54,549 nucleotides of DNA from Planctomycetota bacterium (GCA_028823395.1 JAPKBO010000004.1:1-54549); one strand, 5' to 3'; counted from the stretch's first letter, positions 1 to 54,549 are shown. The notes: a model not told the origin generated them from the letters alone. Made by a program: numbers and translations.

Positions 1-67
1 TGGATTGGCAACTACCGAAGAACAGCAGCAGCAAGACGAACAGTGAACGGAAAACGGAAATGTTCAT
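1..67 (-). CDS. Start of a lipoprotein gene (3' part outside window)
   Basis: Only 22 codons are visible, reading leftward off the window edge. They encode MNISVFRS, a run of Leu/Phe, and FGSC followed by QS, which is a textbook lipoprotein signal peptide with a lipobox Cys at residue 20. The ATG is about 60 bp downstream of the selD stop on the same strand, so the gene could be co-transcribed with selA-selD. No strong Shine-Dalgarno sequence is visible. The mature protein lies outside the window, so function is unknown. The ORF track omits it because it is incomplete. Confidence 0.5.
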   Translation of the reverse strand, partial: MNISVFRSLFVLLLLFFGSCQS

Positions 68-127
68 GACTGGGGAGGACCGCAGATGGGGAGCAATCGA
101 CCGAGCGCAGGATACGCCACGCGCAGC

Positions 128-1174
128 CTAGCTCAAGACGATGGAGTGATCGCCCTTATCCAAGACCTGTCCCACCCGGTGTATGGGCACGTCACGGGCC
201 GCGAGCTCCGTCTCGAGAATAGAGGCGTTATCCGCATTCACCGCAATCAAAAGTCCGCCCGAGGTCTCCGCGTCAAAGACGATGCTCACCAAGGCCTCGT
301 CACACCCAGGAGCAACGTGCACGTCATCTCCGAGGCTGGCCTTACCCCGGGCAGAGGCGCCACTGACTACGCCGTCACTCGCGAGCGCGTGAGCTCCCTG
401 GAAGACCGGTAGCGCGCGAAGGCTAAATTCCAGGGTCACGCCGCTGCCCTGTGCGACATTGTAACCGTGGCCCACCAATCCAAAACCCGTAACGTCCGTA
501 CAGGTGGTGACCTGCGCGGCAACCATCGCTTGTGCGGCGGCGCGATTAAGCGTTGCCATGACCAAGGCGGCAACGGCCACTTCCTCGGGACCGATGCGCT
601 GCTTCTTGCCGGCAGTGGTGATGCTTCCCATGCCCAAGGGCTTGGTCAGATACAACTGGTCGCCTGGCTTCGCGCCCGCGTTGGAGGTCACCCTGTCTCG
701 GGGCACGGTGCCGGTCACGGCGAATCCGAACAATGGCTCGGCGCTGACCACCGTGTGCCCACCGGCAATCACAGCGCCGGCTTCTTTCACCTTGTCAAAG
801 CCACCACGGAAAATTTCCCGCACCCACTCGGGCGAGAATTCAGCTGGAAAACCAGCCAGGTTCAGGGCCGAGAGGGGCGTCCCTCCCATGGCGTACACGT
901 CGGACAGGGCGTTGGCTGCGGCGACCGCCCCATAGAGATAGGGGTCGTCTAGAACCGGAGGGAAGAAGTCCACGGTCTGCACCAAAGCCAGATCCGGATA
1001 TCCTTCGAGTGCCACCACTCCCGCATCGTCCACGGTCTGTGGGCCGACGAGCAGGCGCTCGTCATGCTCAGGATTGATCTCACGCAGAACCTGCGTGAGC
1101 TGCCCCATGGGCATCTTGGCCGCTCACCCCGCGCCGGCGGCGTAGTCTGTCAGGCGCTTTTGTTCAGGACTCAT
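128..1174 (-). CDS. selD: Selenide, water dikinase SelD, itself a selenoprotein (Sec17 by in-frame UGA)
   Basis: SelD makes selenophosphate from selenide and ATP, the selenium donor for Sec-tRNA. The ORF track begins at 1114 because an in-frame TGA at 1124-1126 is read as stop. Upstream in the same frame runs MSPEQKRLTDYAAGAG-U-AAKMPMGQ from an ATG at 1172-1174. This matches the family N-terminus, where E. coli has GAGCGCK with catalytic Cys17 and Lys20. So Sec occupies the catalytic position, Lys20 is kept and the second Cys is Ala. Other family motifs are TVDDAG, SDVYAMGG and AGGHT. The product is 348 aa, the usual size, and stops with TAG. It lies 56 bp downstream of selA on the same strand, a likely operon. 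Sec-type SelD proteins are known elsewhere; the reading here is from direct translation. Confidence 0.93.
1079..1126 (-). promoter_or_regulatory. Bacterial SECIS element in selD
   Basis: The UGA (1124-1126) is followed 24 nt later by a perfect 9-bp hairpin at 1079-1099: stem CUCACGCAG / CUGCGUGAG with loop GUU. The tip GCAG-GUU-CUGC closely resembles the tip of the E. coli fdhF SECIS as I recall it (GCAGGUCUGC). The loop starts with G and lies about 34 nt after the UGA, within the range known for bacterial SECIS elements bound by SelB. Confidence 0.85.
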
Positions 1175-1230
1175 GTCAGGAGTGGGTGTAGTCAATCCCC
1201 GGCCCCTCGGCAAGAGTGCAAACGCGGGTC

Positions 1231-2646
1231 CTATTTCAGGTCTCGGAAGGCGCTCACGACCTCATCATCCTCGCCGGGCAGAAGCGTGCGGGGATCCAGC
1301 ACCAGGGCACCCTCGTGGATGCGCGCAAACAGGGGTGGCTCGCCCGCCCGCAACTCAGCCGCCAACTCATTCACAGAGCGTTTGCCCGATTTTACGCGCA
1401 CCACGTGGGTGGGTAGGTACTCACCCGGGGCGGAGCCGCTGCCAGGCTCGGACTCCCCCGCACACACTTGGGCGTCGATTTCCTCTAGAGAGTTCAGGGC
1501 CTGAGCCAGGGTCTCGGCGGACTTTTTCAAGGCGGGAGCGCCGGCCAGGAGCATGCGTCGGGCAGGAATCTCGTCCCCGCGACCGGAAAGCAGGAGACCC
1601 AGAGTCGCCTCCAAGCCCGCCAGGGTGGTCTTGTCTAGACGCGTGGCTCGATACAAGGGATTGGCGCGCATGGCGGCAATGCGCTCGGCCTTGCCGACGA
1701 GGATTCCCGCTTGAGGTCCGCCAAGCAGCTTGTCGCCGGAGAAGGAAACGACCTCGAGCCCGCTGGCCACAGCGTCGCGCACCAGGGTCTCCCCGCCCAG
1801 CATCGAGAGCTCGGCCGCCCCCGGTGCTTCGATACGACCCGAGCCCAGGTCAAACGCAGTCGGCACCTTGCGCTCACGACCAAGCTCCGCCAGCTCCTGC
1901 ATGGGGACCTCTTCGATGAAGCCCACCATCTTGAAATTGCTGCTGTGCACCTTCATGAGCAGGCCCGTGTCGGGCCCTATAGCCCCCTCGTAGTCGGAAC
2001 GCCGCGTTCGATTCGTGGCCCCCACCTCAACAAGTCGTACACCGGCGGCACGCATGACGTCAGGCACCCGGAAAGATCCACCGATCTCCACCAGCTCCCC
2101 GCGCGAAACAATGGCCTCCCGCCCGTTGGCAAAAGTGTGCATGGTCAGAAATGCCGCTGCCGCGTTGTTGTTCACGGCGATGGCTGCCTCGCAACCCAAA
2201 AGGCGCTGGAGCAAAGTGCTCAGGCGATCGTCCCGTTGATTGCGCTGGCCACTAAAGCGATCGACCTCCAGGACGCAGTAACCCTCAGCCGCCTTGGCCA
2301 TGGCTGCGGCCACCTCGGAGTGCACAGGGGAGCGGCCGAGGCCGGTGTGGAGCACGACACCCGTGGCGTTGATGGCGCGCTGCACGCCACGGCCTTGCTC
2401 CTGGGCAGCCCGTCGGCCAATGGCGTCACCAAGGCTGCCAGAAGCCAAGCGGGCTTGCAGGGCCGCGGTGGTCAGGATCCCCGAGCGGATCTCGAACCGC
2501 CAGGCGTCCAACTCCACGGAGAGAAAGTCGGCCACCAGGTCGCCCCCGATCTTGGTGCACCAGGCTGCCACTGCCGGGCTGCGCAGGGCCTCATCCACGG
2601 ACGGTAGAAGACGGTAGGGATTGGGGTGAATCTCTTTGGAACTCAT
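1231..2646 (-). CDS. selA: L-seryl-tRNA(Sec) selenium transferase SelA
   Basis: This PLP enzyme converts Ser-tRNA(Sec) to Sec-tRNA(Sec) using selenophosphate from SelD. The 471-aa product matches the family length (E. coli 463). Motifs include NATGVVLHTGLGR, the N-terminal SelA domain (PNPYRLLPSVDEAL), and FSGDKLLGGPQAG, whose Lys holds PLP. The ORF track extends the frame to 3165, but that extension overlaps the divergent lipid kinase and has no SelA similarity. The ATG at 2646 (MSSKEIHPNPYRLL) gives the correct N-terminus. The divergent kinase starts 43 bp away, so both promoters must share that short gap or overlap the coding ends. Confidence 0.95.
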   Translation of the reverse strand: MSSKEIHPNPYRLLPSVDEALRSPAVAAWCTKIGGDLVADFLSVELDAWRFEIRSGILTTAALQARLASGSLGDAIGRRAAQEQGRGVQRAINATGVVLHTGLGRSPVHSEVAAAMAKAAEGYCVLEVDRFSGQRNQRDDRLSTLLQRLLGCEAAIAVNNNAAAAFLTMHTFANGREAIVSRGELVEIGGSFRVPDVMRAAGVRLVEVGATNRTRRSDYEGAIGPDTGLLMKVHSSNFKMVGFIEEVPMQELAELGRERKVPTAFDLGSGRIEAPGAAELSMLGGETLVRDAVASGLEVVSFSGDKLLGGPQAGILVGKAERIAAMRANPLYRATRLDKTTLAGLEATLGLLLSGRGDEIPARRMLLAGAPALKKSAETLAQALNSLEEIDAQVCAGESEPGSGSAPGEYLPTHVVRVKSGKRSVNELAAELRAGEPPLFARIHEGALVLDPRTLLPGEDDEVVSAFRDLK

Positions 2647-2689
2647 GGGGCGGTCCAGTGTACGACCTCGATGGGCTACCATCCCCCCC

Positions 2690-3571
2690 ATGTGTCCGAT
2701 GCCGTTCCAGCGCGCCCTGGTCGTGGTCAACCCCATCGCGGGTAGGGGCCGAGCCCGAAAGGCGGCTGCCGCCCTACGTGAAGGCCTAAGCGGATTGCCC
2801 ATGGCCGTTGAGGTCTTCGAGACCGGCGCCCGCGGCGATGCCTCACGCCGCGTGGCAGATCTTGAACCGGAAGTGGATCTGGTGGTGTCGGTCGGCGGAG
2901 ATGGAACTCTGGCAGAAATCCTGGAGACCCTGCCTTCCGCGATTCCCGTGGCGGTCCTGCCCCTGGGCACGGCCAACGTCCTGGGAACGGAGGTCAACCT
3001 GCCACGCGATGCAAATGGCCTTGTGCGCGTCATCGCCGCGGGTAACAGCACCGGCCTCAACACAGCCCGGGTCAACGGTGGAATCAGCTTCCTCGTCACG
3101 GGCGTGGGCCTAGATGGGGCCATCGTTGAAGACGTGGAGGCTCGTCGCAGGGGCCCCATCACCAAGCTGTTCTACGTACGATCCGTGCTACGTACCCTTC
3201 TGCGCTTTCGATCCTCCAAGCTCAGCGTGCGTATTGACGGAGAGGAGAAGCCGGGCCCTTGGGCCTGGGTACTGATCACCAACGTGCGTGGCTACGGCGG
3301 TGTGACGAAGCTCAATACGGACAGCAAGCTCGACGACGGCCTGTTCGAGGTCGTCCTCTTCCCCCGTACGGACACTCTCTCCCTCTTGGGCTATGCTTTG
3401 CGCGCCGTGATAGGGCGCTTGCCGGGCGGATCCTGCAAAATGGTGCAAGCCTCACGGGTGCAGATCGAAGCTGACCGTCCTACGCCTGTCCAAATCGACG
3501 GAGATTTCGCTGGTCACACGCCCGTGCAATTCGAAGTCCGGCCACAGTGTCACCAACTCTTGATCCCATGA
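2690..3571 (+). CDS. Diacylglycerol/lipid kinase family protein (DagK/YegS-like)
   Basis: It phosphorylates diacylglycerol or a related lipid or sphingoid base with ATP at the membrane; the exact substrate cannot be read from sequence. The 293-aa product has the DAGK catalytic domain: VVNPIAGRGRARKA at the N-terminus, SVGGDGTLAEI (glycine-rich nucleotide loop), LPLGTANVLG, and the C-terminal IDGD motif followed by the sandwich domain. The ATG at 2690 (MCPMPFQRALVVVNP) places the first strand correctly; ATG 2699 is an alternative. The stop overlaps the kdsA start in an ATGA, so the two genes are translationally coupled. Confidence 0.85.
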   Translation: MCPMPFQRALVVVNPIAGRGRARKAAAALREGLSGLPMAVEVFETGARGDASRRVADLEPEVDLVVSVGGDGTLAEILETLPSAIPVAVLPLGTANVLGTEVNLPRDANGLVRVIAAGNSTGLNTARVNGGISFLVTGVGLDGAIVEDVEARRRGPITKLFYVRSVLRTLLRFRSSKLSVRIDGEEKPGPWAWVLITNVRGYGGVTKLNTDSKLDDGLFEVVLFPRTDTLSLLGYALRAVIGRLPGGSCKMVQASRVQIEADRPTPVQIDGDFAGHTPVQFEVRPQCHQLLIP

Positions 3572-4398
3572 CCTCTCCCACCCAACCCGTCGAAGTCCGC
3601 GGCCGCTCCCTGGGCGCCTCGAGCCTTTTCTTCATCGCTGGCCCATGCGTGCTTGAGAGCAAGGACCTCGCCTTTCAAATCGCCGGCACCCTGAAGGAAC
3701 TGTTCGCGAGTCGCGATCTGCCTTTCATCTTCAAGGCCAGTTTCGACAAGGCCAATCGCTCAAGTATTGAAGGCGGCCGAGGAGTGGGAATGGAGCAAGG
3801 GCTCGAGTGGCTAGCCGCCATCCGCTCGGAATTGGACATTCCCGTCCTGACCGATGTGCACCTACCTGAACAGTGCGCCAGCGTAGGCGAGGTGGTCGAC
3901 GTTCTCCAAATACCGGCTTTCCTGTGCCGTCAAACGGATCTGCTCCTGGCTGCGGCGGCCACAGGCCGCGCCATCAACGTCAAGAAGGGCCAGTTTCTCG
4001 CCCCCTGGGATCTCGAGCACGCCGCTCACAAGATCACAGCAAGTGGAAACCCGAACGTCCTCCTCACCGAGCGCGGTACGAGCTTCGGCTACGGACGCCT
4101 AGTGGTCGACATGACGGGCTTCGAGACCCTTGCCGCCAGTGGACACCCCGTCATCTTCGACGCGACCCATTCCGTGCAGGAGCCGGGCGCCCATGGCAAG
4201 TCCACAGGTGGAGACAGAAGCAAGGTGCCTGCCCTCGCCCGCGCCGCGGTCGCCACGGGGCACGTGAACGGATTGTTCTTCGAGGTTCATCCCGACCCGG
4301 ACTCCTCCCCCTCCGACGGACCGAACATGTTGCAAATGGACGGGTTTGAGGAAGTGTTGGACGGAGTCCTGGCCGTTCACGCAGCTCTGCGCCCCTAG
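3568..4398 (+). CDS. kdsA: 3-deoxy-8-phosphooctulonate synthase KdsA
   Basis: It condenses phosphoenolpyruvate with arabinose 5-phosphate to Kdo-8-phosphate, the first committed step of Kdo synthesis for LPS. The 276-aa product shows FIAGPCVLES near the N-terminus, FKASFDKANR, TDVHLPEQ, IPAFLCRQTDLL, NVKKGQFLAPW, ERGTSFGYG, FDATHSVQ and FFEVHPDPD. The Cys in AGPC (residue 27) is the hallmark of the metal-dependent class, as in Aquifex; the E. coli enzyme has Asn there. The start is the ATG in the ATGA overlap with the lipid kinase; the track's start at 3547 is upstream inside that gene. Its presence is good evidence for an LPS-bearing outer membrane. Confidence 0.95.
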   Translation: MTSPTQPVEVRGRSLGASSLFFIAGPCVLESKDLAFQIAGTLKELFASRDLPFIFKASFDKANRSSIEGGRGVGMEQGLEWLAAIRSELDIPVLTDVHLPEQCASVGEVVDVLQIPAFLCRQTDLLLAAAATGRAINVKKGQFLAPWDLEHAAHKITASGNPNVLLTERGTSFGYGRLVVDMTGFETLAASGHPVIFDATHSVQEPGAHGKSTGGDRSKVPALARAAVATGHVNGLFFEVHPDPDSSPSDGPNMLQMDGFEEVLDGVLAVHAALRP

Positions 4399-4436
4399 CC
4401 GTCCCTACTGCGACGAGGGAACTCCACCTTCCCTCC

Positions 4437-6170
4437 TCACTTCGGTAGGTGCCGCTGAGCTCCCTCGCCTGCAGGCGCGGCCAGCAGATTCCGGCCATCG
4501 ACGGGACCCAAAGGAGCCAACCCCAGCAACGGTAGGAACGTGGGCAGGATGTCCTCCGAGCCAGCCGGTTCAAAGTTGGACCCGGCTGCGAAGGCCGCTC
4601 CTAGGAAGGCCAACGGAATGTCACGGTCGTACTCATAGGGGCTGCCGTGGCTCGTCCCTCGACCCGAACTTATAAGCACCCAGGGGTCGAGGCGCAGAAC
4701 AACGTCCAAGCAACGGCCGGGATAGGTGCTGGCGCGATACAACGCCAACCACGGCTCCTCACCCGCAGCCGAAGGAGATGCTTCGCCCATCAACTCCTCA
4801 AGCGTGTACGCGGCAGCCACCCAATGCGCTTCGACGCTGGCGTCAGCCATAGTGCGTCGCAGAGCCGCGGGGTCCAGGCCCGACTCAAGAACCTCAAGAG
4901 GATCCAGGCTGAAGCCACGGCTACTGAATCCCAGCTTGAACCGCACTCCATGAGCCGCCTCTAGCGCCCGTGTGACGACACCCGTGAATACGCCGGTTTC
5001 CACAGGCCCAATCCGCTTGGCTCCGACCCCCCGAGCCTGCAAGGCCTCGGGCAGTTCGAGGACCCCGTGATCGGCGGTCAACACTCCCACCCAACGCCCG
5101 GGCCCCACGCGCTCATCCAACATGTCGAGGAAATCCCCGAGAGCATCATCCGTACGCAGCAGAGAGTCGGTCACTTCCCAGCTATAGGGCCCAAAAGAGT
5201 GCCCGATAACATCGCAATTGGAGAGAGAGACAGCCAGTAGGTCAGGATGTTCGTCCTGGCCCAACTTCAGGGTTTCCACAGCGGCCCCCGCGACCTGAAG
5301 AGTGAATTGATCCCCTAGCGGATATTTGTACACGTCAGAGGCCAGGTTCTTCAGGTTCGCAGCAGCGGCCTCAAGGTCTGCTCCAGCGAGAACCTCCAGA
5401 TTGAGAGTCGAAAGGCGATAGGGAAAACGGATGCCATGCTCGCCGTAGGGAGACTCACCCGGGCGGTCGTCTGCAGCGGTGCCCAGAGAGGTCGGATCGC
5501 CATCGAAGCTCGGCGTCCACTCGAAGCCACTCGCCTTCTCGCGCCAGGTGGCATTCCACTCCGACACGAAAGAGGGCAACTCGCTCCCATAGTGAGTCGA
5601 GCTCATGAAGCCGCCACTATTCTTATCCCACCACACAGCCCAGGCGGGAGCGGGTCCCGCCATGCAGATGGCTGATCGATCCTTCATGGAAACGGAAAAG
5701 ATGCGCGAGGCAGAGTCTGCCGCCAGGAGAGTCTCGGCCAGGGTCGGCGCTGTGATGTAGTGCGGTGAACTGCCGCTGCCAGACTCAGCCGGACCGGCGG
5801 AGGTCAGGGCGCGCACGCCGGCGTCGGTCATGCAGTAGGTCGTCTTGCCGAGAGCTCGGTCGAAGAATTGGTTGCCTACGATGCCGTGGCGATTGGGCAG
5901 GCTGCCGGTGGAAACCGACGCATGACCTGGACCAGTTTCTGTTCGAGCGTAGCCAAGGGTGGCCCGTCGATAGGAGCGGCCCTGGTCCCAAAAGCGAGCG
6001 AAGCCCCCATCCAGCCAGGGAGCTAAACGGTCGAGTTGCTCCGGGATCAACTGATCGCAGACGACGAGGACCACCAGGGCCGGGGGCTCCTGGGTAGGGC
6101 TGGGCGCAGTGCTGGGCGCGGGGCCCTGAGCCAGGACCGTTAAGGCGACTAGGGGGAGGCAGAGGTGCAT
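4437..6170 (-). CDS. Secreted alkaline phosphatase, PafA-like (type I phosphodiesterase/nucleotide pyrophosphatase fold)
   Basis: A periplasmic or secreted metallo-phosphatase that should release phosphate from organic esters. From the ATG at 6170 the 577-aa product begins MHLCLPLVALTVLAQG, a Sec signal peptide; the track's 20-residue extension to 6230 would bury it. Alkaline-phosphatase superfamily motifs appear in order: VVCDQL (metal Asp39), TETGPGHASVSTG (nucleophile Thr79, as in PafA), KDRSAI, SNCDVIGHSFGPYSWEV, TADHG, and late RGTSHGSPYEYDRDIP with the last metal His. It is convergent with kdsA, 38 bp apart. A phosphate-monoesterase role is inferred from the PafA-like layout. Confidence 0.85.
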   Translation of the reverse strand: MHLCLPLVALTVLAQGPAPSTAPSPTQEPPALVVLVVCDQLIPEQLDRLAPWLDGGFARFWDQGRSYRRATLGYARTETGPGHASVSTGSLPNRHGIVGNQFFDRALGKTTYCMTDAGVRALTSAGPAESGSGSSPHYITAPTLAETLLAADSASRIFSVSMKDRSAICMAGPAPAWAVWWDKNSGGFMSSTHYGSELPSFVSEWNATWREKASGFEWTPSFDGDPTSLGTAADDRPGESPYGEHGIRFPYRLSTLNLEVLAGADLEAAAANLKNLASDVYKYPLGDQFTLQVAGAAVETLKLGQDEHPDLLAVSLSNCDVIGHSFGPYSWEVTDSLLRTDDALGDFLDMLDERVGPGRWVGVLTADHGVLELPEALQARGVGAKRIGPVETGVFTGVVTRALEAAHGVRFKLGFSSRGFSLDPLEVLESGLDPAALRRTMADASVEAHWVAAAYTLEELMGEASPSAAGEEPWLALYRASTYPGRCLDVVLRLDPWVLISSGRGTSHGSPYEYDRDIPLAFLGAAFAAGSNFEPAGSEDILPTFLPLLGLAPLGPVDGRNLLAAPAGEGAQRHLPK

Positions 6171-6786
6171 AAGAGGTCGCAGAGGACTGAAGGGGGGAAA
6201 GCGATTCCATGCTACGCCATGAACGCGCACGCCACTCCCCCCAGTTTGAACCTCCTAAGTCCCCACCGTGGAAGCACTTAGAGGCTTGCGGAATATCTTT
6301 CCCAGGGCGGCAGGCCTTCCCCGTTGGCATCAATGCAATTTCCTAGGTATCCTCCGCCACCTCCGCATTGGAGGCCCGGGACAAGGTCCCAACGAACCCC
6401 ATGAACACGCCCTACCCCAAGCGCCGCCAGCCCCTTCTCGGGCGAACACGGCGAACCATTCAGGGCAAGACAATCACATCCGAACGGAGTGGGGACCCCG
6501 CGCGGATGTTGAAGGAGGAGAGGGCCATTATTGCTGTGTGGGGACACAGCTGCCGGGCCCACTTCGGAGGAGATGCGCAGCAGTTGGGACGTGGGGACGG
6601 CCCAACTGTCGCGCTGCCCGGTACGACGAGTCCAATTGGAGTCGCCAATCGCGAAGGGGAGAGTATCAGCACGGGCTGACTCACCGCGATCGACGTCCCA
6701 ATCAGTGTGGACAGCCGGGAATCGGAGCCCGGGGGCCTTGCCCTCGGGCTTCTCTTCTATCCAAAGAGGTCGGCGTCCAACCGAAT
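6171..6786. other. 616 bp without a credible gene; several strong inverted repeats
   Basis: No ORF here looks coding. The region holds multiple perfect inverted repeats: CCTCC/GGAGG (6360-6374), GGGAC/GTCCC (6378-6390), GCTGTGT/ACACAGC around a GGGG loop (6533-6550), CAGTTGGG/CCCAACTG extended by GCGC/GCGC (6575-6614), the palindrome TCCAATTGGA (6631-6640) and a terminator-like hairpin (6726-6750). It is either the 3' trailer of the sigma gene plus the leader of the phosphatase gene, or contains a structured RNA. It does not match tmRNA, SRP RNA or RNase P RNA signatures I know. Confidence 0.5.
6726..6750 (-). terminator. Probable terminator hairpin after the sigma factor gene
   Basis: On the minus strand AGCCCGAGGG and CCCCCGGGCT form a 10-bp stem (one wobble pair) around loop CAAGG, about 37 nt past the sigma gene stop. 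No good U-tract follows, so it could instead be a 3'-end stabilising structure. Confidence 0.4.
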
Positions 6787-7620
6787 TCAGTCTTCGGACT
6801 GATCCACTCGAAAGCGGTTACGCAGACGATCAATCAGACGCGCATGGATTTTGCAGACCCGGGACTCTGAGAGTCCGGTCAGCTGACCAATCTCGCGCAT
6901 GGGCATGAACTGGAAGTACTTGAGGTAGAAGATACGGCTCTCCTGGTCATTCATGCGCTGAGTGACCATTTGAAGAAGCTCGCTCTGAATCAAGTGTTCG
7001 TCGGGAGCAGGACTATGCCGATCGGGAAAGGCCTCAAGGGCCTGACTCAGGTCATCATCCCCATCGTCCCCGGGCATGGATCCCCTTGGCGCCGACGGTA
7101 ATCCCCGTCCGAAGTACTGCTGATAGGCGTCCGGTTCGAGCCCCATCTCAGTAGCAGCCTCGTCGTCGGTGGGCGCGCGTCCCAACTCGCTGGAGAGACG
7201 GTCGATAGTGCGCTTCTTCAACTCCATCCGCTGGCGCCAGGGCCTTGGCAGCCAATCCTGAGCTCGCAGCTCATCAAGCAGGGCACCCTTGACCCGCAGC
7301 TCGCAGTAGGACTCAAAGCGCACGCCCCGCTCAGGATCAAAACCGCGAATAGCGGACATTAGACCCATATTAGAGGCTGTGCCCAGATCCCCACGATCGA
7401 CAGTACGCGGAAGTCGCCCAGCAAACCGCCGCACAATCCCCTTGATCAGGGTCTGGTAGACCTCAACGAGACGATTACGGGCCTCGTCGTTGGGGTCCTT
7501 GCGGTAGCTCGCCCACAGTTCTTCTACCTGAACGTCACGTAAGGCTTGGCTCTTGCGTGCGGACGGGGGTGCTGCCTCTGCAGTCTTGTTCTTTGATTGA
7601 GTTTTTGTAGTGCTATCCAA
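6787..7620 (-). CDS. RNA polymerase sigma factor, FliA/WhiG family
   Basis: A sigma-28-type factor that directs RNA polymerase to an alternative promoter class. The 277-aa product has region 2 (RRFAGRLPRTVDRGDLGTASNMGLM, RFESYCELRVKGALLDELR, DWLPRPWRQR), region 3 (ELGRAPTDDEAA) and region 4 with a helix-turn-helix (MREIGQLTGLSESRVCKIHARL). The track starts at a TTG at 7644, but an in-frame TTG at 7620 has AAGGGAG five bases upstream, so I prefer that start (MDSTTKTQSKN). The first 25 residues are low-complexity. No flagellar, chemotaxis or anti-sigma genes are nearby, so its regulon is unknown. Confidence 0.9.
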   Translation of the reverse strand: MDSTTKTQSKNKTAEAAPPSARKSQALRDVQVEELWASYRKDPNDEARNRLVEVYQTLIKGIVRRFAGRLPRTVDRGDLGTASNMGLMSAIRGFDPERGVRFESYCELRVKGALLDELRAQDWLPRPWRQRMELKKRTIDRLSSELGRAPTDDEAATEMGLEPDAYQQYFGRGLPSAPRGSMPGDDGDDDLSQALEAFPDRHSPAPDEHLIQSELLQMVTQRMNDQESRIFYLKYFQFMPMREIGQLTGLSESRVCKIHARLIDRLRNRFRVDQSED

Positions 7621-7625
7621 GAGGT

Positions 7626-7632
7626 CTCCCTT
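7626..7632 (-). promoter_or_regulatory. Ribosome binding site deciding the sigma factor TTG start
   Basis: AAGGGAG ends five bases before the TTG at 7618-7620. The upstream TTG at 7644 lacks such a site. Confidence 0.6.
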
Positions 7633-7901
7633 TCCCCTACGCAACGCATGCGGCCGACCCGGCTTGCTAACGTTGCATTTGCGGTGAACTCCGTTGACGG
7701 CGTTTTGAATACAAGTTCACAAGCAACAGGATCAACGCTCTTGTGCCAGTTACCCGCTCTCACGACAGACTGCGCGTCATGACCTAGGTGCAAAGATGGG
7801 AAAACCATCCACCTGCAGGGCCCTAAGGGCGATGTGGCGAACAAGGGACTCTTCTCAATACACCCTCATTTTTTCGGTGGATTGTTCCCAATCCGCGGAC
7901 T

Positions 7902-8351
7902 CTAGCTCCACTCGTGCTCGCCTGAATGCTCATCTACGTAGCCCAAAGATTTCAAGACGGTGCTCTCGGCTGCGCGCATCTCCACGCGATCACAATCGGA
8001 TTGGTCATCGAAACCGCACAGGTGCAACACACCGTGAACCACGTATAGCGCCAACTCCCTCTGCAGTGATGTCCCCCTTGCCGCGCTCACTTCTCGTGCC
8101 CTGTCAACGCTCACGTACACTTCCCCTTCAGGGCCCGGGCCCTCACCTAAGTCAAACGTGATCACGTCGGTAGCGCTGGGATCGTCCAAGAATCTCAGAT
8201 GCAGGTCACAGAGGAACTCCTCGTCGACTAGTACGACGGCCAACTCCATCTCCGGCTGACCACCGTGGACCGCAGCGGCGCGAGCCGCTGCCTGGATGTC
8301 CGCATCGGGTAGGGGTCGCGGTTCCACGTCCCATGCGACACTGATCGTCAT
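7902..8351 (-). CDS. ybeY: Endoribonuclease YbeY (rRNA maturation factor)
   Basis: YbeY is a zinc-dependent enzyme needed for 16S rRNA 3'-end maturation and ribosome quality control. The 149-aa product has DVITFDLGEG, GEVYVSVDRA and HGVLHLCGFDD. In E. coli the zinc motif is HGxLHLxGYDH, with three His ligands. Here the third His is Asp, so two His are retained and Asp may serve as ligand. The ATG overlaps the stop of the upstream pgpH-like gene (ATGA). The phoH-pgpH-ybeY order is a widely conserved block, which supports the call. Confidence 0.92.
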   Translation of the reverse strand: MTISVAWDVEPRPLPDADIQAAARAAAVHGGQPEMELAVVLVDEEFLCDLHLRFLDDPSATDVITFDLGEGPGPEGEVYVSVDRAREVSAARGTSLQRELALYVVHGVLHLCGFDDQSDCDRVEMRAAESTVLKSLGYVDEHSGEHEWS

Positions 8352-9997
8352 GCGGAGTCGCCTCCCGAGGAGGCTCCACCCGCCTTGCTGCCGCGAGCCT
8401 TCTTGGCCGGTACCTTGCCCGGTTTGCCCGGCTTGCTGGGCGAGTCGGCCCCGGCCCCCTCCTCCGGCTCCCCCTGGGGGGATCGCGACAGGTCCAGGGG
8501 ATTGGGCTTACCCTTCGCGAAAGTGGGCCGCGTGTGGTGGATGGCGGAGAGCACCTGGACGATGGCCCGCTCAATGGTGGCCAGCTCAGCCAAGGTCAAG
8601 GCACACTCAGAGAACTGGCTGTCCATCAGGCGCTTCATGGAAACCCGGTGAACCATCTCCTGCAGGCGACCAATACTGGGATCGGTCATCTGGCGCGCAA
8701 TCGCCTCGGCTGCGTCGGCGATCATCACGATCGCGGCCTCCTTAGACTGGGGGCGACGGCCCGAGTACCGGAAGGTGCCCTCGCTGACCTGGTCCTCCCC
8801 ACGCAACTTAACAGCCTGTTGATAGAAGTACTCGATGCAGCTCGTGCCGTGGTGTTCCACCATGAAAGCGAGCAACGCATTAGGCAAACCGTAATAGCGA
8901 CCGAGCTCCACGCCATCGCGAGTGTGAGCGGAGATGATCAACATGCTCATTTCCGGAGCGAGATTCTTGTGGCGATCACGCGCTGCGGGCGAGTTCTCCG
9001 CAAAGTACTCAGGCTTGTTGAGCTTTCCCACGTCGTGATAGAGAGCGCCCACACGCGCGAGAAGTGCATCGCCGTTGATGGCCACCGCTGCACCTTCCGC
9101 AAGCAGACCCACAACATACGAGTGATGGAACGTGCCAGGTGCCTCAATGAGGAGCTTGCGTAGCAGAGGCGAAGAATGTGTATTGCCGAGCTCCAGCAAG
9201 CTGATGTCGGTGGTCACGTCCAGGAGCGCTTCAACCATCGGCAGCAATCCCGATACAAGCAAACCCACCACAACTCCCACGATGAGCACGCGCACGAGGT
9301 CGGCCAGCTCCCCCATTCCCGGCGCCTCGGGACTCATCAACATGAAGCCAGCACTGAGGGCCACTTGAATACACCCGATCATCACCCCGATGCGAAACAG
9401 GTCTGCGCGACGTTTGACACTCTTCGCCCCCAGCGCAGCCATCACCCCTCCTCCAAGAGCCACAACGAGTCCACTCAAGTCGGGGCCTTCCAGGCGATCG
9501 TGTAGCGCCAGGTAGGCCGCCAGCAGACCTCCCGCTACGACAACCGCCTCCAAGGCCAGGGCGCGTCCCCAGGCCAGGGCCAGGATGAGACTGACGAGAG
9601 AGACGGGCAGCCAGGCCAGGTCAACCTCGCCCAATGCCTGATCGGATAGGAACAGGACGGCCAGTGGCAGAATAATCGCCGAGGACAAGCCGACCAAGCG
9701 CGGGATGGAACGCAAAGCCGTCGGACGAAAATCACGTAGGTAGGCCGCTAGACCCATACAGCTCAAGGTCAGCAGTGCCGCCAGCGCGCACCATTCACGG
9801 GGTCGGGCGAGGGCACCCAGTCCCAGGAGGAACATGGCGAGCAGGGTTGCCATCGCCGCCAACACGATCTTCTCGCCGACCTGCTCTAGGCTGGGCCGCT
9901 GATTGCGCGACTCGGTCGAACGGGCTTTCTCCGGCGAGACACGCCGGAGGTGGTGTCCGCCTTTCAAGCGCGCCCGAAGCAACTCGATCCAATTCAC
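8348..9997 (-). CDS. Membrane HD-domain phosphohydrolase, PgpH/YqfF-like (probable c-di-AMP phosphodiesterase)
   Basis: The family hydrolyses cyclic di-AMP through a cytoplasmic HD domain. The 549-aa product has a short cytoplasmic N-terminus, about seven membrane segments (residues 45-260), then an HD domain: GTFHHSYVVGLLAEGAA, ALYHDVGKLNKPEYFAEN, SAHTRDGVELGRYYGLP and VEHHGTSCIEYFY. The family's large extracellular 7TMR-HDED domain between the first and second helices is missing, so the protein is shorter than the roughly 700-aa Firmicute PgpH. The tail is Lys/Pro/Gly-rich. The start is GTG in a GTGA overlap with phoH. No diadenylate cyclase is in the window. Confidence 0.85.
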   Translation of the reverse strand: MNWIELLRARLKGGHHLRRVSPEKARSTESRNQRPSLEQVGEKIVLAAMATLLAMFLLGLGALARPREWCALAALLTLSCMGLAAYLRDFRPTALRSIPRLVGLSSAIILPLAVLFLSDQALGEVDLAWLPVSLVSLILALAWGRALALEAVVVAGGLLAAYLALHDRLEGPDLSGLVVALGGGVMAALGAKSVKRRADLFRIGVMIGCIQVALSAGFMLMSPEAPGMGELADLVRVLIVGVVVGLLVSGLLPMVEALLDVTTDISLLELGNTHSSPLLRKLLIEAPGTFHHSYVVGLLAEGAAVAINGDALLARVGALYHDVGKLNKPEYFAENSPAARDRHKNLAPEMSMLIISAHTRDGVELGRYYGLPNALLAFMVEHHGTSCIEYFYQQAVKLRGEDQVSEGTFRYSGRRPQSKEAAIVMIADAAEAIARQMTDPSIGRLQEMVHRVSMKRLMDSQFSECALTLAELATIERAIVQVLSAIHHTRPTFAKGKPNPLDLSRSPQGEPEEGAGADSPSKPGKPGKVPAKKARGSKAGGASSGGDSA

Positions 9998-11019
9998 AAG
10001 CCGCCCCCCGTGGCCTCATCGGTCTGCTCGCCCTGGGCGGGAACCTGATAGGCGCGAATGATGCGAGCCACCAACGGATGGCGAACCACATCTTCGGTCG
10101 TGAACTCGGTCACGCCCACGGTATCAAAGCTGCGCAAGCGGGTAATGGCATCCATCAGGCCACCCTTCCGGCCACGCGGCAAATCACTCTGGGATGGATC
10201 TCCGGTGACGCACACGTGGGAGCCCTCCCCCATGCGCGTCAAGAACATCTTCATCTGGGCGGTACTCGTGTTCTGTGCCTCGTCGAGGATCACGAACGAA
10301 GACGCCAACGTGCGTCCACGCATGTAAGCCAAGGGTGCGATCTCAATCACACCCGCCTCTTCTAGACGCGTGAACACCTCCGGCTCTATCAGGCTAAAGA
10401 GCGCGTCATGGACCGGGCGCATGTAGGGGTTGAGCTTCTGCTGAATATCCCCGGGTAAAAAGCCCAGGTGCTCTCCCGCCTCGACCACAGGCCGCGTGAT
10501 AACTAGACGCCGCACAAGCCCCTGGCGAAGCATGCGAACAGCCGCAGCCACGGCCAAGAAAGTCTTACCCGTCCCAGCCGGACCGAATCCGAAGACCAAA
10601 GGCTTGGCCTCAATCTGCTCCAAGTAGTTGGCCTGGTTCTCGTTGCGCGGCTCCACCGGACGCACCCTCAGATGCGTAGGCTGGAAAGGCGCACTGTTAC
10701 CTGTGGATCGAGGGGATCTGGTTTGAGAGCGCGGCTCGCTAGAAACGGGCTCGGATACGGACGCCGCCTTGCCCACCAGTATCCGCTCGATCTCCTCCAA
10801 ATCCATATCGCGGCCCTTGCGCGATTTCCCGAGGACGTGCTCGATGCGTGTACGGGCCGCCTCAATCTCCTGCAGCGGCCCCTTCAACTTCAAGTTGCCA
10901 CGCTTGGCGAAAATCTCGATGTCGAGGGACTGGCGCAGTAGCTTGGCGAGGCGATCGTATGGACCCAGGACGAGCATGGCCTCGTCATGGGAGCGAAGGG
11001 GAATGGTGATCTCAGGCAA
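9994..11019 (-). CDS. PhoH-like ATPase (YbeZ)
   Basis: A cytoplasmic P-loop ATPase linked to RNA metabolism and partner of YbeY. The 341-aa product has a small KH-like N-terminal region (residues 10-65), a variable Ser/Arg linker, then the PhoH domain with Walker A GPAGTGKT, the motif TRPVVEAGEHLGFLPGDIQQ, Walker B VILDEAQN, and TGDPSQSDLPRG. The start is TTG at 11019 (LPEITIPLRS, read as Met) with a GGAG about eight to twelve bases upstream. Its stop overlaps the GTG of the pgpH-like gene, so both are coupled. Confidence 0.9.
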   Translation of the reverse strand: MPEITIPLRSHDEAMLVLGPYDRLAKLLRQSLDIEIFAKRGNLKLKGPLQEIEAARTRIEHVLGKSRKGRDMDLEEIERILVGKAASVSEPVSSEPRSQTRSPRSTGNSAPFQPTHLRVRPVEPRNENQANYLEQIEAKPLVFGFGPAGTGKTFLAVAAAVRMLRQGLVRRLVITRPVVEAGEHLGFLPGDIQQKLNPYMRPVHDALFSLIEPEVFTRLEEAGVIEIAPLAYMRGRTLASSFVILDEAQNTSTAQMKMFLTRMGEGSHVCVTGDPSQSDLPRGRKGGLMDAITRLRSFDTVGVTEFTTEDVVRHPLVARIIRAYQVPAQGEQTDEATGGGL

Positions 11020-11105
11020 GGGCGGCTCCGGAGGAAATCAAAGGGGGCTTCAGCATGGGCCCCAGCGCGCGGTTCTGTCAATCACCCCCCGGCCGAGTGC
11101 CGATC

Positions 11106-12008
11106 TCAGCCGAGGCCCTCGAACAACAGGGGCCACGTGAGCAGAGCCACGGGGACGGACAGGAGCAGGCTGTCCACTAGATCCAGAAAGCCGCCTGAAG
11201 GGCCAAAGAGGGTGCCCGAATCCTTGACCCCTGCCTGCCGTTTAGCCGCCGACTCGAGCAAATCCCCCGCCTGGGAGGCCAAATTGACCAGGGCCGCTGC
11301 CGCCAGCACCGAGGCCACTCCCCACCGCGGATCAGGCAACCATTCGGCCGCTAGCAATGGCCCAGCTGCCGTGCCGACGATAAAAGAGCCCAAGCAACCC
11401 ACGGTGGTCTTGCCCGGGCTGAGGCGCGGAAACGGGTGATGAGGAAACCGGGCTCCCAATAGGTTCCCAGAGTAGTAGCCAGCAATATCCCCCACCTTGG
11501 AAAGCAGGATGAGGGCTCCCAGGCCCGCCACGCCAGTCTCAATGACTACGAGGTACAGGGCGGGAAGGGGCAGGGCTATCCAGAGCAGAGAACTCATAAC
11601 CCGTATGGGGTTCCTCCGGGAAACCCACCCCAGAGCCAACCCTATGACCCAAACAGCCTGTACAGCCAGGATCAAGCGGCCCACTATTTCAAAGTGTGCT
11701 GGGCGGGCCACCGCGCCAGGTTGGATTTGCGCGAGCAATACGATGGCTGCGGCCACAACCCCGAGGGCGCCAAGCAATACACCATGGCCTTTCCCGCTCT
11801 CAGGTTCGGGGAAAAGCTTGAGGGCGCGAGTTTCTGTCACACAGCCCAAAGCCATGACCACGCCGCAGCCCAGGACCAGGTAGGCCCCTGAAGGACCAGA
11901 TGCACCCCACAGAAGCAGTCCAACCCCCAAGGCCAGACTGCCCCCCACACGCGTACGCCGCCAGATTTTGGACGCCCTCGAGGGGGCCGGTGTCGACTTC
12001 ACGTTCAT
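11106..12008 (-). CDS. cdsA: Phosphatidate cytidylyltransferase CdsA (divergent signature)
   Basis: CdsA makes CDP-diacylglycerol from CTP and phosphatidic acid for phospholipid synthesis. The 300-aa product has about eight membrane helices and the C-terminal family region: SPGKTTVGCLGSF, then GDLLESAAKR, GVKDSGTLFG and PSGGFLDLVDSLL. In the standard signature this last part reads PGHGGxLDRxD; here the conserved His is Ser and the conserved Arg is Leu. It sits directly after uppS with an ATGA overlap, the classic uppS-cdsA order, which supports the function despite the changes. A CdsA-like enzyme with altered substrate is the alternative. Confidence 0.85.
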   Translation of the reverse strand: MNVKSTPAPSRASKIWRRTRVGGSLALGVGLLLWGASGPSGAYLVLGCGVVMALGCVTETRALKLFPEPESGKGHGVLLGALGVVAAAIVLLAQIQPGAVARPAHFEIVGRLILAVQAVWVIGLALGWVSRRNPIRVMSSLLWIALPLPALYLVVIETGVAGLGALILLSKVGDIAGYYSGNLLGARFPHHPFPRLSPGKTTVGCLGSFIVGTAAGPLLAAEWLPDPRWGVASVLAAAALVNLASQAGDLLESAAKRQAGVKDSGTLFGPSGGFLDLVDSLLLSVPVALLTWPLLFEGLG

Positions 12009-12787
12009 GGGGTTCCCTCAATGGACTCGGAGTCTGCTGTCGAAACACCGTCCTTATCCAATCCACCAAACTTCCGACGTCGACCGGCGAACTCCTTCAT
12101 GGCGCTCAGCAACTCGTCGCGGCGAAACTCCGGCCAGCAGGATGGGGTGACGTATAACTCCGAGTAGCTCAACTGCCACAAGAGGAAGTTCGAGACGCGC
12201 ATCTCGCCCGCGGTTCGAATCACCAAATCCGGATCAGGAGTCGTTGGATCATAGAGGTAGGCGCGGAGGGTCTCCTCATCGATGCTGGCAGGATCGAGGG
12301 TGCCCGCACGGGCCTCCTCCGCCATACGCTTCGCGGCGTCTGCTATCTCCGCACGACTTCCGTAGGAAAGAGCCAATCGCAAGAGCATCCCATCGTTGTC
12401 CGCGGTCAGGGCTTCGGTCTCGCGCAGGGCCCCGAGGGATGCTGAGGGCAACCGATCCAAGCGACCAATGCAGCGCAGGCGCACACCGTTACTCATCAAG
12501 GTTTTCCGTTCGCGACGCATGAAGACACGCAGCAACCGCATCAGATAGGTAACTTCCCGACCGGGGCGCTTCCAATTCTCTTCCGAGAAGGCGTACAGAG
12601 TCAGACTCTTGACTCCCATGCGCGCGCACTCAGTCGTCACCTCACGTACAGATCGGACACCCTCCCGGTGACCGAAAACCCGCGGCATTCCCCGCTCCGT
12701 TGCCCAACGCCCGTTGCCATCCATGATGATGGCAATGTGCTCGGGGAAAGGACCACCGAGATCAGGCCGTTGAACGGTCGGGTTCAT
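12005..12787 (-). CDS. uppS: Isoprenyl (undecaprenyl) diphosphate synthase UppS
   Basis: A cis-prenyltransferase that extends farnesyl diphosphate with isopentenyl diphosphate to the C55 lipid carrier for cell-wall and LPS glycans. The 260-aa product has the active-site motif IIMDGNGRWA with catalytic Asp, HREGVRSV, YAFSEENWKRP and the C-terminal RTAGEMRVSNFLLWQLSYSE plus CWPEF. Length and motifs are standard. The ATG at 12787 lies 15 bp after the purA stop and the stop overlaps cdsA. Confidence 0.95.
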   Translation of the reverse strand: MNPTVQRPDLGGPFPEHIAIIMDGNGRWATERGMPRVFGHREGVRSVREVTTECARMGVKSLTLYAFSEENWKRPGREVTYLMRLLRVFMRRERKTLMSNGVRLRCIGRLDRLPSASLGALRETEALTADNDGMLLRLALSYGSRAEIADAAKRMAEEARAGTLDPASIDEETLRAYLYDPTTPDPDLVIRTAGEMRVSNFLLWQLSYSELYVTPSCWPEFRRDELLSAMKEFAGRRRKFGGLDKDGVSTADSESIEGTP

Positions 12788-12802
12788 GCCAAAAAAGGCT
12801 CC

Positions 12803-14086
12803 TCAACTAGAGCGGTGGATCACGGCTTCACGGCCCGGCCCCACACTGATCATGACGATCGGGACGCCAGTAATGGTCTCCACGTGCTCGACGTAAGCGC
12901 GGGCGTTGGCGGGCAGGTCCCCAAACGAGCGTACACCCGTGATGTCCTCGGACCAGCCAGGCATGGTCTCCAACTCCACTTGTACATCGTCCATGCTAGC
13001 CAGGTGTGCCGGATACTCAGTCCAGCGTTCGGTGCCGATACGGTAGGCGACGGCAAGGGGGATCTCCCCGAGGCCCGAGAGCACGTCCAACTTGGTCATG
13101 ATCCACCCCGACGCGCCCGTCAGATCAAAGGCGTAGCGAACAGCCACCGCGTCGAACCATCCGGCACGCCGCGGCCGCCCGGTTGTGGCGCCGAATTCGT
13201 TGCCCGCCTTGCGCAGAGCCTCGGCCGCCTCATCAAAAATCTCGCTGGGGAAGGGCCCCTCCCCCACACGGGTGCAGTAGGCCTTGGCGATGCCCCAGGC
13301 TTGATCAATGTGCTGTGGCGGGAAGGCTGCGCCACCCGCGATACCACCCACGCCCGTGCTTGATGACGTCACGTAAGGGTAGGTGCCGTGATCGATATCC
13401 AGCATGACGCCCTGGGCCCCTTCAAAGAGAACCTCGCGTCCCTCCTTATAGGCTCGGCGCACTTCCGCACCCACGTCGCCCACGAATGGGCGTAGACGGT
13501 CGCCCATGGACACGTAGTTCTCGATCTGCTCGTCCACGTTCAGGGGTTCTTCGCCGTGCACGCGTTCGATCACTGCGTTCTTCTCGGCCAAAGCCGCTCC
13601 CAGCCGATCCTTGGCGCGCTCCGGGTCGAGCAGGTCTGCCACGCGCAGACCCGTGCGCGCCGCCTTGTCGCTATAGCACGGACCGATGCCACGACCCGTC
13701 GTACCAATGCGACCTTCCCCGCGCCAAATTTCAGATAGCCCATCGATGCGCTTGTGGTGTTCAAAAATCACATGGGCACCGGCGGACAGTCGCAGGTTTT
13801 TGCCATCCACGTGGACGCCACGGGCGAGGAGTCCATCGACCTCTTCCAGCAACTTGATCGGATCCACCGCCACGCCCGGGCCGATCATGTTCACCTTGCC
13901 CGGGTGCAGGATGCCAGAGGGAATCAGGTGCAGGACGTATTTCTCTCCCTCCACCACAACGGTGTGGCCGGCGTTGGCCCCACCCTGATAGCGCACAACC
14001 AAATCCTTGCCCTCGGCCAGGAAGTCGATCAACTTGCCTTTGCCTTCATCGCCCCATTGGGCTCCAAAAACGCTGAGAGAGGGCAT
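12803..14086 (-). CDS. purA: Adenylosuccinate synthetase PurA
   Basis: It joins IMP and aspartate with GTP to form adenylosuccinate, the first step from IMP to AMP. The 427-aa product shows GAQWGDEGKGK at the N-terminus (phosphate loop with catalytic Asp), NAGHTVV with catalytic His, TTGRGIGPCYSDKAARTG, FEGAQGVMLDIDHGTYPYVTSS and the C-terminal SVGPGRE. Length is typical. It is the first gene of the minus-strand run to ybeY, so a promoter is expected in the 195 bp before the divergent sulfatase, although I see no clear -35/-10 pair. Confidence 0.97.
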   Translation of the reverse strand: MPSLSVFGAQWGDEGKGKLIDFLAEGKDLVVRYQGGANAGHTVVVEGEKYVLHLIPSGILHPGKVNMIGPGVAVDPIKLLEEVDGLLARGVHVDGKNLRLSAGAHVIFEHHKRIDGLSEIWRGEGRIGTTGRGIGPCYSDKAARTGLRVADLLDPERAKDRLGAALAEKNAVIERVHGEEPLNVDEQIENYVSMGDRLRPFVGDVGAEVRRAYKEGREVLFEGAQGVMLDIDHGTYPYVTSSSTGVGGIAGGAAFPPQHIDQAWGIAKAYCTRVGEGPFPSEIFDEAAEALRKAGNEFGATTGRPRRAGWFDAVAVRYAFDLTGASGWIMTKLDVLSGLGEIPLAVAYRIGTERWTEYPAHLASMDDVQVELETMPGWSEDITGVRSFGDLPANARAYVEHVETITGVPIVMISVGPGREAVIHRSS

Positions 14087-14281
14087 AAATCAGACTCGTT
14101 TGGGGCGAAGAGGGATCAAGGTGAAACGGGGAAGGACTGCGTAAAACCCGAGGCCAAATAACGAGGTCCCGGGGATCGGCGGGGGATTCTCGCAGGCAGA
14201 CAGGCGTGGAACAAGCATCTCGGGCGCATTCGCCAAACCTGAAGCTGGGAGGCCCTGGCCGCCGACTGCTATGCTTGGCCC

Positions 14282-15847
14282 GTGTCCCTGCGATCCAGTC
14301 TCCTATTCCTCCCTTTGGGCCTGGGCCTTATGGCCCTCACCTTGGGGTGCCTATTGCCCGACTCCAGCGAAGTACGCCGGACAAGAGTCCTAGACGCCTC
14401 GCAGGGAGAAGTTCTGGCCCAGCTCCAGCTGCTGCCCACCGGCCCGGCCTGGTCCAACTGGTCACCCTCCCACACGGCTGGAGGACTGGTCCAGACCTCA
14501 TGCCTGCCGGAGCGGGGTATCTGGTTCGATGTGCACACCGACCCTCCGCGCAAGGCGGCCATCCTCTTCGAGTCCCAGCCCGAGGGTCTGCGCCTCACCT
14601 GGTTCGAGGTGTCCCAGTGGAGCGGCAATCCCCTCGGCCGTATTGTCGCCTGGAGCCGCGAAGCCCAGCGGGCAAAGGAGTTGGAAGCCTCCCTTGTCGG
14701 TCTGGAGCAGATCTTGGCCGAGAATACCGCCCAAGATTCCGAGCCTGACCCGCCAAAGGTATTGCTCATCATCGCCGACGATCTGGGTTGGGACCTATTG
14801 GCGAGCTCCCACACACCCAATCTGGATGCCCTCGCCGCTTCGGGCATGACGTGCACGAACCTGTGGGTGACTCCCAAGTGCGGGCCGACCCGAGCCTGCA
14901 TGCTCACCGGCCGCTTCCATTTCCGAATCGGCAACGGAGAAATCGCCAAGCGTCACAAGAACCGCTCCATGGGCCTGGATGAAGACACGCTCCCCGAGCG
15001 CATAGGCAGCCAACGCTCAGCCGCCTACGGCAAGTGGCATCTGGGAACGGACCCACGCCATCCCAACGACACGGGCTTTGGCCACTACGCGGGAAGCCTG
15101 GGCAACTTGAACGGCAAGAGCTACACGGCCTGGCCTAAGGTCGTAGATGGTGTCGAGTCCGATAGCCAGCACTACGCCACCAGCGACGTGACGGATGATG
15201 CTCTGGCCAGTAATGCAGACTTCAAGTGGGTCGCCTACCACGCGGTGCACACGCCGTTCCACGACCCGCCCGCCAAGTTGCACCCCAACACAAAACTGGA
15301 TGGCACCGAGAACACCCAGGTACGCGCCATGACCGAGGCCTTCGACATGGAGGTCGGTCGCCTTCTAGCTGGCCATCCCGAGGCATGGGTCTTCTTTGTA
15401 GGCGACAACGGCACCACGTCGCTCGTGGGCGGCGGCAAGGGCTCCATGATGGAATCCGGCATCAACACCCCACTCTTCGTGCGAGGTCCGGGAATAGAGG
15501 CGGGGTCCACGACGGATGCCATGATCAACGCGACCGATTTCTTCAGCACCATCGCCGAGATCTTTGGTGTTTCCGGCGAGGCCCAGGACTCCATCAGCTT
15601 CCTACCCGTACTCAGGGGGGAAGCTGGCGCACGCGAGTGGAACTACTCCTGTCTGTTCTACGAACAGAAGCCGGGCCGGCGTATGCACGCAATCCGCGAT
15701 GAGCAGTACAAGTTCGTTATCGATTTCGAGCAAGAAGAGTACCTGTACGCCATGCCCGGTGAGGCGCTCATCGACCTGAAGAGTGCGGCGGACGAACTCC
15801 AAGCACGTCGTGAAACCCTGCGGGCCCTGATCCCGAGAGGGTTCTAG
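14282..15847 (+). CDS. Lipoprotein sulfatase with an extra N-terminal domain
   Basis: A sulfate-ester hydrolase anchored by a lipid. The signal MSLRSSLLFLPLGLG...ALTLGC has a lipobox Cys at about residue 23. Residues 30-150 form a separate region (WSNWSPSH, RGIWFDVHTDPPRKA, LRLTWFEVSQWSG, ending in a helix) whose layout resembles SRPBCC/polyketide-cyclase domains; this is inference. The sulfatase domain follows: LLIIADDLGWD (metal Asp), CGPTRACMLTGR (Cys to be converted to formylglycine), GKWHLG, HTPFHDPP and VGDNGTTSLVGGGKGSM. Start is GTG at 14282. The stop overlaps the convergent hydantoinase-like gene in a CTAG. It differs from the second sulfatase in this window. Substrate unknown. Confidence 0.85.
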   Translation: MSLRSSLLFLPLGLGLMALTLGCLLPDSSEVRRTRVLDASQGEVLAQLQLLPTGPAWSNWSPSHTAGGLVQTSCLPERGIWFDVHTDPPRKAAILFESQPEGLRLTWFEVSQWSGNPLGRIVAWSREAQRAKELEASLVGLEQILAENTAQDSEPDPPKVLLIIADDLGWDLLASSHTPNLDALAASGMTCTNLWVTPKCGPTRACMLTGRFHFRIGNGEIAKRHKNRSMGLDEDTLPERIGSQRSAAYGKWHLGTDPRHPNDTGFGHYAGSLGNLNGKSYTAWPKVVDGVESDSQHYATSDVTDDALASNADFKWVAYHAVHTPFHDPPAKLHPNTKLDGTENTQVRAMTEAFDMEVGRLLAGHPEAWVFFVGDNGTTSLVGGGKGSMMESGINTPLFVRGPGIEAGSTTDAMINATDFFSTIAEIFGVSGEAQDSISFLPVLRGEAGAREWNYSCLFYEQKPGRRMHAIRDEQYKFVIDFEQEEYLYAMPGEALIDLKSAADELQARRETLRALIPRGF

Positions 15848-17454
15848 CGACGGCGGCCGTGTCCCCCACCACCGGGGGTGCGCACCTCGATCTCACTACC
15901 AGCCGGCATGTCGAGGGCGCTCTTGCCGGCCAAGGGCCGGTCTGCTCGAGCACCCGCCGGACGCCAACGGGCCGAGCCTGTACTCCCTGATTCACCTCCG
16001 GCCAATCCCCAGGGTCCTGTCTCCTGACGCTCGGCAATCCAACCCACCCGCACGTCCTGCAGGAATCGCAGACGCCGCACGAGGCCATCGCCTCCCCGCT
16101 GCGCACCCTGGCCACCGGAACCACGGCGTACCGTCGTTTTCAAAACGCGCACGGGCAGTTCATTTTCCATGGCCTCGATAGGCGTGTTGCGCGTGTTGGT
16201 CATGTGAGTCTGAAGGGCGTGAGCACCAGGTCTATCCGGACCCGCCCCGGCCCCTCCGCCCAAGGTCTCGTAGTAGGCGAAGCTGCCCGCGGCGTCTCCA
16301 AAGGTCAAGTTGCTCATCGTCCCCACGCTGGCGGCAGGCATTTGCTCGGGTAGCACGTCGGCCAGAGCTGCGAGCACAAGATCCACCAAGCGCTGGCTGG
16401 TCTCCACGTTGCCAGCTGCCACCGGAGACGGATAGCGCGCATCGCACAAGCTCCCCGCGCGCGTACTCACCCGAATGCGCCGCAGGACGCCCTCGTTCGT
16501 GGGCGTACCCGCAGGAAGGAGGCAGCGGATCACATAGAACACGGCCGCCAAGGTCACGGCGCGCACCGTGTTCACGGGCCCGATCACGGAGTCATCACTA
16601 GCCGTGAAGTCGAAGTGCATGCTCTTTGCCGTAACTTTCAGGGTCAACCGAAGGCGTACGAACTCGCCCTCTGTGCCAGGCCACTCGAGCACGTCCTCAG
16701 CCTGCCAGACCCCACTCGGAAGACCCAAAACGAGCTCCCCCACCAGCGCGTCAGTCCAATCCCTGAGGGAGGCACCCTGGGACAGCACCTCCGCACAACC
16801 GTGCTCAGCGGCCATGGCAGTAAGTCGCTGGCTGCCCACCCGATTGGCAGCCCACTGGGCCAACAGATCACCCTCTCGCTCCGCTGGGACGCGCATATTG
16901 GCCAGCAACAGTCCCAGCACATCGCGGCGTAGCTCACCACCCTGCACCAAGAGCGTGGGCGGGATGCGAAGCCCCTCGGCATGAACGTCCGCCACCGGCG
17001 CCATGGAACCCGGATAGGCACCACCGACATCCGCATGATGGGCGCGGTTCAGACAATAGAAGTCCGGTTCCTTGCTCTGTCCCAAAAACACGGGGGAGAC
17101 CAGGGTGATGTCCGGCAGGTGTGAACCACCGGCATAAGGGTCGTTGACCACAACCACGTCTCCCGGCCCCATCGGAACATGTTCCCGGGCAGCAGCCAAA
17201 GAAAGGGGCGCCGCGCCCAAATGCACCGGCAGGTGCGCAGCCTGGGCGACCATGCGCCCCTGACCGTCAAAGAGTGCGCAGGAAAAGTCGCGCCGTTCTT
17301 TGATGTTGGGCGAGAACGCCGAGCGCATGAGCGCTACGCCCATTTCCTCGGCCGCCGCCGCGAACAGGTGCTGAAAAACCTCCAGTCGCAGCGGGTCACG
17401 GACCACAGCGCGAGGCTTGCGGGTGGAAGATTTCTTGGGTTGCTGGCGAGCCAT
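15844..17454 (-). CDS. Hydantoinase B/oxoprolinase family protein (HyuB-like)
   Basis: The family forms the B subunit of ATP-dependent hydantoinases, 5-oxoprolinases and acetone-carboxylase-type enzymes, normally with an A subunit. The 536-aa product has EVFQHLFAAAAEEMG, RSAFSPNIKERRDFSCALFD, GDVVVVNDPYAGGSHLPDI, RAHHADVGGAYPGSM and GGGAGAGPDRPGAHALQTHMTNTRNTP regions, ending with a Gly-rich tail. The ATG at 17454 (MARQQPKKSSTRK) is chosen because the track's earlier start at 17613 overlaps gspK. No HyuA gene is present in the window, and placement behind gspK is unusual. Substrate unknown. Confidence 0.85.
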   Translation of the reverse strand: MARQQPKKSSTRKPRAVVRDPLRLEVFQHLFAAAAEEMGVALMRSAFSPNIKERRDFSCALFDGQGRMVAQAAHLPVHLGAAPLSLAAAREHVPMGPGDVVVVNDPYAGGSHLPDITLVSPVFLGQSKEPDFYCLNRAHHADVGGAYPGSMAPVADVHAEGLRIPPTLLVQGGELRRDVLGLLLANMRVPAEREGDLLAQWAANRVGSQRLTAMAAEHGCAEVLSQGASLRDWTDALVGELVLGLPSGVWQAEDVLEWPGTEGEFVRLRLTLKVTAKSMHFDFTASDDSVIGPVNTVRAVTLAAVFYVIRCLLPAGTPTNEGVLRRIRVSTRAGSLCDARYPSPVAAGNVETSQRLVDLVLAALADVLPEQMPAASVGTMSNLTFGDAAGSFAYYETLGGGAGAGPDRPGAHALQTHMTNTRNTPIEAMENELPVRVLKTTVRRGSGGQGAQRGGDGLVRRLRFLQDVRVGWIAERQETGPWGLAGGESGSTGSARWRPAGARADRPLAGKSALDMPAGSEIEVRTPGGGGHGRRR

Positions 17455-17497
17455 GAGAGTCACTGGCGCCTCAACTGCAACGGGCGCGGCCCGTAGC

Positions 17498-18871
17498 TTA
17501 CCAACGAAAGCCGTCGGGATAGTCCAGAATCGGGAGGGGGGAATGGTCCAGCGCCTCCCAGCGCAGCAGCGGAATAATGTCCACGTCATCCTCTCCCATG
17601 CGACGCCACACAACGCAGCGCACCGTACGTGTCATGTGCGCACCCGAGCGTTCGTATTCTTCCTTCTCCTGACGCGAGTCGAACTCCTGGGACTGGTGAC
17701 GATCTGCGAGGGTCACCATGCGGGCAGTCACGTAGATCGAGAACACGTCGCTATCCACACGGAGCAGCGACTTCATTCGCTCGGCAGACTCAGGCGTGAT
17801 CATGTCATAGCCACGCACTTCCTCAAGCTCATCAAGGCCGTCGAAAATTTTGGTCAGCAAGATCTCCTCGCCGAACTCATCCAAACTGGGTTCCACTAAT
17901 TCTTGGTTGGGATCAGCCTCTTCCTCGTCATTGCGATACCACACCACGTCCTCCCAAAAGGACGGGTCCATATCCCCGTAGCCCATCAACCCGGTCAGCA
18001 CGGCGCGTGGTGCGGTGTTCACGTTGACCGAATACCCCCCGGAACTGGTCGGTAGATCGGGCCCGTCGCCCTCGCCCGTTGTGGGCGAAGTGTACATGGT
18101 CAGGAAGGCATCAATGGCGTGCACGCGATGACCCTCCCCATCAAATGAGTCCCGGTAATGATCTTCGGTGAAGGGCTCGAGGACGACAAATTCGCGGATC
18201 GACAGGGGCATTCCACGGGAACGATTATCTTCATCGTACGACAGCAGCTCGCCCGGTCGCGGCAGGTAGGAATTGTCGCGCTCCAATAGATGGTCGCGCA
18301 TGATGCGCGCCATGTCATCGGCGGTCGCCTCTTGGATGTCGAACTCCGTGTCCTCACGGCACAAGTCCAGAATACTTACGACCCGGTCGAAGGCCAGTTG
18401 GGCCTCCTCGGGATCCTCGGCCAACATGTTCAGAATGTTGTACTTGCGGTCCTCGTCCACGATCAGGATGCGTAGCTCAAGGTCATTGAAGGAGGTGGCC
18501 GCCTGCTGGGCCCACTCGTCCATGAAAGAGTCGCTCGCATCAGCGCTCTCTTCACCGCCCTCTTCGCCGCCTCCGGGTCCAGCCCCTGCGGCAGCGGCGG
18601 CCGCAGCCGCACCGTCATCCTCGCCCCCTCCCTGGCGCAGCTCCCCATCAGATCGCAGCTGCTCAAAGACCTCCAGCATGGCCGACTCGATGGCCAAATC
18701 CATGTTCGTGCTAACGAAGTCACGGTTGGCCACCAGTTGGTCGGTGGCTGTAACCCTATTCAACTGGTAGACGATGGCGATAATCACCATCAGAACCAGG
18801 AACGAGAGCAGGAGCACGGCACCACGCTCGGTGCGTGGCCCTCTGGGTTTGTGGGTGAGGAGGAGCTTCAT
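17498..18871 (-). CDS. Type II secretion minor pseudopilin GspK-like
   Basis: GspK caps the type II secretion pseudopilus. The 457-aa product starts with a basic leader ending RTERG, then AVLLLSFLVLMVIIAIVYQL, a prepilin-type cleavage site and helix. The middle carries an Ala/Gly/Glu-rich low-complexity insert (residues 80-108), and the T2SSK domain contains the diagnostic VNVNTAPRAVL. The C-terminus ends in FRW. It follows two secretin genes on the same strand (65 bp), which supports a secretion-system role. Other pseudopilins and the ATPase are not in the window. Confidence 0.8.
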   Translation of the reverse strand: MKLLLTHKPRGPRTERGAVLLLSFLVLMVIIAIVYQLNRVTATDQLVANRDFVSTNMDLAIESAMLEVFEQLRSDGELRQGGGEDDGAAAAAAAAGAGPGGGEEGGEESADASDSFMDEWAQQAATSFNDLELRILIVDEDRKYNILNMLAEDPEEAQLAFDRVVSILDLCREDTEFDIQEATADDMARIMRDHLLERDNSYLPRPGELLSYDEDNRSRGMPLSIREFVVLEPFTEDHYRDSFDGEGHRVHAIDAFLTMYTSPTTGEGDGPDLPTSSGGYSVNVNTAPRAVLTGLMGYGDMDPSFWEDVVWYRNDEEEADPNQELVEPSLDEFGEEILLTKIFDGLDELEEVRGYDMITPESAERMKSLLRVDSDVFSIYVTARMVTLADRHQSQEFDSRQEKEEYERSGAHMTRTVRCVVWRRMGEDDVDIIPLLRWEALDHSPLPILDYPDGFRW

Positions 18872-18936
18872 GAGTGGCGCGGTCCTTGGACGCGCCAGGA
18901 TGTCACATTCTTCCCGGGCGCCGTGGGGATTCCGAG

Positions 18937-20415
18937 CTAGAAATCAGGGCTCAGATCCATGCCCTGCAGGATGCGAGGCCGAATGTAGAACAGCACATTA
19001 GTCTGCTGGGTGATCTCATACTTGTTCTTGAATAGATTGCCGATAACGGGAATGTCCCCTAGGAGGGGGACCTTGCGCTCCCGCTCAAGGGTGCGCTCCG
19101 CGATGAGCCCCCCCAGCACCACGGCTTCCCCCGGCTCCAAGCGCACCGTGGTAGAGGCTCTCCGGGCTGAGATCGAAGGTACTGAAATGACTCCCTGGGC
19201 ATCATCCCCCCCTTGGCTCAGGCTGATTGCGGTGCCGCTCACCTGAGAGGCGCGGATGTCGATGTTCAGCAGTATGGTCTCCTCCCCGATGATGGTCGGA
19301 ATCACGAACATCTGCACTCCCACGGGCTTGGTCATCAACGTCGCCGTGAAGGTGCCGTTCGGGTTGAGTGCCCCAAGGGTGTAGTAGGGCACCTCATCGG
19401 TGTTCTCAAATTCAGCGCGGCCGCCTTCACGCACGGCAACCTTGGGCCGCGACATGATGTGTACATCCTCATGGTTAGAGACGATCTCGAGCAACGCATC
19501 AAACTGCACACCATCAAAGATGGCTGAGACCCCGAAGAGTGCTTCGCCCGAGTCCACCGTATTGCCCAAAGAGTAATCCAGGCTGTTGGCGAAGGCGCCA
19601 CCATTGGGCAGGCCAAAAATGGGCGTACTGGAGTCGATCGGGCTGAGGCCGTAATCGAAGGAATCGGAGGTGGACACCTCGATAATCCGGGCCTCGATTT
19701 CGATCTGCCGTACGCGGGCACTAAAGGTCTCGATAAAACGCTCGGCCTCGAGCAGCACTGCAGGTTGTGCCCGGACGAAGAGCCAATCTGAAAGAGGAAC
19801 GAAGGTGCTGCTCTGCAAGGTCTTGCCCGAAGGCACGGAATAAGGTTCCCCATCGAAGCCGAGGCGCAGATCCAGAACAGCCTCGCTCATTCCTTGCTCC
19901 CCAATGGGCTTCAAGCCTGCGCCATTGACCACGGCCCCCCCCTCTGCGGGAATATCAAAGTCCCCGTACAGAGAAAGCAGGGTCATGGCTCGCTGGCCAA
20001 GGCCCGCCGGAAAGGTGTAGGGCTTCGTAACGAAGCCTGTGTCAGCATCCACCCAGATCCGCTCGCCAAAGACCAAGAAAGGGTCGATGGCGCGTGGCTC
20101 CAGGGATTCGATGTCCGTAGAGGCTCCGGAGCTCTCCGCCTCGGCGATCGGAGCCCTGGCGTAGAGGTTCTCCAGCTCCGCAAAATAGCTGGCCTCATCG
20201 AAGTCCTCGACCGGAGTAAGCGCATCCCCACCGAGTAGAATCCGCTCCCAGTTGGCGTTGATCTCCGCACTGCGCTCCTTGGGGGAGGGCTCACCCGAGC
20301 CAAACACCTGACAGCCTGATAGGCACACCCACGCCAAGGCCAAGGCCAACATTCCACCCTGCTTCTGTAAGCGGATGCCGGAGTCGGCGTTGGGGGCTTG
20401 GAGACAAACAGGCAT
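18937..20415 (-). CDS. Secretin-domain lipoprotein, copy 2
   Basis: An outer-membrane channel-type protein of the GspD/PilQ family. The 492-aa product has a probable lipoprotein signal (RLQKQGG then LALALAWVCLSGC). A short unique region (residues 40-250) contains FGERIWVD and KPYTFPAG, followed by one N-domain-like unit (VPLSDWLFVRAQPAVLLEAE) and the secretin domain with PKVAVREGGRAEF and the signature KVPLLGDIPVIGNLFKNKY, ending in LFYIRPRILQG. Multiple N0-N3 domains of typical GspD are absent. The upstream gene is a clear paralogue ending 6 bp before it. An internal ATG at 20352 is possible but would remove the basic signal-peptide residues. Confidence 0.8.
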   Translation of the reverse strand: MPVCLQAPNADSGIRLQKQGGMLALALAWVCLSGCQVFGSGEPSPKERSAEINANWERILLGGDALTPVEDFDEASYFAELENLYARAPIAEAESSGASTDIESLEPRAIDPFLVFGERIWVDADTGFVTKPYTFPAGLGQRAMTLLSLYGDFDIPAEGGAVVNGAGLKPIGEQGMSEAVLDLRLGFDGEPYSVPSGKTLQSSTFVPLSDWLFVRAQPAVLLEAERFIETFSARVRQIEIEARIIEVSTSDSFDYGLSPIDSSTPIFGLPNGGAFANSLDYSLGNTVDSGEALFGVSAIFDGVQFDALLEIVSNHEDVHIMSRPKVAVREGGRAEFENTDEVPYYTLGALNPNGTFTATLMTKPVGVQMFVIPTIIGEETILLNIDIRASQVSGTAISLSQGGDDAQGVISVPSISARRASTTVRLEPGEAVVLGGLIAERTLERERKVPLLGDIPVIGNLFKNKYEITQQTNVLFYIRPRILQGMDLSPDF

Positions 20416-20421
20416 CGGGAA

Positions 20422-21945
20422 TCAGAAGTCGGAGTTCAGATCGATCCCCTGCAGTATGCGAGGATAGATGAAGAAGAGTACGTCGGTGCGCTCTTGGACC
20501 TGATAGTGGCTCTTGAAAATGCTCCCCAACAGGGGCAGGTCCCCCAACACAGGCACCTTCTTTTCGCGCTGCAGGGTGCGCTCCGAAATCAGGCCACCGA
20601 TCACCAACCCCTGGCCCGCGTCTAGGCGCACGGTTGTGGTGGCCTTGCGTTTGGCCACCTCTGGAATCCCCACGGTTGAACTGGAACCGTTGGGGTCCGT
20701 CACGATGAAGGTCGCTGCCGTTCCGGTAATTTGGGACACCTCGGTGTCCACATCCAAGATCAGGGTGTTGCTTCCGATAATGCGTGGCACCACGTAGAGC
20801 TGAACGCCCACGTCCCTAAAACTGATCGTCCATGTGAACTGGCCATTGGCGTTGATCGAGTTGAGCTTCATCACGGGCGTCTGTTGCACCTCAATCAGCT
20901 CCGCACGTGCGCCCTCCCGTACGGCGACCTTGGGTTGGGAGATGATGGCGGCCGACTCATCGGTGGAAATCATCTCCAAGAGCGCGTTGAACTGCACCCC
21001 ATCAAAAACAGCTGAGACCCCGAAGATGGCCTCCCCCACATCCACGGTGTTGCCGAATGAGAAGTCCACGCTGTGGATCAGGGAGCCCGCATTGGGCAGT
21101 CCGAAAATCGGGGTCACCCCGTCCACTGGGCGTATCCCGTAGTCGGAGGTCTTGGTGGTGGTCAATTCCACGATCTTGGCCTCCACCTGGATCTGGCGAG
21201 CGCTACTTATAAAGAGCCGGATGAAACGCTGGATCTGGCGCATCTCCTCCGGGGCCGCCGTCACGACCAACCAGTCAGAGAGCGGAACCACGCGGGGCTT
21301 GGTCACCCCCGGAGTGCGCGGGGGGGTGAAGGTCTCCGCACCCTGGCCGTTGAGCAGGTGCAACACCACAGACCCGGGAGGCTGCGCGCCCTCAGGCATG
21401 TTGTTGTTGTCCACGGGAGCACCGTGGATGTCGAGGCCCGAATGGGTCTCAATAAGCGCCTGCACGCGCCCACCGGCGCCAAGCGGAAAGGTGAAAGGCT
21501 TCATTATCAGCCCCGAGTCGCGGTACCAGACGATACGCTCGCCGAACTCCTCGTAAGGGTTCTGGATCGGGCCGTCCCCCTCTTGGGCAGAGGCACCGAG
21601 CAAGAGATCATCGAAGTCAATCTCAGGCGGAGGGTCCTGGCCAACTTCAACACCCGTCGCTGTACCCGAATCGGATTCGAACGTCTCACCTGCCGTGGCA
21701 GCCTCTTCTCCGCCGGCGAGGTAGGCATCCTCAAGCGCCTTGGCATAGTCCGCTCCGGTTTGCGGGACGGCGGCGACCGAATCATCGACGGCCGCCTCAT
21801 GTTGAGCCGAAGTCATGGCCTCTTCAATCGCCTGCAACGCATCTCCCTCGGAAGCCTCCGAAGAAGCCGGCCCCCGGCAGCCGGCAAGGGACACAAGCAG
21901 GGTCAAAGGCAGCAAGGCCCGCCTATAGGTTTGAATGAGCCTCAC
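20422..21945 (-). CDS. Secretin-domain lipoprotein, copy 1
   Basis: Paralogue of the next gene with the same architecture. The 507-aa product starts (GTG) MRLIQTYRRALLPLTLLVSLAGC, a good lipoprotein signal. An acidic low-complexity stretch (residues 25-110) precedes FGERIVWYRDSG, KPFTFPLG, VPLSDWLVVTAAPEEMRQI and the secretin domain, with KVPVLGDLPLLGSIF and LFFIYPRILQGIDLNSDF at the C-terminus. Both copies share the stretch FGVSAxFDGVQFxALLE and the C-terminal SDF. The short N-terminal part argues against a standard T2SS secretin; the two may form a hetero-oligomer or serve different substrates (inference). Confidence 0.82.
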   Translation of the reverse strand: MRLIQTYRRALLPLTLLVSLAGCRGPASSEASEGDALQAIEEAMTSAQHEAAVDDSVAAVPQTGADYAKALEDAYLAGGEEAATAGETFESDSGTATGVEVGQDPPPEIDFDDLLLGASAQEGDGPIQNPYEEFGERIVWYRDSGLIMKPFTFPLGAGGRVQALIETHSGLDIHGAPVDNNNMPEGAQPPGSVVLHLLNGQGAETFTPPRTPGVTKPRVVPLSDWLVVTAAPEEMRQIQRFIRLFISSARQIQVEAKIVELTTTKTSDYGIRPVDGVTPIFGLPNAGSLIHSVDFSFGNTVDVGEAIFGVSAVFDGVQFNALLEMISTDESAAIISQPKVAVREGARAELIEVQQTPVMKLNSINANGQFTWTISFRDVGVQLYVVPRIIGSNTLILDVDTEVSQITGTAATFIVTDPNGSSSTVGIPEVAKRKATTTVRLDAGQGLVIGGLISERTLQREKKVPVLGDLPLLGSIFKSHYQVQERTDVLFFIYPRILQGIDLNSDF

Positions 21946-21957
21946 GGGTAGCCCGCG

Positions 21958-22419
21958 TCACTTGCCGCCCATCTCGGCCTTAACCTTGGCCGTGATGTCG
22001 GCTACCCCAACCCCATCCCGGCGGGTGATTTTCTTCCAAACGCCACAGTGGCTATTGGCCCGGCGTACCGTTTCGCAGGCACTGAGGACCTTTTGCTTGG
22101 CTTGGGTCATCAGTTGGAGGCCTTCAGCGGACTGTCGGTCGATTCTGTTCTTCTTGATCTTGCGCACCTCGTCGGTCGCTTCCAGAAGGGCCTCATAGTT
22201 CACCGTTGCGGGCTTAGTGATGCTCGCTGGGTTCTTGATCCCCTTCCCGCAGATGTTGTCCCGACGGTAGAAGACATAGGGCGTCCCCCCGCCATCATCG
22301 AGACGCACACTTAGGCTGGCGGCAGCGTCCGGGGCCGGAGCGCTCGCCGAGGGAATGAGGGCTTGCGCGGACCCACAGAGGGTGCAAGCGAGCAGAATCG
22401 TACGTCCTATTATTAGCAT
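21958..22419 (-). CDS. Small secreted protein of unknown function
   Basis: I do not recognise this 153-aa protein. It has a Sec signal peptide (MLIIGRTILLACTLCGSAQA). The mature part has a possible disulfide set (NICGKG, SACETV, SHCGVW) and a Lys/Arg-rich amphipathic segment (residues 85-120, EVRKIKKNRIDRQ). It lies 12 bp upstream of the first secretin gene and appears to be the first gene of that operon, so it may be an accessory or substrate of the secretin system. No promoter is evident. Confidence 0.7.
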   Translation of the reverse strand: MLIIGRTILLACTLCGSAQALIPSASAPAPDAAASLSVRLDDGGGTPYVFYRRDNICGKGIKNPASITKPATVNYEALLEATDEVRKIKKNRIDRQSAEGLQLMTQAKQKVLSACETVRRANSHCGVWKKITRRDGVGVADITAKVKAEMGGK

Positions 22420-22715
22420 GGCTTGATTATCTATCGGCCCGGATGGCGCCAGCCCGTCCCGGGGAGTTGGTTTCAGACGTGTATATTGGCCTAGAACACC
22501 GTGGGTCTTGTATAGCCGCTGAGGCCTTTCACTGCACGGGCCAATTGAACGGGATACTCAACGCTAACGGCCGTGCCGTTCTTGGCCCCTTCTGGGGTCT
22601 TTAGCCCGCCACAGCCATTTGCATTCCGGGCGATTCCGAGCGGAGGAGCGCCCCCCCCAGTCCTGGCAATCTCCGCGCCTTGCTGCAAGAGGCGTCTCGG
22701 CGCCGGGTTCGATTA
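22420..22715. other. Intergenic stretch between pnp terminator and secretin operon
   Basis: About 300 bp with only a 65-codon minus-strand ORF (22491-22688, TTG start). Its middle, KNGTAVSVEYPVQL, vaguely resembles the end of a TonB C-terminal domain, but the upstream frame is closed by TAA, so it is at most a gene remnant. Nothing else is evident. Confidence 0.3.
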
Positions 22716-22757
22716 CGAAAAATGCCCCCCCGACCCGTTGTAGGTCGGAGGGGCATT
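22716..22757 (-). terminator. Rho-independent terminator of pnp
   Basis: On the minus strand AATGCCCCTCCGACC pairs with GGTCGGGGGGGCATT over 15 bp (one T-G wobble), with a loop of about 7 nt, and runs into TTTTT then CG. It begins about 40 nt after the pnp stop. Confidence 0.9.
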
Positions 22758-22796
22758 GATTGTCCCGAGGCATTCGGGCCAACGGGTCAGTAGACC

Positions 22797-24977
22797 TCAG
22801 TCGCTGGCTCCGGAGTGCTCGCGCCGACGGCCACCGCGGTCACCACCGCGATCACCACCGTCCGAACCGCCTTCTTCGCCGCCGGGCAGGGTCACCTTGT
22901 GGCTGACCTTGACCTTGCCACGATCATCAACATTGATGATCTCCACCTCAACCTCGTCGCCCACATTGACGACGTCGGTCACCTGACCCACGAAGCCGTG
23001 CGCCAACTCGGAGATGTGGCAGAGGCCTTCCACGCCGGGAAGGATCTCGATGAAGGCTCCGAAGTCGCGCACACTGCGCACGGTACCCGTGTAGCGAGTG
23101 CCGACTTCCGGGGTCTGCGTCGAAGCCTCGATGGCGTTCTTGCAAGCCTTGACCTGAACTGAATCCGTTCCGAAGACCTGAACATTCCCTTCGTCGTCGA
23201 GAATCGAGATACGCACGCTGTACTGAGCTTGCATAGCCTTGATGTTCTTTCCACCAGGGCCGATCAGGAAGCCGATCTTGTCGCCGGGAATCTTGAGCGT
23301 CTCCATGCGCGGGGCATAGTCGGAGACCTCGGGAGAAGGACCGGGAACGGCCTTGAGCATTTCACGCAGAATGTGAATGCGGCCTTCCTTGGCCTGCTGG
23401 AGAGCAGTAGACAGCAAGGCACGGGATACACCCTTGATCTTGATATCCATCTGCAAGGCCGTGATACCCACGCCCGATCCAGCCACCTTGAAGTCCATGT
23501 CTCCGTTGTGATCCTCGGAACCGAGGATGTCGGAGAGAATGGCCTCGCGGTCGCCATCCTTGACGAGGCCCATGGCAATACCGGCCACAGGCTGACTCAC
23601 GGGGACGCCCGCGGACATCATGGCCAGGCAACCACCACACACGCTCGCCATGGACGAAGAACCGTTCGACTCCATGATGTCCGACACGATGCGGATCGTG
23701 TAGGGGAACTGCTCGCGAGTGGGCATGACTGCCATCAGCGCGCGCTCGGCCAACATACCGTGGCCAATCTCACGCCGACCGGGGCCCATAATGCGCCGCG
23801 TCTCTCCCACCGAGTAGGGCGGGAAGTTGTAGTGCAAGTAGAAGCTCTTCTTGTACTCCGGCTCGAGGCCATCGATGACCTGCTCGTCATCGGGGGTCCC
23901 GAGAGTGACGCTGACCAGGGCTTGGGTCTCACCGCGAGTAAACAGCGCTGAACCGTGCTGACGCTCGATGAAATTAGGAACGACAGTAATCTTGCGGATC
24001 TTGTCGTGGGCGCGGCCGTCCACGCGGGTTCCAGACAAAATGCACTCGCGCTCCACGTGCTGCTGCAGATCGTGCAGCATGGTTTTGATGGCCTTGGTTC
24101 GTGCTCCAAGATCGTCACTATCACAATCGGCGGTCAGGGTCGACAAACACTCTTTCTTGATGGCAGAGAGGGCTTCGTAGCGATCGTTCTTGCCTTGGGT
24201 ACGGACGGCCGTAGTCATGGCCGCCTCATGCTCGAAGACCTGGGCCTTGAGGGCCTCATCCACTGCAGGAGCAATGAACTCTGCCTGGGGCTTGCCCACT
24301 TTCGCGGTCAGCTCATCAATCAAGGAAACGACCTCAAGGATCACCTTGTGGGCGCAATCAAGGGCGTCCACCATGACTTCCTCGGGAAGTTGCTTGGCGG
24401 AGGACTCCACCATGGCCAACCCGCCTTCGTGACCGGAAACCACCAGGTCAAGGGTGGATTCCTCGCGCCGTACCTGATCCTCGGGGAAAGGTACGAACTC
24501 ATCGTTCACGCGTCCCACGCGCACAGCGCCCAGGGTCGCATCAAAGGGCAGACCACTGATACGGACCGCGGCAAAGGCCGCGATCATGGCCGCCACGTCG
24601 GTGTTGTTCTTGCCGTCGTACTGGAGGGCGTGCGTCAGAACCTGCACTTCCTCCTTATAGCCATCGGGGAACATCGGTCGGATCGAGCGGTCGATCAGAC
24701 GCATGGTCAAGATTTCCTTGGTCGTGGGACGTGCTTCGCGCTTGAAGAAACCGCCGGGGATCTTGCCGCCGGCCTCGTTCTTCTCGCGGTAGTCGCAGAG
24801 CAAGGGGAAGAAATCGATGTCCTCACGTGCCTTGCCAGCGGTCACCGCGGCAAAGACTTTGGAGTCACCTATCGTCAGAATCACGGAGCCGCCAGCCTGT
24901 CGGGCCACTTGGCCCGTTTCGATGGCGATGCGCACTCCTGAAATTTCGCGTTCAACGCGTATGGGTCCGTTTGTCAT
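22797..24977 (-). CDS. pnp: Polyribonucleotide nucleotidyltransferase (PNPase)
   Basis: A 3'-5' phosphorolytic exoribonuclease of the RNA degradosome. The 726-aa product has two RNase PH domains (residues 10-230 and 320-550, with PGGFFKREARPTTKEIL, IDRSIRPMFP, TRGETQALV and SDIMESNGSSSMASVCGG), a KH domain (GPGGKNIKAMQ) and an S1 domain (GTVRSVRDFGAFIEILPG to KVKVSHK). The tail is Gly/Asp/Arg-rich (GGDRGGDRGGRRR). Length is typical. It follows rpsO with 164 bp between them, the conserved rpsO-pnp order, and ends in a strong terminator. Confidence 0.97.
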   Translation of the reverse strand: MTNGPIRVEREISGVRIAIETGQVARQAGGSVILTIGDSKVFAAVTAGKAREDIDFFPLLCDYREKNEAGGKIPGGFFKREARPTTKEILTMRLIDRSIRPMFPDGYKEEVQVLTHALQYDGKNNTDVAAMIAAFAAVRISGLPFDATLGAVRVGRVNDEFVPFPEDQVRREESTLDLVVSGHEGGLAMVESSAKQLPEEVMVDALDCAHKVILEVVSLIDELTAKVGKPQAEFIAPAVDEALKAQVFEHEAAMTTAVRTQGKNDRYEALSAIKKECLSTLTADCDSDDLGARTKAIKTMLHDLQQHVERECILSGTRVDGRAHDKIRKITVVPNFIERQHGSALFTRGETQALVSVTLGTPDDEQVIDGLEPEYKKSFYLHYNFPPYSVGETRRIMGPGRREIGHGMLAERALMAVMPTREQFPYTIRIVSDIMESNGSSSMASVCGGCLAMMSAGVPVSQPVAGIAMGLVKDGDREAILSDILGSEDHNGDMDFKVAGSGVGITALQMDIKIKGVSRALLSTALQQAKEGRIHILREMLKAVPGPSPEVSDYAPRMETLKIPGDKIGFLIGPGGKNIKAMQAQYSVRISILDDEGNVQVFGTDSVQVKACKNAIEASTQTPEVGTRYTGTVRSVRDFGAFIEILPGVEGLCHISELAHGFVGQVTDVVNVGDEVEVEIINVDDRGKVKVSHKVTLPGGEEGGSDGGDRGGDRGGRRREHSGASD

Positions 24978-25069
24978 GGATCAGTTCCGAATCTTCGGTA
25001 TCAATAGTTGCTTAGTTTTTTTCGTGTAGTGTCGTAATCTATCTTGTCGTCGCATTCTCGCGACCGGTA

Positions 25070-25132
25070 CCGTGGGGCATTGGCCCTACACGGCACGTCG
25101 GGGTCTGTGACACAGCTGTGCCACACGACCCC
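25070..25132 (-). promoter_or_regulatory. Two stem-loops in the rpsO-pnp intercistronic leader
   Basis: The first (25100-25132), just past the rpsO stop, is a 16-bp stem with one bulged G, GGGGTC(g)TGTGGCACAG against CTGTGTCACAGACCCC. It has no U-tract, so it is not a typical terminator. The second (25070-25093) pairs CCGTG with CACGG and GGGC with GCCC. In E. coli a long hairpin in the pnp leader is cut by RNase III and mediates PNPase autoregulation; a similar role is inferred. Confidence 0.55.
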
Positions 25133-25141
25133 CGCTCGGAG

Positions 25142-25411
25142 CTAGCGACGCAGGCCCAACCGCCCCAGAATCGTCCGGTAGCGCTCAGGGCTCTTCGAAC
25201 GCAAGTAGCGCAGCAGCTTGCTCCTCCGACCCACCATCTTCACCAGCCCAAGTTGGGAGGCGTAGTCCTTCTTATGGATCTTTAGGTGCTCGGTCAGATT
25301 GCGAATGTTCTCCGTCAGTAGCGCGACCTGGACCTCAGGGGATCCGTTGTCTCCGTCAGCTGTCGCGTACTCGGAAATCAGTTCTGCTTTGCGGGCCGTT
25401 TCGATGGCCAT
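25142..25411 (-). CDS. rpsO: 30S ribosomal protein S15
   Basis: S15 binds 16S rRNA early in assembly of the small-subunit platform. The 89-aa product has the whole family fold, including TGSPEVQ-like [35 protein letters not shown], and the RNA-binding [19 protein letters not shown]. The ATG at 25411 has an AGGAAG-type site some ten bases upstream. S15 commonly represses its own translation through leader RNA, and the leader here is structured. Confidence 0.97.
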
Positions 25412-25741
25412 GGTAGTTGTCTTCCTTCTTGCGTAGGACTTGCCCTTCGCCTAGGCGGCCTCCACATGGAGGTCATGCCACCCGGAACGAGGGTGCGGGG
25501 GGAGCCCAATGAGGGCTCCGCGATAATTGAGGCAAGGAGTCTAGCCCCCTGAATCCGCAGCGCTAGGCGTGTGGAGGGGTTTTGAGTATAGGGCCAGAAA
25601 AGGCCGACTGACGGGGCTCCGGGGCACCCGGATGTCCCCGTACCCGTCCCGGGAGCAAGATCGTGACCTAACTGGAGCAAAAGGAAAACCCATTCCAATC
25701 TTTGCCACCGCGCCAGAATCACCGATCCTGTTCCCGACCCC
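25412..25741. other. Divergent intergenic region with structured rpsO leader
   Basis: 330 bp between rpsO and the SpeE-like gene. On the rpsO side three hairpins are stacked: GGAGCCC/GGGCTCC (25501-25519, loop of 5), CACCC/GGGTG (25479-25495, loop of 7) and CCTCCA/TGGAGG (25459-25472). They lie 48-108 nt before the rpsO ATG and are candidates for an S15-responsive leader. The half toward 25741 shows no clear promoter or gene. Confidence 0.45.
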
Positions 25742-28700
25742 ATGCATCCCACAACCCAGAAATCCAACGACGGCCCTCAGTTCACGGCCGTACTAGCCTG
25801 CTTCTTCCTGTCCGGGTTCGCAGCACTCGTCTACCAGACTGCTTGGCTACGCCAGTTTTCGGTGGTTTTCGGAACCTCGGAGCTCGCTGTCGCCACCGTC
25901 CTCGCCGCCTATATGGCTGGGCTCGCCCTTGGTGCAACGGCTGCAGGCAAGCTGCTGCACCGCATCAAACGGCCCGTCCTGTGGTACGGCATCCTCGAAG
26001 CTGGCGTGGCACTCGGAGCTCTCCTGGTTCCGCTTGGCCTGCGCGGCGCACGCCTCATGCAGGACCTCTTCATCGGCGACCAGAGCGCCCTTGTCGACTC
26101 CGGAGGACCAGCCCAGTCGGCCTTCTATCTGATGACGACGTTTCTGGTGGTGCTGGTACCCACGACGTGCATGGGCGCCACGCTGCCCCTGCTCACGCGG
26201 CACGTCGTTCGCAGGCGAGACCACATCGGCCCGCGGGTCGGACTGCTCTACACGACCAACACCGCCGGAGCGGTGGTCGGCACCCTAGCCGGAGCCTTCG
26301 TCTTTCTCCCACAGTACGGGCTCGCCGGAACGATCTACGTTGGCGTCGCTGCCAACGCGCTCGTCTTCATCCTGGCCGCCCTGATCGCCACTCGGACGCC
26401 CCAGCCAGTGCCCGATCCAAGCTCTTCAATGGATGAGCGCGCAGCGAAAAAGGAAGTCATTCCCGACGACCGCGTGCGCTGGATCCTGCCCCTCATCGCC
26501 ATCTCGGGTTCGGTGTCCTTCACCTACGAGGTCCTCTGGACGCGACTCCTCTCCCACATCCTCGGTGGAAGCATCTACGCTTTCGCCGCCATGCTGGCCA
26601 GTTTCCTGACCGGCATCACCATCGGGAGTGCCATTGCCTCGCTGCTGGCGCGCACACGACAGGCCGCTGCCATCGGATTCACGCTCTGCCAGCTCGGGAT
26701 CGCAGCACTCGCGGCCTGGGTATATTCACACATGGACGGACTGCCGGCCGTGTTCCTTGAACGCATGGCCGAACCGGGCGCCTCCCCCCAGGCAGTCGGG
26801 TTCCGGATGGCCTTCACTTTGCTGCTCCCTGCCACGATTCTAATCGGAGCGACTTTTCCGTTTGCCTTGCGCGTCCTCGCCCGCTCGCGAACGGAGGCCG
26901 GCCAAGCCAGTGCCCGGGTCTACGCCTGGAACACAGTGGGCGCCATCATCGGCGCCTTGTTGGCGGGCTTCTGGCTGATCCCCTCGCTGGGGTTCGCCGG
27001 CACGGCACGCTTGGCTGTAGGGGTGAGCCTGGCCCTAGCGGCAGCCGCATCGATAACCCTGCTCTGGCCCACAGCGCGCTGGCTCTGCATCGGCACCTGC
27101 GCCAGCCTAATGGCCCTGGTCCCCTACCAACCGCAATCGCCTGTTAACCTCTTGCGGCACGCACCGCTTGAGCCGGAAGAGGGCGCAGCAGGAGAAGTCC
27201 TCTTCACAGCTGTCGGCCACTCCGCCACGGTCCTCGTCATCGATCGGGGGGACACCCTTGAGATCCGATCCAACGGCCTGCCCGAGGCGGGCATCACTCC
27301 AGAGGGCACACCACCCTACGGACGTAACGCCGAGCGATTCCTGACCTCCCTTCCCGTCCTCGCCCGACCTGAGGCGAAGACCATGCTGGTGGTCGGGTTT
27401 GGAGGCGGAGTCGCGCTGGAGGACATCCCGCCGAGTATTTCAGAACTCGACGTGGTCGAGCTCGAGCCCCAGGTGCTCAAAGCCAACCGCGAGCTCTCCG
27501 ATCGGCGCGCCGCAGATCCTTTCGACGATCCACGCCTGAATGTAATCCTCAACGATGCACGCGGGGCTCTGACTCTCACGGACAAACGTTGGGACATCAT
27601 CGTGTCCCAGCCCTCCCACCCCTGGACTGCAGGCGCATCCCACCTCTACACCCGCGAGTTCGCCGCTCTCTGCAAGGAACACCTCGCCCCCGGGGGCGTC
27701 TTCGTGCAGTGGATCAACGCGGGCTTTCTGAATCCGGAGCTATTCGCCTCCGTGGGAGCCACGCTGCTGGACACCTACGAGCACCTGCGCTTGTACCGCC
27801 CCATCCCTAGCATGCTGCTCTTCCTGGCCTCAGCTGAGCCGCTCGACGTAGAGCGCGAACTCGTACGCACCGGCGCCCCCATCGCCGCGAATCCAGACTA
27901 CTGGAACGCCGCAGGCATCAGCGACGTCAACGAGCTGCTTGCGCTCCTGGCCTTGGATCAGAAGGGAATTGAGACACTCTGCGCCGGGGGCACCGTAAGC
28001 ACCGATGATCGCAACGTTCTCGCCATGGCGTCGGGCATGGATCTGCCAGAGGGCCTGCACATGGAGACGACCTGGGAATTCCTAGCTCCCGCAGATCCCC
28101 TGCTCGCGGAAGACGCCTCACTACTGAGCGACCTCGGTGAAGCGCTCGATCCCTTCACCGTCTTGCGCGCCATGGGCAGCGCCACGCCTCTGCGAGCCGC
28201 CGCCTTACCGGTTGAATTTCAGACCCCATCTGCCGAAGACCAGTCCTTCTTCCAAGTAGGTGCCGCCCTGCCCGCAGCGGGACGGGGCGCACCCGGCACG
28301 GCTGGTATCGGGACCCTCGCCCGTACTTGGACAGGGGTGCCCGGGTTGATCTGGAAGGGGTGGACCCTGGTGGGTAATAGTCGCTGGCAAAATCTGATCC
28401 AACTGGACGAGGAGCTTGCGAGCGTGCCCCCCTCATCGCCCTGGTTCCAGCATGCCTGTCGTCTCCGTGCCCACGGGCGCCTGGCCACAAGAGTCTCCCA
28501 GGTTCCCGGACAGGTTCAGCCCCAAGCCATCATCGAAGCCAACGCACGCGAAGCCATCGAGTTGCTCGACCGGGCCATTCTGCGCGAACCGTCTCCAGGT
28601 GCCCTGCTTCTGCGATTGGAAGCCGCCAGCGCCGCAAACTGGACAGCAGGCATCCTGGGCACGCTGAAGGAGCTACTAGTCTGGATGGGGCCGCCGAAGA

Positions 28701-28912
28701 ACGGGCTGCCCCCGATCACCATCCAGGAGCTGGAGATCGGGCTGCGCCCGTGGTCCTCCCGTTTGGATGCTCTTCGCAACAGCATCACTACGGCTCCCGG
28801 AGATCCTTCTCTTCAGCGCCTCACGGCTCTACAGAATCGGCTAGAAGTACTTCTGCCCCCAATCGTCCCGCGCGAACCCGCGACGGACGATTCCGGCCAG
28901 CAGTTCCGATGA
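25742..28912 (+). CDS. Fused membrane transporter-like/spermidine-synthase-like protein
   Basis: A 1056-aa member of the membrane-embedded spermidine-synthase-like family. Residues 14-480 contain about 12-14 membrane helices, starting FLSGFAALVYQTAWLRQF, typical of the family's MFS-like part. Residues 530-680 form a Rossmann methyltransferase-like domain: MLVVGFGGGVALEDIP, VVELEPQVLKANRE, ILNDARGAL and SQPSHPWTAGASHLYTREF. The GGGDG motif and the catalytic Asp of true aminopropyltransferases are missing, so spermidine synthesis is doubtful. A C-terminal 370-aa region is not recognised. Its stop overlaps the histidine kinase start (ATGA), so it belongs to a three-gene operon. Confidence 0.8.
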   Translation: MHPTTQKSNDGPQFTAVLACFFLSGFAALVYQTAWLRQFSVVFGTSELAVATVLAAYMAGLALGATAAGKLLHRIKRPVLWYGILEAGVALGALLVPLGLRGARLMQDLFIGDQSALVDSGGPAQSAFYLMTTFLVVLVPTTCMGATLPLLTRHVVRRRDHIGPRVGLLYTTNTAGAVVGTLAGAFVFLPQYGLAGTIYVGVAANALVFILAALIATRTPQPVPDPSSSMDERAAKKEVIPDDRVRWILPLIAISGSVSFTYEVLWTRLLSHILGGSIYAFAAMLASFLTGITIGSAIASLLARTRQAAAIGFTLCQLGIAALAAWVYSHMDGLPAVFLERMAEPGASPQAVGFRMAFTLLLPATILIGATFPFALRVLARSRTEAGQASARVYAWNTVGAIIGALLAGFWLIPSLGFAGTARLAVGVSLALAAAASITLLWPTARWLCIGTCASLMALVPYQPQSPVNLLRHAPLEPEEGAAGEVLFTAVGHSATVLVIDRGDTLEIRSNGLPEAGITPEGTPPYGRNAERFLTSLPVLARPEAKTMLVVGFGGGVALEDIPPSISELDVVELEPQVLKANRELSDRRAADPFDDPRLNVILNDARGALTLTDKRWDIIVSQPSHPWTAGASHLYTREFAALCKEHLAPGGVFVQWINAGFLNPELFASVGATLLDTYEHLRLYRPIPSMLLFLASAEPLDVERELVRTGAPIAANPDYWNAAGISDVNELLALLALDQKGIETLCAGGTVSTDDRNVLAMASGMDLPEGLHMETTWEFLAPADPLLAEDASLLSDLGEALDPFTVLRAMGSATPLRAAALPVEFQTPSAEDQSFFQVGAALPAAGRGAPGTAGIGTLARTWTGVPGLIWKGWTLVGNSRWQNLIQLDEELASVPPSSPWFQHACRLRAHGRLATRVSQVPGQVQPQAIIEANAREAIELLDRAILREPSPGALLLRLEAASAANWTAGILGTLKELLVWMGPPKNGLPPITIQELEIGLRPWSSRLDALRNSITTAPGDPSLQRLTALQNRLEVLLPPIVPREPATDDSGQQFR

Positions 28913-30279
28913 TTGCGCACTCCACTCCAACCGACCCAACGCCGGTCGTCGCCGCGCAGAAGGTGCGCCTCGAGCAATGGCTGCGCTCACCTATGCGTCG
29001 GCGGCTAGTGGTTGCCTTCGCTGTCGCACTGATGGTGTCGCTCTCCACCATGCTGCATGTGGATGCCGTCCAACAGGATGGTCGAGAGATCGAGTGGATG
29101 CATGTCTTTCAGCGCAAGGCCGTCGACTGGGCCCTATGGGGATTGGCGGCCGAACCGATTCTCCTCCTCGCACGTTTTTTGGCCGGCCACATCCGCTGGC
29201 TCTTGCCCCTGATTCTCCTCCATGCTGGCCTGGCCTATGGGGTTGCCCGTGGGCTGGAAGAAGCCGAGACATACGTGGCCAGCGAGTGGATATCCGCACC
29301 CATGGGCATGCGGTCCATCAACGCGCCGCTGCGCATGGCAGGCCAGGGCGCCTTTCCGTCCCGTGGCATTCGGCAAGATCCGGAGGACGGGGAACGCCGG
29401 CGGCCGGCGGGGCAGGCACGTGGGGGTGAGCGGGCACAAGAGCGGGGAGGCCTGCCTGGTGAATCGTTCCTATCCCCGGATGAAGCGCGTCGCCGCCGGG
29501 ACACCTCACGAGGTGGTCGGCGCATTGAACTGGGCGTCCTCCTCTACTTGGTCATCCTCGGCATGGGTTGGGGCGCACACTCCTACTTGGTTGAACGCGA
29601 TGTAGAGCGTCATGCAAGTCGGCTGGAACTCCGCACAGCACGACTTGAGGGTGAACTCTCGGAGGCGAAGATCTCAAGCTTGGAGGGGCAACTCCAGCCT
29701 CACTTCCTGTTCAATGCCCTGCACTCGGTGGGCGGACTAATCCGCAACAAGCAATCAGCCGAGGCCCTCACCACCCTCTCGGCCCTCGGAGATCTACTCC
29801 GCGCCACCCTCGAGCACGGCAAAGAACCCGAGGTGAAGTTCGAGCAGGAGCTTGCCCTGGCGGAGCACTTTCTGGAGATCGAGTCCATCCGCCTAGGCGA
29901 GCGCCTGCAGCTGGAGACCCATATTGCCCCGGGTCTATCTTCCGCCCGGGTGCCCGCCCTGCTGCTCCTGCCCCTAGTTGAGAACGCCGTCAAGTACGCG
30001 GTAGCCCCGCGCCCCGAAGGGGGCTGCGTGGAGTTACGGGCCGCCCGCGAGGGGGAGTTGCTGCACCTGACGGTGAGCGACGATGGGCCGGGATTTCCCG
30101 AGCATGTCCTGCAAGGGCAGAAACGCGACGAAGGCACGCGCTCTCCCATTGGGATCGAGAACACCCGCGCCCGCCTGGCTACCCTCTATGGTCCAACCGC
30201 GAGCCTGGAACTGGGCTCCTCCCCCAGCGGCGGCGCCACGGTCCACGTGAGACTGCCCTTCAGCGAGATGACCTCATGA
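28909..30279 (+). CDS. LytS-type membrane sensor histidine kinase
   Basis: A sensor kinase of the His_kinase/HATPase family that normally pairs with LytTR regulators. The 456-aa product has about three to four N-terminal membrane helices (residues 30-110), an Arg/Gly-rich charged loop (150-200), another helix (LGVLLYLVILGMGWG), a coiled coil, then QPHFLFNALHSVGG with the phospho-acceptor His265, LPLVENAVKYAV (N box) and SDDGPGFPE (G box). The ATG at 28909 in the ATGA overlap is chosen; the track's start at 28750 is inside the preceding gene. It overlaps the response regulator by ATGA. The signal sensed is unknown. Confidence 0.88.
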   Translation: MIAHSTPTDPTPVVAAQKVRLEQWLRSPMRRRLVVAFAVALMVSLSTMLHVDAVQQDGREIEWMHVFQRKAVDWALWGLAAEPILLLARFLAGHIRWLLPLILLHAGLAYGVARGLEEAETYVASEWISAPMGMRSINAPLRMAGQGAFPSRGIRQDPEDGERRRPAGQARGGERAQERGGLPGESFLSPDEARRRRDTSRGGRRIELGVLLYLVILGMGWGAHSYLVERDVERHASRLELRTARLEGELSEAKISSLEGQLQPHFLFNALHSVGGLIRNKQSAEALTTLSALGDLLRATLEHGKEPEVKFEQELALAEHFLEIESIRLGERLQLETHIAPGLSSARVPALLLLPLVENAVKYAVAPRPEGGCVELRAAREGELLHLTVSDDGPGFPEHVLQGQKRDEGTRSPIGIENTRARLATLYGPTASLELGSSPSGGATVHVRLPFSEMTS

Positions 30280-31076
30280 CTCAAGCCGACGCGACTCTGA
30301 GCGTACTGATCGTGGACGATGAGCCCATGGCGCGCGCCTCGCTGCGCTCGCTACTAGAGGCCGAACCTGGAGTGCACCTTCTCGGAGAGTGCACAAACGG
30401 CACTGAGGCCCTCGCCAGCCTGCGGAACGAACGCCCGGACCTGATCTTCCTGGACGTAGAGATGCCCGGCATGAATGGTTTTGAAGTACTCGAGGCCTTG
30501 GATGAGGAGAACCCACCCCTGATCGTATTCACCACGGCCTACGACCGTTATGCCATTGAGGCCTTTGGCGTGCACGCAGTGGACTACCTGCTCAAGCCCT
30601 TTGACGATGAACGCTTCGCCCAGGCTCTGGAGCGCGCTCGGGATCACCTAGTTCGGGAACGCGTGGTGGATGCCAGTCGCACGCTGGCCCAACTGGTGCA
30701 GCCCCAGGCAAGCCAACCCGGCGACCTCCAAGACGATGGCAAGGCGGGCCCCGTAGAGCGCCTCACCATCCACCGTGAGGGGGGCGTCGAAATGGTGGAG
30801 ACGAGCAGTATTAGGTGGGTGGAGTCGGCGGACCAATACGTGCGCCTGCATACTTCGCGTGGTGAGATCCTCATGCGCGAATCCATGGGCGCATTGGAGC
30901 GCAGCCTGGACCCCGCGTGCTTCCAGCGCGTACACCGCTCAGCCATCGTGGCCCTCGATCAGATTCGCCAGTTGGTCACGCAGAGTGGCGGCCTCGGTAA
31001 GCTCCAGTTGCTCGACGAGACCTGGGTGCCCGTGAGTCGGGCACGCATCGCCGCCCTGCGTAGGCGACTAGGCTAA
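30276..31076 (+). CDS. LytTR-family response regulator
   Basis: A two-component DNA-binding regulator, the likely partner of the preceding kinase. The 266-aa product has a receiver domain (VLIVDDEPMAR, phospho-acceptor Asp60 in DLIFLDVEMPGMNG, FTTAYDRYAIEAF, VDYLLKPFDDERF), a linker of about 40 residues, and a LytTR domain (RWVESADQYVRLHTSRGEILMR, FQRVHRSAIVALDQI). LytTR proteins bind direct repeats upstream of few target genes; I did not identify such repeats. It is the last gene of the operon and is followed by a terminator. Confidence 0.92.
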   Translation: MTQADATLSVLIVDDEPMARASLRSLLEAEPGVHLLGECTNGTEALASLRNERPDLIFLDVEMPGMNGFEVLEALDEENPPLIVFTTAYDRYAIEAFGVHAVDYLLKPFDDERFAQALERARDHLVRERVVDASRTLAQLVQPQASQPGDLQDDGKAGPVERLTIHREGGVEMVETSSIRWVESADQYVRLHTSRGEILMRESMGALERSLDPACFQRVHRSAIVALDQIRQLVTQSGGLGKLQLLDETWVPVSRARIAALRRRLG

Positions 31077-31132
31077 GGTCCGTTCCAACAGCAGGGTGGA
31101 TGCTTGCTTGAACGCCCCTCCCGTAGGACCCT

Positions 31133-31186
31133 AAACGGGCCCTAAAGGGCCCTTCCCAACACATAAAGGCCTCTTTGCCCGTTTTT
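31133..31186 (+). terminator. Intrinsic terminator after the LytTR operon
   Basis: AAACGGGC (31133-31140) pairs with GCCCGTTT (31177-31184) and is followed by T residues (GCCCGTTTTT). An inner GGGCCC-TAAA-GGGCCC hairpin (31137-31152) competes with or nests within this pairing. Confidence 0.5.
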
Positions 31187-31281
31187 ACCAACCAAGGGAT
31201 GGTGTACGCGCCGACTCCACCTTCCACTGGGAGCATGGCCGGTTCCACCGACTCTACCCCTTGCCCACTTAGCCCTTCCTC

Positions 31282-32361
31282 ATGATACGCATCCTGACCC
31301 CCGCACTAGCTGGTCTGACCCTCGTGGTCGGCGCAGCTGAACTGAACACGCGCTACGACACCGAGCGCAAATTGACCGTCTCCATTGAAACCAGCCAGAC
31401 CATGGAGACCGTTGCTTCGGAGATGACCCGTGACGGCGAGCCCATGGAAGGCTTCGGTGGTGGGCGTGGCGGAGGCGGAACCGAATCCACCATGGAGTGC
31501 ACCTACACGGACACTCTCTTGGCCGAGGATGAAGGTGCCCCCACGCGCATGGAACGCGAGTTCGGCGATGTGACCAACACGACCACGATGAACTTCGGCG
31601 AAGAATCCCGGGACACGGATCGCACCAGCCCTATGGACGGCGAGACCCTCACCCTGCACGTCGATGAGGACGGAGACACCATCGCCAAGCTCAAGGACGA
31701 TGACGATCCGGAGCATGATGACATGCTGAAAGGACATTCCCTCGCTCTGCTCCTGGACGGCCTGCTCCCCGATGGGGACGTTTCCGAGGGCGACAGTTGG
31801 GAGCCCGAAGCAGAAGCCATTTTGGCCGCCTTGGGCCTGAACGTTCAGAGCGCCTTGTTCCCCCCCCAAGAGCGAAGCGACGAAGGCGGTGGCGGACGCG
31901 GTGGCGGACGCGGCGGCCGCAGCTTCGGTGGTGGCGGTGGCAGCACTCTGCGCTACCTGAATGAAGCCGAATGGGACGCCGAAGCCACGCTCACCGATCG
32001 CACCGAAACCGTGCAGGATCTGGAATGCGTCGTCATCGAGCTCACCTTCGAGACTGAAGGTGACATGCCCGAGCGCTCGTTCGGCCGCGGTCGAGATCGG
32101 GACAGTTCCCCCTCGGCTTGGCAGAACGCCTTTACCCTGGGAAATTCGGAGCGACTCATCGAGAGCACCTACGAGGTCGAGATCGAAGGACAGCTCCTAT
32201 ACTCACTCGCCGAGCAACGCCCGGTGAAGCTGATTCTAGAAGGGGAAATTTCCCAAGAAACGAACACTGAAATAGACCGAGACGAGTTCAGCATGACGAT
32301 CTATCGCCTACAGGAAGGCACGATCGAACACACCGTGGAAATCACAGCAGAGGACGCCTAA
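31282..32361 (+). CDS. Secreted Gly-rich acidic protein of unknown function
   Basis: I do not recognise this 359-aa protein. It has a short signal peptide (MIRILTPALAGLTLVVGAAE), then beta-strand-rich sequence with many Thr/Glu/Asp residues (DDDDPEHDD). There are two Gly/Arg-rich linkers, GFGGGRGGGGTES (about residue 57) and GGGGRGGGRGGRSFGGGGG (about residue 205). The C-terminal part alternates strand-like segments, suggesting a periplasmic or surface beta-sandwich. The next gene starts 2 bp after its stop and also ends in an RG-rich tail, so the two probably act together. Only two Cys are seen. Confidence 0.75.
   Translation: MIRILTPALAGLTLVVGAAELNTRYDTERKLTVSIETSQTMETVASEMTRDGEPMEGFGGGRGGGGTESTMECTYTDTLLAEDEGAPTRMEREFGDVTNTTTMNFGEESRDTDRTSPMDGETLTLHVDEDGDTIAKLKDDDDPEHDDMLKGHSLALLLDGLLPDGDVSEGDSWEPEAEAILAALGLNVQSALFPPQERSDEGGGGRGGGRGGRSFGGGGGSTLRYLNEAEWDAEATLTDRTETVQDLECVVIELTFETEGDMPERSFGRGRDRDSSPSAWQNAFTLGNSERLIESTYEVEIEGQLLYSLAEQRPVKLILEGEISQETNTEIDRDEFSMTIYRLQEGTIEHTVEITAEDA
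31888..31911 (+). repeat. Two exact tandem 12-bp copies coding for GGGR
   Basis: GGTGGCGGACGC occurs twice head-to-tail inside the Gly-rich protein gene, coding for the Gly/Arg linker. A site for slippage and linker-length change. Confidence 0.85.
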
Positions 32362-32363
32362 AC

Positions 32364-33110
32364 ATGAATACAGTCATTATCCCCTTGGTCAGCTTCCTCG
32401 CCGCCGGCGCGGGCTACATGGCCGCCGAGTTCTTGAGCCAGGACGATTCAGCCCCTGGTCTCGCACAAGGTGGCCCCGCATTGGCCTCGAGCAGTCTCGA
32501 AGAAACGGGCGTCCAGAAGAGCCTGGATGATTTCGCTAAGCGCCTCACGGAGCTGGAAGCACGCAACAACATGGCTGCGGTTGATCGTCAGCCGGCCGGG
32601 GCCCTTGAGACCACTCAGGTCGAGGATATGGCCGCCATGCGCGAGATACTGGCCTCCTTCAAGTCCGTGGAGACGGCGCCTCCGGCCCGCTTCCAGGACA
32701 TGGTCGAATTGGCCATCGAGGAGCGTGAAAACCGTGAGGAAGCGGAGCGTGACGCACGGCGAGATGAGCAGCGAATGGAGCGCATGGACCGCACGATGGA
32801 AGATCTGACCACCAAGCTTGGGCTGGATCCGAATCAGTCCGGTCAGATGCGCAAACTCCTCACTGACCGCGATCTCCAGCGCACCCAGTTCTTCGAGGGT
32901 ATGCGCAACGGCGGTACCGCTGGCATAGATCGGGACTCGATTAGGGAATCGATGCGCGTGCAAGGCGAGACGTTCAACACAAGCCTCCAGACGTTCCTGA
33001 GCCCCCAACAGGTTGAGGACTACCAAGGCATGAACAACAACTCCGGTGGTTGGGGCACGGGCCGTGGAGGCGGACGCGACTCCGGCACCCGTGGCGGCCG
33101 CGATGCCTGA
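32364..33110 (+). CDS. Membrane-anchored coiled-coil protein, Spy/CpxP-like layout
   Basis: A 248-aa protein with one N-terminal helix (VIIPLVSFLAAGAGYMAAEFL) acting as anchor or uncleaved signal. A charged coiled coil follows (residues 95-160, EERENREEAERDARRDEQ), then a helical segment with LGLDPNQSGQMRKLLTDRD and LQTFLSPQQVEDYQGM. Paired L..D.NQ / LSPQQ helices resemble Spy/CpxP LTxxQ periplasmic proteins; this is inference. The C-terminus is Gly/Arg-rich (GRGGGRDSGTRGGRDA). It is two bases from the upstream gene and a strong terminator follows. Confidence 0.7.
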   Translation: MNTVIIPLVSFLAAGAGYMAAEFLSQDDSAPGLAQGGPALASSSLEETGVQKSLDDFAKRLTELEARNNMAAVDRQPAGALETTQVEDMAAMREILASFKSVETAPPARFQDMVELAIEERENREEAERDARRDEQRMERMDRTMEDLTTKLGLDPNQSGQMRKLLTDRDLQRTQFFEGMRNGGTAGIDRDSIRESMRVQGETFNTSLQTFLSPQQVEDYQGMNNNSGGWGTGRGGGRDSGTRGGRDA

Positions 33111-33159
33111 CTCAACAGCCTGAGATTGTAAAGGCAGGGCATCCCTCGCCCTCAACACG

Positions 33160-33195
33160 AACTGCACGGGTAGAATGCTACCCGTGCAGTTTTTT
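33160..33195 (+). terminator. Strong intrinsic terminator; its loop holds the next gene's ATG
   Basis: AACTGCACGGGTAG (33160-33173) and CTACCCGTGCAGTT (33178-33191) form a perfect 14-bp stem with loop AATG, followed by six T residues (33190-33195). It lies about 50 bp after the coiled-coil gene. The loop contains the ATG assigned to the following sulfatase. Confidence 0.92.
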
Positions 33196-34659
33196 ATTCA
33201 CTGTGGTCTCGCCCTGGCGGGAATTCTGTCCGATGCTCCTGAGCCTGGGCCCAACATCGTATTCGTCCTGGCCGATGACCTCGGGTATGCCGAGCTCGGC
33301 TGCTTTGGGTCCGAGACAATCAAGACTCCCAACCTGGATCGCTTGGCTCGGGACGGCATGCGCTTCACGCGTCACTACGCCGGCGATGCGGTCTGCGCTC
33401 CATCACGTTGCGTTCTGCTAACGGGCCTGCACACAGGCCACGCCCACGTGCGTGATAACAGCGGGGCACATCGCAAGAACAATCCCCATGGGGAAGGGCA
33501 GGTGCCGCTGCCTGCTGGAACCCCCACCCTCGCTCGTGCCCTGCAGCAACAGGGCTATGCCACGGGTGCCTTTGGCAAATGGGGCCTGGGGGGCCCAGGG
33601 GAGAGCGGCGAACCCCACCTCCAGGGATTCGATGAGTTCTTCGGCTACCTGTGTCAGGCTCAGGCCCACAACCACTACCCCGATCACCTGTGGCACAACG
33701 GCAAACGGGTGGAGGCCGGCAACAGAGTGTTCTCCGCCCACCAGAAGATCGAGCGCGCCCCGGACTCCAGTGATGAATGGGACACGTTCCAGGGACAAAC
33801 CTACGCCCCGGACCTCTTCATCGAGCGCGCCGAGGCCTTCATCCGCGACAACGCAGACCAGCCCTTCTTCCTCTACTACCCCAGTGCCATCCCCCACGTG
33901 GCCTTGCAGGTCCCCGATGAAGATCTCGAGGCCTACCCGACGGACTGGGATAAGAAGCCCTACTTGGGGGGCAAGGGCTACCTGCCTCATCTCCGACCGC
34001 GAGCGGCCTACGCGGCCATGATCACCCACCTCGATACAGAGGTGGGGCGCCTGATGAAGGTCATCGCGGAGGAGGGACTGAGCGAGAACACGCTCTTCAT
34101 CTTCACCAGTGACAATGGCCCCTCCTATGCGGGTGGCTCGGATTCGAAGTTCTTCGACTCCACCGGCCCCCTGCGAGGATTGAAGGGCAGCCTCTACGAA
34201 GGAGGCCTGAGAGTGCCCCTGATCGCCCACTGGCCCGGGACCGTTCCCGCGGGCACCGCGAGCGCAAGGGTGTGTGCCTTCCAGGATTTCCTACCCACCC
34301 TGTGCTCCTTGGCTGGCGCCGATTATCCCGAGGGTCTCGACGGCGTCGATCTCAGCGGCACCCTTCGTGGCCTTCCCGCTCGACTGGCCAGGCGGCCCCC
34401 ACTCTACTGGGAACTCGGCCGGCGTCAGGCGCTCTTGGACGGGCGCTGGAAGTGGGTGCGGCAGACCTCCAAGAAGGGGGTCGTAACCGAGGAGTTGTTC
34501 GATCTTGATTCCGACCCGAACGAGGGCACCAACCTCGCCCTGGAACACCCGAAGCAACTTGTGGCGATGCGCACGCTTGCCTTCGCTCAAAGGAATCCAT
34601 CAGAGCTCTTCCCGAGCCCCTTTGACGATGAAGTTCCCAGCGACGAAGACTCGGACTAA
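33175..34659 (+). CDS. Secreted sulfatase (arylsulfatase A family)
   Basis: It hydrolyses sulfate esters, probably of polysaccharides or aryl sulfates, outside the cytoplasm. The 494-aa product starts MLPVQFFIHCGLALAGILSDA, a plausible short signal peptide, then NIVFVLADDLGYAELGCFG (metal Asp pair), CAPSRCVLLTGLHTGH (Cys to formylglycine), GKWGLGGPG, PFFLYYPSAIPHVALQ, FTSDNGPSYAGG and KGSLYEGGLRVPLIAHWPG. The ATG at 33175 is in the loop of a terminator, and the only other nearby start, GTG 33184, is in its stem, so initiation must occur inside that structure or on a leaderless mRNA. The stop overlaps the convergent peptidase (CTAA). Confidence 0.9.
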   Translation: MLPVQFFIHCGLALAGILSDAPEPGPNIVFVLADDLGYAELGCFGSETIKTPNLDRLARDGMRFTRHYAGDAVCAPSRCVLLTGLHTGHAHVRDNSGAHRKNNPHGEGQVPLPAGTPTLARALQQQGYATGAFGKWGLGGPGESGEPHLQGFDEFFGYLCQAQAHNHYPDHLWHNGKRVEAGNRVFSAHQKIERAPDSSDEWDTFQGQTYAPDLFIERAEAFIRDNADQPFFLYYPSAIPHVALQVPDEDLEAYPTDWDKKPYLGGKGYLPHLRPRAAYAAMITHLDTEVGRLMKVIAEEGLSENTLFIFTSDNGPSYAGGSDSKFFDSTGPLRGLKGSLYEGGLRVPLIAHWPGTVPAGTASARVCAFQDFLPTLCSLAGADYPEGLDGVDLSGTLRGLPARLARRPPLYWELGRRQALLDGRWKWVRQTSKKGVVTEELFDLDSDPNEGTNLALEHPKQLVAMRTLAFAQRNPSELFPSPFDDEVPSDEDSD

Positions 34660-36530
34660 CGCCCGCCCAGCGTAAGCCAGAAGACCTTCTCAGCGCCGTC
34701 GCGCTGCACGGTCACCTGCACCCGATCCCCGGGGGTGTGCCCCGCCAGGAGATTGCGCAGCGCCGCCTCGTCCTTGAGGGCCTTGCCCGCCCACTTGGTC
34801 AAGAGATCGCCTTCCTTGATTCCAGCCTGGTCTGCGGGCGCACCATCGATCACCGTCCCGATCACGACCCCCGCCTGGGTGTTGCTCTCAGCCGTCACCA
34901 CTCCCACGAACACCCGTGGCGCGGGGGCAGCAGGAGGCTGGGTCCTGCGCGCGTCACCGCCCCCCACTCCGCGACGAGCCCGGGCCGCGTAGGCGAAGGC
35001 CTGATCCCGTAGGGCCGCCCCCCTCAAGATATTGTGGAACAGATTGATCGTGTGCACGGCATCCACACGGTTGATCTTGCTCACGACGTCGCGCGAGGTG
35101 TGATAGTCGTCGTGGAAATCGGCGATGATGCCGAACAGGACGGGCATCTTGGCGCGATAGAAGGGCGTGTGATCTGAAGCACCAGACATGTTCTCGGGCT
35201 GCACGATGGTCAGTGGAGAAGCCTCAAACATAGGTGCGAGCCACTCCGCCATCCCCTCGCCCGTTGAGGCTCCGGAAACGGACAGGCGCTTATCAGCGAT
35301 ACGTCCGATCATGTCGAAGTTGATCATCAACTTGTGCTGCTCGATGGGAAACAGGGGATTTCGGCAGTAGTAGCTCGAGCCTATAAGGCCCGATTCCTCG
35401 GCGCTAAAGCACATGAATAGCACTGAGCGAGCTTCCCCGTCAGGAGGCAGTTCCCGGTATTCCGCAGCGAGGCGCTTGGCAAGCATGATCACGGCGGCGC
35501 TTCCCGAGGCGTTGTCATCAGCGCCCGGATGCAACTTGCCCGGTCCTTCGCGGGAGCCAAAATTCCCCATTCCCAGGTGGTCAAGGTGCGCACCCAGCAC
35601 CAAGTATTCGGAGGCCAGGGAGCCCTTTCCGCGCAGCAAACCGATCACGTTTTCGGCACTGAGTTCTTCGTCGGCGATCTGGGCCTGGATCTCGATTTCA
35701 CAGCCCAAGTCACGCACCACTCCATGAGCGTCCGCCTCTCGGCGCAGGTCCATCAAAGAGGGGGCAACGCCCGCCTCCGTGAGGAGTAGCGTCGCAGCTT
35801 CCGAGGTGGCCATCAAGACCGGGATCTGGACGTGGCTTCGGGAACCGCGGCCCGCGAGCATCAGGTCCCCCACCCGATCATCTGCCGCACCGGGGGGGCT
35901 GACGAGTAAGACACCAACAGCACCGCGCTCTTCCGCAGCCTTCAGCTTGCGACTGAACCCGGACTTAGCGGTCCAAGGACCGCGCGTGGCCCAGAGGCTC
36001 TTGCCTTCTTCATCCATAGGTTCGAAGCGCATGATCATGGCAACCTTGCCCGTGAGGTCCACGCCGTCCTCGAACCCTCTGTAGCCCTCCTGGCCCTTCT
36101 CGATTCCGTATCCACAGAACACCAGAGGCGCCGTGGCGGCCCCTGACCCACCCATGCCCGTCACGCCAAAATCGACTCCATGCGTCAGGGTAACCAAGCC
36201 CACCGCCAGATAGGATTCCGTCACGGACCGGCGCTTGCCCACGGGAAAGCTCTGGCGATAGCTGTCGCCCTCAACGGGCCGTTCAAGACCCGCCTGATCA
36301 AAGTGCGCCTCCACGTATTCGGTCGCGATTTCCATGCCGCGCGTCCCCGGCAAACGGCCCTCTAGGAACGGGTTGGCGAGGAAGGTCACGTGCTCGTTGT
36401 ACGCCCGGACATCCTCACCCAGTTCGGCCAGCAGGGCCGCGATCGGGGCGTCCTCAGCAGGCACTTGCTCTTGCGCCAGGGCGGGTGCCGAGCTCAGGAG
36501 CAGGAGCAGGGAGGAAAGGGGGTAGTTCAT
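34656..36530 (-). CDS. Secreted M28 zinc aminopeptidase with PA and PDZ domains
   Basis: A periplasmic or secreted co-catalytic zinc peptidase. The 624-aa product has a signal peptide (MNYPLSSLLLLLSSAPALAQ), a PA insert (residues 120-270), then the M28 core. Zinc ligands appear in order: LGAHLDHLG (His), GADDNASGSA (Asp), FSAEESGLIGS (Glu pair), INFDMIGR (Asp) and HDDYHTSRD (His). After a Pro/Arg-rich linker there is a PDZ domain (IDGAPADQAGIKEGDLL) ending GGR. The track's start at 36554 adds eight residues before the signal; ATG 36530 is preferred. It is convergent with the sulfatase. Confidence 0.92.
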   Translation of the reverse strand: MNYPLSSLLLLLSSAPALAQEQVPAEDAPIAALLAELGEDVRAYNEHVTFLANPFLEGRLPGTRGMEIATEYVEAHFDQAGLERPVEGDSYRQSFPVGKRRSVTESYLAVGLVTLTHGVDFGVTGMGGSGAATAPLVFCGYGIEKGQEGYRGFEDGVDLTGKVAMIMRFEPMDEEGKSLWATRGPWTAKSGFSRKLKAAEERGAVGVLLVSPPGAADDRVGDLMLAGRGSRSHVQIPVLMATSEAATLLLTEAGVAPSLMDLRREADAHGVVRDLGCEIEIQAQIADEELSAENVIGLLRGKGSLASEYLVLGAHLDHLGMGNFGSREGPGKLHPGADDNASGSAAVIMLAKRLAAEYRELPPDGEARSVLFMCFSAEESGLIGSSYYCRNPLFPIEQHKLMINFDMIGRIADKRLSVSGASTGEGMAEWLAPMFEASPLTIVQPENMSGASDHTPFYRAKMPVLFGIIADFHDDYHTSRDVVSKINRVDAVHTINLFHNILRGAALRDQAFAYAARARRGVGGGDARRTQPPAAPAPRVFVGVVTAESNTQAGVVIGTVIDGAPADQAGIKEGDLLTKWAGKALKDEAALRNLLAGHTPGDRVQVTVQRDGAEKVFWLTLGGR

Positions 36531-36677
36531 GAGAGATCGGGGCCCAAAGGCCATCTTGAGAATAACGCCACCCTACCTAAGGCATAACCCCGGGCTGAGA
36601 ATCCCCTGCGGGGATCCGGCAAGGACGAAATAGAGCCGAGGGGGTGTCGGACGCGAACCTGCGCTAGACTGCGACCC

Positions 36678-37967
36678 ATGGGCTTCTCTTGGTCCCTCCT
36701 GGCCGGCACCTTTGTGCTGGGCCTAACCGCAAACAAACCCCACCCCCTCGACGGCCCCGATGTGGACCTCCGTCTTTGGGTGGAAGCGGAATCGGTCACG
36801 GCCCACGTGGTCTTGAATCTGGCCTTCGTTGATGCGTTCCTAGAGATTCCGCGCGAAGACGAGATGCTCTTGCGCGGACCCGAGCATGAATTGGCGGCGG
36901 ACATGGTGTTCGAACTCCTGTCGGAGCGCCTATCGGTAACGGCGGGTTCCATTCAGCTCCGGCCACAGCTCGCGGATTTCGAGGTGATCGACCCTAACTT
37001 CGATCTCCTGGCACATTTCCCACGCTTCGGCACCCGCGCCATGCAGAAGCTACGCATGACCTTGGAGTTCCCACTGGAGACACCACCTTCGGAAGTGAAG
37101 TTCACCTGGCGTGCGTATGCCGATGACCCGATCCTATCCGAGCCCCGTTATCCAGTACCCATGGACGTCGTCGCCCACTTGAGTGCGGGAGGAGTGCGCA
37201 CGCGCGTCACGCTCAAAGCGAGCGACCCAACCTTCACCTGGCGTGGCCTTACCGCTGCCGCCGAGGATCACTTCGAGAATGTTCCGGGCCTCTCTAAGCC
37301 GGAGCCCATCCAATGGCCCCTGCTAACCCTGGCCTTGGCCGGGGCCGGGATAACCTTGCTAGCTCCTCGACGCCGCAGACGCCGGCGTGCGCTCCTAACT
37401 GCTGGCGTGACATGCCTTGTCGTCGCGCCATTTGCCTGGAATCTGCGCACGGACCTATCCCCGCTCAACAGCGGGGACATCCTGCCCTCGCACTCCCAGG
37501 CGAAGGCCGTCTTCGAACCCCTACACACGAACATCTACCGCGCCTTCGATTTCACCAACCAGTCGGATGTGTACGACTCCCTCGCACGCAGCGTGCACGG
37601 CGATCTGCTCGACGAACTGTACAACCAGATCCACGAGGGCCTGGTGATGCAGGAGGAGGGCGGGGCCGTGAGCGAGGTTCAGGATCTACGTCTCAAGGAG
37701 CTCTCGATTGAGGGCGTGGGCTTGGACGACACGGGTTCCCCCACTTTCCGCGCCCGCTGCCAGTGGGAAGTGGACGGTGCTGTGTTCCACTCGAACCACT
37801 CGCATTGGCGCACCAATCAGTACGAAGCGCGCTACGGAGTGGCGGCAACGGCAGCAGGCTGGCGCATCGTCTCACACGAGATCCTGGCGGCACGCCGTGT
37901 AGACGCAGGCCCCATTCTGCCCCAGGACACTCAAGAGAACCCACCACCCCCGGGAGAGGCCTTTTGA
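36678..37967 (+). CDS. Membrane protein of an FtsX-type ABC cluster, function unknown
   Basis: I do not recognise a named family. The 429-aa protein has a signal or anchor helix (FSWSLLAGTFVLGLTAN), a beta-rich extracytoplasmic region (residues 25-205), two helices (LLTLALAGAGITLLAP and LLTAGVTCLVVAPFAW) flanking a basic cytoplasmic loop RRRRRRRA, and a second folded domain (residues 270-415: AKAVFEPLHTNIYRAF, DVYDSLARSVHGDLL, FHSNHSHWRTNQYEARYG). It overlaps the ABC ATPase start (TTGA) and precedes a permease and a metal-binding-type lipoprotein. Its position implies it is part of that transporter. Confidence 0.7.
   Translation: MGFSWSLLAGTFVLGLTANKPHPLDGPDVDLRLWVEAESVTAHVVLNLAFVDAFLEIPREDEMLLRGPEHELAADMVFELLSERLSVTAGSIQLRPQLADFEVIDPNFDLLAHFPRFGTRAMQKLRMTLEFPLETPPSEVKFTWRAYADDPILSEPRYPVPMDVVAHLSAGGVRTRVTLKASDPTFTWRGLTAAAEDHFENVPGLSKPEPIQWPLLTLALAGAGITLLAPRRRRRRRALLTAGVTCLVVAPFAWNLRTDLSPLNSGDILPSHSQAKAVFEPLHTNIYRAFDFTNQSDVYDSLARSVHGDLLDELYNQIHEGLVMQEEGGAVSEVQDLRLKELSIEGVGLDDTGSPTFRARCQWEVDGAVFHSNHSHWRTNQYEARYGVAATAAGWRIVSHEILAARRVDAGPILPQDTQENPPPPGEAF
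37952..37959 (+). promoter_or_regulatory. Ribosome binding site deciding the ABC ATPase TTG start
   Basis: GGGAGAGG lies four bases before TTG 37964-37966. There is no nearby in-frame ATG, so this fixes a TTG start that overlaps the upstream stop. Confidence 0.65.
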
Positions 37968-38644
37968 CGGACCGTGCCTTACTCACTGCGGAGGCCCTGC
38001 GCTTCGCCTACCCCGAGGGTCGCTTCGTGGCTCACGTGCCCCGGTTCCGGCTGGACCGTGGTGAACGCGTGGCCTGCGTGGGCAGCAGCGGCGCGGGAAA
38101 GACAACCCTCCTGCATCTTCTGACCGGAGTACTGCGCGCTGATAGCGGACGCATTGAACTGAACGGGGCGAGACTCACAGATCTGGACGAAGAGTCGCGC
38201 CGCGCTCTGCGCATTCGCACGGTTGGCATGGTGTTCCAGCAGTTCGCTCTGCTCGATTACCTGTGCGTACTCGACAACATCCTGCTGCCGTACCTGGTTT
38301 CGGAGGCTCTGGACCTGGACGCAACGGTACGGGAGCGCGCCCGATCGCTGGCGGAGGCCACGGGCATTGAAGCTCTGCTCGACCGCAAGCCGGGACAACT
38401 ATCCCAGGGCGAGCGCCAACGGGTGGCCCTCTGCCGGGCACTGGTCACCGAACCGCCCCTGGTTCTTGCGGACGAGCCCACGGGCAACCTGGACGCCACA
38501 CGCACCGACGCGGCTATGGATCTGCTCTTTGAGGTCTGCGCCCGACACGGCAGCACGCTGCTTGTGGTAACCCACGACACACGCCTCCTGGAACGCTTCG
38601 ACCGAGTACTGCAGTTGGAAGAGTGCATGCAGGTCACCCGATGA
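37964..38644 (+). CDS. ABC transporter ATP-binding protein (MacB/LolD type)
   Basis: The cytoplasmic ATPase powering the adjacent FtsX-type permease. The 226-aa product has Walker A GSSGAGKTT, the Q-loop VFQQFALLDYLCVLDNI, the signature LSQGERQR, Walker B LVLADEPTGNLD and the switch VVTHD, the pattern of MacB/LolD subfamilies. I place the start at TTG 37964 (MTDRALLTAEALRFAYPEG), which has a strong ribosome site; the track's earlier ATG at 37763 is inside the preceding gene. The stop overlaps the permease ATG. Substrate is not read from sequence. Confidence 0.9.
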   Translation: MTDRALLTAEALRFAYPEGRFVAHVPRFRLDRGERVACVGSSGAGKTTLLHLLTGVLRADSGRIELNGARLTDLDEESRRALRIRTVGMVFQQFALLDYLCVLDNILLPYLVSEALDLDATVRERARSLAEATGIEALLDRKPGQLSQGERQRVALCRALVTEPPLVLADEPTGNLDATRTDAAMDLLFEVCARHGSTLLVVTHDTRLLERFDRVLQLEECMQVTR

Positions 38645-39816
38645 GAGGTCTTCTCCATATGGCAGGAGCCCATGCCCGCCATCACCGCTGGCGCAGCCTC
38701 CTACTGACCTTCTGCCTGACCGTGGCCTTCCTTCTGCCCGCCACCACGCGCCAGTTGATGTCGCGCTACGAACGTGACCTCTCAGCACGGGCTGACACGA
38801 CGCCCCTTGTGGCTGGAACCCGTGGCAACCGCTTCGATCTGACCCTGGGCGCTCTCTACTTCCGCCAAAGTGCGCTCGAACCTGTGCACATGGGCCTCCT
38901 GGAACAGATTCAGGATAGAGGCCGCGGAGTGGCCGTGCCCCTGCACACAGGGCACCTGGCCAGGGAAGCCACCCTGGTAGGAACGAGCCTTGAGTACTAC
39001 GAACAACGCGGCCTAAGGACCGTCACGGGCAGCCTGCCCATGATGATCGGGGACGCACTGCTCGGCTCAGCCGTGGCGGCGCGCTTGGGGCTTGGACCCG
39101 GAGACGGCCTCAACAGCGACCCAACCAACCTCTATGACATCAATCAGCCCGGTGCCACGCGCCTGTCGGTCTGCGGCGTGCTGGCCCCCACGGCAACTCC
39201 TGACGACGATGCTGTATTCGTAGACATCAAGACGGCCTGGATGGTCAGCGGTCTGGTGCACGGGCACGGAGATGTCACCTCGCCAGGCGCGCTTGAGGAG
39301 GACATGATCCTCTCCCGCGGCGAGGACTCGCTCTCAGTCAGTCCCGCTCTGATCGAACATGACCAGGTAAGCGAGGAAAATCTCTGGGACTTCCATCTGC
39401 ATGCCAGTCCCGAAGAGTTGCCGCTCACGGCCATCCTCTACTTCCCTGCCGACGACAAGGACGCCACGATCCTGAAAGCCGAGTTCAATCGCTCAGCGGT
39501 GCATCAGATGGTCGGGCCGCGCAAGGTGGTGGATGAACTCTTGAACTACGCATTCAAGATCAAGCGCCTCCTGGACGGAGTCGCCCTAGTGCTGATCATC
39601 TCGACTCTGATCTTCGGCGGGCTCGTTCTTTCCCTTACCGCACGTCTGCGCAAGGAGGAATTCGACATGTTGCACGCCATCGGCTGTAGCCGTTCTGCCA
39701 CCTGGAAGTTAGTGGCCCTAGAGCTAGCGGGCATCGTCACTCTGGCGGCCGCTGGAGCAGCAGTTGGGCTAATCCTCCTCATCACCCTCGCGCCAGACCT
39801 GATACGCGTGTTCTGA
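38641..39816 (+). CDS. FtsX-family ABC transporter permease
   Basis: The membrane partner of the preceding ATPase. The 391-aa product has an N-terminal helix (SLLLTFCLTVAFLLPATT), a large extracytoplasmic domain (residues 40-300) and at least two C-terminal helices with the FtsX signature LRKEEFDMLHAIGCSRSATWKLVALE between them. This mechanotransmission type moves lipids, lipoproteins or toxins rather than small ions. The start is the ATG in the ATGA overlap. The following binding lipoprotein begins 12 bp later. Confidence 0.85.
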   Translation: MRGLLHMAGAHARHHRWRSLLLTFCLTVAFLLPATTRQLMSRYERDLSARADTTPLVAGTRGNRFDLTLGALYFRQSALEPVHMGLLEQIQDRGRGVAVPLHTGHLAREATLVGTSLEYYEQRGLRTVTGSLPMMIGDALLGSAVAARLGLGPGDGLNSDPTNLYDINQPGATRLSVCGVLAPTATPDDDAVFVDIKTAWMVSGLVHGHGDVTSPGALEEDMILSRGEDSLSVSPALIEHDQVSEENLWDFHLHASPEELPLTAILYFPADDKDATILKAEFNRSAVHQMVGPRKVVDELLNYAFKIKRLLDGVALVLIISTLIFGGLVLSLTARLRKEEFDMLHAIGCSRSATWKLVALELAGIVTLAAAGAAVGLILLITLAPDLIRVF

Positions 39817-39828
39817 TTCTTTCGTTCC

Positions 39829-40785
39829 ATGCTCATGACCATCTCCTCTAGCACTTCCCCGCGGGTAATCTCGAATACCCTGCTCGGGATGGCGCTCCTG
39901 GTCGGCTTGAATGCCTGCGGCGGGCCCGAAGAGGCCGAACCCATCCAATTGGACGGGCGTGTCCTGGCCACCTTCTTTCCCCTGGAATCCATGGCCACCG
40001 TCATTGCGGGAGACGCGGTGGAAGTCCATTGCCCCCTGCCAGCCGGCGCCGACCCCCAGCTCTACAAACCAACCCGCGCAGAGTTGGCTCTCTACCAGCG
40101 CGCAAGCCTGGTGCTCACCAACGGTGCGGGTTTTGAGCGCTGGTTGGCCAGCGCGAGCTTGCCCCCGTCGCGCATTGTGGATACGGCCAGCGAATTTACA
40201 GAGCCCTTGATCCAGCACACGGGAATGACCCACTCCCACGGGTTCGAAGGCGATCATTCTCACGCAGGCACCGATGGCCACTACTGGCTCGATCCCCTCT
40301 TGGCCCTGGAGCAAGCGCGCCGTTGCGCCGAGGCCATGTCGCGCGCCTTTCCAGAACACGCCGAGACTTTCGCGACGGGCCTCGCCCGATTGGAGGCTGA
40401 GCTCGGCACTTTGCACGAGCGTTTCACCTCCGCCATTCCGCAGGGCACGCGTCTCATCGCCAGCCATCCGGCCTACGACTATCTGGCCAGGCGCTACGGC
40501 TGGGAGATACACAGCCTGGATCTGGACCCCCAGTCCCCCCTGAGCGAAGAGCAACTCACAGAGCTCCAGCGCCTGAACGGCTCACTTGAGCCGGCCCTTA
40601 TCCTCTGGGAATCCGAGGCCCTCCCCGCCACACGCGAGGCTCTTGAGTCCCACATGGGCCTACGATCGGTGGTTTTTTCTCCAGCGGAAAACCCCAGCAC
40701 GGTCCAGCGTGCAGAGGGCGCCACCTTCCTGGACATCCTCACCGCCAATCTACAGGTGCTCGAAGCAAGTCTGGGCGAAGAGTGA
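39829..40785 (+). CDS. Metal-type substrate-binding lipoprotein (ZnuA-like)
   Basis: A cluster A-I solute-binding protein, the family of zinc and manganese import receptors. The 318-aa product has a lipoprotein signal (LLGMALLVGLNAC then GGPEE). It has VLATFFPLESMATVIAG, LVLTNGAGFERW, a His-rich segment HTGMTHSHGFEGDHSHAG, DGHYWLDPLLALEQ, SHPAYDYLARRYGWEIHSL and ILWESEAL. The His ligands (SHP, GHYWLDP) point to zinc. It follows the FtsX permease in the same operon, an atypical pairing. ATG 39829 or the third codon could start it. Confidence 0.85.
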   Translation: MLMTISSSTSPRVISNTLLGMALLVGLNACGGPEEAEPIQLDGRVLATFFPLESMATVIAGDAVEVHCPLPAGADPQLYKPTRAELALYQRASLVLTNGAGFERWLASASLPPSRIVDTASEFTEPLIQHTGMTHSHGFEGDHSHAGTDGHYWLDPLLALEQARRCAEAMSRAFPEHAETFATGLARLEAELGTLHERFTSAIPQGTRLIASHPAYDYLARRYGWEIHSLDLDPQSPLSEEQLTELQRLNGSLEPALILWESEALPATREALESHMGLRSVVFSPAENPSTVQRAEGATFLDILTANLQVLEASLGEE

Positions 40786-40839
40786 ACCAGACCCCAGGAT
40801 TCCCTTCCCTCCCCTGGTTCACGCCCTAGACTCCTCAGC

Positions 40840-41265
40840 ATGCCCTCCATCTTCGACAAGATCCTCAGCGGTGAGCTCAGTTGCCACCGGGTCTACGAGG
40901 ATGCGCACACCCTGGCCTTCCTGGACATCGCACCCCTGGCACCAGGCCACACCTTGGTGATCCCCAAGGAAGCGCGCGAGCACCTACACCAACTCTCCGA
41001 CGAATCGGCAGCCGCCCTGGGCCTTGCGCTCCCCCGAGTCGCCCGCGCCGTGCTCGCCGCCACGGGAGCCAAGCACTACAACGTCCTGCAGAACAACGGA
41101 GAGAGCGCTCACCAGGCCGTCCCCCACGTGCACTTTCACGTCATTCCGCGACTGAAAGAAAAGGGCCTTGGCCTTCAATGGAACAGCGGAAAACTGGAAG
41201 ACGCCGAGGAACTCCTCGAGCGCATGCACACGGCTCTAGCCACCGAAGAGGACCCCTCACTATGA
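40840..41265 (+). CDS. HIT-family nucleotide-binding protein (Hint-like)
   Basis: A histidine-triad hydrolase acting on purine nucleotide phosphoramidates or similar. The 141-aa product has IFDKILSGELSCHRVYED, APLAPGHTLVIPK, NNGESAHQAVPHVHFHVIP with the HxHxH triad, and no extra domains. It begins 54 bp after the binding-lipoprotein stop and overlaps dihydroorotase by ATGA, so it probably shares that transcript. Confidence 0.93.
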   Translation: MPSIFDKILSGELSCHRVYEDAHTLAFLDIAPLAPGHTLVIPKEAREHLHQLSDESAAALGLALPRVARAVLAATGAKHYNVLQNNGESAHQAVPHVHFHVIPRLKEKGLGLQWNSGKLEDAEELLERMHTALATEEDPSL

Positions 41266-42590
41266 CCCACGATCTTTTCGTCCATGGCGGACGCCTTATT
41301 CTGCGCGACGGTAACAAGGAGTCCGACCTCTTGATTCGCGGCGGAAAGGTTGCCGCCATCGGTAAGGACCTGGAAGTCCCCTCCGACTGTCCGAGGCTGG
41401 ATGCCAGCGGCCACTGGGTCTTCCCCGGACTGATCGATCCCCAGGTGCACTTCCGAGAGCCCGGCCTCGAACACAAAGAGGATCTGGCCTCGGGCTCCTT
41501 GGCCTGTGTAGCGGGCGGGGTAACGGCCTTTTGCGAGATGCCCAACACCACGCCCCCGACCACCGACCCCGCTGCCCTCCAAGACAAGTTTGAACGCGCT
41601 GCGGGTCGTGCCTCGGCGGACCACGCCTTCTTCCTGGGAGGAACAACTGAGAACGCCGAGACCCTCGGCGAATGGGAGAATCTTCCCGGCTGCGCGGGCA
41701 TCAAGGTCTTCATGGGTTCCAGCACGGGCAACCTTCTGATTGAAGATGACCCAACCCTGGAAAGGCTGCTGCGCTCGGGCAAACGAAGGGTCACCGTCCA
41801 CTCCGAGGACAACCCGCGCCTGTCGGAACGCTACGCCAGGATCACCGAAGGCACCTCGGTGAGCGACCACCCCAATGTGCGCGACGTGGAATGCGCGCTC
41901 AAAGCAACCCGCCGCCTGCTCAACCTGGTGGAGGCTACGGGCCGGCCCGTGCACCTCCTGCACGTTAGCACCGGAGACGAAATGCAGATGGTGCTCGAGA
42001 GGGACCTCGGTGATCTCGTCACCGTCGAGGCCACCCCCAACCATCTCTTCCTGGCTGCCCCCGAGTGCTACGAGTTGCACGGCACCTGGGCCCAGATGAA
42101 CCCGCCTGTACGCGACGTTCGCCACCAGGACGCCCTGCGCCGTGCCCTAGTGGAAGGCCCGGTAACTTGCATCGGAAGCGACCACGCACCCCACACACCT
42201 GAGGAGAAGGCCAAGCCCTACCCCCATTCACCCTCGGGCATCGCTGGAACCCAGACCATTCTGCCGCTCTTGTTGACAGCCGTCCGCGATGGCTGGCTCA
42301 GTCTCCAGGACATCGTTCGCCTCTCCGTCGACGGTCCACGGCACGTGTATGGCATCGAGAACAAGGGTGCAATGGACGTCGGCTGCGACGGGGACGTGAC
42401 CCTGGTGGATCCCAGCGTGACCGAAGACCTGCCGCCCGCATGGCTACGCTCCCGGGCCGGGCGCAGCCCCTTCGAGGGCATCCCCTTGGCGGGCTGGCCG
42501 GTGACGACCGTCCTGCGCGGACAGATCGTCTACAACCAGCACCAACTCGTGGGCAGCCCGATCGGCCAGCCCCTGACCTTCAGCTCCTGA
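41262..42590 (+). CDS. pyrC: Dihydroorotase (amidohydrolase)
   Basis: It cyclises carbamoyl aspartate to dihydroorotate in pyrimidine synthesis. The 442-aa product has FPGLIDPQVHFREPGLEHKED, FCEMPNT, GIKVFMGSSTG (probable carboxylated Lys), VTVHSED, HLLHVST and CIGSDHAPHTPEEK. The first metal His of the usual HxH is Gln (PQVHFR), a variation I recall in some dihydroorotase clades. Long type I form. The start is the ATG in the ATGA overlap with the HIT gene; the track's extension to 40881 is an artefact. A hydantoinase-like amidohydrolase is the less likely alternative. Confidence 0.88.
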   Translation: MTHDLFVHGGRLILRDGNKESDLLIRGGKVAAIGKDLEVPSDCPRLDASGHWVFPGLIDPQVHFREPGLEHKEDLASGSLACVAGGVTAFCEMPNTTPPTTDPAALQDKFERAAGRASADHAFFLGGTTENAETLGEWENLPGCAGIKVFMGSSTGNLLIEDDPTLERLLRSGKRRVTVHSEDNPRLSERYARITEGTSVSDHPNVRDVECALKATRRLLNLVEATGRPVHLLHVSTGDEMQMVLERDLGDLVTVEATPNHLFLAAPECYELHGTWAQMNPPVRDVRHQDALRRALVEGPVTCIGSDHAPHTPEEKAKPYPHSPSGIAGTQTILPLLLTAVRDGWLSLQDIVRLSVDGPRHVYGIENKGAMDVGCDGDVTLVDPSVTEDLPPAWLRSRAGRSPFEGIPLAGWPVTTVLRGQIVYNQHQLVGSPIGQPLTFSS

Positions 42591-42615
42591 CACCCTCTCT
42601 CTCCCTGGAGACGCC

Positions 42616-43380
<765 letters not shown>

Positions 43381-43401
43381 GGACGATCTTTGAGGCGCGG
43401 G

Positions 43402-45336
43402 TCAGGCCGGAACGGGAGGCGTCTCGCCGCTACTCAACCGACTGGAGTTGGCGATCACGAACAGCGCCCCAGCGTTGTGCAACACCGCGCCCGTCAACGG
43501 ATTGATCACACCCAGGGAAGCGAGGGTCACCATGCCCACACTGAACAGGGTGCCGATAAGCGCATTCTGAACCACCACCGAGCGCGTCTTCTCGGCCAGG
43601 CGCATCATCATGGGCAGGCGGTCTAGGTTTTCCGAGAGCAGAGCCACGTCTGCACCGCCCAAGGCCACCTCATTCACGCGCGCTCCAACAGCCACGCCGA
43701 CGTCCGAACCGGACAGGGCAAGGGCATCGTTGACGCCGTCGCCCACCATCATCACCTTGTGGCCGCCGGCCTGTTCCTCGCGGACGACCTCGAGTTTTTG
43801 TTCGGGCAGGACCTCGGCCACATAGGCATCGAAGCCCAGCTCTTCGGCCACCTCCCGGGCCACCTCCTCGCGGTCGCCCGTCAAGAGAACCAAGCGGTTC
43901 ATTCCCAGTTGGCGGGTTTGTTCGAGGGCGGCGCGAGCCTCTGCGCGGGGCCGATCGGAGAAGGAGAGATAGCCGAGCACCTCTTGGCCACGTGCGACCC
44001 AGACTCCGGGTCCACTAGCCGGCGCCTTTTCGGGGACAGCCACACCTTCATCCGCCAGCCACTGACGGCGGCCGAGAAGGCAAGGCTCGCTACCGGCCAC
44101 GCGTACACCCTTGCCCGGAATTTCTTCACTGACTTCCGCGGGGGTGTATTCCAATTGCGATTCTTCAGCCGCACGGACTAGGGCCCGCGAAACCGGGTGC
44201 AGAGATCCATGGGCGCAACCTGCTGCGACCCGCAAAACCTCCTGCTCCACCTGACCGCCGAAGGGAATGATCTGATCTAGACTGAGGGCCCCCGCGGTGA
44301 CGGTACCGGTCTTATCTAGAATGAGGGTGTCGACCTCAGCCACGGTCTCCAGAAAGGAGGCGCTCTTGATCAAGATGCTCCGCCGTGTGGAAGCCGTCAT
44401 GGAGACAATCATGGCCGCCGGTCCCGCAAGAACCAGGGCGCACGGACAGGACACGATCAAAACAGCGATGGCCCGGTCTAACTCACCCGTGATAAAAAGC
44501 GTCACGCCCGCGACGGAGAGCACAACCGGCAGGTAAACCCCTGCGTAGCGCTCGATCAAGCGCAGAGCCGGGGTCTTGGACTGTTCCACCTCGCGCAAGG
44601 TCTCCACGACCCGGCCCAAGACGGACTGCCCCCCCACGCCCTCAGCGCGAATGCGCAAGACGCCACCCAGATTGACGGTACCGCTGAAGACCTTGGAGCC
44701 CGGCTCGACATCCTCATAGACCGACTCGCCGGTGATGGGCGCCTGATCCACAGAGGAGAAGCCCGTCAGGACCTCGCCGTCCACGGGAATGACCTGTCCG
44801 GGCCGAACGATAACCTCGTCTCCGCTGCGCAACTGGTCGGGTTCGACCTCTTCCTCCGTCCCGTTCTGAACTCGGGTCGCTCGTTGGGAGGACAGCTTGC
44901 GAATGCCGTCGATAGCCGCCACGGCTCCACGCGAGGAGCGCTCCTCGAATAAGTGTCCGAGTTCCAAGAACAGGGGCACCAACCCCGCAGTCACAAACTC
45001 TCCCACGGCCATGGACGCCAGCACAGCGAGGCTGACCAACTGTTCGGTCAAGTTGGCGGGTTCAGAGCTCATGAAGCCTCGCAGACCGCGGCGCAAGATG
45101 GGGGTCGCCACGACGAGAGCTGCGACAGCCTGAATCAAGGCCGCTACGTCCGCCTGGTCGGGTACCACGAAGGCGTACAGGCTGCCCAATCCAAGCATCC
45201 CAATACCCAGCAACAGGGGGCCGAGCTGCATAGCAATACTGCGCTGCTCCTCTGGAGTGAGGGGCGCTTCTATATCACGCGGATCCAGGGGCCGGGGCTC
45301 CAGGCGCGGGGTAACGGCAGAAAGGGCGCTTTGCAT
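43402..45336 (-). CDS. P1B-type heavy-metal-transporting ATPase
   Basis: An inner-membrane ATPase exporting a transition metal. The 644-aa product has the TGES actuator motif (PITGESVYED), the transmembrane SCPCALVLAGPAAM (CPC site), phospho-acceptor DKTGTVTAG, SLHPVSRAL (HP motif), MMVGDGVNDALAL, and two terminal helices. No N-terminal HMA domain is seen. The last helix has VLHNAGALFVIANSS where ZntA has ADTGATVLV, so the M8 Asp is Asn and the M7 Lys is not evident; the metal cannot be assigned. It begins 3 bp after an SPFH gene in the same operon. Confidence 0.9.
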   Translation of the reverse strand: MQSALSAVTPRLEPRPLDPRDIEAPLTPEEQRSIAMQLGPLLLGIGMLGLGSLYAFVVPDQADVAALIQAVAALVVATPILRRGLRGFMSSEPANLTEQLVSLAVLASMAVGEFVTAGLVPLFLELGHLFEERSSRGAVAAIDGIRKLSSQRATRVQNGTEEEVEPDQLRSGDEVIVRPGQVIPVDGEVLTGFSSVDQAPITGESVYEDVEPGSKVFSGTVNLGGVLRIRAEGVGGQSVLGRVVETLREVEQSKTPALRLIERYAGVYLPVVLSVAGVTLFITGELDRAIAVLIVSCPCALVLAGPAAMIVSMTASTRRSILIKSASFLETVAEVDTLILDKTGTVTAGALSLDQIIPFGGQVEQEVLRVAAGCAHGSLHPVSRALVRAAEESQLEYTPAEVSEEIPGKGVRVAGSEPCLLGRRQWLADEGVAVPEKAPASGPGVWVARGQEVLGYLSFSDRPRAEARAALEQTRQLGMNRLVLLTGDREEVAREVAEELGFDAYVAEVLPEQKLEVVREEQAGGHKVMMVGDGVNDALALSGSDVGVAVGARVNEVALGGADVALLSENLDRLPMMMRLAEKTRSVVVQNALIGTLFSVGMVTLASLGVINPLTGAVLHNAGALFVIANSSRLSSGETPPVPA

Positions 45337-45339
45337 GGA

Positions 45340-46416
45340 CTAGAACGGAATGGTGATCCGGAGGTTCTCGTAACGCTCCCCGACCGGAGGCGGCACGAAG
45401 CGTTTGGTCACGGGCGAGAGGGCACGCTCGATGGACTCGCGGTACAGCCGCACACGCACGACCTCGGGGTTCTGAAGATACTCGGCCAGCAGCGCTTCAA
45501 AGGCATCGGACTCACCGCGAGCGCGGCCGAGACGCTGAGCCGCTTCGGCACGAGCTTGGGAGATGCGTGTGGTGCTGCGCGCCATCGCAGCAGGCACCTC
45601 TATGGCACCATACTCGCGCGCTTCCTCAATCAGTGTCACCGCATCGATCATGCTGCTGACCACTTCACGGAAGGCTGGCAGGACCTGAAAGGGAGGGCTC
45701 AGGCGTTCGAACTCAACGGCCACCAATTCCATGCCGGCGTCGGCCGCATCAAGCAGAGCCTGAGCACGCTCACGCACCATACCCGAGAGGGTGAAACGCC
45801 CCTCAGCCATCATCTCTTCAATGGCCATCGTACCCGCGCTGGTGACCATGGCGGTGCAGACGGCATCGCGCATGAGTGCATCGGGGTCCTCGATCTCAAG
45901 TGCATAACGGATGGGGTCGCTGACCCGATAGCGCGCCAGCAGAACCGCCTGCAGGACGTTGTCATCTCCGGTCAGGCAGTAGCCATCCTGTTCCGGGTTG
46001 ATCGTGTCGCGCCGCGAGAAGCCGCGCGAGGAGGTAAGGGGGCCTCCCATCGCATCTTGTTCACGGCCCAACCCGCTCGCTAGGTCTGCCACACGCACGC
46101 TATGGACCTTCTCAACGTCAACACGCAGCACCTCGTCGATAGGTGCGGGCAGGGCGAAGAGGAAGCCCGATTCGTGGACCTGCTGCCCTGGGCTATCCCC
46201 CACAAGTCGCCCCATGCGCAGCACCAAGGCCACCTGCCCGGGCTGAACGGAAGTCAGACCCGACACAGCGTAGAGCACGAGTAAGACGAGAATCGGCCAG
46301 TGATAGACACGCAGCACGAAGCCCACCAGCCCCAGCAGGGGTGAGGCCATGCGGGCCCACTCTGCCCCGGTCACTTCACGGACCTGGGAGGGACGCTGTA
46401 GGGAGCCGCGTTTCAC
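45340..46416 (-). CDS. SPFH-domain membrane protein, HflK-like
   Basis: A 358-aa prohibitin/stomatin-family protein that likely assembles into a membrane ring. It has an N-terminal helix (WPILVLLVLYAVSGLTS), VQPGQVALVLRMGRLVGDS, GFLFALPAPIDEVLRVDVEKV, an insertion with ARG/GFSRRDTINPEQ, LTGDDNVLQAVLLARYRV and a helical C-terminus (QARAEAAQRLGRARGE). The GTG start overlaps the stop of the HflC-like gene (GTGA). Members normally modulate membrane proteases or organise domains; no FtsH lies in this window. The P-type ATPase follows 3 bp later. Confidence 0.85.
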   Translation of the reverse strand: MKRGSLQRPSQVREVTGAEWARMASPLLGLVGFVLRVYHWPILVLLVLYAVSGLTSVQPGQVALVLRMGRLVGDSPGQQVHESGFLFALPAPIDEVLRVDVEKVHSVRVADLASGLGREQDAMGGPLTSSRGFSRRDTINPEQDGYCLTGDDNVLQAVLLARYRVSDPIRYALEIEDPDALMRDAVCTAMVTSAGTMAIEEMMAEGRFTLSGMVRERAQALLDAADAGMELVAVEFERLSPPFQVLPAFREVVSSMIDAVTLIEEAREYGAIEVPAAMARSTTRISQARAEAAQRLGRARGESDAFEALLAEYLQNPEVVRVRLYRESIERALSPVTKRFVPPPVGERYENLRITIPF

Positions 46417-47342
46417 TGGCCCCGATCTCCTTGCGCCTGATCCTGTCCCGCCGGATCCGGAAGCGTCGGAGCTTCCAGTAAGCCGAAGGGAGCACTGTCC
46501 GTGCGCAGGATGATGGTAGCCCCGGTGCCCAATAAGGTCTCCAAGGCCTCTAGTTGACGGACGAAGCGATAGAACTCCTCGTCTGCCCCGTGTGCGGCAG
46601 CGTAGACACGCGCCGCTTCAGCCTCGGCCGCGCCCCGTGTCTTGGCCGCCGTCTCACTCGCCGTAGCAAGAATTCGGGCCACCTCCAGATCCGCCTCGGC
46701 GCGCACCTGGGAAGCTTGGCGATCCCCATCAGCGCGGAATACAGCGGCGGATCGTTGCCGCTCCGCGCGCATCTGGGCAAACACACTGGTGATGTTGGAC
46801 TCGGGCAGGGAGAGGCGCTTGAAGCCCACGTGGTCAATCTGAATGCCGTAGTTCTCGGCAGCCTTTACCTGAACGGCGGCAAGAAGGTCGGCCTCGATGG
46901 AATTCACGGCCAACAGTTTTTCGTCGGTGGAGACAAGTGCCGACAGGTCGTAGTGCCCCAGCACTCCGGTCTTGGCATCTATGATCAGGCCCTCCAGCTT
47001 GCTGGCAGCGCCCTCCATGGATCCCACGGCGCGATAGAAATCCCAGCAATCGGCCACACGCCAAACGGCGTAGGACAACAGGATCACGTTCTTCTTGTCG
47101 CGCGTCAGCACTTCGGCATGGCGCGTGTTGAACACCCGCGTACGGCGGTCAATGGTGGAGACCCGCTCGATGGGCCAAGGCAGTTTCCAATGCAGGCCGG
47201 GTTCGGAGACCTCATCCAGAGGCTTGCCGAAGCGTGTGACGAGGGCTGAATGCTCCTCGCGCACGGTGAAAGTAACCGCAGAGAGTACGGTGACCGTCAC
47301 GGCCAGGAATCCGACGATCCAGCGCAGGGTATTGCTTCGCAT
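46413..47342 (-). CDS. SPFH-domain membrane protein, HflC-like
   Basis: The 309-aa product has a single helix (WIVGFLAVTVTVLSAVTFT), REEHSALVTRFGKPL, GLHWKLPWPIERVSTIDRR, LTRDKKNVILLSYAVWRVAD, a YGIQIDHVGFKRLSLPESNITSVFAQMRAER segment and an Ala/Arg coiled coil, the layout of HflC (E. coli 334 aa). The track's start at 47696 is inside the preceding gene; ATG 47342 (MRSNTLRW) is correct and lies 4 bp after that gene's stop. It overlaps the downstream HflK-like gene. Likely forms a complex with the other two SPFH proteins. Confidence 0.88.
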   Translation of the reverse strand: MRSNTLRWIVGFLAVTVTVLSAVTFTVREEHSALVTRFGKPLDEVSEPGLHWKLPWPIERVSTIDRRTRVFNTRHAEVLTRDKKNVILLSYAVWRVADCWDFYRAVGSMEGAASKLEGLIIDAKTGVLGHYDLSALVSTDEKLLAVNSIEADLLAAVQVKAAENYGIQIDHVGFKRLSLPESNITSVFAQMRAERQRSAAVFRADGDRQASQVRAEADLEVARILATASETAAKTRGAAEAEAARVYAAAHGADEEFYRFVRQLEALETLLGTGATIILRTDSAPFGLLEAPTLPDPAGQDQAQGDRGQ

Positions 47343-47346
47343 GGTG

Positions 47347-49128
47347 CTAGAGATCCTCCAGGGGTGTGGAGCTTGCGGCGTTAGAGCCGTTGATCCACAG
47401 GGCTCCACCATCCCTCTCGAAGCGTTGGTCAATGACCACAAACGAACGGCCCTGCAATTGGGCCTCACGTGCTTCGAGCAGGCGGCGGAAGGTGAACAGT
47501 TCGGGGGCTGCGGCGTACATTTTCTGAACGGCGCTGAAGGCCTCGGCTTCGCCGCGCGCGAGAGCGACGCGCGCCGTGGCGTTCGCATGGGCGCGATTCT
47601 CCAGGCGGTTAGCCTGGGACTGAGCGCCAGGAAGGACTTCGTTGGAGTACGCCTGTGCTTCAAGTACGCGTGTGTTGCGATCAATACGCGCGCCAACCAC
47701 GGCCTGGTAATCCTTGGCCACGGAGACGGGCGGGTGCAGTCCCATAAGCGCCAGATCCACGACCACCAAGCCCAGGTTTAATTCGTCTGCGCTCTGCTGA
47801 ATGCGCTCTTCGATCTGAGTGGCAAGTTCCGAGAGGTTCTCGGACAGCGCGCTGTCCAGGCTGCGCCCGACAGTCTCGTCCATCATCACGCGATCGGCGA
47901 CGGCCGCCAAGGCGCCCTCGGGATCAGCGCAGGAGTACAGGTAGACCAACGGGTCGCCCACCTTGAATTGCAGGACGGCGTTGACACTGATCAACTCATG
48001 ACCGTCTCCGAGCAGGAGCTTGTACTCCTCCTCGGCGTGCTGAGCGGTCCAGAGCATAGAGGCCCCTCTCTTCGCCCGTGCGAACCCGATGGGCAAGCTG
48101 CGCACCCGGTCCACGGCCACACGATGTACGGACTCGATTGGCCAGGGCCAGCCCAGGTGCAAGCCAGGAGTCACCGGAGCGCGGCCAGAGCGTGCTCCAA
48201 ACACCTCTACGACCCCAACCTCCGCTGGTCCCACAAGGGTAAAGGCACTTCCCACCCAGCCCAGGCCGGCAAGGGCCAGCAGGGTCGGTGCCAGAGAGCG
48301 CCGGATGAAGGCCAAGGCCCAGCTTCCGCGCAGGTCGATACCGAAGGCGTCGGTCAAAAAAGCGAAGAAGCTCGAAACCGGATCTAAGCGTCCGAAGAAA
48401 ATACGCAAGAAGACAGGACTGGCCAGGGCCAAACGTCCCGTGCGCCGTGCCAGCACAGCGATCAACAGCCCTTCAACCAGGAGCTCAATCACGAGGAAGG
48501 TCTCGAACTTAGAAAGCGTCGGTGCCAGCCAGGTCAACTGATCGCCGTGCAGGTAAGCCGCAGTTTCGAAGAAGGTCAACCAAGCCGTGACCCGCAACCA
48601 CGAGGCCAGGCCTTGCGCCTCGGCCAAGACCTCCGTGCGCGTGGTGCCGTAGAAACGGGCCAAGAGCAAGAAGGCCACAACTGCGGTGAGGGAGATCACG
48701 ACTACCCCCGTGGAGTTTAGCCATGCGATAGAGCCAAGACCGAGCGCCAAGGGCGCCTTGAATTGTTCGTAGCTGAGTTGCCAGATGGCAACGGCACCCG
48801 CACCGCTGAGGGTCAACACCAGCGCAGCAAGACGGCCCGGGGCAGAGGGCGCGACCTCTTCAGCGCCTCTGCGTGTGAATACAGCCAACCGTCGGCGCAC
48901 GAGCAGAAGGATCCAGCAGGTGGTCAGCGCCAAGGCTCCTGGCACGAGGAACTCTCCAAGCCCTACGGCCAAGGCTAGAGCCAGGAGGATTGCCCCCATC
49001 AATCCCGGGCCACCCAACAGCACGAGAGTCGCAATGCGCAAGTGCTCCAAGCGCGCCGCCCGGTGCAAGTCCACGCTCTCGCCAACGGCACGGTCGGCTA
49101 CTTCGGTAGATTGGTTGGCAGGGGACAT
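47347..49128 (-). CDS. SPFH-domain protein with a six-helix membrane domain (HflK-like fusion)
   Basis: A 593-aa protein, first gene of the operon. Residues 30-295 carry about six to seven membrane helices (for example LVLLGGPGLMGAILLALALA, FETFLVIELLVEGLLIAVL), a domain not found in standard HflK. The SPFH part follows: VGPAEVGVVEVFGARSG, GLHLGWPWPIESVHRVAVDRV, LLLGDGHELISVNAVLQFKV and a C-terminal coiled coil with NRLENRAHANATARVALARGEAEAF. No HflK-like signal is apparent. It is translated 4 bp upstream of the HflC-like gene. Confidence 0.82.
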   Translation of the reverse strand: MSPANQSTEVADRAVGESVDLHRAARLEHLRIATLVLLGGPGLMGAILLALALAVGLGEFLVPGALALTTCWILLLVRRRLAVFTRRGAEEVAPSAPGRLAALVLTLSGAGAVAIWQLSYEQFKAPLALGLGSIAWLNSTGVVVISLTAVVAFLLLARFYGTTRTEVLAEAQGLASWLRVTAWLTFFETAAYLHGDQLTWLAPTLSKFETFLVIELLVEGLLIAVLARRTGRLALASPVFLRIFFGRLDPVSSFFAFLTDAFGIDLRGSWALAFIRRSLAPTLLALAGLGWVGSAFTLVGPAEVGVVEVFGARSGRAPVTPGLHLGWPWPIESVHRVAVDRVRSLPIGFARAKRGASMLWTAQHAEEEYKLLLGDGHELISVNAVLQFKVGDPLVYLYSCADPEGALAAVADRVMMDETVGRSLDSALSENLSELATQIEERIQQSADELNLGLVVVDLALMGLHPPVSVAKDYQAVVGARIDRNTRVLEAQAYSNEVLPGAQSQANRLENRAHANATARVALARGEAEAFSAVQKMYAAAPELFTFRRLLEAREAQLQGRSFVVIDQRFERDGGALWINGSNAASSTPLEDL

Positions 49129-49436
49129 GGGTGGGGAGGGGGAATCGGGTCTCCACGTGGTTACGCCCTCGACCCCCTATCGTTAGAGGGGGGGCACAGA
49201 GGAGTGGGCGCGGTGAGGAGAACTCACCTCATGGATCGACATTTTGGGCCGGGTGGCGTGACCCTCATCCGCAGCAGGCCCACTATCGGGTCAAGAAAAC
49301 AGCCAGAATGAGGCCTAGGAGCCCCCTGAGAGGGTTCACACGGACCTTCCATAACCCCTGCTGCACCGCAGGGGGCACTTCCGCCCCCTCCCGGCCTCCC
49401 ACGCCTCTTCAGAAATTCGGCTCCTGCGAGCGACCT
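49129..49436. other. Gap between the selenoprotein gene and the SPFH operon
   Basis: 308 bp without a gene. On the minus strand CCCCTGCGGTGCAGCAGGGG (49355-49374) is a hairpin of 7 bp with loop GGTGCA, about 60 nt after the selenoprotein stop, followed only by TTAT; it may be a weak terminator. The operon promoter should lie in this gap, but no clear motif is seen. Confidence 0.4.
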
Positions 49437-50396
49437 CTAGCCCCCGATCAGGCCCTGCGCACGCTTGGCCGCATGCGTGGAGGGGAAGCGTTTGACCACC
49501 GACTCCAAGCTCTTCTTGGCCTTCTTGATACCCCGATTGGAGACTAGCTGGAGGGCCCGGCCGAGGGCCTCAGCTGCCTCGATCTCGTTCTGGATAGCCT
49601 CATCGTTCTTGATTTCGCGTTGGCGTTCCAAAATCGATTCACCCAGCGGATGGCGTTTCAATTCCTTCGCCAGGGACTCCAATGCGGCCAGGCTCTGCCC
49701 GAAGTCACCGCGACCAATAGCTGCGTCGATCTGCTTACGCAGGTCCGCCACGTGAGCCGTGAGACACTCTTCGAGTGCGCCGGCGCCTGCGCTTCCCGCC
49801 GCCTTCTCGATCAGTTTGAAAGCATCGGCCAACTCGCCACCCGCTGCAGCTTCGAGGGCTTTCGGAGGCGCCCCATCGATCTCCCCTCGCCAGGAAAGAA
49901 CGGCGTTGGGTCCGGCGCGGTCCGCACCGACCAGGGCGGCCTTAATGTGTTTATTGGTGAGAGCGCTCGGGTGACCGTGCCATACCAGGCGACCCTCAGG
50001 ATTGAGCAGATAGCTGTGGGGTATCCCCTTCTGGCCCACCATCGCGCCCAGCTTACCTCCAGCCTTTGAGCCGCTGGCCACGGGGAAGGGCAGGTCGTAC
50101 TGCTCCACGTAGGGCACAACCTTGCTCGCCGGTTCATTCGACAAGGCCAGCACCATGAGGCCATTCTCTCGGTTTTCGTTCCAGACATCCTTGAGGTGAG
50201 GCCACGCCCCACGACAAGGGGGTCACCAGGTCGCCCAGGCCTCGATCAAGACTGCCCGGCCCTTGAGGGACTGCAGTGAGGGGGTCTGGCCCAGATGCCG
50301 GGACCAACTCTCGGCATCAATCTCCGGAGACATGGGATCCTCAGCTGGAGCGAGGGCGAGCAGCGGAAGGGCGGCGATCAGGGCGAGTCGGTTCAT
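49437..50396 (-). CDS. TlpA-like thioredoxin-fold selenoprotein (U-x-x-C), with a helical C-terminal part
   Basis: A secreted or periplasmic redox protein. The track splits it into ORFs 50223-50546 and 49437-50156, but the two are in one frame separated by a single TGA (50223-50225) and 22 sense codons. The continuous reading is RAVLIEAWATW-U-PPCRGAWPHLKDV, the TlpA/thioredoxin motif WCxxC with Sec (residue 58) for the first Cys. Other marks are signal peptide MNRLALIAALPLLALAPA from ATG 50396, LALSNE, and the cis-Pro loop GIPHSYLLNPEGR. Residues 160-319 are helical and Lys-rich, not recognised. Stop is TAG. A SECIS-like hairpin follows the UGA. A pseudogene is unlikely because the frame and motif match across the UGA. 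Confidence 0.9.
50196..50225 (-). promoter_or_regulatory. Bacterial SECIS-like hairpin in the TlpA selenoprotein gene
   Basis: After the UGA (50223-50225) and 10 nt, GUGGGGC pairs with GCCUCAC (seven pairs, one G-U) around loop GUG at 50196-50212. The loop starts with G and lies about 18-20 nt after the UGA, within the usual range, matching the selD element in type. Confidence 0.75.
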
Positions 50397-50638
50397 GGGA
50401 GTTCTCTGGAGAAAAAGGGCGCGCTCAGGGCACGCGTCGATTGTACGCCAGGGGCTGGCACCGTGGAAATATGGGTCTGGGATGCCGTGAAGTGTATTTC
50501 CTTGGCTGCTGGTCATCCCGAGTAGCCATGCGGTGCGGCACGGCACTACTCTGGAAGCCCCGGGATGAAACCGAGCCGGTTGGTGAACCTACCTCCCGAG
50601 CAAGCGTTTCTTCCCGCCTACCCATTCTTGTGCTCGAC

Positions 50639-53600
50639 ATGATCCATCCTGCTGCCGCAGCGTCCCTACTAGCTCTCTGCCTCCCTGCCCTCGCGCCTGC
50701 ACAGGGCCAAGAGATCGGATTTGGCGAGGTGTTCGCCCTCTCGGAGAACCGACGGGCAACCCTTGAGCAACTCATTCCCGGCACCGCGGACTACTACTAT
50801 TACAGCTGCCTGCAACTCCAGCATGAGGGGAAGCTTAGCGAGGTACCCGCGCTTCTCGAGATGTGGATCAAGCGCCACGGACGAGACGCACGTGTGCGAG
50901 AAATCGAGAACCGGCAGGCCCTGAAGAGGGTGGACGCATCCGGCGATCCCAACGGGGCCTCCTCCTGGGAACGCTCACGAAATTACCTAATTCAGCAGTT
51001 GGGCTTGAGCTTCGATCACACCCGAGAGAAGGCCGTGGACGAAGTCGATCTTCTGAGTTCTCTCGATCCGAGCCGCATTGCCCCAAAGGTGTGGGATGAC
51101 AATGCGCGCCGCCGCCATCCGGATTCCCTTGAGGGATTCGGAGCCCGTCAACTGAAATCCCTAGCCGCAGGAAAACTCAGCGACCGCCAGCTAACGGAAC
51201 TCCTGAAGCGCCTGCAACGACCGGATTTCCCCGGTCTTGCGGAACTCGTGGTACGACAGCTGAAATCCAAATCCAGCAGCAAATTTGGTGCCCTTGACAT
51301 CCATGACGAGCTCCTCCTCGAGCAGCTTGAGGCCTGTGTAAGGAGAATGCCCAAGCTGCTGAATGATCCCGCCTTCGTTTCCGTGTACCTGACCAAACTA
51401 CGCCCCAGCGATGATGTGGACTGGACCAGCAACTCAGCCGAGCGGGAGGCGTTCCTCAACCGTCTGTGGGCCTTCGCGCAACGCCTGGATCCAGCCCACA
51501 ACGACCTCAAGGCACACGTACTACAGCACCGACTCGTGCATGACCTGGGTCAGGGACGGCCCAACCGCAAGACTCTGATGGAGTTCCTGCAATTGCCGCG
51601 CCGCACGCCCTTAGCCAATCCCGAGTGGCTGAAGACGCAACGTAACGCAGAGATCGTCGAGAAACCCAACTCCTCTCTCACCCCCCTTGGGTCTGCAGGG
51701 GGCGAAGAGACGCTTGTCCACGCTTACCTGCAGCACTTCTTCGGTCAGGAAGATAGCTGGGAGGCCTTCAGCCCCTATCTCAAGGCCGATTACCTGCGCC
51801 GCCTGTTTGCAGAAACGCAAATCCTCGCGGGCACCGGCGACATGGAGCGCTGGTACTCATTGATCGACGACCCGTCCTACTACGAAGCCCTCGAAAATCG
51901 GGTGGAGCTAGAGTTTCCCGCTACCCAGACAACCGAGTTCGCGACGGGTGCGGCAGTCGCCCTGGATCTGAACATCAAGAACGTCAAGACCCTGCTCGTC
52001 AAGGTCTTTGAAATCGACGCCCTGACTTATGCCTTAGCAGAGAACAAGGAAGTTGATGCATCCATCGATCTTGATGGGCTAGTAGCGGGTGCGGAGACCA
52101 CCTACGCCTACGATGCTCCGAGCTTGCGCCGCATCAAGAGGCACTTCGAATTCCCCGGCCTGACCGAAGCCGGAGTGTATGTGATTGACTTCATCGGTGG
52201 TGGCATCTCGAGCCGGGCAGTCATCCGCAAAGGACACCTCGAGATTCGAGAGCGGGACAGCTCGGCCGGCCACGTGTTTGAGGTGGTCGACCTTGCAGGT
52301 GTCCCTTGCCCCGACGCCGCCCTCTACTTTGGTGGGCAACGCTATGAGGCCGATGGTGATGGAATCATCATCTTCCCCTACTCCACCAAGTCCGGCCGCA
52401 AGTCCGTCGTGGTGACGGCGGGAGGGTCCGTTGCCGTACATGGGTTCTCCCATCGCTCAGAGTCCTACTCCCTCAAATCGGGGTTCTACGTGGATCGCGA
52501 ATCCCTCCTGGCCGGCCGGCAAGCCAAATTGCTTGTCAATCCGCGCCTCGAGGTCAACGGTAAGCGAACCTCACTCGACCTGCTCAAGAATGTCACGCTG
52601 CACCTAAGGGCCAGGACACTGGACGGCACCGAGACAGCACTCGAGGTACGCGATGTCCAGTTGCGGGAAGGGCATGAGTGGGTGCATGAATTCCGGGTCC
52701 CCGAGAACCTCAGCAGCTTGCAGGTAAGCCTCACAGCCAAGGTCGATGTTCTGACTGAAGCCAAGACCCAAGCGGTCTCAAGCGACTCCAAGAGCTTCGC
52801 GGTCAACTCCATCGACGCCTCAGCCCAGGTGGACTGCCCGATCCTGGGTCAAGATTCGTCGGGTTACTTCATCGATCTCCTTGGTAAGAACGGTGAACCC
52901 AAGGCCGGGCGCATTCTCAGCCTCAGCCTGCGCCACCAGGACTACCGGGACACACTTAGCATTCAGTTGAAGACCGACGGGGCAGGACGCCTGCACTTGG
53001 GGAACCTGATCGGCATCGATTCTTTGAGGTCCTCGGGCCTGCCGGGCGGCATTGGTGAGTGGTCACTGCAGTCCAGACGTCAGACGTCCTCGAGGCAGGT
53101 GCGGGGTCAAGAGGGAGACGTTCTGCGTGTCCCCTACACGGGAGAAATGGAGCGCCTAGGCCCCGACGAAGTATCGCTGCTCGAACTACGGGGCACGACA
53201 CCAGTGGCCAACCGCAGCGGGAACGTAAGCCTGGAAAATGGATACGTCACACTCTCGCAGCTTGCAGCCGGAGACTACGATCTGCTCCTGAAGGAAACAG
53301 GTGACCACGTCCGGGTAAGTGTGACCGCCGGCGAGCGGCAGGGGCGTTGGTCTGTAGGCGCCAGTCGCGCGCTGGAACTGGAGGCCCTACCGCTTCAAAT
53401 AACGAGCGCGGCCATGCAGGGCGACGATCTCGTGATTCAGTTGGCTGGGATCAATCCGTACACGCGACTGCACGTCGTGACCTCCCGCTTCGACCCCGCC
53501 TTCGATGCGTTCACCAGCCTTGCTCCTCCGGGTCCTGCGTCGGGCCGCACTCAATCCCTCCGGCCGACGTCCTCCGAGTTCCACTCTGGGCGACAGATCG

Positions 53601-54549
53601 GTGAGGAGTATCGGTACATCCTGGAACGACGCTATGCCAAGACCTACCCGGGCAACATGCTTTCGCGTCCCGGCTTGCTCCTGAATCCCTGGGTCCTGCA
53701 GGACACAAACGACCTTATAGGCCTCGGCGGCGGCGCAGGTGGAGTATTTGGCGGCCGCATGGGTGGAAAGGCCGGAGGGAGAGGCATCGGTAAGCAGAAG
53801 GAGAAGCAAGGTACGGGCCAGGCACCGGGGATCTTCCCGAACCTCGAATTCCTGGAGCAACCCTCAACGGTCCTCACCAATCTACGACCGGACTCCGACG
53901 GGGCCTTGCGCATTCCGGGTGCGCGGCTCGGCACGGGCGGCCTGATCCAGGTTCTAGCCTCTAACGGTGAGGACATGGTGCAGCGCCGGGTGACGCGCAC
54001 AGGCGCGGCCCTGCAGAGCCGCGACCGCCGACTGGCCAACGGAATGGCTCCGGAGGCCCACTTCAGTCAGAAGCGGCGCATGGTGTTTCTGGCCCCTGGC
54101 GAGGAGACGACCCTCTCGGACAAGGCCGGTTCAGATCTCGCGTCCTATGAAACCCTTGGGGACGTGTTCGACCTGTTCATGACACTGCGCCCGGACCTGG
54201 ATCTGGGCTCCTTCGAATTTCTCCTCGACTGGCCGCAGATGGATGAGGAGGCGAAGGCGAGCGCCTACTCCGAGTTCGCCTGCCACGAAATGCACATGTT
54301 CTTGTACGAGAAGGATCCCGATTTCTTCTCTCAGGTGGTACGGCCCTTCCTGGCCAACAAGGCGGACAAGACCTTCATGGATCTGTGGTTCCTGGACGGG
54401 GACCTGAGCGCGTTTCTCGATCCCTGGTCCTTCTCACGGCTCAACACCCTTGAGCAGATCCTGCTGACTGATCGCGAGGAGGGCATCAGCGGAAACGTCT
54501 CTCGCTTGATCGGCGACCGCATAGCCCTAGCTCCTCCTGCGCCAGCGAC
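50639..54549 (+). CDS. Giant secreted protein with beta-sandwich domains (3' end outside window)
   Basis: The frame is open from ATG 50639 to the window end: 1303 codons with no stop, absent from the track because it is incomplete. It starts with a signal peptide (MIHPAAAASLLALCLPALAPA). Residues about 20-400 are charged and helix-rich. From about 410 there are beta-sandwich-like units, for example GVYVIDFIGGGISSRAV and PCPDAALYFGGQRYEADGDG, resembling macroglobulin or carboxypeptidase-regulatory-like domains (inference). A Gly/Lys-rich loop (GGGAGGVFGGRMGGKAGG, about residue 1030) follows, then NLRPDSDGALRIPG. I do not recognise a named family; an alpha-2-macroglobulin-like role is possible. 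It is divergent from the selenoprotein. Confidence 0.75.
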   Translation, partial: MIHPAAAASLLALCLPALAPAQGQEIGFGEVFALSENRRATLEQLIPGTADYYYYSCLQLQHEGKLSEVPALLEMWIKRHGRDARVREIENRQALKRVDASGDPNGASSWERSRNYLIQQLGLSFDHTREKAVDEVDLLSSLDPSRIAPKVWDDNARRRHPDSLEGFGARQLKSLAAGKLSDRQLTELLKRLQRPDFPGLAELVVRQLKSKSSSKFGALDIHDELLLEQLEACVRRMPKLLNDPAFVSVYLTKLRPSDDVDWTSNSAEREAFLNRLWAFAQRLDPAHNDLKAHVLQHRLVHDLGQGRPNRKTLMEFLQLPRRTPLANPEWLKTQRNAEIVEKPNSSLTPLGSAGGEETLVHAYLQHFFGQEDSWEAFSPYLKADYLRRLFAETQILAGTGDMERWYSLIDDPSYYEALENRVELEFPATQTTEFATGAAVALDLNIKNVKTLLVKVFEIDALTYALAENKEVDASIDLDGLVAGAETTYAYDAPSLRRIKRHFEFPGLTEAGVYVIDFIGGGISSRAVIRKGHLEIRERDSSAGHVFEVVDLAGVPCPDAALYFGGQRYEADGDGIIIFPYSTKSGRKSVVVTAGGSVAVHGFSHRSESYSLKSGFYVDRESLLAGRQAKLLVNPRLEVNGKRTSLDLLKNVTLHLRARTLDGTETALEVRDVQLREGHEWVHEFRVPENLSSLQVSLTAKVDVLTEAKTQAVSSDSKSFAVNSIDASAQVDCPILGQDSSGYFIDLLGKNGEPKAGRILSLSLRHQDYRDTLSIQLKTDGAGRLHLGNLIGIDSLRSSGLPGGIGEWSLQSRRQTSSRQVRGQEGDVLRVPYTGEMERLGPDEVSLLELRGTTPVANRSGNVSLENGYVTLSQLAAGDYDLLLKETGDHVRVSVTAGERQGRWSVGASRALELEALPLQITSAAMQGDDLVIQLAGINPYTRLHVVTSRFDPAFDAFTSLAPPGPASGRTQSLRPTSSEFHSGRQIGEEYRYILERRYAKTYPGNMLSRPGLLLNPWVLQDTNDLIGLGGGAGGVFGGRMGGKAGGRGIGKQKEKQGTGQAPGIFPNLEFLEQPSTVLTNLRPDSDGALRIPGARLGTGGLIQVLASNGEDMVQRRVTRTGAALQSRDRRLANGMAPEAHFSQKRRMVFLAPGEETTLSDKAGSDLASYETLGDVFDLFMTLRPDLDLGSFEFLLDWPQMDEEAKASAYSEFACHEMHMFLYEKDPDFFSQVVRPFLANKADKTFMDLWFLDGDLSAFLDPWSFSRLNTLEQILLTDREEGISGNVSRLIGDRIALAPPAPA

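Follow-up and report, generated by a model that had tools for sequence, protein, structure and literature searches.

Among bacterial SPFH complexes, those of the HflK/HflC type are known chiefly for regulating the protease FtsH, and the roles of other SPFH proteins are a recognised question. The E. coli HflK-HflC-FtsH system brings HflK- and HflC-type SPFH subunits together around a protease as cargo, and its two SPFH genes lie with hfq/hflX and encode neither a multi-helix domain nor a pump. SPFH domes that enclose other membrane proteins have been described, the example being stomatin around aquaporin-1 and UT-B (PMC12407830). The stomatin dome encloses membrane transport proteins, as is proposed below for a bacterial locus, but it is a eukaryotic homo-oligomer on the cytosolic side, and its channel cargo is not co-encoded. 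Conserved operons of SPFH genes are also known with NfeD as the partner, and the survey of these SPFH-NfeD operons mentions neither ATPases nor metals (PMC2636767). A scaffolded P-ATPase efflux platform, PacL1-CtpC, was reported from Mycobacterium (PMC9374683). It features a dedicated scaffold that is encoded with a P1B-ATPase and bears a metal-binding motif; however, this scaffold is a DUF1490 protein rather than an SPFH protein, the foci form without flotillin, and the system is an exporter.

The closest described locus is the hmtA locus of Pseudomonas aeruginosa, PA2434-PA2439, which comprises PA2439 (HflK family), PA2438 (HflC), PA2437 (HflC family), PA2436 and HmtA itself, PA2435 (PMC4542158, PMC8531726, PMC11761036). 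Mutation of znuA raises the expression of PA2435 and PA2437-PA2439 by 5.6- to 14-fold (PMC4542158), the locus proteins increase on zinc depletion (PMC11761036), and Zur binds the PA2439 promoter (PMC8531726). HmtA was reported to raise cellular zinc and copper, with import said to need confirmation (PMC10393844). According to the accessible text of a study of strain PA14, one operon holds three SPFH genes, PaFlo5-7, whose deletion gave only mild phenotypes; a metal test and the ATPase are not mentioned in that part of the report (PMC13086221). We take the paFlo5-7 operon to be the SPFH genes of the hmtA locus. The zinc papers only list these SPFH genes, not as a part of the transporter (PMC4542158, PMC8531726, PMC11761036), and no paper was found in the literature that treats an SPFH trio and a pump as one system.

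The locus analysed here lies in a 54,549-nucleotide stretch of DNA from a Planctomycetota bacterium (the window; GCA_028823395.1, JAPKBO010000004.1), whose genome assembly is 3.8 Mb and 85% complete and has Planctomycetota MAGs as its closest named relatives. ORF calling places four minus-strand genes at 43402-49128. The first, K1 (47347-49128, 593 aa), features a six-helix membrane domain, an anchor helix, an SPFH domain and a coiled coil, as determined from the ORF, Pfam, AlphaFold2 and orthologue alignments. It is followed by an HflC-like SPFH protein (46413-47342, 309 aa, ATG start), an HflK-like SPFH protein, K2 (45340-46416, 358 aa, GTG start), and a P1B-type metal ATPase (43402-45336, 644 aa). 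The HflC-like start codon lies 4 bp past the K1 stop codon, the HflC-like and K2 frames share a GTGA stop/start overlap that can be read directly at 46413-46416, and 3 bp separate K2 from the ATPase. These junctions and the gene order are as the sequence-only reading of the window had described them. Pfam assigns a single Band_7/SPFH domain to each of K1, the HflC-like protein and K2, and the domains E1-E2_ATPase (PF00122) and Hydrolase (PF00702) to the pump. The HflC-like protein scores 171.7 bits with the NCBIfam hflC model, above its cut-off of 134.4, whereas K1 (134 bits) and K2 (149.1 bits) both fall slightly below the hflK cut-off of 159.4. All three belong to the same superfamily as the E. 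coli subunits.

By gene content the unit matches the hmtA locus: both have three HflK/HflC-family genes, an HflK-like gene first, then HflC and a third SPFH gene, and a P-type metal ATPase. The hmtA locus differs in the extra PA2436 between the trio and the ATPase and in PA2434, and may also differ in its Zur control; no Zur-like palindrome scoring above shuffled sequence was seen upstream of the window operon or of four plasmid copies, in a search made without known Planctomycetota Zur sites as a guide. The earlier proposal that the system is undescribed therefore stands only in part: a zinc-regulated hmtA cluster has been published, but its SPFH genes are merely listed there, and the combination of trio and pump as one system was not seen in the literature searched. 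As had also been claimed, no protease gene occurs within the unit, and the genome's single copy of FtsH above the cut-off is on a different contig. Neither ftsH nor hfq/hflX adjoins the unit among the flanking genes scanned, and a canonical hflKC operon was rejected on account of this missing linkage, the third SPFH gene and the pump. The NfeD family is absent from the unit and the scanned flanking genes. A DUF1490 scaffold is likewise absent, with Pfam showing only Band_7 in the three SPFH partners, and a platform of the PacL type was rejected on this ground.

The ATPase scores 500 bits with the heavy-metal P1B model TIGR01525 (NCBIfam cut-off 346), and no named HmtA-type model is listed by NCBIfam. 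Alignment reveals the motifs CPC, TGES, DKTGT, GDGVND and HP and no N-terminal metal-binding domain. The CPC motif of TM4 is at residues 297-299 (44440-44448, minus strand), the DKTGT phosphorylation motif at residues 341-345 (44302-44316, minus strand), and a His-Asn pair in the last transmembrane helix at residues 620-621 (43474-43479, minus strand). ZntA-like P1B-2 pumps feature a Lys in the TM5/6 region and an Asp in the last helix. This P1B-2 signature was not found in the alignment of the window's ATPase, which has Ser and Asn at the corresponding positions and the His-Asn pair instead, and the pair occupies the position of the metal-site aspartate of ZntA. Among the operon ATPases of other genomes DKTGT is present in every protein whose sequence extends to that point, and TGES (TGEP in one) and GDGxND are kept. 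The TM4 motif varies among the orthologues, as CPC, CPT, CPS, CPG, TPC and TPT (the last in two), so substrate or selectivity may differ between lineages. In the tree the operon ATPases form a single clade with 100/100 support, separate from ZntA and from ordinary P1B pumps of the same family.

The N-terminal six-helix domain of K1 (residues 1-230; 48439-49128, minus strand) was modelled by AlphaFold2 with a pLDDT of 84.9 and a pTM of 0.80, and the mean pLDDT of the whole model is 76.5. In models built with 37 and 33 relatives, six long helices precede the SPFH anchor helix, with helices spanning residues 21-230 and 270-293, and the SPFH (Band_7) domain follows at residues 299-493 (47650-48234, minus strand; Pfam). 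Across 33 members the N-domain shares no Pfam family, and no Cation_efflux match is listed for them. The top Foldseek matches of the domain are the CDF zinc transporters YiiP/ZnT, with probabilities up to 1.0 and a TM-score of about 0.45, and with E-values of 0.16 or worse the likeness is not significant by that measure in the PDB search. The predicted fold thus weakly resembles CDF zinc transporters, which we treat as a lead only. All the Foldseek matches listed for the whole K1 model are SPFH or vault proteins, with PDB 7wi3 and 9cz2 among the best.

The linkage of pump and SPFH genes was examined from both sides. Within the window's family (81 genomes) only six ATPases share at least 60% identity, the next pumps fall below 40%, and all six lie within this four-gene unit. 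When 84,980 species genomes were scanned with a segment specific to the ATPase subfamily, 12 loci were returned, 11 of which carry the unit in the same order; by their labels these loci come from Planctomycetota, Acidobacteriota (Thermoanaerobaculia), Myxococcota and Pseudomonadota, the last three represented by MAGs, and the remaining locus holds a second copy of the ATPase that lacks SPFH genes. A sample of 392 genomes from across the Planctomycetota was searched with an ATPase family profile at a threshold of 540 bits. Of the 67 ATPases at or above it, 61 are SPFH-linked, three are cut off by contig ends and three have no SPFH gene in the stretch examined, which gives linkage for 61 of 64 assessable close relatives; the unit is found in roughly 67 of the 392 genomes. 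Only 9 of 30 examined ATPases scoring 460-540 bits are linked, which indicates that the SPFH association is specific to this ATPase subfamily. The search from the ATPase side yielded 34 further linked loci. The order K1-HflC-K2-ATPase holds in nearly all fully read loci, with two exceptions in which the ATPase comes first, and the ATPase is upstream of K1 in some families. No SPFH partner was seen for three close ATPases and for an orphan copy (L058).

From the SPFH side, 33 of 40 K1 loci have the ATPase in the cluster, three have it on a different contig (G403, G448, G130), two carry exporter::SPFH fusions and two lack it (L091, L102), so the trio without its ATPase, whose wide occurrence the earlier reading had named as its refutation, is rare, and the outcome favours that reading. 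Two-way linkage of SPFH genes and pump is near 95%. On plasmids, the ten records that match a Klebsiella K1 query coincide with the ten highest-scoring ATPase records (co-occurrence 10/10): Klebsiella aerogenes pYD-K10_1 (conjugative), seven from Rhizobium, Paraburkholderia sprentiae and Burkholderia ubonensis (conjugative). A nucleotide match to the Klebsiella operon was not found in E. coli genomes. The four gene trees are congruent over 47 loci (mirror correlation r = 0.81-0.91 against at most 0.17 in permutations, a measure that includes shared species history), 27-34 of 44 splits are common between them, and the ATPase and HflC trees have cross-phylum placements in common. The four-gene arrangement is well beyond chance, recurring mostly in the same order in dozens of lineages, and an assembly artefact was rejected, since the unit also occurs in CP036290, a complete chromosome, and in complete plasmid sequences.

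Natural fusions join SPFH domains to metal transporters directly. At one locus (L110) a single 993-aa frame consists of a P1B-ATPase and an HflK-type SPFH domain and is followed by HflC and HflK genes. This fusion occurs once, in a MAG that is 61% complete, and its ATPase lies outside the operon ATPase clade in the tree, which indicates that pump and SPFH domain were joined independently. Additionally, a fusion of an SO_0444 Cu/Zn permease to an SPFH domain is the first gene at 18 loci of several families, with HflC and HflK next; the permease domain scores about 390 bits against a cut-off of 300 in the three fusions scanned, and a ZIP transporter gene lies directly upstream wherever the contig extends. 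In every version the trio begins with a fusion of a membrane domain to an SPFH domain. Histidine-rich stretches, defined as at least nine His in 30 residues, occur at 13 of about 49 loci, compared with 4 of 480 neighbouring ORFs, of which two are ZIP transporters. Seven are N-terminal in HflC, three in the ATPase and two in K2, and one lies in a loop of K1. The N-termini of HflK and HflC are cytoplasmic, so the His-rich N-termini would face the cytoplasm. A His-rich tail that moves between subunits from lineage to lineage fits with these proteins being parts of one complex. Together with co-occurrence and tree congruence, the fusions strongly support the claim that a metal pump is coupled to the SPFH trio, while the suggestion that the unit might instead serve membrane quality gained no support.

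The reading that we consider probable is that the four gene products form one machine, in which a dedicated SPFH dome would hold a zinc/copper pump and gate it. We infer the formation of the complex, the geometry of the dome and the metal. On the periplasmic side of the inner membrane, K1, the HflC-like protein and K2 would assemble into a hetero-oligomeric SPFH dome around the P1B-ATPase, as HflKC does around FtsH and stomatin around aquaporin-1 and UT-B, with the six-helix domain of K1 probably docking the ATPase. The dome may control the access of transition metal to the outer face of the pump, and possibly also governs its stability; zinc is the most likely metal and copper is possible. 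In some relatives, the His-rich cytoplasmic tails of HflC, K2 or the ATPase could collect or receive metal inside the cell. The direction of transport is finely balanced, and the analogy with hmtA suggests a slight leaning to uptake under zinc limitation over export, because this nearest characterised locus is induced by zinc lack. A broader proposal, which we put forward tentatively, is that caged metal transporters form a general class, in which independently recruited pumps or permeases (HmtA-like P1B-ATPases, other P1B-ATPases by fusion, and SO_0444 with ZIP) would sit inside an HflK/HflC dome that forms a closed periplasmic metal compartment, the K1 six-helix domain being a degenerate, transporter-like docking unit.

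An export or detoxification platform, in which the trio gathers the pump into a membrane microdomain in the manner of PacL-CtpC and encloses nothing, would suit the fact that most P1B-ATPases export, the naming of the parallel SO_0444-type permease as Cu/Zn efflux and the carriage on plasmids, which suits resistance roles, and PacL1/CtpC is a precedent for a scaffolded P-ATPase (PMC9374683). We regard it as unlikely, since expression of hmtA rises when zinc is scarce and HmtA is a reported importer, since PacL platforms exclude a flotillin-like protein and use the DUF1490 scaffold that is missing here, and since no metal-resistance genes are annotated around the plasmid copies examined. Also unlikely, and judged slightly more so, is that the SPFH trio modulates the genome's FtsH as HflKC does and happens to protect the ATPase or turn it over, so that the proteins would be linked through proteolysis with no dome around the pump. 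The caging of FtsH by E. coli HflK/HflC, together with the rank of 7wi3 and 9cz2 among the fold matches of K1, speaks for this explanation, as do the presence of FtsH in the genome, the HflC-like score above its cut-off and the fact that the authors of PMC11761036 invoke HflB/FtsH when noting PA2437-2439. However, FtsH is unlinked, K1 and K2 fall below the HflK cut-off, the SPFH genes are found with the pump in several phyla and on plasmids, and the transporter::SPFH fusions carry the SPFH domain on the transporter itself. Genomic hitch-hiking, with the SPFH genes serving envelope stress in general and only co-transcribed with the pump, would account for the few ATPases and SPFH sets that stand alone, but it is highly improbable given the two-way linkage, the congruent trees and the fusions with metal transporters, which are of two independent kinds.

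The operon provides a candidate for an SPFH cargo other than a protease, which the natural fusions support, and its recurrence across bacteria and plasmids suggests that SPFH cages serve metal transport besides protein degradation. In P. aeruginosa it may also account for the three "orphan" SPFH proteins and for the unusual behaviour of HmtA, a P-type ATPase reported to be an importer. A P. aeruginosa SPFH deletion strain (PMC13086221) and a compact plasmid-borne version in an enterobacterium are at hand.

The neighbourhood of the unit features further transport genes. A TerC-family membrane protein, from a metal-transport family, is encoded convergently at 42616-43380 on the plus strand (Pfam TerC, 167 bits), and a TerC-family gene adjoins the unit in two further genomes (L030 and L031), one of which belongs to another genus. 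A ZnuA-like protein, an ABC ATPase and a permease are encoded 3-6 kb from the unit.

In the window, the P1B-ATPase gene of the four-gene unit, which encodes K1 (a six-helix plus SPFH protein), an HflC-like protein, K2 (an HflK-like SPFH protein) and the ATPase on the minus strand, is convergent to a TerC-family gene (42616-43380, plus strand), and this gene still adjoins the operon in the compared genomes G025 and G050. The window also features a plus-strand gene row at 37763-40785 that encodes an ABC ATPase, an FtsX-like permease and a ZnuA-like metal-binding protein; the ZnuA gene is likewise kept near the operon in G025. In distant Planctomycetota lineages (loci L097-L120), an ABC-2-type ATPase and permease gene is often found downstream of the unit's ATPase. 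The L084-L088 clade has an ArsP_1-type permease gene immediately upstream of K1, and its ATPases feature CPG instead of the TM4 CPC motif.

The four-gene unit is also located on the conjugative plasmid pYD-K10_1 of Klebsiella aerogenes (L156, 2140-7866), close to a Tn3-family transposase gene. A Deltapro3 MAG carries a second copy of the operon-type ATPase (L058, 9581-11584) that has no SPFH neighbours at this locus.

At L110 (5228-8209, minus strand), a P1B-ATPase and an HflK-type SPFH domain are fused in a single 993-aa protein, followed by HflC and HflK genes, and the same genome contains a separate four-gene unit (L173). A second, parallel system consists of a ZIP transporter gene, a fusion of an SO_0444 Cu/Zn permease to an HflK-type SPFH domain, and HflC and HflK genes, in that order (L034-L039, L044-L046, L118 and L134-L141; for example, L037, 5599-10582). 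Many copies of this system feature internal His-rich loops.
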